From Amphibalanus amphitrite (taxonomy: Eukaryota > Arthropoda > Thecostraca > Balanomorpha > Balanidae), in the NCBI RefSeq assembly GCF_019059575.1, contig NW_024883118.1:1-64000 (forward strand): a stretch of 64,000 bases of DNA, written 5' to 3'. The translations under genes and the position numbers were made by a program. The notes under the pieces are model-generated. The model did no database searches. It saw only the letters and a list, made by a program, of their open reading frames with translations, and was not told the origin of the DNA. This document shows, piece after piece, positions 1 to 64,000 of this stretch. Position 1 is the first letter of the stretch. Each line of letters opens with the position of its first letter.

Positions 1-3000
1 CGTGCAGCGATGTACAATTTCACGCGCGGCCTGCGCGCCGTTTCGGTAACGGCCCGTCGCGGCGGCAGTGCACTCATATCACATGAAGTCGGAGACGAGC
101 ACGTTACTCGGGCGAGTGCCGCCTCCAGGGAGCGATCTCCACAACAGAGCCCGGCTACACCGTTCCGTCTGATGAGCTCTTCTGACAATCATCGGCTTTC
201 ATGGTCGCAGAATGGCGGCGAACAACTTTCGCGAGATGAATGCAAATAGGTCATTTCGTGTGAGACGACGCCATCCAACTTGCCGTAAGCATTCATCAAA
301 AGCCGAGTAGCCGGTCGTCTGAGGATGTCCGGGAGCGAATACCGCCTCCGGCCGACGGAGCAGACACTGCAGCACCGGCACCAGACGGAGATCACCACCG
401 ACAACAGTACCAACACAACACACAGAGCACGCAAACAGCATCACCAGCATCATAACCTGACCGCCACCGGCCAGACGCAGCACCATCGCCGACAACGTCA
501 CTGAAAACGTCACTGACAACATCTCCAACGTCACTGACGCTGTCACTGCCATCACCAACACATTTACTTACCGGCAACACCGCTGGCACAAACACAAGTA
601 TAACACCACTATCAACACCATCATCATCACTAGCACTAGGCAACATCACTGACAAGGATCTAATGGTATCAGCACCACCATCGGCACTGCCACCATCACC
701 GGGTACATCATCAGCTGCACCGGCGACGATCTAAACAACCGCCTAAAACCGTCAAGGGCAAATAACTAGTATCAACAATTATCAGCAATTATCGAGGTAA
801 ACATATACAGAGGGTATTGCTGTTAAAAGATAACGCTGAATTATTCAAATATCTTTCTCGATCTACCCCCGGCGCATCGCATACCTATTTGTAATACACC
901 ATTTGGATGGACGGATCTTTTTCATGAAAAAGTTTTATGTGCACCTTTTCTTGGTCGGTCCCGAGCACTTTCTAAAATCGATTTCGATTTCTATTTCTAA
1001 ATTTCAATTCGATTTCGATTTTTAAAAATCGAAAGAAAAAAATGTTCAATGGACTGTACCTTTCTGAGGCGCAATCTCCATGTTACCATATCGGGAACAC
1101 TTCCACGCTTCGGCCCTCATTTCTATTCTTCGCTGGGGACCCCTGCACCGTTGGCCTTCGGACGCGCGCAGCGTTGCCGTCTCAGGAAACATTAGTCGCA
1201 GCGCGGCCGGAAATGACGAGCGGAAGTTGGCCGACGTTTAACGACGCTGCCGTCCGTACAGGGCGTCCGTCCGACGGGGGACGCGTCGACGGCACGCCGA
1301 GAGACGGGACGACAGCCAGCACTGGGGAGGCAGCACAGCACCGGGGACGATCAGTTGACCTACAGGGAGGGCGTCCGGTGATAGGGCGGCGACGGCCCGA
1401 GGTCGCCAGCCAGCACTGGAGTAATGTACGACACTTAGGAGCATCAGCGGTCCTGGACCAACAGAGTGTAGGTCAGCCGAAAATATTGAGAATCGCTATG
1501 GACGCATAGATGATAAGCACCACAACAGCTTGCGGCTACGGTTGACAAATATAAGGTGCATGCTTAGTGTGACTAAAAAAAATGATAATTTCTTAAACAA
1601 TGTCATATGCCTCATGACCAATGCTTCCCGTACCGTAAGGGAATGCTAAAAATCACCTTTATTTATCAGCCTCAGCCATATTCGAACTTTTCAAATACCA
1701 CTGATTTCACACGGTTGATATCGGTAATGCTGCATTGCATATACCTATCTTTTACTGTCGTTTTTCCTCAGAACATTTTGGATACGCTTATAAATATTTC
1801 AACATTGCTCAAAGGGACGATACTGCACAAAGTACCTTCCCGCATGCGGTTTAATTTACGACTTCTGTAGATTCCACTTGAGTCTATTACGGGCCTGAGA
1901 AGCGGCGTTGGGTACTTGCCGCCCTGATTCGCGGCTATGATGGCAGCCATAATCCGGAGCTAGCATGGCCACCGGCCGTTGTGAGGCCGCAGCTATCAGC
2001 TCTGGTGGCTGTTCTATCCGTGCAGTTAACAGTTGTGTGGGCAATTACACGTCACCACCAGGCCGCGCGGCCGTTCGTCGCGGCAGAACCGCGCCACAAT
2101 GGCCGCATCATTCGACCGCCGCCGCCAGAGCTCCGGGATTGCCAATTTGCCGACTGTCCGCCGGTCATCACATTGCTTTTCCTGTTTTGAGCGAAATGGC
2201 TTTCTGAACAGGGAAGTTGCGACCATTAGGGAATCATTACGGCATCGTCTGGCGAAAAACAGCCAGCTGTAAAAGCGCTGTCGAAATTATGTGTTTACGG
2301 AAATGCAGTCGGCCGCGCGGCGGTGGCAATCCGTCCAAAGTCGCGCGGCGCCGGGGCTGGGCCTGACGGAGAGTGCCGCACAGAAGCCGGGAAAGTGAGC
2401 CGCGCCAACTTTCTGGGCTGAGGAGGCTCCTCTGGCGACATTGTAAACTGGGTGGTGGGTGTGCGGCTGTTGACAAGTCACCGGCAGCCGCCCCGGGCCG
2501 CCGGAGTGGCTCCATCCTCCAAACGGCGACTGCCGAGAGGAACGATGAATGGCGATTGTAGCAGTATTGTGTGATAGCGGCGAAAGCTAAAAAGGGTTCG
2601 AATGCTGGCGAGTGCTACCATAATCCGCTATCATGTTTGCAGCCAAGGGTATATGGTTGCATTTATGCTCACAATCGATGTGTAGGAGAGTGAGAATCGT
2701 GACATCGTTTCGAGTTTAACCTTCACGAATATGACACGCCTATGTTTTTCTATTATTTTATCAGGAAATTCGTAAACTTGACGGCTTAACTAAATGATAG
2801 GAGAAGCAACGCTAAAAAAAGCATGCCATTTGGTTCGTGAATTTCTTGTCACATGATAGGTATGTTGACAAGTTACTGAAAGCAGATATTGAGTTCAGTA
2901 TAGTTTATTCATTGATCATCTACAGGCACACACCCAATGACGGATGAAGTCATAAAGGATGAGCTTTGATATTCGTACCTTTCATCATTTCATATCATTT

Positions 3001-3002
3001 CA
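1..3002. other. Non-coding stretch, no gene seen
   Basis: No reading frame here has a recognisable domain or convincing exon structure. Around 490-555 there are imperfect repeats of the word gtcactgac, and 350-730 is rich in atcacc/accatc trinucleotide-like sequence. Around 970-1030 is a short ATTTCG-rich tract. The blocks 1130-1440 and 1950-2540 are GC-rich and CpG-rich, unlike the AT-rich DNA around them. They could be unmethylated regulatory sequence or unrecognised first exons, but nothing decides this. Confidence 0.4.
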
Positions 3003-3931
3003 TAGGGGAAGCGGGGGGAGCACCGCCACCTTAAGCATTTCTGCTCACCGAGCTGATATGCGTAGTAAAAACGAAGCTCTTTTGCATTCATGTGAAAATA
3101 GGAATGTTTTCCTACATGTTGGCATAGTTTCCAGCGCTCCATTATAAAATTTCGCTACTTTACAGACATTGAAAACAAGTCCTGCATTTTCCGTCCTCCA
3201 AAAAATGTGCGGGTAGCACCGCCACTGATGGCGATGTTATCCACAGATCGGCCTTACGGCGACAGCCACCCTTGGAAGCGTTACTGCTGTCTGAAATAGT
3301 AACTCAAACTCATATAAGACACACAAGAGTTGGTTGTTAGTTTGTCACAGATCAGACTGTTTGTTGCGGACAATATGCATACAAAGCATGACAAATTCAC
3401 GTTTATTTCGAAACATCCAGTGAAGTCAAACGTGAGGTTAAAAAACAGACGACGTTTGCGGCCTAACTAAAGCTCTTCTCCGAGCTGAGTGAATCATCAT
3501 TGCGGCTTTATCCATTTTGCCACCCCTTGGGGTAGCACCGCCGAGCATGGCGGTGTTACCCCACACACAGTCATGGACCGACAACGCCCCGACGGGAAAA
3601 CAAGCCGGGACGCGATTCTTCTGTAATTCCTTTCTCAACGAAGAGCACTTCATGCCCTCAAATTTAATGTAAAAATCAAGACATTTTGACTTGAAATGAC
3701 CACTTACTTGCTGCTCAAACATGCCAAATGATTACAACGATGGTTTGAAATTCACAAAATGGGCAATTGCGATCTCAAAATCAAATAAATCTTAGCGAAA
3801 CCTACCTCACGCGGCGTCCCGTTTCCGTTCGGACACCGAAATGGCGGGTGTTTACATTTACAATTCAGAGTTTTGCCGATAGAGAGGATGGCGGTGTTTC
3901 CCACGTGGCGGTGCTACCCCCGCTTCCCCTA
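3003..3931. mobile_element. TA-flanked inverted-repeat element (GGGGAAGC/CACCGCC family)
   Basis: The left end reads TA then GGGGAAGCGGGGGGAGCACC, and the right end is its near reverse complement (GGCGGTGCTACCCCCGCTTC then CCCTA). The terminal word (gtagcaccgcc) recurs inside in both orientations, near 3211, 3530, 3548, 3890 and 3906. The length is about 929 bp and no transposase frame is present. TA at both outer ends is what a Tc1/mariner-type insertion would leave, so I read this as a non-autonomous MITE. The family assignment is inference. Confidence 0.7.
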
Positions 3932-4904
3932 TACCTAGTCTAATAAAAAAATGACAACCATAAGTCAACAGCACTCAGGCAATAATGGAATCGCGTAATC
4001 TTTATACTGAAATTATTAGCATCGGAGATTAATGATAGGAACACATATTCAGAATAAATTTCGGTGAATTACCTACTAGCATTGAAAACAAATACTGCTT
4101 TATCTCTGTCTGAGGTATTCTAGGTCTATATAAAGTGAGTCAGCTCACATGACTCAAAGTCATAGGATGAAAAGTTACTATTATAGTTATCTGACCCATC
4201 TCTGAGTGGAAACCTCCCAAGAAATGTTGCAAAAAATATGAGGTGGTTATAGCATTTTTTCGACAGTGCGATGCCATTCCACGAAGGGAAAAGAAAAACG
4301 AGAATAGTGTATCCGATACAATGATAGCACTGTTATGACCGAGTTGTGATATTGCGTCCGAGCTGAACATCTGTCTGCGAAAACCCGGTCCACTTGGTGG
4401 CCTGGCTCGCCCGCAAACTTTTTCAATCATCTTGCCGTTGGGCATCGCAAAGTTAATCAAGACAAGGCACAAAGAGCACCCATTTTGAGGTTCGTTCATT
4501 GGACGCGGTCGCTGAAGAGCAATAAAAGACGCAGCTGTTTGTTCTGCCGAGTAATGTTGTCGGCAAAACTCTGTCGAGTGAAATTGGATGAACCAAAAGT
4601 GTCGGTTGATGTGGTACTAATGCGGTTCTAAATGGCTATCTTTCAGAGCAGCGCGAATAACGTACAAATAAGGTCTTGCGTAAAAACAATTAGACTGTGT
4701 ACAGGGCAGCCTAATCTGTGATCATACATACCAATCTATCAATCACATTCATCCATTCATCGATGAGAGCAAATTAGGAACAAACACACTGTAAGGTGTA
4801 ACTCCTCCTTTTCCTCCTGGTGTTACTCTGGGGGAAAAGTTACGGTCTCAAGTTCATCACATTTTACTGCATGTGTCGTTCTATCTGTCCTCGACTCACT
4901 CATG
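3932..4904. other. Non-coding stretch, nothing recognised
   Basis: AT-rich DNA without a supported gene. A TATA-like word (ctatataaag) lies near 4127, but no transcription unit can be tied to it. Around 4797-4835 the words ggtgtaac and ggtgttac resemble the tip of the adjacent palindrome, so a degraded relative may be present. Confidence 0.35.
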
Positions 4905-5240
4905 CACACAGAAAAATATTGACACCGTTAGCGGTGTAATTGCACAGTACATATCTGAGCACTTGAGGAAAGTTAATTTAGTCCCTTCCCCGCTTAAATT
5001 ACTCGCGCTTCCAAATGAACACCAGGAAGAAGGTAATAGAACACTGTTAGGAGGGTTGGGTGTTTTACTACATGTAGCAAAACACCCAACCCTCCTAACA
5101 GTGTTCTATTACCTTCTTCCTGGTGTTCATTTGGAAGCGCGAGTAATTTAAGCGGGGAAGGGACTAAATTAACTTTCCTCAAGTGCTCAGATTCGTACTG
5201 TGCAATTACACCGCTAACGGTGTTAATGTTTTTCTGTGTG
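4905..5240. repeat. Spacerless ~336-bp palindrome
   Basis: Arms of about 168 bp face each other with no loop; the centre of symmetry is between 5072 and 5073 (tacatgta). The outer ends read cacacagaaaaa and tttttctgtgtg. Pairing stops sharply just outside them. Only a few mismatches were seen (for example tgttttact versus agcaaaaca). Because of the symmetry, nearly the same 84-residue frame can be read from both strands, so I do not treat either as a gene. It could be a fold-back MITE or a recent inverted duplication; an assembly artefact is also possible. Confidence 0.85.
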
Positions 5241-6682
5241 TGTTTTCGGTATTCCAAGACCCTGAGGTCGTCAGCGAATGGTGTTGGTCCGGCGGACACC
5301 AATGCAGTTCCTCAGAATTAATTCACTTTCTAAAATATCCTGCTCAGAGACGTCCAAAGAGCATTTAAATCAGACTTTGAACGGCCGTGGAAGTAGTGAA
5401 TCAAATCATCCCTCATTGGGCATTGATATTTGACCATGGATTTAGAATGCCGAAAAGGGTTCTGGTTCAAACAGATATGCTTCAAATTTGAAAAAAAAAA
5501 ACACCAAATAGGTACGAGTATGATTACAAACGTTGCTTCTGATTAGCGTTAACCATTCATTACCTTCTAAGCCAAGATCACCATTCGTAGTTCGAAAATC
5601 GCAAGCAATTTATTCTAACAAGCGATACCGGTGTCTCCAACTGCCTATTCATTATTCCAGTGTCGCATTTCACAGCAATTTGACCCCCTCGGGCAATGTG
5701 GTCTGTCCCTCCACGCATAGCACATTCGCCTGTATGTCATCGTGAGCGCTGTGTGTATGTGTGTCTGCATCTGAGAGTGGATGTCCTGCACGCCACCACT
5801 ACCGATGAATTATGGCTGTTTACGAATCGAGAGCAGCGAATCGACCCAGCTTCCTCACAAGCAGATTCCCAGAAGCAAAAAACACGAATGTGATCGGGAC
5901 ACCAATAAGCCAGCAAGCACAAACGATTGTTGGGCTGAAGCTGGAAAATGGCGTTCGCTAAGAAATTAGGACCAGCTTCGGTTATATCATACTCGTATAT
6001 GCCTTCTTCGTTGGAATACTTTGGAACAGTTAGTAGTGGAAGTAAGAAGCTGTTTAAATGTGAAAGGTTTAGAAGGAGAGCTTCCTAAAATGGAATTTCA
6101 GATTTTCTCATTTAAAACCACAGTCTAAGAACCTAAGAAAGAACGGATTTAAAGTACAACCGCCTTTGATGCACGTGCCTTCATATTGCCTCAAATATAT
6201 CCGAACATTTCTCCCACGGCTTTTCACACAATTTTTTCCAAACCTATATTTCCAGCGATCAAAACGCGTGAACAGTAATTTAGGCACTTTAGCTACGTTC
6301 TTTCTTAGGTTTGTAAGACTACAGTCGGAAAATGGTGCTTGGCTTGTTTCTGCACTGCTTTGACGATACTTCGCACGTAAAAATAATGTATGTAAGATAG
6401 CCAATCGGCTTCGAGAACTGATACGCCTATGAAATCTTCAAAGCTTTTTGGCAAGTCGCGGCTGATTGCCTTGTGCCCTTTTAATAAAATTTTCAATAAT
6501 AGTACAGTGATTCACTACAGAATGACTTCAAATTGATCTTTTTAAATTTATCTCACATATTGCATTAAAATGTGCTCTGATGTCAAAACGTCTTATTTGT
6601 TATTTGTTTTTCAAATAATACGCTGTGCTGACTATATATGTGGTAAAACTAAAGAGTAATTAATATTTCGTACGAATTTGCC
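5241..6682. other. Non-coding stretch, nothing recognised
   Basis: Mostly AT-rich single-copy-looking sequence. I found no repeat structure, splice-bounded exon or RNA gene that I could support. Confidence 0.35.
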
Positions 6683-7038
6683 GGTCCCGTAGCTCAGTTG
6701 GTAGAGCGTTGGACTCCGCGTGGTGAGAGCACGCGTTCCCGGTTACAACAGTCCGGGTTCGAAGCGCGACGGGCGCTTGACATTTATGGGCCTCCTGACA
6801 GGTATGGTTGCGGTTGGTGGCAGGCCGTAGCCAGGCGAAGTCAGTGAGGGGACCGGCCGTGCGCGGCTATGTGCGCACGTTAAACTTTGGACTCTAAATT
6901 CTGCCATAGAACTGGGATTGCGCGATCGGAGGGTAGAGGGCAGGGTCACCGCAACAAGCTTCGCTTAGCGGTGGCTCTGTCCTTGTGAATCCTTCCCATC
7001 ATAAGGTTCGGACTAAATTTATAAAAAAAAAATAAAGT
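6683..7038 (+). mobile_element. tRNA-derived SINE with A-rich tail
   Basis: The head holds an A-box-like word (tagctcagttggtagagc, about 6690-6707) and a B-box-like word (gggttcgaagc, about 6755-6765), the two internal RNA polymerase III promoter elements of tRNA genes. The acceptor stem pairs only partly and the T-arm does not fold, so it is not a working tRNA. A tRNA-unrelated body of about 250 bp follows, and the unit ends in an A-rich tail at about 7020-7038. Head, body and A-rich tail in that order are diagnostic of a SINE moved by LINE machinery. No clean target duplication was seen. Confidence 0.75.
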
Positions 7039-8877
7039 AATGATCCACATCCGAAATACGTGCATCGCCCAATCATCTTCAAACTGACTCTAGAGTGCAC
7101 TGGTTGGCCAGCGACCTTAAACTTGGGTATCATTCGTTGCGTCTCGAAATGGTGCACATGATCGTTTTCTCTGTAAAGTCATAGGTAGTTTAATTCAGGC
7201 CTAACGACAACGGTGTCAAATCACCCACTCATCCAGGGCGCATGAAGAAGACCGACAGGTCTGAGACAAGGTTTAATTAGTAGCAAAATAACTAATTGCA
7301 CGCCAAACCACACCTGTATAACAGCACGGTTTCATCATCAACAAATGCCCCAGTTTTCTCCTACCCGTTGCAGGCCCACCATCCAAACTGAAGCTCTCCA
7401 GACCCGCACAGTGCCACCGCGGTCCTCCCCCGTCCCCACCTCTCGGCGCGGTCTCATTAGACCAGTGGCGTTAACTGCCTTATCAAAAACTCGTTGCTGC
7501 GGCCAATTGGTCGGCGCCATCCATCCGTGCTCGGACGGCCCGGCGCCGCGCCGGACGCTCGTCCGTCATCCGACAGTGATGACGCCGCGCCGCGCCAATG
7601 GCGGCTAATGGCGTCATCAGGCGTCACTATGCGAGACGCGCAACACCGTGTGAAGTGATGATCGTGTAGTTTGAAATGACACGCGTTGCTTGAAACAACA
7701 GTTAAGTGTAAGTTATGGCAATGGCTCGATGCCTATAAAAGAGATGTGTAATGAAAGGTAAATTAAAATTTAGTAATGGTGACCGCTTCTATGCTTGTGG
7801 TGGTAAAATCTACCTAATTGTTCAGCTTTTTTGGACGTTATTCGAAAAGGTTTTCGATTATGATGCCTCATTAAATTGTGCCATTTGATTGCGACTATCA
7901 CCTTTCGCTTGCTTTAAAAGGCAACATCTAAAAAAAATCTAGAAATCGAGCGTATTTAGACACCAAGAAATCAAGTGTTACTCAGATATGTCTCACGATG
8001 CATTACATAGCATAATGTGCCTACGCACCAGGAAATCAAACCAAAGTCCATACTGGAAGAATAGCCTGAATACCCTCCGGTTTACAATAACTTAGCATCC
8101 ACTTCACCAATATCTCCTATCGATAGCTTTGAAAGGACCAGAGCCATTCACACCCCTATTTAGGAGTGCTAGACAAAAACCGTTACGGCGTCGAGCCGGG
8201 GCCGGTTTTTGCAGCCAAGCTTTTGGAAGGAGCATCGCGTTTCTCTCGGGCGTCTCTTCATTCCGGACCAGTGTGTTTCGAAAACGAGAGCTATCTGAAT
8301 CGCACTTTCCGCCACTTTGGGACCGTGATGAGCACCCCAGCGGGCCGGAACGATAAAAGAACGCTCCTATTAAAATGGATGGTGTTGGCTAATGCCACTG
8401 GGCAACGAAAGGGACACGACGCTTTTGTAAAAAGCACAATGTGTTTTAGTAATAAGATCAAAATGGCCCAGGAACAATCCAAGATTATGGTTCTTGAACA
8501 ATTTACTGGGAATGTATGGTGAGATCGTTGCAACAATACACCTTAGAACCTTTACAGCGTTTATTTTGATAAGCGATCGGCGGTACATAAATCAGCTAAG
8601 CTGCTGCCAAGAATATGTCTGGTAACTCATATTGGGACGGCTCAATGATGATCCGCCGACATTTATCGGAGACAGCAGAGAGCTGGATCGTCATCGGCGT
8701 GCACTACGCAGCGTAATTGTCGTCATTTACATGAGCGTGGCGAATTCCTCCTCCGCTCCTCCCGTGCTAGAATCTAGAAGCTAATTGGTATTCAGCAGTT
8801 ACTTGATCGTGAGCCGTGATCTCGCGTGGCGGATCTGAAATTAAGCATTGGCAAACAGGCAAATGGCCTCACTACTA
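7039..8877. other. Non-coding stretch, no gene seen
   Basis: A GC-rich island (about 7340-7640) has frames open on both strands, which is typical of CpG-rich non-coding DNA. The rest is AT-rich. Nothing else is recognised. Confidence 0.35.
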
Positions 8878-8966
8878 CCACCATCGTCTCCGTCGCGCCG
8901 CCATCGTCTGCCGTCGCGCCGCCACCGTCTCCCGTCGCGCCGCCACCGTATCCCGTCGCGTCGCGA
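8878..8966 (+). repeat. 21-bp minisatellite (CGTCGCGCCGCCACCGTCTC-like)
   Basis: About four imperfect 21-bp units of the type cgccgccaccgtctcccgtc run in tandem. The unit length is a multiple of three, so it stays open as an alanine/valine/serine/proline-rich peptide in the plus frame. The frame runs on to about 9359 with less repetitive sequence after 9090. That part could be an exon, but it has no recognisable domain and runs into the repeat element at 9323, so I do not call a gene. Confidence 0.7.
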
Positions 8967-9322
8967 TCGTCGATGGAGTGTCGATCTCGACGCCGTCCCC
9001 TGCGGCCGGTCCTGCCGACGCTGACGGAGAACAGGGGCCGGCGGAGGACATCTGGTGCCGCGGGTGTTGTGCTACTCCCCCGGGAACCAGTGCCCCCGAA
9101 TGAGAATGGTGATGTTTATCGGAATAGGAAAGAAAGATTGGCCAAGCACGAGCTTCTTGGCATGATTAGAACGCATGTCCGTGTAGAATATCAGTCAGAC
9201 GATACACATGTGTTGTTCTGCACTTCTTCTGCAGATGTAAGCGTACCAGAACGCAGCAAGCAATATAATCGAGGCATCATCTGTGCCATTATGAGCCCGG
9301 GGTATGTGTATAGCTGTCGTCT

Positions 9323-10048
9323 TTACGGAGCGAGCGAAGCGAGCGGAGTCTTTCCTTAGACCAGTATAACGCCTTGAGGGGCGACTAACGGAGCGAGCGA
9401 GAGGGTGGGCCTTGCACGTGCGAAATTGCAAGGGGTACCTCCAACTGACTTGTGCACGGCACCCTACTAACCGGTCTCTAGCGATGTGCCAAATTTGAGC
9501 ACAATCGGCCCAGCCGTTCTCGAGATCTGGAAGCGGCACCCTGCACGTGCGCACGTGCAAAATGGGTCCCAACTGACTTGTGCACGGCACCCTACTAACT
9601 GGTCCCTAACCGTGTACCAAATTTGAGCGCTATCGGTCCAGCCGTTCTCGAGATCTGGAAACGACCCCTGCACGTGCGCACGTGCAGCAGCACCCCAACT
9701 CTGGCACATGGATATGCAGTGCCTAGTGGGTGCCTACCTACATGCCAACTTTCAGCGCAATCGGCCAAGTAGTTACCGAGATGTTGCAACAATTACAAAA
9801 CTGACACCTCTTCGTTTTGCACGTGGCACGTGCATAAGGGGTCACCCACATGCATCGGGAATAGTCCAATACTTGGTAGAAGGAATGAAGCTACCCTACA
9901 AAAATTACCGCGTGTAAATCGGTCAAGTGGTTGCTGAGATATAAGCCTCGCAAAAGCGTCCGCACGGCCGGTCGGCCGGCCGGCCGCTCATACTCAGAAA
10001 TTTCTGTTAATCTAAGGAAAGACTACGCTCGCTTCGCTCGCTCCGTAA
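9323..10048 (+). mobile_element. TIR element with CACGTG-rich tandem core, copy 1
   Basis: The ends are inverted repeats starting TTACGGAGCGAGCGAAGCGA and running about 36 bp, giving a 726-bp unit. Inside are about three diverged tandem segments of roughly 120 bp. Each has the palindromic word gcacgtgcgcacgtgc next to a phrase of the type tctcgagatctggaa. A GGCC-rich microsatellite lies near the right end. Frames run open across the core but encode only repeat-derived peptides. Two more copies lie at 14,481 and 15,372 in the opposite orientation. The superfamily is unknown. Confidence 0.75.
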
Positions 10049-10723
10049 TGGGGTTGGGAACTCGATTTTTTAAGAATGCATGAAAATGATCAAACTATTT
10101 TCACAGAATTTATGGTGCATACCATTGCCTCATAAAATCAATAAGCTGAGAGAAATGGGGGAAGAAAGATAGGAAACTTGTTTTGAAAAGTTCTTGAAAA
10201 AAGATGCTCTTGATGCTGTTACGTCACATGTCACCTTCTGCGGTTGACAAATAATGGCGCATCTGGCGCACCACAGATTACATGTTATATCAATGGGTGA
10301 AAGATGTTGTTTGCTTCACTCTGCCATTCGCGCTGTTTTTAACTTTAAATTATGCTAAAACATTTACGGATGAAATGTTCAGTGTCAAAAATTGATGTGT
10401 CGGCCGTGTACTATATTCCCACTTAACATGAGCGCGTGATAAACATTTTATGTACCTCGAATTTTCAAATGATAAAGATGATGAATCGGAGGATGCTGAA
10501 AAGCAAAAGCTCATTCCAATGTTTGGACTACTTTACGATTAAAATGTTTACATTCCCGTCCAGATTCCTGTCATCTTATTGATCATTTATTTGTTCTTTT
10601 TTATGAAAATAACTTAAGGCGTTGAGAACCGAGGTAATTTCTATCTACCGTGCCTTAACTTACCAGCAACAGCAATCTATCTGCGCCCTACGGTGGCAAG
10701 GGAGACTGTGAAAGAAGCGTAAG
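10049..10723. other. AT-rich DNA between two inverted repeat copies
   Basis: No gene is recognised. The stretch lies between two oppositely oriented copies of the CACGTG repeat (9323-10,048 and 14,481-15,185), so it may be internal to a larger degraded transposon. Confidence 0.3.
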
Positions 10724-11010
10724 ATGGATTCTAAACAATTCTTTTGTGATATACTGAAGGGCAAAGTGCAGAGAAGAGCGTACAAGTCCTGTTTTGTGCC
10801 AGGCTGTTGCAGTAGCACTTATGAAACTCCGAAAACGATCTTCGTTCATGTCCCGAACAACATTACCCTGAGGAGATGATCGTCTGCAATACCAGGAAGA
10901 GCTGATGCAAGTACTTTGAAATCCACTATCAAGTCGGTGCTATTGTTGTAATGATCACTGTGAGTTGAGATATTTTGTGCAAGGGCTGACTGTAATGCCC
11001 AGGAAATGAC
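10724..11010 (+). pseudogene. Broken THAP-type zinc-finger domain
   Basis: An ATG at 10,724 opens a 51-codon frame ending at a TGA at 10,877. Residues 20-44 match the start of a THAP domain: a C-x4-C zinc pair in CFVPGC, then the FVHVP strand. About 60 bases later, in a shifted frame (about 10,950-10,985), is a segment reading YCCNDHCELRYF. It fits the second half of the C2CH domain (the C and H ligands, then ELRYF). The two halves are separated by a stop and a frame change, so the domain is dead. THAP domains bind DNA in P-element-type transposases and in host factors. Its place between inverted repeats suggests a transposase relic, but no catalytic part was found. Confidence 0.6.
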
Positions 11011-12166
11011 CTCCATTCGCCCCCTGACCGGTCAGGGTTATAAAATTTGAGTGGATGGCGGTCCGTTTGGGGTTCAGATGTCAATTGTATTTTGTTACTG
11101 TCAAACAATACATGTTATGCTGGCAGCGAATGTGTGTAACGTCGTTTTTCGAAACAGAAGTTAGAACTGTAACGGCAGAGTGCTTGCTGGTCTCATCGTA
11201 AGTATTGTAAGTGTTGTAAGCAAAAGCATTGTCAATATTGTAAGTATTGTGAGCATTGATGTATGGTAGATATCACCTCACATGATCTCGGCTCAGATAA
11301 CCCTCTCCGGTGTCCCTGTCAGTAAATGGCACCTGGATCATTACAGATAAGATAATTTGTCATAATTCTTAAAGAATTGGGTGGTTTTGACTCGTTCACT
11401 CGAGGTGCAGGTCGCATTTCAATACTTTTCCATAGGCTTGCAATGTAAAGGTCACGACTCTGACCTAACCTCAGGTCACAGATAAAAAAATCTGAGATAT
11501 ACAAACGACACATACTGCAGGTACTGTTTTGAAGACTTGATGAGAGGAAATAACTTCGTGAAAAACTCAAGCTCTGACGTGTTTGCAAACTTTTCTGAGG
11601 TGGGGTCAACAAACCCGCTCTGGTTACCTGACCTGACCTGACCCGGCATTTTTTTTCTGAGATGTGCGCATTGAGCATTTAGGAAAAGTCACCAAATATG
11701 ACATAAAGACATAAAGACATAAATTTGCAGTACAACAAAGAGCCACTGGGGCCCATACTTGGTTGCACATTTGCACAGTCTGTACTCTGTCAAAATGCGT
11801 GCCACCTTTCCGCTTTTCTCCCTAACTTATGTGTGTGAAGTTGGCACAAAACAGCGACACATTGCAGGCATAAAGCATACCTACACCACATTACACAACA
11901 TTTTGCCACTTCATCACTTCATCAATCATTTCGTCACAACTCTTCCCTGCCCCCCCCCCCCCCCCGGCCACGCACTATCATCGCCAAATGTCTCACAAGT
12001 CCACTGCCATGCAAGGCATCTCCAAACAATTCGCATGTAAGCTCAACGGAACAGCATCAAACACCCGCAACAACATTCTGCAGACATATTGCAACCTAAT
12101 ACCAGGCATAATTTTTGCTATGAATTCACGCACATCTTACATTGATCACATGCACACATCAGATGG
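11011..12166. other. Non-coding stretch with short simple repeats
   Basis: Around 11,195-11,260 the word attgtaagt(g/a)ttgtaag is repeated a few times. A run of about 16 C lies at 11,950-11,965. The part near 12,100-12,166 is the 3' side of the adjacent LINE relic. No gene is recognised. Confidence 0.4.
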
Positions 12167-13132
12167 CTAGTCCCACCTATATCTGTATACTATATCCCGC
12201 TCTGTAAAGTATTTGTCGAGGCTATGTTTAAATGTTTCGAGGGAGGTTGCACTTATTACACTAGTTGGTAAACTGTTCCAATGACCTACCACTCTTCTAC
12301 TGAAAAACGACTGCCTTAACTTTGTCCTGCTACGTTTAATGGCAAGCTTATATTGATGGCCCCTGCTTCTGCCCTCCAAATTGAAATCAAACATATCCTT
12401 AAGGTATCCTGTGGCTTGGTCATTTACGAATTTAAACACCTCGATCAAGTCTCCCCTAAGCCTTCTGTATTTGAGAGAAAATAGCTTAAGCGATTTTAAT
12501 CTATCCTCATAATGCAGATCTTTCATACCATTTACCATCTTTGTCGCCCTTTTTTGCACTCTTTCCAAAAGCAAGCTATCTTTTTCATGCATTGGAGACC
12601 ATGACTGAACGCAATATTCCAAATGAGGCCTAACGTATGCACAATAAAGCGTAAGCAAAACCTCTGCACTTTTGTACGAAACATTCCTGTTTATTGCTCC
12701 AAGCATCCGAAGGGCCTTTTTTCTGGCTGCTTGTACTTGTTCAGTTGAAGAAAGCTTCTTATTAATAATCACGCCCAAGTCCTTTTCACTGTCTATATTA
12801 CATAATGTTTGTCCCCCCATTGTGTATGAAGTGTCATAATGTTCTCTACCAATATGCATGACCTTGCACTTTTTAAAATTAAACTTCATTTGCCACTGCT
12901 CTGACCATTTTACGAGCCTATCAAGATCTGATTGGAGCTCATTATGATCCTTATCGTCCCCTATAACCCTAAATATTTTAAGATCGTCAGCAAATTTCAG
13001 CACATCACTATTCACGACAGTTTCGATATGAGCTGAATGTCTCGCGGCGTTTGGCAATTGTACAAGAAAATCCTGAAAGGTCTCCCCGTCCGAAATAGGG
13101 TTAATGTGTATATGAAGAGTTGCAGATGCCAA
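12167..13132 (-). pseudogene. 5'-truncated non-LTR retrotransposon reverse transcriptase (CR1/Jockey-like)
   Basis: A 321-codon frame carries the second half of a LINE reverse transcriptase. The catalytic FADD box (motif C) is at residues 47-50 in LKFADDLKIF. After it come the thumb region and the C-terminal section usual in CR1/Jockey-type elements, with the cluster YVRPHLEYCVQSW near residue 165 and HWNSLP near residue 286. Fingers, palm motifs A and B and the endonuclease are missing, because sequence upstream of about residue 38 is unrelated. This is the usual 5' truncation from incomplete target-primed reverse transcription. The long undamaged frame suggests a fairly young copy. It cannot move by itself. 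Confidence 0.85.
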
Positions 13133-13689
13133 ACATACCCAGATCTAAGACTGCAGTTCCCAGCGCCGCTGCAACGTTTTTAAAACAAACATACATAGGA
13201 CATACAAACATGTTTATTTGCATCTGTTTTGGATAATAGCAACTCATGGCGCCATCACCCGCGATAACTGTTAGGATTTGAGATATATTTCTATTTAGGC
13301 CATTAGTTTGGCTGTAATGTTTATTAATATTAGTTGGGCGGAGTTTGGTAGTTTTTTATTTAACTTGTGGTATGTTGTGCTGATTGCGGGTTGTTCAAAC
13401 CTTTCAAATGTAAGGACCTTATTGAACTCAACCCTACCCCTTCACTACCCTACATACGACTGGACGCTTTCCAAGCCCACAAGCATCACGACGCCGAGAT
13501 GGAATGTAGCCGAGAAATCACCCTCGCCATCTGCTCAAGAGCTAATCGTGTGGGGCGGCGTGTGGGGCGCCGCTTAGCCTATGGGTGGGGCACTTCTAGT
13601 GGATGGGGCCGCTTAGGGTGCACTTCTAGTGGATGGGGGACGGGGGTGCACCTGCACCCCTTTCATATGGAAAGTTACTTCCCTGATTA

Positions 13690-14033
13690 CAGCTCCCCGT
13701 ATTGCACCTAATCAGGGAACGGCCAGCAAACGAAGGAACTATTTCTGGATGACAGGCGAATAACCGCTCACGCAAGGAGCGGAGCTCCGCCCCGTCCAAA
13801 GTGGCCAACAAAGCAGAGACAGAGGCAGCATCACATCTTCCATCAAAGAACTGGTTTCTGGCTTGGAAGATGAGCTCCATCTTTGCATCCGAGTCGGTGC
13901 TGTCAGGAATCAGCTGGTCTAATGGAGTGAGAGTAGTGAGACGACTAGCTATTGTATCAGAGCTGCCTGGTCTTCGTAGCATTTGCACCGATTCTTCTCG
14001 ATCGGACTCTGAATTCTGTCCCTCCTGCGTATT
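13690..14033 (-). CDS. Possible exon of unknown protein
   Basis: This minus-strand frame is open for about 110 codons from just after an in-frame TAG near 14,042 and has ordinary rather than repeat-like composition. It starts acidic and Ser-rich (SESDREESVQML), then has a leucine- and arginine-rich part (AELRSLRERLFACHPEIV). It lacks a clear start codon in context, and flanking splice sites are weak (possible donor near 13,710). I do not recognise a domain. It lies inside the region between two inverted repeat copies, so it may belong to a degraded transposon or be a real host exon. Confidence 0.3.
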
Positions 14034-14480
14034 ACTTGAGGCATTGCTATGTAGCTAAGTCTTTGGCAGAGTTTCATTATCCATGCTTTTCAAACAGTGC
14101 CATAACAACACAGTTAATTAATCACCAAGCTTCTTTGCAAGTTCCAATACAGTTGAATCGCACGCGATTTGAGTGCAAAAATCAAGAAAAGTGCCAACTT
14201 GTTCCCGTAAAATATTTTGAATATTGACCTAAAAAAAATGAGTAATTTCCAGATAAAATAACAGCGAAATCAGTTTTCGCTTGCCAATAAAACTCAAAGA
14301 TATTGAAGCTCCATTATTAAAGGAACATTTTAGTATATGCCATTCTTGATAAAACTTCTTAGCCACGCAATACCAGCGCAAAATAAAGAGACACTGAAAA
14401 CACGACCAATCACTCCGATTTACCATAGGAAAATACATAGAAAATGTATGTCTCAACTGCGCCAAATATACAGACAGTTA
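14034..14480. other. AT-rich spacer, nothing recognised
   Basis: No gene or repeat was identified between the possible exon and repeat copy 2. Confidence 0.3.
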
Positions 14481-15185
14481 TTACGGAGCGAGCGAAGCGA
14501 GCGTAGTCTTTCCTTAGATTAACGGAAATTTCTGAGTATGAGCGGCCGGCCGGCCGGCCGGCCGGCCGGCCGGCCGGCCGTGCGGACGCTTTTGCGAGGC
14601 TTATATCTCAGCAACCACTTGACCGATTTACATGCGGTAATTTTTGTAGGGTAGCTTCATTCCTTCTACCAAGTATTGGACTATTCCCGATGCATGTGGG
14701 TGACCCCTTATGCACGTGCCACGTGCAAAACGAAGAGGTGTCACTTTTGTAATTGTTGCAATATCTCGGTAACTACTTGGCCGATTGCGCTGAAAGTTGG
14801 CATGTAGGTAGGCACCCACTAGGCACTGCATATCCATGTGCCAGAATTGGCGTGCTGCTGCACGTGCGCACGTGCAGGGGTCGTTTCCAGATCTCGAGAA
14901 CGGCTGGACCGATGGCGGTCAAATTTGGTACACGGTTAGGGACCAGCTAGTAGGGTGCCGTGCACAAGTCAGTTGGGACCCATTTTGCACGTGCGCACGT
15001 GCAGGGTGCCGCTCCCAGATCTCGAGAACGGCTGGGCCGATTGTGCTCAAATTTGGCACATCGCTAGAAACCGGTCAGTAGGTTGCCGTGCACAAGTCAG
15101 TTGGAGGTACCCCCTCGAAATTTCGCACGTGCAAGACTCACCCCCTCGCTCGCTCCGTTAGTCGCCCCAAGAGGCGCTATACTGG
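14481..15185 (-). mobile_element. CACGTG-core TIR element, copy 2 (inverted)
   Basis: It starts with the same TTACGGAGCGAGCGAAGCGA tip as copy 1 but runs in the opposite direction, and it lacks the outer tip on its other side, ending at about ctatactgg. The core phrases match copy 1 closely. The GGCC microsatellite is longer here (about ten units, 14,541-14,580) than in copies 1 and 3. Copy 1 and copy 2 face each other across about 4.4 kb. Confidence 0.75.
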
Positions 15186-15371
15186 TATACCTACATGTGA
15201 CGTCATGATTAGCCCGACCAATCAGAAGCAAGTTGTTTTCAGCCACAAATAATTAATTTCTGAACTAACTAGGCATTTTTATAACAAAGTGATTTTAAAT
15301 TAAATCATTAAAAATTCTGAGCTTTTTTATTTTACCAAAACATACAGAGCATGCAGATAGGTCCCAACCCT
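15186..15371. other. Spacer between repeat copies 2 and 3
   Basis: Short AT-rich spacer. Just before copy 3 is the word cccaaccctatta. Its reverse complement resembles the tggggttggg that follows copy 1, so the true repeat may extend past the tips I marked. Confidence 0.4.
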
Positions 15372-16023
15372 ATTAACGGAAATTTCTGAGTATGAGCGGC
15401 CGGCCGGCCGGCCGGCCGTGCGGACGCTTTTGCGAGGCTTATATCTCAGCAACCACTTGACCCATTTACATGGGGTAATTTTTGTAGGGTAGCTTCATTC
15501 CTTCTACCAAGTATTGGACTATTTCCGATGCGTGTCGGTGACCCCTTATGCACGTGCCACGTGCAAAACGAAGAGGTGTCAGTTTTGTAATTGTTGCAAT
15601 ATCTCGGCAACTACTTGGCCGATTGCTCTGAAAGTTGGCATGTAGGTAGGCACCCACTAGGCACTGCATATCCATGTGCCAGAGTTGGGGTGCTGCTGCA
15701 CGTGCGCACGTGCAGGGGTCGTTTCCAGATCTCGAGAACGGCTCGACCGATTGCGCTCAAATTTGGTACACAGTTAGGGACCAGTTAGTAGGGTGCCGTG
15801 CACAAGTCAGTTGGGACCCATTTTGCACGTGCGCACGTGCAGGGTGCCGCTTCCAGATCTCGAGAACGGCTGGGCCGATTGTGCCCAAATTTGGCACATC
15901 GCTAGAGACCTGTTAGTAGGGTGCCGTGCACAAGTCAGTTGGAGGTACCCCCTCGCAATTTCGCACGTGCAAGGCCCACCCTCTCGCTCGCTCCGTTAGT
16001 CGCCCCAAAAGGCGTTATACTGG
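15372..16023 (-). mobile_element. CACGTG-core TIR element, copy 3
   Basis: Same orientation as copy 2. The TTACGGAGC tip is replaced by ttaacgga at the left edge, so this copy is truncated or recombined there. The core has the same two gcacgtgcgcacgtgc palindromes and the same ctcgagaacggct phrases. The right end, tatactgg, is the same as in copy 2. Confidence 0.75.
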
Positions 16024-17918
16024 TGTTATTTGTGTTATATAATATAATCTGTCCTGCAAGTTTATGTTTGTTTCTAGAATGAAAAAGTACCGAACCATTC
16101 CGCTTATTTATAGAAATTTTGATGTAAACGTGAGCCAATTAACGTGCAGATTAATGTGTAACTGCTGGACCAGATTAGGGCATGTCAGACATCTAAAACG
16201 CATATGCCTATAAGACCATCCGAACTGTGCAGTGTGCACTGTGCACTGTATAAGTGCGCCAGCCGTAGCTCTAAGATACTTCTCCCGTAAATCCGCCTAC
16301 TGCTGCGTCTAGCGGCCCTGAGGCGGAGATAAAAAAATGCGTTAACAGTTATGGGATAATCAATGGTTCTGTTGTTAATCATCTCTTTATTTGGTTTTTA
16401 CAAATGTATTTTGTCTAATAAATGAGATCATCATTCTGCAGCATAAAGTCAATCGTTTATTGAGCTTGATAAAACTGTTTCTACTGTCCAATATGTGATT
16501 GGTGACTGAATCATGACTGAACTATTCATGCCAACAAACAAATCAAAATTGCATGGAATTGTGCTAATGCCTCCAATATTCTTATTTCCCTTTTCAGTGC
16601 ATTGCATTTTTCACAGACACCACTTACGAAAAGGGTTTAAAATATATAAAATAATAAGCACTGGTAAGTCGCAATTTCAACAATCTGGGTGACAAATCGA
16701 AAGGTCATCAGTGACGAAAGCTTATCTCGAGGAAAGGTCATCGCGAGTGCTCAGCCTTCTGCGTCGATGGAGCATTGTTCGATTTGTTTTGTAACTGTGA
16801 CTGACAACTGGAAAGAAATTGCATCATCGGAATCGAGAACAAAGCGCTATTGAAACAGCTCTTATTCATGGGTCACTGAATAATTACTTCAATCCGACAG
16901 GAAAAAAGGCGAATTCCGCCTGGATATGGACTCGTTATTACATTCTACTTATTTCATTGCATTGATAAAAAGTGTAGGTAGTTACTTGCGTCACACCAAT
17001 TGCGATGCGTCGCCTCATCGCCTGTTATTCCAAACATACGCCGCTAAGCGCCGGATCTCGCCTCTTCTCAAAATCGCTACCGTCGCTGAACATCGTCTAC
17101 CCTCAGCTGACCTCCCCCCACCTGTCGAAGCCGACGACACCGTCCGCCGACCCGGTCCGTCGTGACCCCATCCATCTGTAGGGGTCGCAATCGGAGCGGC
17201 AGCCGACGGCCCCCAGTTCGAGCGCCATCCATCGCCGACCCCTGGGTCCGCTCAGGGCGACACTCCCCGCCCGAGGCCATCGGCGGCGCTGACGTCACGA
17301 CAGCTACGCCGAAACGAGCCGGTTCCAACCGTCCTCGCGGGGCCGGTGTCGTGATGGAGGTGCCGTGGAGGCCGCCATTCGCCGGCTCACGGACCCGTCG
17401 CGCCTGATGCAGTCGTGTCGGCGGGGTGTACTGGGCGACTGTCTGGTCCCAGAGGACCACGGGACAGCAGAAAGGCCAGTAAGTCGTCATTTGATGAGAT
17501 TGGAGGCTGTGAAGCGTGGGCGAAATTTGAGACGAACAGGTGGACCGACGGACGGATGGGACGGAGCGACGCGGGCGGCAGAGAGCGGACAGCTGTGACA
17601 GCTCTTTGTTCTCAACCGAGCGCGTGCCTCTGAATGCTCGACGGCACACAGTCGTCATCAAACTGCCTTCAGCGAACGCCGGCACCGTCGCCGTCCAGTT
17701 TCGCAACTTTGCAATTACTGTCCGAGCCTTCATGGTTAATTTGCTGGCGCTGTCAAATTGTGTCCGCCGCCGGCGCGACTTTTGCCCGGCGACGACTCAT
17801 AAGTTGGCGGCCTGCCTTGGCCACGCTGATGGGGCCGTATTCATCAGCGCGTGTGAGGGAAGGCGCCGGGCCAGCAGCTCGCCAGGGTCAGGGGGTACGA
17901 GAGTGCCGCTGACCGGCG
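16024..17918. other. Non-coding stretch with a GC-rich island
   Basis: 16,024-16,950 is AT-rich with nothing recognised. 17,040-17,900 is strongly GC- and CpG-rich, with frames open on both strands. No domain, signal peptide or splice-supported exon was found. It may be a promoter-type island. Confidence 0.35.
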
Positions 17919-18175
17919 GTGAACCGGTCAGCTCAGCGGTCAGCAGCGGGTCAGCGAGTCAGCGGGGCAACAGAGACAGCGCAGCGTGGGTCAGGGCCGT
18001 CGGCAGAAGAAGTTAACAGGCACAGGACAGCAGGGGCAGTTCAGCGGGTCAACGACAGTAGTTCCGGAGGTCAGAAGCAGGTCAGTAGATACAGGTCAGC
18101 TCAGGTCAGCGTTCATCACGTCGACAGGTCAGCAGGTCAGCAGCGGAAGCTCAGCAGGTCAGCAGCAGTGACTTG
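17919..18175 (+). repeat. Imperfect GGTCAGC-word array
   Basis: The words ggtcagc, ggtcagt and ggtcaac recur more than fifteen times at irregular spacing, for example aggtcagcaggtcagcagc near 18,126-18,145. The array is too irregular for a classic minisatellite. The word overlaps the AGGTCA hexamer that is abundant in transposons elsewhere in the window. Confidence 0.6.
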
Positions 18176-20460
18176 GCACACCATCAACACTCACAGCAGG
18201 TCAGCACTGCTAGTCCGGCGTTCGTCAACAAGTCATCAGCTCAGCTATGGCCGCGAATGGCACCTCCACGGGTCATAGGTGACTCTAGTCAGGAGAATGA
18301 CGTCACCCGAGCAGACCAGCAGCTCAGCGCACCTGTCTCCGAGCTCTCCGAGACCCCCGAGGGCCGCGACGGCTCCCTGGCGCACAGCGGACGGCTCTGA
18401 GACCTCACTGCCCGAGCTGTTTCCGGAACATGTGCCAACATTGATGTGATTGGACCGGCGCACCAGCTGTGGACTGGGCTGCCCCCGCCCCCGCCGCGAA
18501 GTTGGCCTCAACTTGGCAATATGAACTTCGAATGCAAGCGTACTTGAACTATATTTAGAGCATCCAGTTTCAGATCATTTTAAACGTTTCGTGAGTGGAA
18601 TGTGATCTTGATCTGATATTGTTGACCAATATATGATATGTATATTGGGATATTTGTTCAAACTAACTTATTTTAGCATGTCCACCAAAATTTAATTTGC
18701 CAGCATTTACAATAATGCCTTGCGTTGCGTGTCTTTTCCTGGGCGTCGGTGCCCGTGAACGCAAAAAATAATTTATAGAATAAAGGGCACTAAAAAAAGG
18801 TTGCATTGCAATCCTAATAAAACCCACTGTGTGGGGAACCACAGGAGTTTTATGCGTGACGGCTTGAATGTTTAATCGGACCAGCGCCCGTGTCTCGGCC
18901 GCGTCTCCAACTTTCTCCGGCACGCCATCTCATCCTCGGCATACCGTCCGCCAGGCACCCAGGGGGTCTCCTCTCATGAATTGAACATGTGCGGCGCTGT
19001 CCACTTTGCTTCCACTCGAGATCACACCAGTATGTAAAGGCCGCCGACTTGCCAATCAATCGAAGGACATCTGGCGAGAGATTCACGCTGGCAGGCAGCT
19101 GCTGACCAGTCCAGAAATAACCAGGAATAGCCAACAGCGTCGCTGTTAGTGACGGTGCCACTGCTGTGGTGCATTGGTGATTGATTCTTCATATTCTCCG
19201 GGCGGGAATCGTCATGCCGAGCTTCCCGTCACCACCCGTTAAGTGTTCAGCTGCTAAGGTCAGAGGAGTCACCAGTGGATTGCTGCATTCGATATTTCCC
19301 TGATCGACACTCGAAGTTTAGAAGGTTTAGCTGCGGTGGGAGATCAAACCGATGTTAGCATGCAGAAATTCAGATGGTGTCGTTAGGTTCGTTAGTTGGT
19401 AAAAAGACATGAATGATTCAGTTCTGTGAAAGGGCCGTGGACTCCCACGAAGCAAAAGAGAGGCAACTGGCCATCTGCAGATACTGGTGTCACACAAGGG
19501 CAGAAGTGAGATGCTTTACTTTCGGCAATGCTCATGCCTACTTAAAGTTACTCCAACGATGAAAAATTAGCTTCAATCAAATGGCTCGTAATAGTATTAC
19601 CAAGCACCGAACATGGGGAAAAGGTGCCTGTGACATTGCCAGCACAACAGCCCAGACTTTCACATGAGTAGAATGCCAGTGTGGATATTGCTGCCTCATG
19701 TGATGTGGCTTTGCAACGTCACCGTTGGCCGGTCACGGATTTCCTCATCCGTGATTCACTACGTGACGGCGGGGGCCGGGGCTGTCATCCAGGCACCGAT
19801 CCGTGCCCTGGGTGACTGACACGACCGGCACCACTTGAGATGCATGCCCGCTCCGAACTGAGTGCAGGCACTGATGGTGTCTCGGCTGTTCGACAGCACT
19901 GCAGCGTCTGGTTCCGTTAGTAAAAACAGCCTGCAGGGCCTATACTGCTCGGCTGGGCTGGGAACGACTGGAGTGGCGAGTCGGTTGGGTTGTTCTTCTG
20001 CATCGTGACATGGCAGTGCATGTGACCGTCTTTGTCAGTATAAATGAACTTGTAGTAGCATGTCAAGAGACGTCAGCTTAAAGTCAGGAATACCTACCTA
20101 TTTCATAATAAAATAATGACTAATGAGAGTTATTAGTAAAAATAATCATGATTTCTTTTCACAATCTCTGGCTTCCCGTTTCACTTAGTTCTCGTGTGCT
20201 GCTTTCTCGACAGACCGTCCTCTGTTGAAGACGTGACCTTCATTCGATCCGTCAGCGCCGCGGTGGCCGCAGCTCGGCCCGGCCCGCCCCGGAGCACTAA
20301 ATCAGAGACGTGGCCACTAATTTGCCGACGGCGTCCGGCCGGCAGTGGCCGCTGTCTCGGACCACACGCCGACGTCCGCCCACGACTCACTCTTCCGTCG
20401 AGACCGACGTGGGGTCGCCGACGCCCTCCCGTCGGCCGCGCGCCGTCCGAACACCGGTCC
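18176..20460. other. Non-coding stretch, no gene seen
   Basis: 18,280-18,510 is GC-rich; the rest is mixed. A minus-strand frame at 18,850-19,161 is open for 103 codons but has no recognisable domain. I see no RNA gene and no strong repeat. Confidence 0.3.
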
Positions 20461-20540
20461 GAGTTACCGGTCAGCGCGAGTGGCCGGTCAGATTTACCGG
20501 TCAGCGCGAGTGGCCGGTCAGATTTACCGGTCAGCGCGAG
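20461..20540 (+). repeat. Perfect 30-bp tandem repeat, 2.7 units
   Basis: A 30-bp unit beginning gatttaccggtcagcgcgag repeats with almost no change at 20,461, 20,491 and 20,521 (the first unit starts gagtt). Near identity implies recent slippage or unequal exchange. It sits in a GC-rich block open on both strands. Confidence 0.9.
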
Positions 20541-20684
20541 CCGACGGACCGGCGGGAGGGCCGTGACGGACGGCCCCGGCCGGGCCATGCGTCTCACAAC
20601 TGACCGCCAAAGCATAATTCAGGCCGGTGAGCGAACCACGGCTGTGCGCGGGACCGCAGACGCAGCAAACATAGAGGTACGGAG

Positions 20685-20823
<139 letters not shown>

Positions 20824-23105
20824 CTCAGTAGCCACTGAGCGCCGCGAGGCCGGTCTTAGAGGCGGGTAATGTGCTCCAGATCGCAGCTCCGGCCGGCCAG
20901 GCTGCTGACAGGAACGTGTTAATCAATCCCAAACTCTCAGCTCCTTCTAACTTTAGTGGCAATATACCTCCATTTATAGCGTCGTAACTTCCATAACTCC
21001 ATTATTCGTGACGCATAAATTAAAAGCAAGGCTCCCGCATCGTTCATTTGCATACTAATGTATAGTTGTGTGGAACACTCAGAACTTAACTTTGATAAGT
21101 TGCCCAAAGGAAGCCATGAAGTAGAAGAATGAATCTTTTGAGTAATGCGGGTGCGTTCCGGGCGTTCAGGAAAGTTGGGGTACGTGCATACTGCATGCCT
21201 CCGTCCTCACTTTGGGGCTGCTGCCATGCATATCCCGGTCTTGCGTGGATTAAGTTTGAGCCGGTGTGAGCTGGTTTGTTGTTCGGGATATCACGGCATA
21301 TTAAAAAGGAGGCGATGCAGCATAAATATTACATATACGTATGATGGCTAGTTCAATGGCGTTAGCCTGAAAGAAAATGCGAGATAAAGCCTTTAATAAT
21401 GAGCATACCAACAACATGGCATGCACGTCTAGTGTAGCGTCCATAAATATCACTATTTCCAATATCTGAAATAAAACGTCATTATGCAATGTACTAGCAT
21501 ATGTGGTTCCTACACACAAAACATCCATTTCAATCCGACACAGTACAAAATCTATTCGGATTTCTCATCACACGCAACTAGCAGCCATCTACTAGCAGCC
21601 CCCTCCCCCCCCCCCCCACACACACACCAAGTATCACATTCCCCACAGCCGTCACCGCCGGCTGACGCTCAAACAAGGCGCCGCCGGCCGGTCAGCCTCC
21701 CGTCAACTGTCCTCTGTGACAGCCGCTGTGACACAGCCCGTCTGACGCCATCGCTCGCCGCTGTTGGCATGCGTGTCAGATGCAGCGAGTCGAGGCCGGC
21801 CGCCGGGTCGCCGCTGTCGGCTTATTGTCCTATTCAGGCGGCCCTTATAGCGTTAGTAGCGGCAAAGAGACGGAGCGCCCTCATTGGTCGGATGAGACGT
21901 GGCATCTGGGAGGCTGAATGAACGTCAGGAATGAGCACCGTCCGGGACTCCGCTGCCCGCGGCCAGTCACTGTCAGCACCAGTCAGAACAGTCGCTGACA
22001 GTTACAGCCTACAGGCAACAGTCAACTCATCAACAGTCCAAAATTAACAGCCGGACGTTACCTGTCGCTAAGGATAGCTATGAATCGGTAATGGGTAATA
22101 AGTTTGACTCTGTCCACTGAACAGGTTAATTCTGTGTTCTCACAAGGACCGTGCGCTCCATCTGTGAGCCTATAAAGGAAACTTAATAAAGCAATCAGCT
22201 ACATTTTTATCGTTCAAGGGACATTGCAAAATCGAACGATTTTTTTTTTCACCTCCCCCACCCCATCTCTCTCCGGTCTTCGACGGCTGTGGTTATCTGG
22301 CGCGACCATGACCTGGATACAGGTCAGCTTCAGCAGAGCCCACCGCCACCACACCCAGCCCGACCACAGTCAGTGGCGGCCCTATCTCCGAGACCAGCGC
22401 CCGAATGTAGACTAGAGCCATCGGTGGCCAGTTAGGCGGCTCCGCCGGGCCGGCGAGCGCGGATAAAATGACTTACGTATGCGTTCCGGTGTCATTGGGG
22501 GCCAGATAGGCTTGAAATGGCTGAGTTACTGTCGAAGTTGGTAAAACTCGACCGCGCATGGCCGGACTTTGCCGTGGTGTGTCGTGTAAATACGTAACAT
22601 GGATGTTGTTTTGGAACTGCGGCCGAATCTTAGCTGATCAAATTAGCGATACAGCACAGGGCGCGCGATTCTTTGTCATCTTGTCTTTTTAAAGGACCAT
22701 TACTTCCATAGGACAGTTATTTCATAAAATATGCTGGCTAGGTATTTAAGGAAACCAGATATTTGGAAGAAACATTAAATAATTTAAAGAAAGTGTCGTT
22801 CCAAATTAACATTAACTCAATGACACTTGTTGATAAGGCTTTGAAAAATTAGAGCAGTTGGACGTTGGTGTTTCGGAATGCCCTGTAATGTTAACACTTT
22901 TCAGTAGATATAGGATATAGATAGGTACCCATACACATTCAATTTCGATCGCGGATGATCAGTTATATTTTCGATTCGTATAGTTATTTGAACTTAACAG
23001 ACCATCAGCTGATTAGCCAGTTTTGTCGCTCCAATCACAGAACAAGTGTTCCTGTAATAAGGCCAAGGGCCAGGGCCTCCTCCCTCAGTGATGTAGGACT
23101 ACTAA
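20824..23105. other. Non-coding stretch, no gene seen
   Basis: A C run with CA repeats lies at about 21,600-21,630. 21,650-21,900 is GC-rich. No exon or RNA gene is supported. Confidence 0.3.
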
Positions 23106-23153
23106 GGTATATGCTGTGCCGCCTTACCTGTGTGCTAAGCGGCACAGCATACC
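23106..23153. repeat. 48-nt hairpin
   Basis: ggtatatgctgtgccgcc pairs with ggcggcacagcataccc-like sequence downstream (gcggcacagcatacc), giving about 18 base pairs with one small bulge and a loop of about 9 nt (cctgtgtgc). It is shorter than a typical animal pre-miRNA stem, so I do not call a miRNA. Confidence 0.6.
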
Positions 23154-23314
23154 ATCGCAGGCAGCCGGCGGGTGCTAGGCGGGGATGGAGCCACGGAGGA
23201 AGGTGATTGACAAGGCACTGGGTAGTTGAGGTTCAGGCGGTTGAGACAAAAAAGTACCTATGCATACAAATGACAGCTCTTGATATCCTCGAATCTGTGG
23301 CTGGTGCTCTGAAC

Positions 23315-23791
23315 TAGAGCACTTCATGGGCCGGATAAATCCGTTATCCACGGATAAATCCGCGGACCGGATAGGATTGGATTCTAAATTTGTTAAAAAA
23401 GAACGGATATGGGCGGGCCGGATTTGGGAATTGAAGGTTGAACCCGGATCAAAACGGATCATAATTTTAACATTCAACATTGAAGTTAAAAATTAACCTA
23501 ATGTGTTAAGCGGCAGCAGAGGTTTGATTAAAGTAATAGGCATCATGATGGTCTGTGAGATGTATGGCTGTCTGGTCCCTTAGATTGAATTTGTTAGTCC
23601 AGTTTTGGGTGAAACCAGTTATTGGTGAAACGGATTATTACGGTTATTTTTTGGAAGTTTGGCTGCAATACGGGCCATGGGTGGGCCGGATTCTGATATT
23701 CAAAGAAAGGCGGATAATGGGCGGATCTGGATATGACTTGCCGGATATGGGCCGGGCCGGATCCTAAAAAGCCTATCCGTGAAGTGCTCTA
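23315..23791. mobile_element. TA-flanked MITE (GAGCACTTCA family)
   Basis: The left end TA-GAGCACTTCATGGGCCGGA matches the right end tatccgtGAAGTGCTC-TA as an inverted repeat. The interior is full of the words ggata and gccggata/gggcggat in both orientations (for example 23,340-23,420 and 23,690-23,780), so the terminal word is echoed inside. It is about 477 bp with no coding capacity. TA at both outer ends is consistent with a Tc1/mariner-type mover. Confidence 0.7.
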
Positions 23792-24057
23792 CTCTGAACA
23801 ATGCACTAGCGGAGAAATCTGAGCCATCCAGCTGTTCGTCCGGCGAACCGCCAGTGTCGACACAGACCAGTATCTGTCACCTGGTAGGAAGAGCAACAAA
23901 ATGAAAATTGATGGCTTCAGTCTGTAAACTGATTTATGTAGAAATAGGGTCCCGCTGGGGTGTGTACTTAATGAACGTGTGTTGCAAATGGCTCTAAGTT
24001 TTTTTAACAAATCCCACAATTCCCTCTATCTTCCGAAAAACCCATCTAGGGACTAGG

Positions 24058-24336
24058 TATATCAACACGTTTTTGTTAACCCCACATCTGTTCTCCCGTG
24101 AATGTCCGGGAAGCACGAAAGATCGCTTTTAAAAAGCGTGCAATCGTCCGATCCTGATCCAATAGGTATGTGTGTTCGTAAGCTTGTTCTGCCATCGCTT
24201 GGTCTGCTAAGACAGACATACTTGAGAAAAAATCGAGTGACCGTGTCTTTTTTGAAAGTTTTAAGTTTCTAACCAAGTTGTTGGAAATTCTTAATTCACG
24301 GGAGAACAGATGTGGGGTTAAAAACGTGTCGATATA
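24058..24336. mobile_element. MITE with ~43-bp terminal inverted repeats
   Basis: The left arm starting tatatcaacacgttttt and the right arm ending aaaaacgtgtcgatata are inverted copies. They share the stretch ccccacatctgttctcccgt and its reverse complement. The total is about 280 bp. The centre is unrelated AT-rich sequence. The long, well-kept arms suggest recent activity. Confidence 0.8.
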
Positions 24337-25917
24337 GTGAGCAACCTCAATTCCAAATATAAATAGGCATTTTTTGGTTCTCCATTATAATACAGAACAG
24401 TAGGCATTGCAAAAGCAAGACAAAGAATGACTTTAGGGAGTTGGAATGGCCAAGTGACACTCTTTATGTCCCACTATGCAGCACCTGCTTTTTAAACAGA
24501 AAAAAAAGACTACAAAATGCAAGGCACAAGTTCTGTTCAAGTTACAAACCACGCTGATTGTTTGACAGTCTCAGCCAACTAAAATACCCGCAAATAGCAT
24601 ATCTTTAGCCTACCAAACCTCAGCTCAGTTATCCAATAGCCGCTCTTCCTCCGGCAGCCATTGGTTCAAGCTGTTCACCTCTCAGGCCATTCGGACTCTG
24701 CTGGGTCAGTGTGTTGGGAGCCATCGTGCCGGTTGACCCCGCCGGTCCGACAGAGCACCTCTCTGGACGGATCGATCTCTCGGACGGACAGCGGTCGCCA
24801 CAAACGGCGCGGACGGCACGAGTTCGCCGCGCCGTCTCCGTGGTGCCCTCGGTCATATTTGATGGCCGGCTTTCTTTGGGGTGAGGCGACGACGACGTGC
24901 TGTCCGACCGGGGCCCGGTGGTACCGGCGACCGCCGAGAGATGGCAGCACGTATTGACATAGTCTGCCACCGCGTTGTCTGTCATGCTGTACAATGTACT
25001 GTGTACATACATGCACAATCAAAGGACGAACAGAAATTGAAGGAGAATAAAATGTTTCATAGATCTCACAGTAGATGACCATGCCTGAAATGGCATGAAT
25101 TTACAGCGCATCTCCCTAACATTGGCTCAGAGGAGACTTTTCAAGCCGGCATCCAAAACCACACTCGTAGGTATTTGCCATACCTTGACCCTTGCGATCC
25201 ACGAAAACACGTCAAACGTTAATACACGAGTGGGGACTTCAGCTATCTGTCTCAGTACCTACTTCAAAGCCAGTTAATCGTTCCCCGTTCAGTGGCTCTC
25301 GCCAGCAGATCTCAAGAGTCCTTCAGCGGACCAAAAGCCGCTCCAAAGCTAACCCCATCCGCGGATGTCACCGAGTGCCGTCTGAAAGGTCGTCTTGGTT
25401 CGCCACTACCCTCTCCAACGTCTCGTTCAGAGGCGCAGTATGTTTGTCCGAGCCCAGAACTCTGCTCTGAAGGAGCACTCTTCAGACAGTGGACGCCAGG
25501 CACAGGACGCCGGCTGTAGCGAACAAACACAGCCCGATGACCAGTTAAAGGTCAGGTACTATTTCTGCTCATCAGGCTGTTACCCAGTTTGGCGTATAAG
25601 TTGTCTGTTGAAGTTCAGCTATGTTAGGGGAATAACATTGTATTGGACACTAGTTTTGATGACAATCTGTAACAGTGAGCGGAGCGGGAAGCCTGCGTTT
25701 GGCAACTGGTGCATAGGTGGAGGGATGGGATGAAGTCGGTCGGTTCGGAGGACCGGTCTATAGAAGTTATGGAGAGTTGGCCTGTATTTGGTTTGAAAGG
25801 CTGGGCTATACTCGACTTGCAGCTTTGCAGGACTGACCCTAGGCAATAATGGCCATTCTGGCGGGCAGTGCTATCCGATGTGCCTGAGCCCTGTTGCCGC
25901 AACGCGTTGGTGCTGTT
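24337..25917. other. Non-coding stretch, no gene seen
   Basis: 24,640-25,000 is GC-rich and open on both strands, like the other islands. I found no domain or convincing splice-bounded exon. Confidence 0.3.
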
Positions 25918-26113
25918 ATTCGATGAGTCTGAGCCATGTTGTTGCCCGCGTTGTTGTTTTTGTTTTCCGATGAGCCTGAGCCCTGTTGTTACCCGCGTTG
26001 TTGTTGTTCCCCGATGAGTCTGATCCATGCTGTCGCCGTGCGTTGTTGTTGTTTTCCGATGAGTCCGAGCCCTGTTGTTACCCGCGTTGTTGTTGTTGCT
26101 CTCCACTGTGTGA
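25918..26113 (+). repeat. ~45-48-bp tandem repeat, about four units
   Basis: Units start gatgagtctgagccctgttg and end in gttgttgttttcc-like sequence. They recur near 25,922, 25,969, 26,015 and 26,058, with small length changes in the GTT part. The minus strand reads Asn- and Thr-rich peptide from it, which I treat as repeat translation. Confidence 0.75.
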
Positions 26114-27129
26114 GCCCTGTTGTTGGCCGGGTGAGTCGTGTGACGGCAGATAATCCCAGCTCAGTTTGTCGGCGCGAAGTGTGGCCAGTTTGTGGTGACG
26201 TTCATCGCTCTCGCAGCCGCCTTCTGCGCGCCGTCAGAGCCCAGCGCACAATCTGCACCACCTGATAAAGGGCAGAGCCGGCAATTTATGAGTCATTCCC
26301 AGCACCGAGTAAAAACAGGACGGTAAATTATCCCGGCCCGTCCCGGCCCGGCCGGGCCGCAGAGCAGCCATACACCACGGTGACGAGTCACACCCGGCCT
26401 CGGCGGGTCATACGAGCAGCTCAGAGAACGAAAAAAATAGATGGCGGGAGCAGGCAGTGAAAAGTTCGCTAAGTAAATAAGAGTATGCTTGATACGGTTT
26501 CATCGTTTCAGAAAAATACAATGAGGTAGGTATGTAAAAACTCGTAAAGTAGAAGTTAACTTGATCGCCCCTTGTCATTGTTTTGGTGAGAGGATCATTC
26601 CAAAAAGTATAAATAGACCTAGAATCCAACAGGTTCGGGGCAAACTTAGACAATGAGACGTCATATTTCCTCTGCCTCTAGCGCAAAGTGACGTTCCGCC
26701 ATCTTAAAAGTTCCGTCCTAATGGACCGTTCAAGAGTGTGATATTTTATTTACGCGCCGTCTGCTATTGCCTGCTGTTATTGACGGCCGCTTCTGCCGTT
26801 GCTGTGCAGCAGGTTTTGCGTCCGCGCCGTCCCCAGACGCCGCGGGCTGCGTCCCCGAGCAGCGCCGAGCGCCGATCCATTGGACTGTGGCCGCTCTAAT
26901 GTGTCGCTCACGTCGGGGAATACAGTCCGCCAGCGCTAACTAGGATCGATGGCAGCCCGCAGCATTAGCGTCTCCGGTGAGGGGCTCAATAATGGCGCCG
27001 GTCTCCGGCGAGAGTCCCGTGATGGAGCTGCCCCGGCCGGCGCCCCGTAAAAAAGGCCCCGGGCAGTCCGTCAGCGCCGCGCCCCGCTGGTGCCGGCGAC
27101 ACGGTCATCCGTCTACAGGAGGAGTTACG
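26114..27129. other. Non-coding stretch, no gene seen
   Basis: 26,310-26,380 and 26,760-27,080 are GC-rich. No gene is recognised. Confidence 0.3.
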
Positions 27130-27255
27130 ACACACTGCTGTCAGGTCACAGCACACTGCTGTCAGGTCACAGCACACTGGTGTCGAGTCAAAAAAACGCC
27201 CCGGGGTGACGTCACAGCACACTGGTGTCAGGTCACGGAGGTGTCAGGTCACGGC
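27130..27255 (+). repeat. 21-bp tandem repeat (cacactgctgtcaggtcaca)
   Basis: Two to three near-perfect 21-bp units (27,131, 27,152, 27,173) are followed by shorter partial copies up to about 27,255. Each unit carries a caggtcaca word. Confidence 0.8.
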
Positions 27256-28298
27256 ACTCCGTACCAGCGACGTCAGCTAGTCCCACAGTCACCTAACTAT
27301 TATGGCTCCGATGCCATTCGAAGTCTGATGTCTCTTCACACAGCCCCGATGTCACGTCAGGCAGTGCTGGTGGATACTGCCTTGATGTCCCCGGTCCCGT
27401 CCCGTTAGACTAAGGAATTCACAAAAAGCGAGGCGTCTTCCAGCTGGTGTCACGATAACAAACCGCCTTGGTTTAAAGAAGAATGGGATCGAAAGACTCC
27501 TCCTGAATAAAATAAAAAAAATATAGAAGCTTAACGATGATAGGTGTAGCCAAACATATCCTTGTCTAAATAATAACCTGACTTTTTCAACGAAAGTGAA
27601 TAAAGTTATGAAGCAGGTTGTTGGAAGGAGGGAAAATCATATTATGAGCGAGAAATGTTATCTAGCTGCTGCGCTGTGACGCCGGCCCTGTTTGGGTCGG
27701 ATGGTGAGAGGGCCGGGGGCTCTGGACCGTGTCCGCAGTCCCAACCCGAGTGGGCCCGACGGTACACGGACCGCTCGTCAGGCGCTGACCGGAGAGCACC
27801 CGCCTCCTGTTTATATCACCGCACGGGCGGCGCCAGGGCACGACCACAGGGGTGTCAAATCCCGCGCAATAAAAACAGATTATTAGAGGGTATAATCGTT
27901 ATCGTCTGTCAGGAAACCACGCTCAAATAGTAATATAAATAAATCTGAAAGCTAGTGATTTGGATAGTTCCCTAAAATTAGAGCTGACGACGTCCCTGGC
28001 ACACTTCAGCAAACCCGGGTGATAGCCACACTGTGTGTCCAGTGCAGTGCCGGGAGTATTGCGCAGCTCCGTGGGATAGATCGGCGGCTATCTGTGAGAT
28101 AGTGTTGATCATCTGTGAAATCCCCACGGTTTTCTGTGAGATATTAGCCGGAGGTTACCCTCGAGTCACCGTGTTTATTCCTCCGTGAAAGGTGAACACA
28201 TTTCCAACTCACCACTCCCCCAGCGCCGGACCAGTAGAGTGAACAGGCAAGTGCGTTTCCCTCGGCTGTTGGACAGCGTCCTTTTTTCCCGTGCCGTG
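27256..28298. other. Upstream region of the GPCR gene
   Basis: No coding exon is established. At 28,088-28,145 the phrase ctgtgagata/ctgtgaaatc is repeated three times about 25-30 bp apart. The GPCR frame stays open without a stop upstream of its first ATG, back to about 28,185, so a 5' exon or longer 5' leader may lie here. No TATA box was obvious. Confidence 0.35.
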
Positions 28299-29615
28299 AT
28301 GGAGGTGACCAGCGCCGAGCCCGACCTCCCGCCCGAGCTGTCCGGTCCGCCGGACCCCGCCGCTCTCGACTACAGCGGCGTGCCGCAGCCGGTGGCCGCG
28401 CTGGTCATACTGCTCGCCAGTGTCTCCCTGCTCGGCGCCGTTCTGCTCGCCCGCTTCCTAAACATCACCGTGCTCCGGCCGGCCTGGCCCGCGCGCGACC
28501 TGCCCTGTGAGAACGCCCTCTACCTGCTGTTCAGCGTGGCCGTGGCGGACGTGCTCCAGGCCGGCTGTGCGCTGGTCGGCGGCCTCCAGCTCGTCATCGG
28601 CCACTGGTTCCTGTCGCGGCCGCTCTGCCGGCTCTGGGCGCTGCTGGACGCTGTGGCCGGCACGGCGCGGCTGCTGTTCCTACTGGCCATCAACGGCCGC
28701 CTGCTGCGCGACGACCACTGGCCGCGCCCGGTCAAGGTGTGGCTCGTCTCGCTCCTGTGGCTGCTGGTAATCGCCGGGTCGTACCTCGCCGTGAGCCCGT
28801 TCGGCGTGCGCCACGACCGCACGTGCGGCTTGCGCCACGAGGAGCACGTGCTGGAGGCGTCTCTGTGGCAGTACGTGGTGAGCGATGCGGCCGGGGTGGC
28901 GCTGTTGCCCGTGGCAGTTGTCACGTACCTCTGGTACCACGGCCGAACGCCAGGCGGCGCTGACGGTGGTGAGGACGGGCCGGAACGGGGCAGCGCAGAG
29001 CAGCTCGACGGAGATGACGGCGCTGAGGACACGGCAGAAGCCGACAAAGAAGGATCTAAGAATGGAGATACAGAGACCGCCAGCCGACCCAAAGCCGATG
29101 CAGAGGCGGCCGGAGCCACGGCGGCCGCCGCCAGCCCCGCCGCCAGCCCCCCAGCCAGCCCCGCCGCCAGCCCAATGCCCTACGCCCAGCGCGTGAGGAA
29201 ACTGGAGCGCTGCGACACCTACACACCCTCCACCTTCACTCTGAAGAAGTTCTGGGGCATGCCGTCGGTGGACGAGCTGTCGTCGAGCTCGGGTTTCACC
29301 GGTCTGGGGGAGGAGGACGGGGACGGGGAGGAGGAGGAGGCCGGCCGTCACCGCCGGCGCCGGCTCACGCTGCACCAGGTGACGGAGCTGCGCAGCCGCG
29401 TCCACCTCTTCATGCTGCTGCTGTCGCTGGCGCACTGCGCCTTCTCGGCGGCGGCGCTGGTGACGCACGTGCTGGCCGACCTGCGGCTGACGAGGGAGGA
29501 GGCGTGGCACACAACGGCACTGGTGCTGGACGTCGTGGGCCAGCTGCAGCCGCTGACTACCGTCCTCATATTCAGCTGCATGTTCCCCAGATTCTATAAA
29601 GTGCTGTGCAAATAA
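28299..29615 (+). CDS. Divergent rhodopsin-like (class A) G-protein-coupled receptor
   Basis: 438 codons, no intron, very GC-rich. I start at the first ATG of the frame. Seven hydrophobic segments are visible at about 32-53, 72-98, 112-134, 145-166, 188-213, 367-393 and 403-427. Class A marks are Asp84 in TM2 (VAVADV, the sodium-site Asp) and Cys110 at the top of TM3 with Cys176 in extracellular loop 2 (likely disulfide). Pro418 lies in TM7. Odd points: the DRY box is NGR (132-134), NPxxY is reduced to QPLTT, and the third cytoplasmic loop is about 150 residues with acidic and Ala-Ser-Pro repeats. No N-glycosylation site is seen in the short N-terminus. The ligand is unknown; I cannot assign a subfamily. 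Altered DRY and NPxxY suggest atypical G-protein coupling. Confidence 0.8.
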   Translation: MEVTSAEPDLPPELSGPPDPAALDYSGVPQPVAALVILLASVSLLGAVLLARFLNITVLRPAWPARDLPCENALYLLFSVAVADVLQAGCALVGGLQLVIGHWFLSRPLCRLWALLDAVAGTARLLFLLAINGRLLRDDHWPRPVKVWLVSLLWLLVIAGSYLAVSPFGVRHDRTCGLRHEEHVLEASLWQYVVSDAAGVALLPVAVVTYLWYHGRTPGGADGGEDGPERGSAEQLDGDDGAEDTAEADKEGSKNGDTETASRPKADAEAAGATAAAASPAASPPASPAASPMPYAQRVRKLERCDTYTPSTFTLKKFWGMPSVDELSSSSGFTGLGEEDGDGEEEEAGRHRRRRLTLHQVTELRSRVHLFMLLLSLAHCAFSAAALVTHVLADLRLTREEAWHTTALVLDVVGQLQPLTTVLIFSCMFPRFYKVLCK

Positions 29616-29642
29616 CTATTAAGTGCTGTGCAAATAACTCTT
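29599..29642 (+). repeat. 22-bp tandem duplication spanning the GPCR stop codon
   Basis: aagtgctgtgcaaataact followed by att occurs at 29,599-29,620 and again, with ctt, at 29,621-29,642. The first copy contains the last codons and the TAA; the second lies in the 3' UTR. An AATTAAA word about 25 bp further (near 29,666) could serve as poly(A) signal. Confidence 0.9.
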
Positions 29643-30534
29643 GTAAATACCGTATGCATGTAGCAATTAAAGTGTGCTGGCATCCAGTGCAATTGGCCAT
29701 CGGGACCTTTCGCTACTGAATACGCATAGAACTCATAGAAGGGCTAAAGCAAAGCATCGCTACTGACTTTCCTGACACGTGCATATGCAATTGATAGTGT
29801 GCAGGTATTGTTAACGTGTGCTATTGTGTCATGCCGTCGTACAGTTTTGCTGTAATATGTATGATAAGAAGACATTTGGCCCAGCACCGTCAACAATGAC
29901 ATACATGAGTCATTAATGCCTCAAAAAGTCCTAAATACTTAACAGAAATACACGAGGAAATACGTTAGCTACCGAATTAATCTTTGATTTACGATGTGAA
30001 AGGTCATCAAGGATGAGGTTGAGAGTACTTATATGATCCAGACGAGGCCGGTTTTGCGGTCATCTGCCGTGCAGGTGCACGTGGTGCTGACATTGGGTGA
30101 GAAAAACGCAGTTAAATCCTGGCCAGACCTATCGGCTTTCTACATAGGGTGCGGCTGAGAGGGCCATTTTTGAGACAGGTAGTTGCCGAAGCCTTATACT
30201 ATAAAGAGGACAATCCACTCAGCAGGCCGCAGGCCAATTTGCTATCACACTACTACTACTTCACTCTGTTGCACGATGATTGTACAGCCCGCCGCTAAAG
30301 TAATGTGTGGTCTTACCAATCTCAACGGATGGCTTTGAGCGACGATTTTTAAATGCGGACTGATTGAAAAGAAGACGTCAATAGATAAAGTTGTAGCTGC
30401 AAGGGTGAAGATACATGTAAGCTACATTTTAAGTCTCGTTGCAGTCTGGCTTATCGTTCCTAGGTTTCAGAAGCAGAACATACCGATGACTGAAACCACA
30501 CATTACTTCTGCTGTGGACTGTATGTACATCCTT
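29643..30534. other. 3' flank of the GPCR gene, non-coding
   Basis: AT-rich. I see nothing except the possible poly(A) signal near 29,666. Confidence 0.4.
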
Positions 30535-31010
30535 TTAAAGGGACCCTCCCACCTTAACATTAGTTTTGAGTTGAGATAGCCAAATTGGTGGCCATGGCCT
30601 GAAAATACCGGTTTGGGCACTCACAAGATCGAAAAATGCTTTAATTCGGAGATATGGAATTTCAAACTTGCAGTTTTCGGATTCTAAGGGGCTAGTGCAT
30701 TGGAATGCCCCCTTAGAATTTGTGACGTCAGCGGAGATCTAACGATTTTTTTAATCTTTTACTAAAACGTTTGGTAGCACGCGGTGGTATATGCTGCTTT
30801 GCGCGCAACAAATGCCGCACTTTCAAATAAAGCCGCCAGGAACAGCGGAGATCCCAAAAAGTAAACAAAAGTAAAAGTCTAATATCTTGAAAACCGGTGA
30901 ATATTTTTCGATGAAATTTGGTAGATATTCGTTTTCACTCTTTCTGAACCGAGCGACATCACTTTCATGCCAATTCATTAAATTTTTTGAAGGTGGGAGG
31001 GTCCCTTTAA
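30535..31010. mobile_element. TTAA-flanked MITE (AGGGACCCTCCCACC tips)
   Basis: The left end TTAA-AGGGACCCTCCCACCTT mirrors the right end AAGGTGGGAGGGTCCCT-TTAA perfectly over about 18 bp outside the flank. It is about 476 bp and non-coding. TTAA on both sides is the target of piggyBac-type transposases. This tip differs from the CCCGCGC group further right but shares the flank with the AGGAAATA group. Confidence 0.75.
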
Positions 31011-31430
31011 ATGAAATTTCAATTTGCAATTCTCAACAAAAATGTTTGTATGCACACTGTAGCAGCGGTCTTTAGCCAGTGAGTCGCGTGGAATAGCTGA
31101 TAGCGTACCCAATCAAAGGGTCAAGACAAGAGGTCAAAGCCACCCGGAAGGCGCTTGACCTCCAGGGGCTCCGGGCCACGCGCCGCAAGGTCGCTCACCC
31201 GACTCCCGTGTTACGCACGCTCGTCCAGATGTTGCACTCTGCACAGTGCACAGCTCGTGCACTGACGTCAGAGGCCACGAGCGGTGAGCGGGCAGTGTGT
31301 CACGGCGCCGAAGTTTGTTTGATGTTTTGTTGCATTGCATTGCACGCTGCCGGCTGCACGGGCGTGTGTGGAGCAAACGTTCTACATTATGTGAGGCAGC
31401 GTTACGTGCACTCACATAAGACGAATAATA
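31011..31430. other. Non-coding stretch
   Basis: GC-rich part at 31,130-31,320; nothing recognised. Confidence 0.3.
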
Positions 31431-32370
31431 TAGGGGAGACCCGGGAGGTATGGGCCGGTTTTGTGAAAAGGCAATTTTCTTCCAGTGGGCAGTGGCTAGA
31501 CTCGGTTTTTCACTCTGTGTGCGTGAAATTGCCTTTCGCCTGCAACGCGTGCCTGATATAGGCATCTGGGATCAACTATTTTGTCTCGAGATAACTTTCA
31601 ATAAATCATGTGTTTTTTTCGATCCATCAAAATGCACCGGGAGGTATGGGCCATGGCCCGGGAGGTATGGGCCGGTGCCATGTTTCATATTATTTTCTCG
31701 ACAATAAGAATAATACTCGTAGCTGGTATCTACCTTGATCTCTCTTAGAGCCCAGGAACCGCATAAGCGGCCAACAGCTTACTTCATGGAGGTCACTTGG
31801 GCCCATATGTATATTGGTAAACTCAAACATGCACCAGGAAATAAAATAAATCATATTTTTCTGTTCAAATGAATTTTGAAGTTAAATTTTCGACCTTGCG
31901 TGACAAAAACAAAACTTATTGACGGGGACATTTAATGAAAGCATCTTTTTATTTATTTAGGGTCACCGAGGGTGGGTGGCCCAAACCTCCCGGTTAGGAC
32001 GCCATAATGTGCGTAGCATCTAAGCTCATAATCTTGCAAGAAAGCTTCATATTGTCTATCCAGTCTTAATTTGCATAATTCAAACTTTATGTTAGCGATG
32101 GTCTGACATCATAAAACGAGCCTGGTTCAAATTTATCACGAATTTTCTGTATGTACCGTATTTTACTCGAAGAGGGCAACAACGCTTTATCGCCGCTCAT
32201 TGCCATAGAAGACTGAGGAAGGTTTTGAAAATCACGTGGGATGAGAATCATGAGATCACTGAATGGCTGCTACCAGTTAACACCGTCAAATGTGTAAAAA
32301 TGCGCAACACTTCTTCAAAACTGCGATGGCCCATACCTCCAGGGGGCCCATACCTCCCGGGTCTCCCCTA
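31431..32370. mobile_element. TA-flanked element (GGGGAGACCC / GGTATGGGCC family)
   Basis: The left end TA-GGGGAGACCCGGGAGGTATG is mirrored by the right end catacctcccgggtCTCCCC-TA. The word gggaggtatgggcc recurs inside, near 31,630, 31,659 and in other orientation near 31,975-31,995 and 32,325-32,355. It is 940 bp with no transposase. The architecture (TA flank, GGGGA start, internal echoes of the terminal word) is shared with the elements at 3003 and 53,128 although the words differ. Confidence 0.75.
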
Positions 32371-32499
32371 CGGCTGTTCTATTGCATTGATATATATTTC
32401 GACTTTTAGATTAAGCAGTTTATTTAGCAGCTTTATTATTTAACCTTAGACCGTATCGGCCTACTTACAGCGTCTAGCGTGAGGGAGGGGGGGGGAGGG

Positions 32500-33008
32500 T
32501 TCGTTGGAGACCTGCCGTTCAGCCTCTGATCGAGCTAGCTTCGCGGAAAAAATGAGCGTGCTGCAGGTGACGAGAGGAAGCCGAATATACCCAATTCAAA
32601 ATCAGCTCCAAAAACTACCTTTGAAACATGCAAAACACGAAAGAGTGCATCAAGGTCATCTAAGGTCAATGACCTTGATCTGACATTCACGTGACCTTAA
32701 CACCCATCATAATGCATGGGTTGAGCATCATTCCACATGCTGCAACGTTTACAACAACAAAAAGACTGGAAACGCGCGTATAATGTGTGCCGACATACGC
32801 CGAATCACGATTCCGGCTAAACTTGGTCTCGAGAAACAGGCCACAGGTAGGTCATTTAGGTCAAGGTCGTGACATTTTTGGGTTAGGTGGAAATTGATTA
32901 ACTCGAGGGAAATGAAATTTCCGTCGCGGCCGACACTGTTTTACCCTAGCTATTCGCGGAAAAAGCGAGGTAGTACATTCGACCCCCTCTAAATGCGAGG
33001 GTTATAAA
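32500..33008 (-). mobile_element. Degraded copy of the CCCTCGCCCG TTAA element
   Basis: Read on the minus strand it follows the 5' part of the intact element at 51,187: cctcgca.., a G-rich run, aatgta..., ttcgcgaatagct, gcggccgcgacggaaatttc and a GGTCA-rich interior with tgaccttgatctgaca. Many substitutions and indels show it is old. Its C-rich tract is shrunk to cgaccccct near 32,980 and the G-rich run at 32,485-32,500 is its other end. Confidence 0.5.
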
Positions 33009-33289
33009 TACAGAGATGAATGTAACACGCATGGGTCATTGGGTAGGATAGCACAAGTTTGTGTAAGTAATGAATCCAAAATAAGCTAAATCGTCGATTT
33101 ACAGGCAGTGAATACCTGCACTCGCCTGGCGTTCGGCGTCGGGCCGATTCGGTACAGGGTGCTGCTGTGCCGGATGACAGCCGAGCAATGCGGGTCAGTC
33201 TACCTGCCCAGGTAAGCTTCACCGCAGAACGGCTAGTACGAGCCAACATATACATACGCAACTGCTGTTCTTGGTGAATGCAGCAAGGG

Positions 33290-34075
33290 GCAGACATGTG
33301 CATTGTGCTTGGATCCAAGTGATGGATCTATAATCTGAGTGGATCTCAAAGCAAACGGGAAACCTAGGACCTCTAATCCCATTAAATCTCACAGAAAATA
33401 TATTTGGATCTATTATCTCAATAGGATGTGAAGACCAACAAACAACAGGAGGGATCTATGAGGAGGGATAGATAGATCCCTCCCATCAGGAGGGATCTAT
33501 CTATCTAGTCGATATCACCATTTGCGACCTGATAAGCCATGCTCCCATGAGGGTTCATGTCAATAAGTGTCACAAAACTATGAATTGTGACGTGCAATCA
33601 CATAATATCCCTGAAACAGAACGACGGCAAAGTGCAAATTGCTACAATTGATTCTTGATTCTGGAATATTTATAAATCATATCGCGAGCAAAAAGTGAAC
33701 AATGATTTGTGATTTCATCGGATCTCAGACAAAAATACGCTCAGATGCCAGTTTTACCAACAGAAAAATAACCGCCAGCCGGAATTTTTTTGCCTTAAGA
33801 CCGCCTCACATACAAAGACCGCCTGTAAACGCGATGGACACGTAAGCGGGTAGGGCTTTATCGTTTACGCTCCGTATGTGAAGCGGTCTTTGAGCAAAAA
33901 AATTCCGGCAGGCGGCTATCTTTGTGTTGGTATAACTGGCCTCAGGTCTAAGATCCAAATAGATCTCCAGACAAATTAGAGAGCTAGATCCATGATCCCA
34001 TTCATCTAAGATCAGGATCCGTGGGACCAGATCCCAGTACCATTTTCTCGGATCCGTGCTCATGTCCGAAGAGGG
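33290..34075. repeat. GGATCT-rich inverted-repeat region
   Basis: The word ggatct/agatcc/ggatcc occurs more than fifteen times. Left and right flanks match loosely as inverted copies (gacatgtgcattgtgcttgg at left; gatccgtgctcatgtccgaa at right). Within it, 33,740-33,945 is a clearer inverted repeat: gccggaatttttttgc faces gcaaaaaaattccggc. A small hairpin, gatagatagatccctcc and its complement around catca, lies at 33,467-33,505. It looks like a MITE with subterminal GATC words. No terminal target duplication could be fixed. Confidence 0.5.
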
Positions 34076-34908
34076 ATTCGGTATGAGATAGCGAGAGATA
34101 AATCGAAGATCTCTTCATTTGAGGCTGTGATTAGTTACATCAGGTCCCTGATGAATGAGATGCATGGAACCCTCGGTGCAGCAAGGTATAGACCCTCGGG
34201 CTTTGGTAAATTCGTCCAACCGCCCGCACTTAATGTCTGTTCGTCGTTAAGTTCGTTTTTGGACAAGTCTCTTTGGTGTAAATTAAGCCTCCAAAATATA
34301 AGTTGTAATTGCTTCCTTTCTGTTCGATGTTTATATGCCGTCTTGCTCGTAATTGGTCGAATCTTTGCATTCCCTTGCAGGTATTGCATCTAAGCGGCTT
34401 GATGAGGATGCCAGATGCCTTATTTCCAAAACGCCAAAAAATTGCTTCTAGCTCACAGCAAGAAGGTGAAAAATATTCAAAGATGTGTAAGCATAAAGCA
34501 GCCACCCATTGTTTTTGCTAGTGCTTCTTGCAAGCCTTTTCTGGCTGCTCTGTTTCGTTTGTCCATTTCAAATAGATTCAAATAGACTTTCTCCGTGAGA
34601 CGTTTTGAATACCTGTTGGCTTAAAAATGAAATGTAAAAAGTGTGCTCAATGCATTCTGGACACGAAAAATAAGTCAAGTGCGAAAATTTGTGTTCTTTA
34701 TCATGTTTTATCAGTTGACTTATAGATACCTTCAGTCAAGACAAATACACCTGTCTCACCCAACGCATCACTCAACCGCGTCTGCGATTGGTCACTTTCA
34801 CAAATGGTCGTTCAATTCTATTCTAGACTGATGCTAAAAAGCAATCATGTAATAAAATGGATGCACGGGAATGCATGCACCTTAACAACATAGATGCATG
34901 CCCCGCGC
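34076..34908. other. Non-coding stretch, nothing recognised
   Basis: AT-rich. Open frames on both strands at 34,130-34,390 overlap and have no domain; I do not call them genes. Confidence 0.3.
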
Positions 34909-36082
34909 TTAGCCCGCGCGGGGCTGGGGGAGTAAATTTTACCCCCCTCGCGAATTTTTGCAATATCTTAAAAACGGCGGCGCGCAGCGCCGCCAAACTT
35001 TCAGTACCTTTTCTTACATCAATTTGAAACGTTCCCTGAAAATTTGAGCGAAATCCGTTGGAAATTTTTTGAGAAATTGACGTTTTAGTGACGTCATGTT
35101 CGCCATTTTCGCCTCAAAAACGGCAAAAGTTCAAACGCCGCTAACATCTTCATTTTTAAAGGAATCAAGACGTAACAAAAAAGGATGTACGTAATTATAC
35201 TTTGTCTATCAAATGGCTATCTCGGTTTTTTGAAAATTTTGGATTTTGACCCATTTTTTCAAAAAAACTGACGTTTTTGGGAAAATAACTATAAAATCCA
35301 AAATTTTAAGTGTATCAAAAAAACCGGAATATGTGTCAGAGAAGTGGTCTATGTGCACCTACATACCAAGTTTTAGAAGAATCGGTTCAAAAATGTGGGA
35401 GTTATTCAAAATTGTATGACGTCACGACACACAAAATTTTGAAAAATGACTTTTGGAAGTTCTAGACCTCGTACGGAAACAAAAATAGCACCATTCGATT
35501 CGCCGTGAAAAACTGCATCAGATAGACACCTTTTTAGACCTTAACAACCAACTTCAAAATTTGACCTCACTTGACCTGACCTTGACCTGACCTCGACCTG
35601 AAATTCATCCAGAGGTGGTCCATATCACTTATTGAGTGTGCCTATTGAATTCTATGAGTAAAATGACCCATAAAATATGTGTTGCACATGCCCTTTTCTA
35701 TATTTTGTTTTTGGTGACCTGACCTGACCTGACCTGACCTTGACCTCTGAATGATATTGTATGCAACGAATATTGTCTTGGTAGTCTAAGAACACGTTTT
35801 GGGCGATCAGTCTCAGTCCACGACTCCATTCTTCGGCAACTACGGTGCAAGGCCGATACTGTAGGAACTTGCAATTTGTACGCTTGACCTGACCTTGACC
35901 TTGACCTCAAACTTAAAATTAAGTACATGTTTTTAGTTGTTCGTGATGAGATCTTTCGATTGGCGTTTGAATTTTCCAAATCGGACCATTAGTTCGGGAG
36001 ATAACAGGGGGGGGGGGGGTAAAATTTACCCCCCCCCCAGCCCCGCGCGTTCGGCTGGAGACCCCAGCCCCGCGCGGGTTAA
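34909..36082. mobile_element. GC-tipped TTAA element T1 (CCCGCGCGGGGCTGGGG tips)
   Basis: It starts TTAG-CCCGCGCGGGGCTGGGG and ends CCCCAGCCCCGCGCGGG-TTAA, a perfect match of tips. Inside each tip is a C or G run bordered by taaattttac/gtaaaattta. A subterminal block (gccgccaaactttcagtacc, about 34,990-35,010) is shared with the other members. Toward the right the words gacctgacct recur (35,565-35,600, 35,715-35,745, 35,885-35,910). It is about 1.17 kb with no transposase. The left flank TTAG is a one-base change from TTAA. A 22-bp partial second tip occurs at 36,035-36,060. Confidence 0.75.
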
Positions 36083-36761
36083 GGAGCACGTGTCATCTCT
36101 CTCGTCCACTGTATGGCGTAACGTACCCACTCCGCTGCCACACGGGTGAGGCGGCCTGCCAGCAGTTCCCCACGGGTGTTACACCACCGTACGCGCGCGT
36201 GTGCGTGTGCGTGTGCGTGGTCTCCACGCACCGCCTGGCAGTGACCGACGAGGGAGGCGCCACGTGCAGAGGGTGGGGGGAGGGGTGGGGGGTCTCTGAG
36301 CAGCTGCACGCGCCGTCTGCGGCCGCCCTCCGCACCCTGTCGTCCTCAAATAGACCGGCGCGCGCTCAAATAGCGTCAGTCAGAGGGGAACGGCGAGAGA
36401 AGCAGCAGCGGGAGGCGAGAGAGGAACCGGGAGCACTCAGACACACATACCCTCAGAAGGACAGACTAGCAGGTAAGGCGGGAGAAGTTCAGGGTCTGGT
36501 GGATTGGGCTTGCCCAATGTGATTGTGCTTTCCATAAATCAATTTCTAACGTGTGATTAATTCATGGCAAATTTCACATTAAAATCTGAAGCAGCTTGCC
36601 GATAATTATCCCATCTACCCCTTTCGTCAACAGAATCAGTTTAGACGCATCTATCTTTCGAAGTTCAGGACATTATCAGAAGGCACCGTCGCGCCGCTAT
36701 TGAAAAATAACGCCAATCTTGTCTTTCAGCGCACCTTCTGAACTCTCCCTCGTAGCACACC
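36083..36761 (+). promoter_or_regulatory. Likely promoter and 5' non-coding exon of the EGF-domain gene
   Basis: GC-rich sequence with a gtgtgc repeat (36,190-36,220) precedes the coding exon. A good donor (agcag|gtaaggcg, exon end 36,472) and a good acceptor (cttgtctttcag, exon start 36,730) fit a non-coding first exon spliced to the exon that holds the ATG. The exact start of transcription cannot be placed; no TATA box is clear. Confidence 0.45.
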
Positions 36762-38117
36762 ATGAATCTGTTCTTCACTGCCGCCGCGCTGTGCCTCCTC
36801 TACACAGCAGGTAAGAGCACCGCTACCTGATGCACATGCATAACGTAATATTTTGATCTTTGCATTCCTCGACATAAGAATTGAAGACATAAATTCCTTA
36901 CTGAATACTGTAGCTCTTATTCGTCGTGGTTTCCAATAAACTGAAATGGAATACATTTCCGAAAATAGCAACAAGCTCCTCGACAAAACTGAGTTTAGCT
37001 TCTATTCGTTAAAAGTATATAAGCATGACCTTTCCTCGACCTTTAAATCTATTCGTTGAATTAAATGTGTTACAAAGAAGGTGATAGCTCCCCGCGGCCC
37101 ATTTGCCGTGACCAGGGCCGTGACCTGACCGTTGGCGGGCCCAGTTTCAGGCTCCGTGTACGGTCGCAGCAACGACTGTCCATCTGAGGAGGTGGTCACG
37201 GGCTGCTTCATCCGCGACGGAGAGTGCGTCTGCGACTCGGGCTGCCCGCCGACCATTTTCCCCTACAGGGATGAGGACGCGTGTCGACGAGCCGTCGAAG
37301 GTAAGCAGGAAGGGAACCGTCGACGACGCGTTTGATACCCGGCGTTGCTTAGAATTTATGTCATCAGCTTCATAGGGGGCTATTTCTTTGTATCGCATGC
37401 TATGTATTGGTATCTTCAGTTGTCTAAAAAAAGCTGGCCCAACTTCCAACCAAAACCCAAGCGTTTCTTCTAGGAGAATAACGGAAATATTCGGGACGCT
37501 TTAACATGTTTCTTCAAATGGCTTGACAACTTCAGGATCATTCGACAAGCAGCTTTTATTATCCCGAGTTTTGATCCGATTCTGACGAACGGTGTTTTAC
37601 GCCACAGTTCGCAGCGCCGACATGTGTCGGGCGAGGCCGTGCAAGAACAACGGCTACTGCACGCAGAAGCGGGACGGCTACAAGTGCTTCTGTCACGGCA
37701 CAGGACACTACGGCGAGCATTGCGAACTCCGTGAGTAACACACGGTGCAAACTCGCCAGCACCTCCGCGCGCGCGAGCGATGATCTTATGTTGTTGGAAA
37801 GGCTCTCGAATGCGATTTCCTGGCTACCGAAAGGTCTGTTTTATCAGTAGCTCCCCGACAGATTGACAGCCTTCAGACGACTGTAATTTTGCTTTAAATT
37901 ACCATTTTGAACGCAATTATGAATGCGACGTATCACGATTTGAGTCCAATGTGAATAATCTTCTCGCAATGTCAGACAGTTCGCGTCAAGACGATTTAAA
38001 TTTCCTTGACTGCGGCCTAACCCTTGATGTGTCCGTTTTGCAGCGTGCCTGCGGCCGGCGCGGCAGCGTCTGGTGCGCGACCCTGACTTCCCGTCCGAGT
38101 GCATCCTGATGGGTTGA
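36762..38117 (+). CDS. Small secreted protein with one EGF-like domain (four exons)
   Basis: Exons 36,762-36,810, 37,151-37,300, 37,608-37,730 and 38,044-38,117 join in frame (all introns phase 1, GT-AG), giving 131 residues. Residues 1-16 are a signal peptide (MNLFFTAAALCLLYTA). Exon 2 encodes a separate cysteine-rich module (about 17-66) with CFIRDGECVCDSGC near its middle. Exon 3 encodes a textbook EGF domain (about 67-107) with six cysteines spaced C-x4-C-x5-C-x8-C-x-C-x8-C and the usual GxxG...GEHC end. The last exon adds 24 residues with two more cysteines. Phase-1 exon borders around the EGF domain are the usual shuffling phase. No transmembrane segment. It is probably a secreted ligand, inhibitor or matrix peptide; I cannot name the family of the exon-2 module. 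Confidence 0.85.
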
Positions 38118-39693
38118 GGAGAGTCCCCAACACAGAACAATCGACGTGTGTCGTCGGAGAGCGGCTCGCTAAACTGCCCCGAGCGGTGTCAGTGATAAAA
38201 CACTAAGTGTTGAACGGCTCAGAAAGCTGGCGCTATAGAGTGCTATTCGCATCGAGTGCCAAATGCTGAGGCCAGTTACGTGCTCAGGGGTTCGTGTAAA
38301 TACCTTGTCGATCTGTCGGTCTGAGGACGGTATTAGTGTCAAACAGACAGCAGTCCTCGCGCTCACGCCAGCGTCATAATGAAGGACTTTGGGACCACTG
38401 TGTAGGAGCTAAGTGACAAGTTTCTGAGTCGATGGTGTGCGCACAAAGAAGCAATAGCAAACCAGTGAAAAGAAACAACCAGCAAATAAGCAGCAGACTC
38501 AGAGAAGTGATAACCATCCAGTCATGCTCTAAGTCAACATTACGTCAGTCTTTTTCTTAGGATAGTGTGTACAACAGGAATCCGCCGCGGTATAGTGCTC
38601 TTGTTCCTATAAACAACGTGCTTTTTGTTACAATTCGAGAATTAATGCCTATCTGAGTCGGAGTACCGTACAAAAACCTGTATGACTGATTACTGGTTTG
38701 TGTGTGTCCTTCAGTGTTTGGGTTTATTTAAATATATGACTTACGTGAACGAAGTTGATCTCTTTGCACGGTAACACAATGATAGTGATATTTTGAAAGA
38801 TATCACTAATGACATAGGTGCGAAGGCAATATACCACACCGTCGCCACGAATTGCACCAATCAACGGTGAAAACGTAGCTGGGCACTGCACGGTCCATCG
38901 AGGCCAACATCACTAGAGAAAGCATCTCCCGCAGCAAAGGCGAGGAAATTGACATACAAGGCCAAAAAGAGAGCAGATAGCCTTCTCATCACATGCTAGT
39001 CAAAGCCGCTGTCGACTCGGTCTCGTCCCACGCTCTCCACTACGCCACGGGCCCGTCAGGCACTGCTGCAGTGTCGTACTGAGCACGACCGTACGGCCAC
39101 GGGCTGGTAGATGCGAAATTCCCATGCATCTCACCGACAGAGGTACATGTGGAACACACCGAGAAGTGAATGTGGAAGTCTCTCTAGTCTCTGCACCACA
39201 CACCAGAACAGAGCCCAGCGTTTTTACGCCCATATTCGTTTATCTGAACAACGGACATACAGCAGATGGGCGAATGCGACGCAAAAACAGCCTCCAAACT
39301 GGGTCGCAGCTGGCGGTGCGAGATTGGAGCGAGACTCTGCGCCAATGTGCAAAAACGGTCACACTGGAAATGTTGGTAACACACAAGGCCGGGCAAACTC
39401 GCGTGTTGATAAACATCCGGGTTTAATCAACAAGCGGCGAGACAGGATGTGATCGGAGCGCACTTCCCAGCTTTCTGCAATACTGCCGCCTGGTTTCAGA
39501 CGCTGATCATGATAATTTGTTTTTAAGGGCGCCCAGATGGCACCGGCTATCGGCGCGCAAACATCGTTTTGTCTGAAGTCCGGCCGGTCTCAAATCGGGT
39601 GGTCGGGACCACTGCGCCTGGTTAGTGATGGGGCATCCAAAGAGGACGCGTCATCGATCACTGCTCATTGTAAACTAGCAATGATCGCTGTTG
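38118..39693. other. 3' flank of the EGF gene and non-coding DNA
   Basis: No second gene is supported. Frames on both strands at 39,000-39,450 overlap one another and have no domain. Confidence 0.35.
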
Positions 39694-40177
39694 CTTTCCC
39701 ATACCTGCTACATTGCATGATTAAATCGAGACGTCCAGGCATTTTAATGGCACGTGCACTGTACCACACTTTTCAAAGTTTAATGCAGTACTTTAATATT
39801 GCCAGCCGTGTGGTTCAAGGGGTGTGGTTAAACGCGTTGAACCCACTGAACTCTAATATATACTGGAAGGAGCATTGGTGACTTGTTTTTGTCTATCGAT
39901 TTCCGCCATGTTGTGTATACCAGAAATATAAATTGCATGTACGGTAGCAGAGGTGCAGTTTAGTGAGAGGTACACTACTCAAAAGTGCTGCTGCTTCATG
40001 CTTGCAGTTTGATTGCAGTGATCAACTTTTCAAGACTTTGGTATACACAACATGGCGGAAATCGTTAGACATTCTGGCCCATATACGGCCAAGGCGAGTG
40101 CCTCCCCCTGGTTGAACCACACGGCTGCTGACGTCACTATCAATTATAGTTGTGAGCTTTTTGACAGGTATGGGAAA
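39694..40177. repeat. Nested inverted repeats (MITE-like, ~480 bp)
   Basis: tttcccatacctg (39,694) faces caggtatgggaaa (40,165). cagccgtgtggttcaagg (about 39,803) faces cttgg..ttgaaccacacggctg (about 40,110-40,130). The innermost arms, cgatttccgccatgttgtgt (39,897) and its complement ending 40,064, match over 26 bp. The arms appear in mirror order, so the whole is one imperfect palindrome with loops. Confidence 0.65.
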
Positions 40178-40196
40178 CACCTTCCAGCCCTAAGGC

Positions 40197-40306
40197 CGGG
40201 AATTCAATAAATGTCACCTCGCTTTTTTAGCGAAAAGCACTTCGGGCCTAACGGCCCTCGGAGTTTTCGCTAAAAAACCTCGGTGACATTTATTGAATCA
40301 TCCCGG
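40197..40306. repeat. 110-bp hairpin
   Basis: ccgggaattcaataaatgtc pairs with gacatttattgaatcatcccgg across the unit. Further in, ttttttagcgaaaa faces ttttcgctaaaaaa, and cgggcc-taac-ggcccg-like sequence forms the turn near 40,250. It is almost fully self-complementary with a few mismatches. It lies directly beside the previous inverted repeat. Confidence 0.8.
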
Positions 40307-41650
40307 CCCCGGGCAGGAATATATAATCCATTGTGATAATAAGTGGCTGTTCACAGTGTCACTCGTCTAGCTGCAAGCAGTGACGAGGCCAGGCCAGAGC
40401 GTGTTCAAGCCTGACAATACAACCATCAGCGCCCGTATACCAATATCAAAAGGACGACGGTCTACGTAAGGAGGAGCGGTTGAAGTTTTGGTAATCTGAG
40501 CCTGACTTTTAATACCACAGGTGACACCACTCACTGCTCCCGGGCGGCGGTGATGACGCTGCTGTCAAAGACGCCCGCAGCGAACTCGTGTGAAGCTCGG
40601 GGCAAGTGATACTGACGGCATGTAATATATGTAGTAGAGCCGTATTACGAGCAGAAGACGAACACAGGACGTACCTTGGCTTAGTCTAAGTTTTGGATCA
40701 GTAACAAAGACACCATAAAATATGTGTAGCGTTTTAATGTATTCATAAATTCAAGAATTGCTGCCACAAAACGGACCAAGGAGCTTGCGGTATTTAGTCG
40801 TTTGAACATATATCTTGCTCATGCACACATCGCAACATATTCATAATGCAGTTCAGATTCGCTATACTAAACTCTTAGTAATAAGCATCTGTTTACACAT
40901 GGATGAAAATGCGTGAAGATGAGATATGATGATTAATGAACAACATTCCACAAATATGAAGGCAACTGCTTATCTCTGCACAGTGCACATCGCTACCATT
41001 ATTAATTATTATCAATTATGATGATGCTATGTTTTTACAACTACATAGTAAGGTGAAGCGTAGCGATGCAGAACGATCGTTTCATTTTAGCATGGGCTGA
41101 ACGAAAATGGTAGTGCTTTCTCGGTGTGCCGCGAAAGATGTTGAAATACATATGATTTCTCAACCCACAAGCATATTAAGGAAACGAAAGAAAGAAGAAA
41201 AACTAGCAGAGGTGCCCAAATACTGTCTATGACTGTGCAATTTTAGCAGGGCATGCGATAAAAGCTGCTGAATCGGGGAATGCTTATATAACAACACAGC
41301 TTAGCAGCATCAATATGAGAAAAAAATAAAGCTAGCCTCACTCGAAACTTGTCAGTTGCCAGTGTACTGTGCCAGTACGAAACAAGTGAAGGGTCCGATC
41401 CTTGCCAAATAACAAGCTTCTCTGGCCCACATCTAAACTCAGTAATCAGCAGAGTTACCTGGGCCTTATCATATTCTATACTACGGTCATTTCCGGCAAA
41501 ATGTCCATACAAGCTGTTGGTTAGGTCTGCTCCCCAGAATGCCCTCCGCCTGCCCACCACGTCGGTAAACCCACCCACAACGGACCCCACCCCTCTTTGT
41601 GCTACATCAGGCAGTACACTTCATCTCTTGAGACTGCGAGCCTCAACGCT
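40307..41650. other. Non-coding stretch downstream of the coiled-coil gene
   Basis: AT-rich. This would hold the 3' UTR of the minus-strand gene ending at 41,651, but I found no clear poly(A) signal on that strand. Confidence 0.35.
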
Positions 41651-42182
41651 CTACGCCACACTACGCCTCTCGTTATCAGTGTGTTCCTCGCCGTCCCCAG
41701 CCGCCTCGCCCTCACCATTCACCTCCCTGTCTGGTGCTCTGGGCTGTTTCTCAGCGGGCTTACCGCCTGAGTCGGCCGCTCCCCCTGCGGGCTTGGAGTC
41801 GGTGCTGGCCGCTCCCTCTGCGGGCTTGAAGCCTGGATCGGCGGCTCCATCTGCGGACTTTTCACCTCCGTCGGCGACTCTCTCTGGCATTCCGTCGGCG
41901 GCTCCCTCTGGTGTTCCGTCGGCGACTCCCTCGGCGGCCAGCGTCCACAGCCGGTTGGTCAGCCGGACGGCCGGCAGAGCGGCCGTGTCCAGACTGAACG
42001 TCACCTGGTCGCTGGGCTGCACCGAGACGCAGCCGCGCAGCTCGTCGTCCGACTCCAGAGCGGTGCCTAGACGCACGTGGCCGCAGAGCAGCAGGTACGC
42101 AGAGAACGCCGCCCTGCCGCAGCGGTACGTGACGCCGTTAGAAGTCAGGGGACAAGGAGAAACGATCCGCAACATGTGCAAA
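41651..42182 (-). CDS. Probable last exon of the coiled-coil gene
   Basis: A minus-strand frame ends at a TAG at 41,651. Just upstream of its coding part is an acceptor (ctgtatccgcag, exon start 42,182). The exon would begin with one base that completes the two-base remainder of the exon at 49,873-50,000, so the phases agree. It encodes 176 residues. First is a hydrophobic, Cys-containing part (YRCGRAAFSAYLLLCGHVRLG, about residues 17-37), then a short ordered-looking stretch. A long Gly/Ala/Asp/Glu/Lys-rich repeat tail (EGAADG, KPAEGAA) ends in ERRSVA. I do not recognise the domain. If the junction is wrong, this is the end of a different minus-strand gene. The complete Gypsy element lies between this exon and the previous one. 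Confidence 0.45.
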
Positions 42183-42235
42183 CTGCGGATACAGATCGTA
42201 GAGTGATTGAACATTGTTGGATGACGAATGGGATA

Positions 42236-42457
42236 TGTTATGGGGGCAGACCCGTACCTGTTAGGCCCGCATACTGGCCACTCTGTGACGTCACCGCCTG
42301 GGGCGACCGACCGGCCGCTGACCGGCGGTCGGGTCGCGGCGCCGGGCGGGCGTCAGTCTGCGGCGGGGCGCCGAGCGAGGAACAATACAGACTGGAGTGC
42401 ACCACGACTGTGTAGTGCACGGAGGACGAGGAGGAACGGGTGCGTGTGGCCGTAACA
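42236..42457 (+). repeat. 5' LTR of the Gypsy element
   Basis: 222 bp, TG...CA ends with the 5-bp inverted tip TGTTA/TAACA. It contains a CRE-like TGACGTCA near 42,287 that could act in the promoter. No AATAAA is evident. Confidence 0.95.
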
Positions 42458-42460
42458 TTT

Positions 42461-42478
42461 TGGCGCGGTCGGTAGGAC
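42461..42478 (+). other. Putative primer-binding site
   Basis: tggcgcggtcggtaggac begins 3 bp after the 5' LTR with the TGG expected opposite the CCA end of a tRNA. The primer tRNA is not identified. Confidence 0.6.
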
Positions 42479-42748
42479 ACGAACCTACGCTCCCATTGTA
42501 TGATATTTGATATGTTGAAATGCATATGAGCGGCATGCTCCAGGAACGTGACTGAATATTTCATATTTTTCTGGATATTTTACCGAGCATAATTTTCTGG
42601 ATATAAAACAACTATACCATTTACAGTTGAGTATTTATTTATTTGAGTATTTAGAGAGCATTCATATTTATTTAGATCAATTGAAATATTCAAAAATACT
42701 TACGATACATTTTTTGTTTATTGAGCGGAGAGCTCACCGTCCTCAAGT

Positions 42749-43747
42749 ATGGATCCCAAGCTGCTATTCCTCACCCGGGCAAGGAAATTCTCTGGCAAAG
42801 GTGGGGAAAACTGGGACACTTGGATATCCCATTTTGAGGCTCAAACTCCCACCTTTGATGATGAGGGTCGCCTTCAGTGTCTTTTGAGTCTACTTGAGGA
42901 TGATGCCTTGGATGCCATGCTAGCCCTGCCCGTGGGGGTCAAGGTCAAATATGCTACTGTGAAAGCGGCACTTGACGGTAGGTTCGGCAGGAAGGTCGAT
43001 CGGCTCCAGGCGCATGCTGAACTCAGTCGCGCAGTACAGGAGCCCGGTGAGTCGGTGGAAACATTTGGTGACCGGATTAGGAAGCTAGGAAGGCTAGCCT
43101 ATCCAGATGCCAGCGACGGCGACAGAGCGGTGGAAAGCTCTCTCACCAGCCGTTTCATATGTGGGCTGCAGGACGAATGGACCCAGAGCAAAGTTTGCAG
43201 TCGTAACCCTGAGACACTAATGGAGGCAATCCAATTAGTGCAGACCCTACGCAGCCGCCAGGAGGCATTCCAGGCGGTGCGCGCGACAACAGCAGCTGCT
43301 CTGTCTGCCACATCGGGAACCAGCCGTGGTCCCGGGGGAGGTGACATGGGCAGCAACGATCGTGTTCGCGCTCTGGAGCATCAAATCGACGAAATTGGTC
43401 GCACTCTGCGAGCACTCACAGCAACGGATCGCCAGGCGGGGTCACGGCAACCAGCCAACGAGGGAAGCAGGTGCTACAACTGCGGCATGCCCGGCCACTT
43501 CCGAAGGAGATGTCCCGCCCTGAGGCAACACACACCGGACGACAACAACCAGCGAAGACAACCAGCGGGGGTCCCCCAGGGTAACGTGCAGGGCGCTGAA
43601 CCTCCCGTGCCGCCGTTCTGCATGTGCTGTGGACGTCAGGGACACTGGATGGCGGAATGCCAGCATCTGCCACATGGTAATGCAGGAAGGCAGCACGGCG
43701 GCAACGGCCTCCGGAATGGACCTCGTGGTCCGCAGGCGGAAAACTAA
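42749..43747 (+). CDS. gag: Gypsy Gag polyprotein
   Basis: 332 residues. The capsid-like part (about 20-180) has the helical retrotransposon-Gag pattern (WDTWISHFE near 22; ETFGDRIRKLGRLAYP near 104). A linker of about 60 residues follows. Two CX2CX4HX4C zinc knuckles are at 242-255 (CYNCGMPGHFRRRC) and 291-304 (CMCCGRQGHWMAEC), expected to bind element RNA. The tail is Gly/Asn-rich. Start chosen at the first ATG of the frame, 291 bp after the LTR. The TAA stop at 43,745 overlaps the pol ATG by one base (TAATG), so Pol is probably made by reinitiation and not by frameshifting. Confidence 0.93.
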   Translation: MDPKLLFLTRARKFSGKGGENWDTWISHFEAQTPTFDDEGRLQCLLSLLEDDALDAMLALPVGVKVKYATVKAALDGRFGRKVDRLQAHAELSRAVQEPGESVETFGDRIRKLGRLAYPDASDGDRAVESSLTSRFICGLQDEWTQSKVCSRNPETLMEAIQLVQTLRSRQEAFQAVRATTAAALSATSGTSRGPGGGDMGSNDRVRALEHQIDEIGRTLRALTATDRQAGSRQPANEGSRCYNCGMPGHFRRRCPALRQHTPDDNNQRRQPAGVPQGNVQGAEPPVPPFCMCCGRQGHWMAECQHLPHGNAGRQHGGNGLRNGPRGPQAEN

Positions 43748-46700
43748 TGGTAGCTGGGACCGAGGGACAGGTGCCAGCTGCAAGAGACAACAAGTCCCAA
43801 ATAACAGCTGCGGCAGTAGAAGTCACTCTGGGAACCAGGCGCGTGTGGGCACTCGTCGACACCGGCGCAGACTTCTCGATGGTCCGCGACGGGCTGCAGG
43901 GAGAAATTCAGAGGGATCTGAAGTGTGAGATGTTCCCACCTGCTCGGAGCGCACGCGGGGCCGGTGGGGAGCCGCTCCGTATCGCTGGCGTTCTGAGGGA
44001 GGTACCTTTAAAGGTAAAAGGGGCACTACTCACCTGCCCCAGCCTGGCCGTCGTCGGTGGGCTGGTCTATGACCTGGTCCTGGGGAGAGATTTCTGCTGC
44101 CGGTACGGCACCGTGATCGATGACCAGAGCGGCTCGCTCAAGTTGGCGGGGATGACCATTCCGTTGCCCACATATAACGACATTCGCCCAAGTCGAGCCC
44201 GAGTCCTGCTATGTGCAACGGCGGTAGTCCCCCCGCGGTCGGCGTGCGTCGTGACAGCCAAGATAGTGCCGGTTGATGGAGCCATCGCGGAACATCATTT
44301 GGCTCCGTTTCAGGGAATCATCGAGCCGAGCGGCAGCTCTGAACGGGAGGAAGTCCTGATCCCGAGAGAGCTGGTGGAGGTCAACGCGGGCGACTTGGTA
44401 CCAGTCACGCTGACGAACACCGGATCGCTTGAGGCTCGGCTCCTGGAAGGAACAGATGTTGGGACGTTTTTCGCACTAAACGAAGGACGAGAAGACAACA
44501 TGTACGAGCTGTGTCCCACTGGTGAAGGCCAGTGCGACACAAATGTTGCTGTGGTGCGAGGTGAGGGTGCAACAGTAGCAAGCGGTGGCGCACTGGACGT
44601 CCCCGGACTCGATGTGGATGCCTCAGATCTCAACCCAGCGGGAAAAGAGAAACTTCGCTCACTCATCTCTGAATACCGGGACATCTTCAGTCGTCACTCA
44701 GGTGACATTGGGAGGACGCATCTGGTGGAGCACCGGATCGACACGGGCGACTCGGCTCCGATTCGACAGCGTCCTCGTCGTGTTCCTGTCAAGCTAAGGA
44801 GTGTCGTTGAAGAGCAGAAGCAACAAATGCTGAAGGACGGGATAATCGAGGAGAGCGACAGCCCCTGGTGCTCGCCGGTCGTGTTGGCTCGCAAGAAGGA
44901 CGGCAGTTTTCGGTTTTGCGTGGACATGAGGGCGGTGAATGGAGCAACGCGAGGCCTGGCTCATCCTCTGCCTCGTGTCGATGATGCGCTCGATTCCCTG
45001 TCCGGTGCTCGGTGGTATACCACGCTGGACATGGCGACAGGGTACTGGCAAGTGGGTCTGGCCGAGGAAGATCGTGAGAAGACTGCATTCACGACCGGGA
45101 AAGGTCTCCACCAGTTCAGAGTCATGGCGATGGGCCTGAAAAACGCGAGCGGGACGTTCCAGAGGCTCATGGAATTGGTCTTGGCTGGACTAGACACTAA
45201 AAACTGCCTAGTATACCTGGACGATATCATTCTGTTCAACAGGACCGAGGACGAGCACATCGCGACGCTGAGGGAGGTCTTCCAAAGGATCAGAGCCGCC
45301 GGCTTAAAACTCAAGCCACAAAAATGCCGACTCGCGAAACGGGAGGTGTCGTTCCTCGGGCACATGGTATCGGAACAAGGCATCCGACCAGACACTCGTA
45401 ACGTCGAGAAAGTCTCCGGCTGGCCCGAACCGTCGACGGAAGATGAGATGAGGAGCTTCCTCGGGCTGACTGGATACTACTCACGCTTCATTCAGGACTA
45501 TGCAGAGATCAGCAGTCCGCTGCGGAATGCCCAGGCAGAAAACGCAGATGGGAAGCTGAAGTGGACCGATGAAATGCGGGACGCTTTCCGTCGGCTGAAG
45601 AGCATCCTGGCGTCGCCACCCATCTTGTGCCTGCCCACCTTCAAGGGCTTCTTCATACTCTACACGGATGCATGCAATACCTCCGTAGGGGCAGTCCTCG
45701 CAGAACGCATCGGCGAAGAGGAACGAGTGATTGCCTACGAGAGCAAGGTCCTGTCCAAACAACAGAAGCGATGGCCCACGTATGACAAGGAGCTTTGGGC
45801 TATTGTTCACGCGATCCGGCGGTTCAGGCAGTACACAATGGGGTCCAAGTTCGAGGTGGTCACGGACCATAAGCCGCTGGCAAACATACCCCAGTCGATC
45901 GCAGTCGAAAGAGACGGAACTGGTCGACGTGGGCGGTGGGCCATCGAGCTGAGTTCGTTTGAGTTCAATGTTATCATACGTAAGGGCTCAGATCACTCCA
46001 ACGCCGATGCACTGTCCAGGCGGCCTGAGCTCGTGAACCCTGTAACCGCATCGGGAAAAGGGGTAACCGAGACGAGCTCTGGGCACCAAGCACAGGGGAC
46101 GCGCGGAGTGGAAGGCCAGCCGGGCGGGACGCCCGATAGCCGACCGGGGAAGCAAGATGCGAGCGGTACGCTCGACTCAACTCTGACGGTCCACTCTGGC
46201 GGCGAGAACCCGAAGCTGCGCGAGGCACAAGATCGTGATGCTGTACTGAAGGACGTTCGAAGATGGTGTGAAGATCGGGCACTCCCAGAGTCGGCTGAAC
46301 TCGGGGAGTGGAAGATGGTTAGAAGCCTTTGGGACAACGTCGAGGTGCGACAGGGAATAGTAGGCATCTGTGACAACAAGCAGTTCCGGGCATTGGTCCC
46401 ATCCGAGGCAAGAGGCGAAGTCATGGCGTTCGCTCACGGACACTACACAAGCGGGCACATGGGACGGACGCGCACCTCGCTACGACTGAAATCTCACTTC
46501 ATCTGGCCAGGGATGTACAGGGATGTGAAGAATTACTGCGAGGAATGCATCCTCTGCCAGCGGAGGCGCCGCCCGAACCCAAAGAAACGAGCACCGATGG
46601 TCACGGAAGTCATGTCCAGGCCATTTGAGAGGATCGCCATCGACATCACGGAGATGCCGCACTCATTGAAGGGCAACAAGTGCGCACTCGTCATCATGGA

Positions 46701-47148
46701 CTACTTCACCAAGTTTGTCCGTATCTATCCCATGCCTGATCAAAAAACCGAGACAGTCCTGGAGGCACTCCTAGATTGGGTGTATGATCTGGGGGTACCC
46801 GAGCGTCTCCACTCCGATCAAGGGAGACAATTTGAATCGGACCTATTTCAGATGATGTGTAGGAAACTTGGGATACACAAGACGCGAACCACGCCCTACC
46901 ACCCCGAGAGTGATGGCATGGTCGAGAGGTTTAATCGGACGTTGAAGGATATGGTGGCCAAGTATGTCAGCGGGGGAGGCCCGCAGTGGGATGTGAATGT
47001 GAAGGCCTATTCTATGGCATATAACTCCTCCGTCCACAGCGCAACGGGCTTCTCCCCGTTCTTCCTGGTGCCGGTTTTGAGCCGCGCATGCCGCTGGAAG
47101 CTACATATGTTCCCCCAAGGGAGCTGGTGCCTGCAGAGACGTTCGTAA
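43747..47148 (+). CDS. pol: Gypsy Pol polyprotein (protease-RT-RNase H-integrase), broken near its end
   Basis: 1133 residues as read. Aspartic protease with VDTGA at 37-41. Reverse transcriptase about 330-540, with FCVDMR near 390-395 and the catalytic YLDD at 490-493. RNase H has Asp641, Glu682, Asp707 and Asp754. Integrase has an H899-x4-H904 ... C934-x2-C937 zinc site, then Asp966, Asp1024 and Glu1060 (spacing D-35-E, as in active enzymes). All these catalytic residues are present. From about residue 1108 the frame is wrong: the expected integrase C-terminal sequence continues in another frame at about 47,075 and this frame soon meets a TAA at 47,146. No -1 slippery heptamer is evident there. 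It is either a small deletion or a sequence error. RT-RNase H-IN order marks Ty3/Gypsy. Confidence 0.93.
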   Translation: MVAGTEGQVPAARDNKSQITAAAVEVTLGTRRVWALVDTGADFSMVRDGLQGEIQRDLKCEMFPPARSARGAGGEPLRIAGVLREVPLKVKGALLTCPSLAVVGGLVYDLVLGRDFCCRYGTVIDDQSGSLKLAGMTIPLPTYNDIRPSRARVLLCATAVVPPRSACVVTAKIVPVDGAIAEHHLAPFQGIIEPSGSSEREEVLIPRELVEVNAGDLVPVTLTNTGSLEARLLEGTDVGTFFALNEGREDNMYELCPTGEGQCDTNVAVVRGEGATVASGGALDVPGLDVDASDLNPAGKEKLRSLISEYRDIFSRHSGDIGRTHLVEHRIDTGDSAPIRQRPRRVPVKLRSVVEEQKQQMLKDGIIEESDSPWCSPVVLARKKDGSFRFCVDMRAVNGATRGLAHPLPRVDDALDSLSGARWYTTLDMATGYWQVGLAEEDREKTAFTTGKGLHQFRVMAMGLKNASGTFQRLMELVLAGLDTKNCLVYLDDIILFNRTEDEHIATLREVFQRIRAAGLKLKPQKCRLAKREVSFLGHMVSEQGIRPDTRNVEKVSGWPEPSTEDEMRSFLGLTGYYSRFIQDYAEISSPLRNAQAENADGKLKWTDEMRDAFRRLKSILASPPILCLPTFKGFFILYTDACNTSVGAVLAERIGEEERVIAYESKVLSKQQKRWPTYDKELWAIVHAIRRFRQYTMGSKFEVVTDHKPLANIPQSIAVERDGTGRRGRWAIELSSFEFNVIIRKGSDHSNADALSRRPELVNPVTASGKGVTETSSGHQAQGTRGVEGQPGGTPDSRPGKQDASGTLDSTLTVHSGGENPKLREAQDRDAVLKDVRRWCEDRALPESAELGEWKMVRSLWDNVEVRQGIVGICDNKQFRALVPSEARGEVMAFAHGHYTSGHMGRTRTSLRLKSHFIWPGMYRDVKNYCEECILCQRRRRPNPKKRAPMVTEVMSRPFERIAIDITEMPHSLKGNKCALVIMDYFTKFVRIYPMPDQKTETVLEALLDWVYDLGVPERLHSDQGRQFESDLFQMMCRKLGIHKTRTTPYHPESDGMVERFNRTLKDMVAKYVSGGGPQWDVNVKAYSMAYNSSVHSATGFSPFFLVPVLSRACRWKLHMFPQGSWCLQRRS

Positions 47149-47723
47149 CGGATCGGCTGAAGGCAATCCACGACGCCCACCATCTCGCTCGTGTCGAGAC
47201 TGAGCGAGCGGGGAGGGAGTCGGTAAAGCGTCACAGCCGGCGAGAGAACGAGACCAGGTATCGGGCTGGTGACCGTGTTTGGGTTCGCGACCACAGAGCA
47301 GCAGTTGGCGGTAAGCCAAAACTTGGTCTCCCGTACGCTGGTCCCGCGACGATCACGGATAAGGTAGGTAAGGTAACCTACCGTGTACAGGACCACACCG
47401 GTCGTATACGGGTGGTGCACCACAATCACCTGAAACCAGTGGTGGAGTCGACCAGGTACGGGGGTGGCGCCGCCCCAAGGGTCCCGCCCCGACGACCCAA
47501 CTCCGATCCCGACCCACCCAGATCCCGAACGAGGTGTCCCGAGATGATCCCCGAACAGGAGCGCGCCGGGTACACTCCACAGCGCGACACTGAGGAAGTG
47601 ACAGAGGGGCTTTCTGGGGAAGAAATAGCCCGCTTACTCATACTTACTAAGTCAGCCAAACCACCCTCGCGACCATATGTCACTAGGTCCGGGCGAGTCT
47701 CACGCCCTCCAATCCGTCTTTAA
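47075..47723 (+). pseudogene. Integrase C-terminal region in a shifted frame
   Basis: This frame (first internal ATG at 47,088) holds the end of integrase, cut off from pol by the frame break just upstream. It has the segment YRAGDRVWVRDH near residue 63 of the ATG-started frame, then a GPY/F-type module (LPYAGPATITDKVGKVTYRV) that helps bind DNA and target. The Pro/Arg-rich tail ends YVTRSGRVSRPPIRL, a common ending of Gypsy Pol. No chromodomain is seen. By itself it has no catalytic core. If the frame break is a sequence error, this is simply the end of pol. Confidence 0.8.
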
Positions 47724-47750
47724 TCAGACACATGGCGATTGGCCCCATGT

Positions 47751-49088
47751 ATGGCGAGGACGTTGTCTGACAGCGATCCAATTTCAGAGATGGAGCGTGA
47801 GCTGAGCCGACTCCGATCGTGCTTGGAGGCAGAGAGGGAGGAGCGAAAGAAGGAGGTGGCGGCACTATGGCGCGCCGTCAAGAGACTGTCGCTCGGGCAG
47901 AGCGTGGTCCTCCCGAGGGGCGCCGACGCCATCGATGTCACCGCGCCTGATGTTAACGAGGAGCTGTTCCCCGACCAGAGGGACGACCAGCCCGACGCGG
48001 ACAACATCCTCCAACAAATACTTGAGGGTGAGATCGACCCACCAGACTTCAGTGGGATGGTGGCGGCTGACGAGATCGACCCACCAGACTTCAGTGGGAT
48101 GGTGGCGGCTGACGATAGCCTGGAGGTCTCATGGCCGCCGATGAACATCCCGGGTAAGGCCGGGCCCCTACCGACTGGTAACGACGATGGTCTCGATGGC
48201 GGTGTGCCCCAGGCCGAGGGCGGTGCGCCCCAGGCCGTGGGTGGTACTCCTGGTGCGCCGGGCGGTGCGCCCCAGGCCGAGGGCGGTATGCCCCAGGCCG
48301 GAGGCGGCGCTCCCGGCGCGTCCCGGACCGTGGGCGGAGCGCCTCAGGCGCAGTCGACGACGCGACCGACTCTCGGCGCCGTGACGAGCGTGAGGCACCG
48401 GGCTGCGTGCGGTGGAGCGGCAACCGGCCCACCCGACCCACCAGTGGCAGGGGTCAAGAGCGTCCTACTGGTGGGCGATTCGATGGTGTACCACGGCCGG
48501 TTTCGGACCAGGGACCCTTCGTGGTCCCTCGAGACCTGGGCTGTGTCCGGCGGAACCTGGGCCGAAATGGGCTGGTACCTTCAGGCTCGAGTGAACGCCT
48601 GGACCCGGTCCGCGGCGGCGATGGGGCACACGCCCACGGCCGTCGTGATCTGGCTCGGAGGGAACGACGCCTACCCGAGGAACCCGCCGGTCTCGGAGGG
48701 ACTCTCCCAAAACCTGGAGGGTCGCATCGAGCGTATGGTGGCGTCCTTGCGCGCGCAGTACGAGGTCTACATCGTGGGACCCACCCCGCGACCCCGCGTC
48801 GACGGACAGAGCGTGTGGGAGGACACGCAGGCCTGGAAGCTGGAACGGCACTTCGCCGAAATGCTGCGAGAACAGGGCGACGTATCGTCAGGGCGGAAGC
48901 TCGGTAAGCTGGTGGCGGTGGGCCGTCGTCTGTGCACCAGGCAGAGGGGGGCAGTCATGCATCAGGGTAAGCCCCGAGATGTGTATCGGGTGGACAAGGG
49001 GATGTTCAGAACTGACGGCGTGCACCTCACCGAGGATGGCTACCGCCGGGTCAGCGACAGGCTGCCGTGGTGGCTGCAGTGCGGGTAG
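47751..49088 (+). CDS. Third retrotransposon ORF: coiled coil, Gly/Pro repeats, SGNH/GDSL hydrolase domain
   Basis: 445 residues from the first ATG of the frame, 27 bases after the pol-frame stop. Residues 11-48 form a likely coiled coil (MERELSRLRSCLEAEREERK). Residues 94-121 are an exact tandem duplication of EIDPPDFSGMVAAD. Residues about 150-205 are GG(A/V)PQAEGG repeats. Residues 236-445 fit the SGNH-hydrolase fold: VGDSMV with Ser244 (block I), SGGTW Gly268 (block II), GGND with Asn305 (block III), TDGVH with Asp422 and His425 (block V). So all four SGNH positions are present, and it could be an active esterase. No signal peptide or membrane segment is seen, which argues against an envelope protein. 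SGNH/esterase domains are known in ORF1 of some CR1-like LINEs; I do not know them as a standard part of Gypsy elements. Confidence 0.85.
   Translation: MARTLSDSDPISEMERELSRLRSCLEAEREERKKEVAALWRAVKRLSLGQSVVLPRGADAIDVTAPDVNEELFPDQRDDQPDADNILQQILEGEIDPPDFSGMVAADEIDPPDFSGMVAADDSLEVSWPPMNIPGKAGPLPTGNDDGLDGGVPQAEGGAPQAVGGTPGAPGGAPQAEGGMPQAGGGAPGASRTVGGAPQAQSTTRPTLGAVTSVRHRAACGGAATGPPDPPVAGVKSVLLVGDSMVYHGRFRTRDPSWSLETWAVSGGTWAEMGWYLQARVNAWTRSAAAMGHTPTAVVIWLGGNDAYPRNPPVSEGLSQNLEGRIERMVASLRAQYEVYIVGPTPRPRVDGQSVWEDTQAWKLERHFAEMLREQGDVSSGRKLGKLVAVGRRLCTRQRGAVMHQGKPRDVYRVDKGMFRTDGVHLTEDGYRRVSDRLPWWLQCG
48030..48113 (+). repeat. Exact 42-bp tandem duplication in ORF3
   Basis: The 42-bp unit beginning gagatcgacccaccagactt occurs at 48,030-48,071 and again at 48,072-48,113 without a visible difference, giving a 14-residue in-frame duplication. 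Since it keeps the frame, the ORF stays intact. Confidence 0.93.
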
Positions 49089-49428
49089 GCGTGCGGCATC
49101 GTCGGGTCAACGCGTCGCGAGCGATGCGGTGCCCTGATGGGAGCGGTGCGACGGAGTCACGGCGGTCGCGATCGGTGTTGCTCTGTTGTCGCTGAGGCGC
49201 CGCGAGTGTGTGGTGTTATGTTGGGATTCTGTTGTAGTCGCGGTGCCGAAGTTTGGTAATCGTGTCGCTGATGTGTCTCGAGCGGGTGGTGTTTTGTGTT
49301 AAGACTCTGTGATGTTCGTGTTGCCGAAGTCTGGCATTGGCGGCGCAACCTGCAGGGTGTGCCTGTACGTGATGCGCCGTTGTTGTGTTGAGTTGTAGCC
49401 ATTTTCTGTGAAGGTCGCGTTTTCATTT
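49089..49428 (+). other. Non-coding 3' region of the retrotransposon
   Basis: About 340 bp between the ORF3 stop and the polypurine tract. GTG/TTG-rich; no frame or domain recognised. Confidence 0.6.
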
Positions 49429-49440
49429 AGGGGGGAGGAG
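49429..49440 (+). other. Polypurine tract
   Basis: aggggggaggag lies directly before the 3' LTR, where plus-strand DNA synthesis is primed in LTR retrotransposons. Confidence 0.85.
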
Positions 49441-49662
49441 TGTTATGGGGGCAGACCCGTACCTGTTAGGCCCGCATACTGGCCACTCTGTGACGTCACC
49501 GCCTGGGGCGACCGACCGGCCGCTGACCGGCGGTCGGGTCGCGGCGCCGGGCGGGCGTCAGTCTGCGGCGGGGCGCCGAGCGAGGAACAATACAGACTGG
49601 AGTGCACCACGACTGTGTAGTGCACGGAGGACGAGGAGGAACGGGTGCGTGTGGCCGTAACA
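49441..49662 (+). repeat. 3' LTR of the Gypsy element
   Basis: 222 bp; reads the same as the 5' LTR throughout as far as I can see. Followed by the GATA target duplication. Confidence 0.95.
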
Positions 49663-49872
49663 GATACCAAGCGCCGAATGCACTTGAAGGTATTTGAGCA
49701 GAGGAGGCAATAATTGATAACTCAACATCAGTGCAGCCAGACTTCTGATTACAAAACTTAAAAATCAATAAAGCATACACACCAAAAGTGGCAATCGCTG
49801 GGAGAGAAAAATGAAGAAGCTGTAAACAAAAGGTGAAAATATTTCAACGAAACCTATTCCAAGCACACTCAC

Positions 49873-52800
49873 CTTTCACTTTCAAGCCGTTTTTCGACTG
49901 TTTTCAGCTGCTTCTCACAGTCCCGCTGAGTCGCCCTCAGCTGCTTCTTCAGGTCATCCTCCTCTGCTCTCAAACCATTCAGCTTCTCAGTCGTTCTCGC
50001 CTATCGAAGGGAAAATCGAATATGGATAGGTGCCAATCAGTGCACGGAAGATAAGACTGAATACATTATCAACAGGTATTGATTGCAAGTGATATCTGCA
50101 GTGTTGAATATTGGACTTGGGTATTGGTATACCACGCCTAGAAAATAGGATTATGTTTCCACTTTCCAGCAGTCAGCACTATATTCAACAGCAATAATGC
50201 AAGCTAGATTCTACAGCATGTTAATCATCAGCCTTAACCCGGCAGTTGCTGGGGTATTTCGCCACCCGCCGTTTGCTGGGGGGGAGGGGGGGGGGGAATA
50301 AACGCCCCCAGCCGATAGCTCTCGAGAACCAATAGGGGCAGCGAAACGCACGAGGCGACAAACGAAAGAACGCGCGACGAGACTCTTCAGATGAGTACTT
50401 GAAAGTTGAATTTCGAGGTCACAGGTTGTGTCAAGGTCAGGTCAAACACCTGAAATTGGGCTCTCAATAGCATGGACTTCATAGCCTCGTAATGGGCGCC
50501 TCTCGTGATAAACTCTGTCAAAAATGTGCACAAGCCTTCCTAAAAGGCCCTAAAGAGTGTCAGATCTATGTAGGGGTCAGTCAAACATAGGCCAGGGTCA
50601 AGGTCAGGTCAATAAGGTAAGCACATATCCTCGAAAATCAAAACCGGTATTCGCAACATGTTTTATGGGCAATTTTGGGCGTAGAACACGATAATGGCAT
50701 TCTTTTTATCATACGGGTACGTTTTTGGCTCAAAAAGTCAATTTAAAAAATGCATGCATCATGGTCGTGAAGTAGTCACGAAAAGTGAGGGCGTTTACCC
50801 CCCCCCCCCCCCAGGAGCTCGCGGGTTTAAAGGAAATAATTCACTTTTAACATTGGGTTTTGAACTGGAATAGCACTTTTTTTAGCTTGAGCTGAGACTA
50901 GCACAAATCAGAAGCTTTTACGGCCTAACGATCACCCTAGACGAAGATGTTCCATTTCTCGTTCCAAAAAGAGTGGCTTGCAGAGGAATGCATGCCTTGC
51001 TGGGGATAAAAAGGTTTTATTTTCTTTGCTGATCACTTTGAGCATAAAAACATAAACCATTGCAAAAAGCTAATTTCGGGAAAGTGATCTATTCCCTTTA
51101 AATGGGACATATCTATTATCTACCCACAATTTTGATTTGAATCTTCAGACTTCAGAGCAATCGAAATATATGTTGATAAATATTTTTTAACCCTCGCCCG
51201 TATAGGGGAGGGGGGTCGAACGGACCCCCCTCGGTTTTTCGCGAATAACTCGCGTAAAAAGCGGCCGATCGCGACGAAACTTTCAGTACCCTCGAGTTAA
51301 TCAATTTTACACTTACCCTGAAAATTTCATGACCCTGACCCAAATGACCTTTGACCTGTGACCTACGTTCCGAGATCATGTTTGGCCGGAATCGCGATTC
51401 GGCGTATGTTGGCTCGCATTAGCCGCGCTTTCGCAGTCTTTTCGTGTTTTCATGCGGCGGGTGTTAAGGTCACCTCAAGGTCAGGTCAGGTCATTGACCT
51501 TTGATGACCTCGGTTCATTTTTCGAGTTTTACATGTTTCTAGGCCAGTTTTTGGAGCTGAATTCGAATTTAGCCACCATATGAACATTTACATAGTTGTT
51601 TTGGTGCCTTCGTAACATGTTACAAAGCTGTCAGAGGCGGTTGACACTTGACACCTACTACGAATACCCGGCGGGACCCCTACTGGATGACCTGACCTGA
51701 CCCGACCTGGCCTAAATGCATGAAGACATCATCTGTGATCAAAACTAACATGATATTCGTGATCAGCACCCCGAAAAAGCCCGTAGCAGCCACACTTTAC
51801 GACGTTCTAACAGGTCCCCATTTTCCCGACTTTTGGGTCATTGACCTGACCTGGAAGGTCAACCATAGCTTCAAAGCTGTAGGCCTGACAGCTCTTCTCG
51901 CGAATCTCTTTTTTCGGTCGAAAATGGCAGAACATGACGTCATTCTGACGTCATTTGTGGCCGACCTAGCATAGCCTCTGGATTTTTTTTTTTTTGTCTC
52001 AATGTGTAAAATTGATGCCTGAAGGGGTCTTGAAAGTTTGGTGGCAATATCTGCAGCGTTTAGGAGATATCACGGAAAAAGATGGAGGAAGGGGCGTTTC
52101 GCCCCCCCCCCCTCCCCTACGGGGCGCAGGCTGAACCCTCGCCCGTATAGGGGGGGGGGGGGGGTCGAACGGACCCCCCATGGTTTTTCGCGAATAACTC
52201 GCGTAAAAAGAGGCCGATCGCGACGAAACTTTCAGTACCCTCACGCTATTCAATTTTACACCTACCCTGAAAATTTAATGACCCTGACCCAAATGACCTT
52301 TGACCTGTGACCTACTTTTCGAGACCATGTTTAGCCAGAATCGCGATTCGGCGTATGTCGGCTCGCATTAGCGGCGCGTTTGCAGTCTTTTCGTGGTTTC
52401 AAGCATTCAAACATGTGATATGGTGTTGCCCCCATTCATTAGGGTGGGTGTCAATGTCATCTGAAGGTCAGGTCAGGTCATTGACCTTTGATGACCTCGG
52501 TTCACTTTTTCGAGTTTTACATGTTTCTAGGCCAGTTTTTGGAGCTAAATTCGAATTTAGCAACCATATGAACATTTACGAAGTAGTTTTGGTGCCTTCG
52601 TAACATGTTACGAAGCTGTCGGAGGCGGTTGACACCTACTAGGAATACCCGGTAGGACCCCTACTGGTTGATCTGACCTGACCTGACCCGACCTGGACTA
52701 AATGCATGAAGACATCTGTGATCAAAACTAACATGATATTCGTGATCAGCAGCCCGAAAAACCCCATAGCAGCCACACTTCACGACGTTCTAACAGGTCC

Positions 52801-55800
52801 CGATTTTCCCGATTTTTGGTCATTGACCTGACCTGCAAGGTCAACCAATGACCTAGGACCTTAAAATTGGGTATCATCGGCTCCCTCTCGTCACGGGCAA
52901 CACGCTCGTTTTTTTCGCGAAGCTCTAGCTCGCTCAGGGGCGAAACAGCAATGGGGGGGGGGTCTAACGGACCCCCCCTTATACTCGCGGCTGGAAAAAA
53001 AAACAATACGGGCGAGGGTTAAGGAAATATACTACTTTCCTCATATTACTGCATGCTGATTGGCTGACAATTGGCCTCTGCCAGAGGTGGCTGCATTCTT
53101 TGTTTGCATTCTTTCACATTCCTCCATTAGGGGAGAGTGGGGTAAGATGCCCAGGGTGGGAAAGACGCCCCACCCCCTCTAGCGCCGAAACAAATAATCG
53201 CACCTGGAAATTAATGTTCTTAGCGTAAAGCGGCAGCCTGCCTTGTTAACTGCACAAAAATTTGCGAAGCTCAGTTGGGCAATGGCTGGCTGGTTATGGC
53301 ATGTTTTTTATTTGCTGTTTTCAAAAAATATTTTGTTGTCAAAACATTGTAAATATCAAAGAAGGTAGATAATTTTTGCGTCCCTTGCTATAGTCGTGAT
53401 ACATTAACATGCGTGTACTGTGTCCCAAACAGTTTGTTTCAGGGTGTAGTTTTATGGCTAACAAATTGTACTGATTTAATGTTACTTCGGTACCTTGGGG
53501 TAAGACGCCCCCTGTCCTGATGGGGAAAGACGCCCCCCTAAATCCGTAGGCTGTCCTTCAAGCAGCCCGTCAAATCATTTATTACATTCTTGTGATGAGA
53601 GACAAAAGCCGATCTGGGACTATTGAGAGTCCAGTACGGTCGGGTGCTCCCCATGCCGGTCTCTCCGCACACACAGCGACTTTTTTGGCGGCATCTGACT
53701 CTGAGAGCCCTCACGACGGCCTCTGTGGGCCCCATTATTGGCTCCAGGGCCCCTCACGACATCCTTTGAGGGCTCCCACGTTGGCTCCACGGGCCGCGCT
53801 GGTATCTGAGGTCCCCACGATGGGCTCGAGGGGCCTCAAGCATCATGAAGACCTATAAGGGCCCCAGAGTGGTCTCCGAAAGCCACCACGGAGGCTTGTT
53901 TGGCCGCGCTGGATTATGATGGCCCTAACGATGACCTCTGAAGCCCCTTACGACTACTTTTGAGGGCCCTTACGATGACGTTTGGTGTCTACTGCAGGCT
54001 CGAAGGGACTACTGATTCGTTCAGGCGATTCACGTGCCCATTTATGTCACTTATAGTGCAGGGGGCATCTTCCCCAACGCCAGGGGGCGTCTTTCCCACC
54101 CTGTGGGGTAAGATGCCCCCTTTCACTTCTTCGGGAAAATGCTTAATAGCAAAAAAAGCTATCATATTTCAGGCACGAAAGTGTGATATTTTTGGAGAAA
54201 AATGATGTCGGCTTCCGTTGAAACTCCAAACTTTTGCTTTCCGATCGTCATTTTCGAATAATATATGACATAGCAAAACCCTGGGCATCTTTCCCCACTC
54301 TCCCCTACATTCATCCATAAGGGACTGGTTTTGGAACTAATCAGTTTGCTCACCAGGTGAGTAAAATGGATACATCTTTGGCTAGGGTGATCATCGGGAT
54401 AAAAAGGCTTCAGAAATGTGCTAGTCTCTGCTGAACCTACAAAACTGCTATTTCAATTCAAAGTCCCATCTTAACCCGCGCACCGACGGGGGTCTGCGCC
54501 AACTTCGCACCCCGCCCCCCCCCCCTGAGATCTCGAGAACGAAGCAAGAAAGCGACAAGCGGTAAACGGCATCGGATACGCACGGCCAAGATCTACAATT
54601 TTTACTAAGGTCATTTTCAGGTCAGGTCAAAGATGACGTCACAGGGGTCGAAAAAGTCAAAATGGCGGCGCTAGATATGGAGAGAGTTTTTCTCGAATAA
54701 CTTTCGAATTAGTCAAGATAGGAACAAACTAAGGGCAGCATCGTGATCCTCTCGTCAATCCGCATCGAATGATATATATGTTGACCTCGAAAGGTCAAGG
54801 TCAAAGGTTGACCTCAGGTCACGTGACCTTGAGGTCATCATGTAAATCATTCGATGCGTCTTGACGAGCTGAACACAATGAGACCATCCACGCGTCTGTA
54901 TCTTGTTCCTGTACGGAGTTATTGGCCAAAAACCTTTGGTGACCTTTGATGATGTCACATGACCTCAAAGCTGCCCAACAGCAAAACAGACCTCAAGGTA
55001 GTGAAGGTTGATCGTATATGAAGTCATGTATGGTATATGGGGCCATTCCGACCCGTTTTAGTGGTAAAAACAGGGAGTTGATTTTTCCCCCATTGACTTA
55101 TAATGGGGAGGTCGCGAAATTGACCTGACCTTAGGTCACCGATATCAAAATTCCGAGATATACAAATTGTAGCTACTAATGACCTAATAATATCCTGCGA
55201 CTTTCAAAGGCCTCCGACATCTACTGTTGCTCTGGCACGGTGACAAAGTTGCAAAAAAGTGACTTGAGGTTGGGTCATTCAAAGTGACCTGGTGACCTGA
55301 CCTTAAAAGGTAGGAGGTTCAAACTTGCACACCATGTGTAAAATTGATGAGGTTATAGTCATACCAAATTTCGCGGCGCTACGCGCCGCGGTTTTCCCGC
55401 TATTCGCGAAAAACCGGGGGGGCGGATATCCGCCCCCCCCCCGTCGGTGCGCGGGTTAAAAGTGGCATATTTCCTTTAATAATTTTGGTGGTCATTACCT
55501 TGTTGATGTCATTTTCATACTTAGCTTTCTGAAATTCTTCCAGACGAGTATTGAAACTGCCAATGGTTTTCACATGTTCTGCTATATTTTTAACATCCAG
55601 CAGACCTGTAAAGCAATACCATTGGTTTCATAATTCATACCTAATAATCATTTGACCATTGTTGACTTTTTCAAGAACACCATAACATATGAACAAACTC
55701 ATCAATTGAAAAACAAAAAAGAGCAATGACAGCCTCATAACTGAACTTCCTTATCCATCATGCATACCAATTGATGCCAAGCAAGACATGATCAAAAGTG

Positions 55801-58642
55801 GCACACAAAACACCTATGATGCACCCAGGTCAAAAACTGACAAGATGGTACTTCATACCATCAACATGCTCCTGCCCAGTTTGCAGGCAATGCCTTGTGG
55901 TGATTCGAAGATTATCCAGCAGCTGCTCGATGCTGGATTTGCTCTCTGTTCTCAGTGGCTGAGTCATTTTTCTTAATGCTGTCTCTACAATGTTCATATC
56001 TGCATCCATTTCTGAAAACAAAATAAGAACTGAGTCAAGACTAAGATCACTTAACCCGCGCCCTGGTGGGGTCTGTTTATAACGCGACCTGGTGGGGGGG
56101 GCTATTTTTTGCCCCCCCCCCTCGTATCTCCGAAACTACTGGACGGATCCGCAAAATTCAAACGGCGTTCGAAAGGCCTGTCAAATTTGTCGAAGGAAAC
56201 CAAATTTCATTGACCTCGGGGTCACCGATGACGTCACAGGTCAGGTCAAAGATGAAATGTTTCACCGTTCACGGGTCTTCTAGGGAATGCGCTATAACAC
56301 CGAGGAAAACGCATTTTGTCGAGAATCAGCGGTAGGGCGTCAGTTGCCTAGTAGATATGTTGCTATTAGAGGTCACTGGCAATACCAGGTCAGGTCACGG
56401 GTCAGGTCACCAAGGGTCACAGGTCAGGTCACATGAGCCCAACTTTACTAAGGTTGTGTGATACATGTTTTATGGCCAATTTTTCATTTCCAACTCAATG
56501 GTGTTGGCTATAAGACTATCAGGTACGGCTTAGGTCACTTTCTGGTGAAGTTCAGGTCAAGGTCAGGCCAAAAAAGGTCAAATTTTAAAGTTGATATTTT
56601 TGCATAAATTGGGTATTGATTCGATGCAGCTCGTCACGGGAAGTCTAATGGTGGTCTTTGTTTTGCGCTACGGGGTCTAGAATTGCTAAAAATTGAGTTT
56701 GAAAATTTGACGTCATCAATTTTGAACAGTTTTTTCGCTATAACTTCGCCAAAAAAGGAGGTATCAATCTCAAATTTGGTATGTGGATGGAAGGCGGTAA
56801 GGACTATCACATATATTCCGGTTTTTGCGAAATTCAAAAAACTTTTTGGATTTTTCGATTAGTATATCCAAAAATCTATTTTTTGATTTTTGGGGGTCAA
56901 AATCCAAAAATTTCAAAAATCCGAGATAGAAGTTTTGTAGCCCTGTCCAATCTACAGCTTTTATGTCTTTATCATTTTTCTGTATTTGCAAAGCTATAGG
57001 CCTGACAGCTCTTCCCGCGAAACCCTTTTTTGGGTCGAAAACGGCAGAACATGACGTCACTCTGACGTCATTTCCGGCCAACCTATCATAGCCTTTGGAA
57101 AAATTTTTGGTCACAATGTGTAAAATTGATGTCCGGGAGGGTACTGAAAGTTTGGTGACGATCGGCGCAGCGGTTCTGGAGATATATCGAAAAGTCTGGA
57201 GGGGGGGGCAAAAAATAGCCCCCCCCCCACCAGGGCGCGGGTTAAGATGAAGTGCCCATGTTTCTCTGTACCATGAAATACCTGACTCAGAATGTGAATT
57301 GAGAATGTGACCTAACCTGAGAAAGTGAATTGTGGAATGTGGGTGCCCCAACCTTTTGCATTCTGTACAAAAATTTATGTAACGACCAACAAGCATATGC
57401 GCGGGAGCCAGGGGCAGTGGGGGCAGCTTGCCCCCCCCCCAACTCTGGGGCTGTGGGCCGTGGGGGCGGTGCCCCCACAACTTTAAGATGGAATATCACT
57501 TTTTTGCAAATGTTTTCTTTTTTGCTGAATAAAGCAAGGGGATGAAAAATAAGTGGCCTAAAACCGGTGAGAAAACTAGATTTGGGGGTACCTTAGGGTG
57601 ATCTCTATTATGGTGTGCCCCCCCCCCCCACCTGAAAGAAGTTCCCGCACCCCTGCCAATGAAAATGCAAAAAATGCGAGTAAATGACGACGTAATAATG
57701 ACGTGACGGGGGTGAGTCGATCTGGAGCTGATAATGTTACTTTTTATATGACGTGTATAACGCATGTGTAGTTGTAAATGTATTTCGCTTTGCGTATACT
57801 CATTTCCGGAATGTGAACGTCGGCGTGACGCTTTCGTATGGCTCTTGATGGCTCATCATAGTGACTACATTTGTGATCAATTGTTAAGAGTACACGTTAT
57901 TCATTTCTGCTCTTTTCTTCACCACTCACTAACATACTTGTACGACCCCTCCCCCCCCCCACAAGCATCTAGTCGTAATAGACGACTAGATGCTTGTGGT
58001 CTAGTGATCGATAGATGACAGGGATGAATCAATGTGTAAATTGTGGACACATGTACTATATTTATATGAAAGGGTACCTTATGAACATTTCTACTGTAAG
58101 ATGGTTGTCTATTTTGCGCGAAAATTTACCAATGTGAGACTTTCTAACTTAGCTGTTATCGACATATTCTGGCGCTGTTGTGACTAAATGATTTAATTTG
58201 CAATTCTGAACTGAAGAAGGACAGTGTTCGAAATATATTCATTTTGTAATTAATTTTGGAACCTTTTGCATTTCGCAATCATCGAACATAAGGTTATATT
58301 TGAAAACATAAAATGCAAAAAAGTCAAACTTCTCGTTCTCCTTACCATTACAAAGCCATCACTCATACAACCACAGTGATAGCGGCACCAAGATCACCAA
58401 TACCCAAAAACGAATATTGATATTGACTGTTGATGAAGCATCGTAACAGTACGATCTGGTACGAATTACGATCCAGTTACGATCGACCGCTGCATCAACC
58501 AATGGAGCCATATAATTGGAATGGATCACAACGCAATTAACCTAAGACAGTAAAATGTAAATACACCATTATCAAATAAATCGAAACTTACCGCCCAGCC
58601 TTTTTTCATTCAAACTGGTATATAGTGCCTTCTTGATTAAAA
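49873..58642 (-). CDS. Internal exons of an unidentified coiled-coil protein
   Basis: Four minus-strand exons join in frame with GT-AG borders: 58,592-58,642, 55,859-56,011, 55,499-55,605 and 49,873-50,000. The phases at all three junctions agree (1, 1, 0), which is good evidence for one transcript. Together they give about 145 residues, rich in Glu, Lys, Leu and Gln, with helix and coiled-coil character, for example LEEFQKAKYENDINK in the third exon and EEDDLKKQLRATQRDCEKQL in the fourth. No catalytic motif. The 5' end is missing: an exon ending in the right phase should lie upstream of 58,642, perhaps in 58.7-59.6 kb or beyond the phosphatase gene. A last exon probably lies at 41,651-42,182. 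The introns are mostly transposons. I do not recognise the protein; a cytoskeletal, centrosomal or chromosomal role would be guesswork. Confidence 0.7.
50234..50830. mobile_element. GC-tipped TTAA element T2
   Basis: Starts TTAA-CCCGGCAGTTGCTGGGG and ends ...cccaggagctcgcGGGT-TTAA. The tips match only loosely, unlike the other members. A G run (50,278-50,297) and a C run (50,801-50,813) sit inside the tips. Near the left is gctctcgagaacc, and the interior has repeated ggtcaggtca words (50,430-50,440, 50,590-50,615). It is the shortest member (597 bp) and perhaps internally deleted. It shares its right TTAA with the next MITE. Confidence 0.7.
50827..51101. mobile_element. TTAA-flanked MITE (AGGAAATA tips)
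   Basis: Left TTAA-AGGAAATAATTCACTTTT faces right aaagtgatctattccct-TTAA. It is 275 bp, non-coding. Its interior (about 50,850-51,010) matches, inverted, the stretch 54,308-54,470 inside the larger nested element, so both belong to one family. Confidence 0.75.
51187..53022. mobile_element. GC-tipped TTAA element T3, head-to-tail dimer
   Basis: Starts TTAA-CCCTCGCCCGTATAGGGG and ends atacgggcgaggg-TTAA. A second copy of the left end begins at about 52,134 (aaccctcgcccgtatagggg), with no TTAA between, so two units of about 0.95 and 0.89 kb are joined in the same direction. Both share cgcgaataactcgcgtaaaa, gcgacgaaactttcagtacc, tgacccaaatgacctttgac and a later gacctgacctgacc stretch. No transposase. 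Confidence 0.8.
53128..54307. mobile_element. TA-flanked element (GGGGAGAGTGGGGTAAGA family)
   Basis: Left TA-GGGGAGAGTGGGGTAAGATG is mirrored by right catctttccccactCTCCCC-TA. The word ggggtaagacgcccc recurs inside at about 53,497, 53,521, 54,060-54,120 in both orientations. The element is 1180 bp and has no transposase. Its centre is a degenerate tandem repeat. TA at both sides suggests a Tc1/mariner-type mover. It has the same architecture as the elements at 3003 and 31,431. Confidence 0.8.
53690..53995 (+). repeat. Degenerate ~36-bp tandem repeat inside the TA element
   Basis: Units of the type gggccccttacgatgacctctga recur about eight times with much change (for example near 53,735, 53,765, 53,805, 53,930, 53,965). 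The segment is GC-rich and could be captured DNA or an expanded minisatellite. Confidence 0.55.
54471..55459. mobile_element. GC-tipped TTAA element T4
   Basis: Starts TTAA-CCCGCGCACCGACGGGG and ends CCCCGTCGGTGCGCGGG-TTAA; the 17-bp tips are a perfect inverted match. C runs sit at 54,513-54,527 and 55,429-55,442. Left subterminal: gagatctcgagaacgaagc. Right subterminal (minus strand): the ggcgcgtagcgccgcgaaat block, then catcaattttacac. Interior AGGTCA words run in both directions (54,780-54,835). 989 bp, no transposase. Confidence 0.85.
56051..57245. mobile_element. GC-tipped TTAA element T5
   Basis: Starts TTAA-CCCGCGCCCTGGTGGGG and ends CCCCACCAGGGCGCGGG-TTAA, a perfect match. The tip is partly repeated at 56,081-56,100. 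Both ends carry the palindrome-like ggggctattttttgcccc. A caggtcaggtca array lies at 56,225-56,240 and 56,385-56,435. Near its right end, read on the minus strand, is caaactttcagtaccctccc, the block shared with the other members. It lies in the intron between exons 58,592 and 56,011 of the coiled-coil gene. Confidence 0.85.
57246..57958. other. Intron DNA with GC-run repeat fragments
   Basis: Two tracts (57,410-57,480 and 57,618-57,650) have long C runs with ggggcagcttgcccc and gggggcggtgcccccac words. They look like pieces of another G/C-run repeat family, but no complete ends were found. Confidence 0.4.
57959..57999. repeat. Perfect 18-bp-stem hairpin
   Basis: ccacaagcatctagtcgt pairs exactly with acgactagatgcttgtgg around a 5-nt loop (aatag). 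It lies directly after a C run, inside an intron of the coiled-coil gene. Confidence 0.9.
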
Positions 58643-59658
58643 CTAATATTAAATGAGAACTAGCACTTGGTTTTTTGGTTGTTTTTTAATATAATTCAAT
58701 AAGTTGACATTCAAATGTTCAAAGGCGACTTGAGTATTTGTAAGTAACGCGCCATAAATGACAACAATAAAAAGAAATGCTACATGTAAATCATTTTTGT
58801 TTCAATCGCACATTATCACAGCGTCAGAGTGAGGCGACAGCCAACACATTCTGCTGTGTTGAGTGTTGACTGTTGTGTAATTTATTACAGTAGCGGCGGA
58901 ACACCTTCAATTAAGGGGGGACACTGCCGACTTTTGGTCCCATTCCTTCCATGCAACGCTCAAAGGGCTCTTAAAATGCCAAAATCAAAGGGGGGCACGG
59001 TGCCCCGGTGCCCTATAGAAGCTACACGATGCAAGGGGAGGGAGTGGAGAAAGGACATTAACGAAAGGGAGCCAGAAAGGACTGAAGCCAGCGCGGGTGC
59101 AGAAGGCATCTCCGATTGGACAACCATGGACCAGACAGCCACTTCGGCCCAAAAGATCACGATTATTGAACACAAGACGAAGGGGTGTTTTTCTCTCATG
59201 ACGTCAATGAGCTTCTGAGAAGCGGCCAGCAAAGGCCGAAAGGCTAGGCCTCCTGGAACATTAACGAGGAGCCCGCCGTTGGACTATGGACGAGTGATCG
59301 GCATTCGGCATGTGATCAAAAGATTCAGTAACACACGTCTCACTATGTCGCGGTATTATCCGTGAGGGGACATTGAATGCAGGCCAATCAGAGTTCATCA
59401 CCATGTAGATAGCCTTCAAGTCGTAAAACGTAAAACGAAAGCTATATAACGAAAAAAAAACTACTACTTCTGTCTATTACGCTTCTCATCGTGTTGAACA
59501 TAAGTTAAAGTACACTTATATTATCAAATCACCAATGTAAGCACAGCGCCTTTCAAGAACAAATGTATAAGCGCAGGTCGGCGACCTGCCGCCGGTCGCA
59601 CTAGCATCCGAAAGGAGGCTCCCGCCAAAGCACGACACACAGAAGTCCTGAGACGCGA
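58643..59658. other. Gap between the phosphatase gene and the coiled-coil exons
   Basis: No exon could be fixed. A minus-strand frame at 58,960-59,232 has a hydrophobic stretch (VLCSIIVIFWAEVAVW) but also reads across a fragment with a ggggcacggtgccccggtgc word that looks repeat-derived. The missing 5' exon of the coiled-coil gene could be here. Confidence 0.35.
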
Positions 59659-62600
59659 TCACTTGACGTTGATCGAGTCGAGGAAGGCGCCGCAGCAGCG
59701 GAGACACTGCTGGTAGCAGGTCTCGAAGCCCTGGTCGCCGTCATCCTGCAACAGCACAGTCGGATTGTGAAGGGAACTCATAAAAAGCAAAAGCGTTTGT
59801 CAAGAAGCCTGAAGCCCTACATAGGCAATGCCTACGAACGTTTAGTAAGCAAAAAAAGTGCTCAATCACATAATCGCTAATGAGCGTTATAAGTTCGGAA
59901 AGCATTCCTTTTGAGAAAAGGAGAAAAGGTCATTCAGCTATTCTTACCAGGTACCCGGCAAATGAAACACATTAAAAAATCACAGTTCGATTCACAAGCC
60001 AGCTTGTTTTGTACAGCTGAACGATATACATTTCCGAAAGCATTAACTCAATGTCTCGCTAAGCCATCTCAATAACAACTTACGTAGTATGGATCCCTGA
60101 TGATAAGCGCGCCTTCTGGGTCGTATTTGCCTAGCAGCTCAATTTGAGCTGTCGAGTTGGACGGCGCTAGATCCTTCAGCTCTGAGATGTTACTCTCATC
60201 CATTCCGAAAACATAATCAAACTCCCTGAAGTCCGAGGTTCTAACCTGTAACGAGATTCGAGAAAATGAGATACCGACTGCCTGACAAAAAAGGAGAGGT
60301 TTGAAAAGCTTCCTTCCCCTACTTTCAGCGGCAGGGTTGAATGGTGTGCTGTACAGGGCTGCGGAGTCGGAGTCCATCGGAGTCGACAGTTCTGACCGGG
60401 GTCAGGGTCTGAGTCGATTTTGGAAACCGAAGTCTGAGTCGAAGCCGGAGTCACCGGAAATTAACCCGCGCCCCGTTGGGCTCTGACGAGCAACGCGCCC
60501 CGTTGAGGGGGGGGGCCATTTTGGCCCCCCCCCCCTAAGATCTCGAGAACCACGCAACGTAGCGACAAGCGGCAAACGGTGTTGGATAGCCCTATCAGGG
60601 AACTACCTTGTGACCCAATTTTATTGACCTAGGTCAAACCGATGACGTCACAGGTCAGGTCAAAGGTCCAATTTTCACCGTTTACAGGCATTTCAAGAAA
60701 TGCGTTGTAAAATCGAGTAAAATGCATTTCATTCAAAATCATCGATGGGGAAATGTTCTTCAAACACATATTTTGCTAGTTGAGGTCACTGATACCAGGT
60801 CAGGTCACTGAGGTCAGGTCACTGGGGGGGTCACAATATGAAAGTGTCGTGTGATACATGTTTTATGGTCCATTTTACATGACAAATGCGATTATGTGGG
60901 TCAGGCAGCCTTTGGGGCCAGCTTAGGTCACGTTTTGGTCAAGGTCAGGTCAAGGTCAGGTCAAGGTCAGGTCAAATAAGGTCAAATTTCAAAGTTGATA
61001 TTTTTGCATAAAATGGGTATCGAATCGATGCAGCTCGTCACGGGGAGTTCAATGGTGGTCTTTGTTTTGCCGTACGAGGTCTAGAATCGCTAAAAATTGA
61101 GTTCAAAAATTTGACGTCATCATTTTTGAACAGTTTTTTCGCTATAACTTGGCCAAAAAACGAGATATCGATCTGAAATTTGGTATGTATATAGAAGAAC
61201 GCAGGGACTATCACATATATTCCGTTTTTTTCGAAATTCGGAAAAAAAAATTTGGATTTTTTTTAGTTTTTCTAAAAAAGTCAATTTTTTGAAATTTTTT
61301 GGGTCAAAAACCCAAAATTTTGAAAATCCGAGATAGCAGTTTTGTAGCGCCGCTTTTTGTCTATTAGACCATATAAAGAACTTTGAAATTGCTTGATAAC
61401 TGTAGATTTGGTGAGCGTTTCAAGGTGACCTAAGACTTGGTGACCTAAGACTTGAAATTTGGTGTGAAGGTGTCAAATTGATGCCCGGAAAGGTACTGAA
61501 AATTTGGCGGCGCTGCGCGCCGCCGTTTCCTTGCTATTCAGGAAAAACCACAGGGGGGGGGGCCAAAATGCCCCCCCCCCAACGGGGCGAGGGTTAATAG
61601 ACTCCGTAGATCTGCCATGGCGGCGGAGTCGGAGTCGGAGTCGGTAGGAGTCGACAGTTCTGCCCGCGGAGTCGGAGTCAGAGTTCAAGTAACGACCCTG
61701 CTCGGTATGACATTCCATCTCACAGCCATGAGCCATCTATTCAACAATTTGGGCATGCTTCTAAAAATACCAAATTATTGACTTAATTATGATAGCTATT
61801 ATCTAGAATAGCAGGAATTGGCTGTCGAATGTCGATAGGGATAAAATCAATATGTTCATCACAGACAAAATGGAATATAAAGACGTTTAAGTCTCCCGAA
61901 AAAAAATCCACCGGTTTCAGCTCGGGCTTGCGGGAAAATGTGCCCGCTCCAAGTTCCAACTGATTTCGATCCGGTGTTGCATCATGTTTCTCCCATCCGT
62001 GTTCCGGGTTCCAATTTAACCACATCACTTACCACCCTGGCTTTGCAGTTCATGGGCACATTGTGTTTCTTCATGGTGGCCTGTGCGCGACGGTCGGGAG
62101 CTCGTCCCACGTGCCAGTCGCCCAGAGCGGCGCTGTCCACGCGCCACTGGTCACGAACTCCCCGCTCCTGCAGCGCCTGCGCAAACACCGCCTCAGCGAT
62201 CGGCGACCGGCAGATGTTTCCTGGAAAAGATAAAACGCTGGTCAATCTGATCAATACATGACATCAACATACGAAGTAAATAATCTTGATACAGGGTGAG
62301 TGATTCCAACACTCTGGTTCAGGTTATGGTCACTTCTGGGACTGAGGCACAAATGGGATGGGAGGGTTTTGGGGATCCTTATCCTTTCAGTGTCCTTCAG
62401 TTATGGGATCAAACTGCTCATTCTGATTCATGATATGTACGCTCTATTTGTCCTCTTGTTCATTCATTATATAGTAGCTAAGGGTTGTATTTTTCTTTTC
62501 TTTTTGAGTTTGCAGCTACTTCAAGATTCTGAATCTGATCTTTCAACTAGTAGGTAAGGCATTAGGCAAATTTATGTGTTATGCACCAAAATTAAGAAAT

Positions 62601-63403
62601 ATGTTTAGTTGAGGTGATTTTATGCCTAGAGTCAGTCGGGGAAACTATGGTAAAATCTGCTATTTTTAGCAGTCTGCTATTTTTAGCAGAAATCTGCTAA
62701 AAATGGGTACGCATGTGACGTCATCGTACCCAAATATAGCAGATTTGGGTACGGCCCCATACAAAAGCAGATCTGCACCCTAATTGAAGCAAATGCGCAT
62801 CAAATGCCTGGCAGATTCATGATGAGAATAGTGCTGAGAGTGATCTCTGCTATTTTTGTTCAGATCCGACTATTTTCAAATTCATTATTTGAAAATAGTC
62901 GGATCTGAACAAAAATATCAGAGGACATTCTCAGCACTATTCTAATCATGAATCTGCCAGGCATTTGATGCGCATTTGCTTCAATTAGGGTGCAGATCTG
63001 CTTTTGTATGGGGCCGTACCCAAATCTGCTATATTTGGGTACGATGACGTCACATGCGTACCCATTTTTAGCAGATTTCTGCTAAAAATAGCAGACTGCT
63101 AAAAATAGCAGATTTTACCATAGTTTCCCCGACTGGAGTCAATGGATTTAAGGAATCATGTACACATATTGTGCAAGGCAGTGCCTTGCACAATATGTGT
63201 CCTCCCTGCATACTGTGCCTTGAAGGCACAGTATGCAGGGAGGAACAACGCCACACCCATATTACCTATAGGGGACTCGTAATGTGGACAGACATGCCCA
63301 CCACTCACCAGCCATGATTCGGATTGTGAACAGTGAATGGATGGTAAAATATAAAAATTTTGATTCACTTACCCAGACAAACAAATAATGCAGATTTCGT
63401 CAT
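59659..63403 (-). CDS. ACP1: Low-molecular-weight protein tyrosine phosphatase, complete, four exons
   Basis: Minus-strand exons 63,373-63,403, 62,033-62,220, 60,084-60,245 and 59,659-59,745 join in frame at GT-AG sites (31+188+162+87 bases), giving 155 residues, close to the usual 157. The active-site loop C-x5-R is residues 9-15 (CLGNICR), split by intron 1 in the Gly codon. The DPYY motif at 124-127 carries the catalytic acid Asp124 and the two tyrosines that are phosphorylated in vertebrate enzymes. DSAALGDWHVGRAPDRRA (exon 2) and FDYVFGMDESNI (exon 3) are family signatures. Function: cytosolic removal of phosphate from tyrosine, with a Cys-phosphate intermediate. The 5' and 3' ends are both inside the window. 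Intron 1 holds a 0.5-kb palindromic element and paired hairpins; intron 2 holds TTAA element T6. The ORF looks functional. Ortholog of human ACP1 / fly primo by family. Confidence 0.95.
60355..60460 (+). repeat. GGAGTC-word repeat, left part
   Basis: The words cggagtc/gagtcg recur about eight times. A matching stretch with the same phrase gagtcgacagttctg lies at 61,618-61,690, on the other side of T6. So T6 split one GAGTC array, or lies between two copies. Confidence 0.6.
60461..61597. mobile_element. GC-tipped TTAA element T6
   Basis: Starts TTAA-CCCGCGCCCCGTTGGG and ends CCCAACGGGGCGAGGG-TTAA, one mismatch in 16. A partial second tip (aacgcgccccgttga) occurs at 60,493. Both ends carry ggggccattttggcccc-like palindromes. 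Left: aagatctcgagaacc. Right (minus strand): the cgccgccaaattttcagtac block and catcaatttgacac. Interior: caaggtcaggtcaaggtcag repeated at 60,935-60,975. It lies in intron 2 of the LMW-PTP gene; the internal sequence resembles T5 strongly (for example tcgatgcagctcgtcacggg in both). Confidence 0.85.
61618..61690 (+). repeat. GGAGTC-word repeat, right part
   Basis: cggagtcggagtcggagtcg followed by gtaggagtcgacagttctg. See the matching part at 60,355. Confidence 0.7.
62635..63133. mobile_element. ~500-bp palindromic element (GTCGGGGAAACTATGG tips)
   Basis: The whole unit folds on itself: gtcggggaaactatggtaaa at left and its complement ending ccccgac at right, with arms of about 246 bp around a 7-nt loop (ttcatta, 62,881-62,887). 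The word tatttttagcag repeats three times near each tip, and tacccaaatatagcag also recurs. A gagtca flank is seen at 62,629-62,634 and again at 63,136-63,141, a possible target duplication. Arms differ by only a few bases. It lies in intron 1 of the LMW-PTP gene, so the pre-mRNA would carry a very long hairpin. Confidence 0.85.
63162..63243. repeat. Two adjacent perfect hairpins
   Basis: Hairpin 1: acacatattgtgcaaggca (63,162-63,180), one base, then its exact complement to 63,200. Hairpin 2 starts at the next base: a 21-nt arm from cctccctgcatactgtgcct (63,201-63,221), one base, then its exact complement to 63,243. Loops of one base cannot form in a relaxed hairpin, so these are effectively perfect palindromes. 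They lie 28 bp from the previous palindrome. Confidence 0.92.
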
Positions 63404-64000
63404 TTCTCCTTTTAGTTAGGTTATCAGTGAGACAAATGAATTAAGTGAAATTAGTGAGGTGAGAAAGATATCAAGCAAGTCAAAGTAGGTACTGGTAGAT
63501 GGGTACCAAAACTGTATGAGACTTATGTTCGTATGAAAACAAAATGTGAATCCAGCCGCTTCATAGATGCGATGATGCGATTAGAAATAGTGTAGTAAAT
63601 TATCTGAGATTATTTCCTTATCAAACCCAGGAGAAATCTCGAGCATCGCTCCTCCTTTCAGGGTATATTGAGTGACCTCCTTTGACACATTTTGTAAGCA
63701 GCTCATCACGGTATATGCAGCTCATGAACACTACTTTTCGAATCTTCTGCGGCATATTTGTCGATAGATTAAAAAACGCCTTTGTTTGGCTATGCACCTT
63801 GGCTCTTTTTTTAAATTTCAGTGAACTGAGATGATTTTCTTATAGAAATATCTTTAATTCATCAATATGTATTTGTAAACATTATCATTCCTTATTTAAG
63901 GAGAACTTTTACCGTTTTCGTAAAAACCGTCGAATACTTTATTGGGCTAAAACGTTTGTCTAAATGTACTAGCCAAGTTTCTAGACAAGGATATCGATCA
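63404..64000. other. Upstream of the LMW-PTP gene
   Basis: AT-rich. It should contain the 5' UTR and promoter of the phosphatase gene (minus strand), but no motif is clear. The start of any upstream gene is outside the window. Confidence 0.35.

What the first reader, a model, noticed from the sequence alone, without database searches (positions are those of the whole stretch)
47751..49088. SGNH/GDSL hydrolase encoded by a third ORF of a Gypsy retrotransposon
Seen: an intact 445-codon frame between pol and the polypurine tract, with GDS (Ser244), Gly268, GGND (Asn305) and DGVH (Asp422/His425) in the order and spacing of an SGNH hydrolase, behind a coiled coil and a Gly/Pro repeat linker. Known: Gypsy elements usually carry gag and pol, sometimes an env-like ORF; esterase domains occur in ORF1 of some CR1-like LINEs. 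Inference: a captured or convergently acquired esterase with a role in the retrotransposon life cycle. No signal peptide or membrane segment, so it is not a normal envelope. The intact catalytic set in a young copy suggests it is kept by selection.
Basis: partly seen in the sequence, partly recalled or inferred. Interest (0 to 1): 0.8.

Follow-up and report, generated by a model that had tools for sequence, protein, structure and literature searches.

The report
Esterase gene in barnacle Gypsy retrotransposons
A group of barnacle retrotransposons carries its own esterase-like enzyme as a third gene, and in one branch that gene sits on a separate small element that shares its ends, and probably its particles, with a partner that lacks the gene.

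Summary
The ORF at 47751-49088 lies between pol and the 3' LTR of a Ty3/Gypsy element with identical 222-nt LTRs and a 4-bp target duplication, and is an SGNH hydrolase by profile, motifs and predicted fold. It is not a one-off: eight families in this barnacle genome (window included), from two distant pol lineages, show gag-pol-ORF3 inside an LTR pair. Ser and Asn are invariant in 15 of 15 aligned proteins (14 families), and dN/dS is 0.17-0.51 in the 11 of 13 pairs with enough changes. A GDSL ORF3 in LTR elements is already in print for bdelloid rotifers (PMC5408684). The window copy's pol is frame-broken and its LTR has only six matches in the genome.

The new part lies outside the window: a gag-pol element without ORF3 (at least 37 pol copies) and a 2.8-kb LTR-ORF3-LTR element (19 copies read) share LTR, primer site and polypurine tract, and LTR segments are swapped between them both ways, which points to shared particles. 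Whether ORF3 helps the partner or only hitch-hikes is open. Best reading: an accessory, membrane-acting esterase, dispensable in cis.

The parts
42232..42235 (.). target-site duplication GATA (other copy 49663-49666)
42236..42457 (+). 5' LTR, 222 nt, TG...CA
   Evidence: identical to 49441-49662
42461..42478 (+). primer-binding site TGGCGCGGTCGGTAGGAC; its first ten bases recur in most ORF3 families, the helper and the satellite
   Evidence: which tRNA not determined
42749..43747 (+). gag (zinc knuckle)
   Evidence: PF00098 E 7e-5
43747..47148 (+). pol: protease, RT, RNase H, integrase; reading frame breaks in the integrase C-terminal part
47088..47723 (+). integrase C-terminal part in a different frame
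   Evidence: PF22938 E 2.8e-9; relatives keep it in the pol frame
47751..49088 (+). ORF3, 445 aa
47778..47891 (+). N-terminal helix, residues 10-47 (coiled-coil-like by eye)
   Evidence: AF2 block pLDDT 77, 77, 69, then 52
48006..48050 (+). short motif ILQQILEGEIDPPDF in the acidic disordered part
   Evidence: pattern in 11 of 14 families against a shuffle mean of 0.94; pattern chosen after seeing the alignment
48198..48341 (+). Gly/Pro-rich repeat linker
48441..49085 (+). SGNH hydrolase domain, residues 231-445; basic (pI about 9.8)
48480..48482 (+). catalytic Ser244 (GDS)
   Evidence: 15 of 15 in A1
48663..48665 (+). Asn305 (GGND)
   Evidence: 15 of 15 in A1
49014..49025 (+). Asp422 and His425 (DGVH)
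   Evidence: 14 of 15 in A1; L026 is the exception
49429..49440 (+). polypurine tract
49441..49662 (+). 3' LTR

Best explanation
ORF3 is a long-held accessory gene of Gypsy elements in this barnacle: a basic SGNH esterase domain behind an acidic, mostly disordered arm, which in about half the families (7 of 14, judged by eye) begins with a coiled-coil-like helix. Shown: gene order, predicted fold, kept catalytic residues, constraint between families, and one lineage in which ORF3 sits on its own LTR element that shares LTRs with a gag-pol-only partner. Inferred: the protein acts on lipids at membranes, as the LINE ORF1p esterase ZfL2-1 does in vitro, and so helps particle or RNP assembly, transport or exit; it is not needed in cis for amplification inside the genome and can be supplied in trans; the ORF3-only element is copied by the partner's Gag-Pol in shared particles.
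For: Window plus 8 of 20 fetched stretches show gag-pol-ORF3 inside an LTR pair (gag of L022 and L028 only as a zinc-knuckle ORF). Catalytic residues kept. dN/dS of the domain: 0.17-0.51 in 11 of 13 pairs; bootstrap ranges for four of them below 1: L018-L019 0.31 (0.20-0.42), L009-L010 0.19 (0.08-0.37), window-L009 0.38 (0.26-0.56), L015-L023 0.29 (0.15-0.46). The profile of ORF3s finds ZfL2-1 ORF1p (4c1b) as best PDB sequence match, E 1e-4 and 7e-5, next 0.046 and 0.009. Domain basic in 14 of 14 families, N-terminal part acidic in 13 of 14. Satellite: 19 of 20 fetched loci are LTR-ORF3-LTR, 13 with a perfect 4-bp duplication. Helper L048 has gag and pol, about 110 nt between the pol stop and the LTR, and no ORF3. 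LTR typing: satellites carry LTR type A or B, the helpers checked carry B, one helper (L053) has a helper-type first half and a satellite-type second half. Helper pol is sister to L023 pol 100/100, satellite ORF3 is sister to L023 ORF3 99/96.
Against: The most numerous pol family in the scored list has no ORF3 match downstream (0 of 37), so ORF3 is not required in cis. The satellite's gag remnant has dS 1.07 and omega 0.23 (0.08-0.52) against helper gag, so its gag-pol loss may be recent and its intact ORF3 may only reflect youth; its polymorphisms (9 synonymous, 14 nonsynonymous) do not show selection. Two close pairs give no sign of constraint (L020-L021: 1 synonymous, 2 nonsynonymous; L015-L016 domain: 0 and 3). 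Many of the other pairs have dS above 1, so their omega is rough. pol is more constrained than ORF3 where both can be compared (0.07 against 0.29, L018-L019). Rodriguez et al. report variation of ORF3 within bdelloid families as mostly neutral. L025 has no Pfam hit at E 0.01; L026 has lost the Asp/His motif. No activity, expression or lipid binding was measured.
Confidence: 0.45

Rival explanations
1. ORF3 stands in for Env: it serves spread between cells or hosts, not copying within a genome. Loss of ORF3 frees a lineage to amplify inside the genome (the 37-copy helper), and the ORF3-only element is a plain hitch-hiker.
For: Constraint is visible between families but not within them; the ORF3-less family is the most numerous in the scored list; Rodriguez et al. 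discuss an Env-like role and the 'superspreader' idea for env loss; Drosophila LTR elements can use another non-Env protein, sORF2, for cell-to-cell transfer (abstract).
Against: No transmembrane-like stretch in the window ORF3 and no evident route to a particle surface (no signal-peptide predictor run). Rodriguez et al. say that copy numbers in bdelloids do not fit the superspreader idea. Transfer between species was not tested.
Confidence: 0.3
2. ORF3 works as a scaffold (RNA binding, nuclear export or Gag partner) and the esterase fold is used for binding, not catalysis.
For: A recurrent motif and an acidic arm outside the enzyme; Cer1 encodes a third protein needed for export of its RNA (title and start of abstract in the listing); a non-catalytic SGNH protein exists, Oskar (passage).
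Against: Ser and Asn invariant in 15 of 15 and Asp/His kept in 14 of 15 proteins that otherwise share few residues (mean column identity 30%).
Confidence: 0.15
3. A passenger gene without a role, intact only because copies are young.
For: Variation within families is compatible with neutrality; satellite gag-pol loss may be recent.
Against: Bootstrap ranges of dN/dS below 1 in four pairs and catalytic residues kept across two pol lineages.
Confidence: 0.05

Closest known systems
Vesta1-type LTR retrotransposons of bdelloid rotifers (Rodriguez et al. 2017, PMC5408684)
   Same: third ORF downstream of pol encoding a GDSL/SGNH hydrolase with intact residues
   Different: the authors say their GDSL ORFs lack coiled coils; here several families have an N-terminal coiled-coil-like helix and an acidic arm with a recurrent motif, and one lineage has ORF3 on a separate element. 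Direct kinship not tested (no Vesta sequence at hand).
TelKA2n (same paper)
   Different: the third ORF here is an esterase, and the gag-pol partner found here itself lacks ORF3
ORF1p esterase of CR1/L2 LINEs, ZfL2-1 (Schneider et al. 2013, PMC3905857; PDB 4c1b)
   Same: coiled coil plus SGNH esterase; best PDB match by sequence profile
   Different: first ORF of a LINE, not third ORF of an LTR element; common origin not shown; not among the 50 best fold rows
BARE1/BARE2 of barley (PMC3735527)
   Same: an LTR element that cannot make Gag is packaged in the particles of a related one
   Different: here the two elements hold complementary genes, and the small one keeps an accessory gene that the large one lacks

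Membership tests
SGNH/GDSL hydrolase | block I GDS Ser, block III Asn, block V Asp-x-x-His | tested here: met
   S244, N305, D422, H425; PF13472 above cut-off
SGNH/GDSL hydrolase | SGNH-type alpha/beta fold | tested here: met
SGNH/GDSL hydrolase | ester hydrolysis | not testable with these tools
   needs an assay
Ty3/Gypsy LTR retrotransposon | LTR pair, primer-binding site, polypurine tract, short target duplication | tested here: met
Ty3/Gypsy LTR retrotransposon | pol order protease-RT-RNase H-integrase | tested here: met
   (the protease models score below or at their cut-offs)
GDSL-ORF3 LTR elements (Vesta1-like) | GDSL ORF between pol and 3' LTR | tested here: met
GDSL-ORF3 LTR elements (Vesta1-like) | clusters with Vesta1 ORF3 | not tested
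   no Vesta sequence fetched
LINE CR1/L2 ORF1p esterase | sequence kinship closer than to cellular SGNH proteins | tested here: inconclusive
   4c1b best by profile, not listed among the 50 fold rows
retroviral or errantiviral envelope | transmembrane segment | tested here: not met
   19-residue hydropathy maximum 0.95 in the window ORF3; hydropathy only, no predictor
helper/satellite LTR pair (BARE1/BARE2-like) | satellite lacks gag-pol and shares LTR and primer site with an element that has them | tested here: met
   (only gag remnants in the satellite)
helper/satellite LTR pair (BARE1/BARE2-like) | satellite RNA packaged in helper particles | not testable with these tools
   indirect only: LTR segments swapped both ways

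The most novel reading that the evidence does not exclude
The barnacle holds a two-part LTR retrotransposon: gag-pol on one element and the esterase ORF3 on another, co-packaged, each supplying what the other lacks, like a multipartite virus inside a genome.
Probability: 0.27. Interest if true: 0.85.

Novelty: new variant of a known kind. Interest (0 to 1): 0.62.

Why it matters
It extends the GDSL third ORF from bdelloid rotifers to a crustacean, shows that the gene persists across distant Gypsy lineages, and offers a natural comparison to ask what the enzyme is for: related families with ORF3, a numerous family without it, and an element that carries ORF3 alone. If ORF3 works in trans, this would be a retroelement with its genes divided over two elements.

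Tried and rejected
Rejected: chance ORF (conserved across families). Rejected: an antisense ORF in L015; the gag-pol in that stretch lies outside the LTR pair that holds ORF3. Rejected: L010 as an example of pol plus ORF3; its gag-pol element ends before the ORF3 piece. Not counted as further ORF3-only elements: L017 (no primer-site match), L024 (only match several kb away) and L026 (a ten-base match about 190 nt from its LTR-like repeat, inside the ORF). Rejected: the satellite as a recent deletion product of today's helper, because its gag remnant is at dS about 1. A hint that L025's ORF3 and pol have different histories gave no supported conflict. 4c1b is not among the 50 fold rows; that excludes nothing. 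Searches outside the genome gave only barnacle-named or unnamed proteins, each with about 8000 candidates scored, so the spread in other animals is open. Print: searches listed no crustacean GDSL ORF3 and no two-part LTR element; most subscription journals are not held. The pol census joins two capped lists (61 of 5197 and 95 of 1546 candidates scored), so a missing ORF3 in single families (C322, C1772, C87, C387, and 2 of 13 of the 1444-codon family) may be a limit of the lists. Rows left out of alignment A1: fragments and near copies (L002, L003, L005, L010, L012, L016, L017, L020, L024).

Full report
What is in the window. The window belongs to a genome of 807.6 Mb in 2644 contigs. The named protein matches are gene models of the barnacle Amphibalanus amphitrite; one of them (P0003) is 94% identical to the window ORF3 in alignment A2, so the source is that species or a close one. 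The element runs from 42236 to 49662: two identical 222-nt LTRs, a 4-bp GATA duplication, a primer site at 42461, gag, pol, ORF3 and a polypurine tract. The pol frame changes near 47.07-47.15 kb, in the integrase C-terminal part. In the ten relatives in which both pieces matched (L005, L009, L013, L018, L019, L020, L021, L023, L025, L048) these lie 18 or 21 nt apart in one frame. The window LTR has six matches in the genome, two of them in the window (6 of 6 candidates scored).

ORF3 is widespread in this genome. The window protein finds 95 matches (95 of 1546 candidates scored). Of 20 ten-kb stretches fetched around relatives, eight hold an LTR pair with pol and ORF3 and a gag or zinc-knuckle ORF (L009, L013, L018, L019, L020, L021, L022, L028; L020 and L021 are one family), two (L023, L025) hold pol and ORF3 without a detected LTR pair, two (L015, L016) hold ORF3 alone between LTRs, and eight are fragments or unclear. 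With the window that makes eight families in the complete order. In the alignment of 15 proteins, two of them from the window's family, S244 and N305 are invariant and Asp422/His425 fail only in L026. L022 and L028 have pol only 34-37% identical to the window's and form a separate pol clade, so the gene spans two distant lineages.

Selection. NG86 dN/dS of the ORF3 domain was computed for 13 pairs. In 11 it is 0.17-0.51; the other two pairs have three changes each, mostly nonsynonymous. Most of the 11 have dS above 1, so the values are rough. Bootstrap ranges: L018-L019 0.31 (0.20-0.42), L009-L010 0.19 (0.08-0.37), window-L009 0.38 (0.26-0.56), L015-L023 0.29 (0.15-0.46). For L018-L019, pol gives 0.07 against 0.29 for ORF3. 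Within the window family the estimates say nothing: W-L003 0.77 (0.30-1.96), W-L005 ORF3 N-terminal part 0.47 (0.18-1.27), W-L005 integrase part 0.41 (0.13-1.75). ORF3 is therefore constrained in the long run, less than pol.

A motif outside the enzyme. The pattern [ILV]L..[ILV][LVM] (ILQQIL in the window) occurs in the N-terminal part of 11 of 14 families, against a mean of 0.94 and a maximum of 6 in 5000 shuffles. I chose the pattern after reading the alignment, so this overstates its significance. The N-terminal part is acidic in 13 of 14 and the domain basic in 14 of 14 families.

The ORF3-only element. The group of near-identical matches with 422-codon frames was fetched as small stretches. 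With L015, L016 and L030, 19 of 20 loci are LTR-ORF3-LTR elements of about 2.8 kb or less (L046 is not). Of the 19, 13 have a perfect 4-bp duplication, three (L033, L037, L043) do not, and three (L030, L038, L044) cannot be read at one end. 17 of 19 keep a long frame (16 of 422 codons, L016 of 394); L045 and L047 are internally deleted. 18 of 19 hold the ten-base primer-site core; L041 has lost it in a deletion. Among 16 ORFs, 9 synonymous and 14 nonsynonymous changes and no stop were found, which does not show selection. The leader holds two short gag remnants, one with a zinc knuckle.

The gag-pol partner. The satellites' LTR type B also occurs as pairs 5734-5735 bp apart: 14 pairs on 13 contigs, 40 of 134 candidates scored; a few other spacings (1901 to 5414 bp) and the satellites' own also occur. 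One copy (L048) has identical 257-nt LTRs, gag, pol and about 110 nt from the pol stop to the LTR: no ORF3. The 3' ends of two more copies (L049, L050) agree, and all three have 4-bp duplications. A pol search lists 37 copies at 65% identity to the window pol with nearly equal scores, 35 with a 1351-codon open frame; that all are L048-like is inferred from score and, for 13 contigs and C107, from LTR spacing. None of the 37 has an ORF3 match within 6 kb downstream, whereas 6 of 6 copies of the 1369-codon family and 11 of 13 of the 1444-codon family do.

Signs that the two share particles. LTR types A and B differ at 46 sites. Satellites have A or B (L037 and L043 one of each), while leader, ORF3 and 3' part show no fixed difference between 9 A and 7 B copies. 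Three helpers checked (L048, L049, L050) are B. The fourth (L053, contig C107) has a helper pol end (99.6% to L048), helper type at the first seven diagnostic sites and satellite type A after them; the last site reads B, as it does in most type-A copies. Such a joint is what strong-stop transfer between two RNAs in one particle would leave; that is inference from retroviral reverse transcription (recalled). No LTR pair at the spacing of a full gag-pol-ORF3 element was seen in the scored lists (40 of 134 and 40 of 103).

History. Helper pol is sister to L023 pol (100/100) and satellite ORF3 is sister to L023 ORF3 (99/96). But the satellite's gag remnant differs from helper gag at dS 1.07 with omega 0.23 (56 codons, 0.08-0.52). 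So satellite and helper come from old sister lineages; the satellite probably lost gag-pol later and shares its LTR by exchange. Its intact ORF3 may simply be young.

Reading. A membrane-acting, accessory esterase that is useful in the long run and not needed in cis for amplification fits these facts; an Env-like role in spread fits nearly as well. A two-part system with mutual help is possible (about 0.27) but rests on structure and LTR exchange alone.

Compared with what is known. Rodriguez et al. 2017 (abstract, passages and section 3.6 read) describe GDSL ORF3s in bdelloid Vesta elements, discuss membrane and Env-like roles, and mention TelKA2n, a non-autonomous family with an env-like ORF. 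BARE2 is packaged in BARE1 particles (abstract). The third-ORF esterase is known in kind; the barnacle clade, its N-terminal architecture and the complementary pair did not appear in the searches named under Tried and rejected.

Noticed in passing
L005 (C1409): A window-family copy lacks the stretch that encodes most of the SGNH domain (window element nt 6181-6924) but keeps the N-terminal part and an LTR.
   Followed up: partly
L002 and L003: Two loci join the window-type ORF3 enzyme domain and LTR to a different, mutually similar upstream sequence.
   Followed up: no
P0004, P0018 (A. amphitrite gene models): ORF3 pieces are annotated inside a DDX51 model or together with a gag domain; possibly annotation errors.
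   Followed up: no
P0005: An unnamed protein joins an ORF3 piece to a PF14529 domain (LINE-type endonuclease, name recalled).
   Followed up: no
L027:5895-8635: Inverted pair of about 1.3 kb, 99.4% alike, with ORF3 copies; the first block of the longer copy reads GCS instead of GDS.
   Followed up: no
L037 and L043: ORF3-only copies with a type-B 5' LTR and a type-A 3' LTR and no target duplication; recombination between insertions or an assembly join.
   Followed up: partly
window 42461-42489: Primer-binding site within a longer stretch that resembles the 3' part of a tRNA (serine type by recall).
   Followed up: no
L010:379-6492: A separate Gypsy element with identical 317-nt LTRs and pol only 27% identical to the window's, next to an ORF3 fragment.
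   Followed up: no
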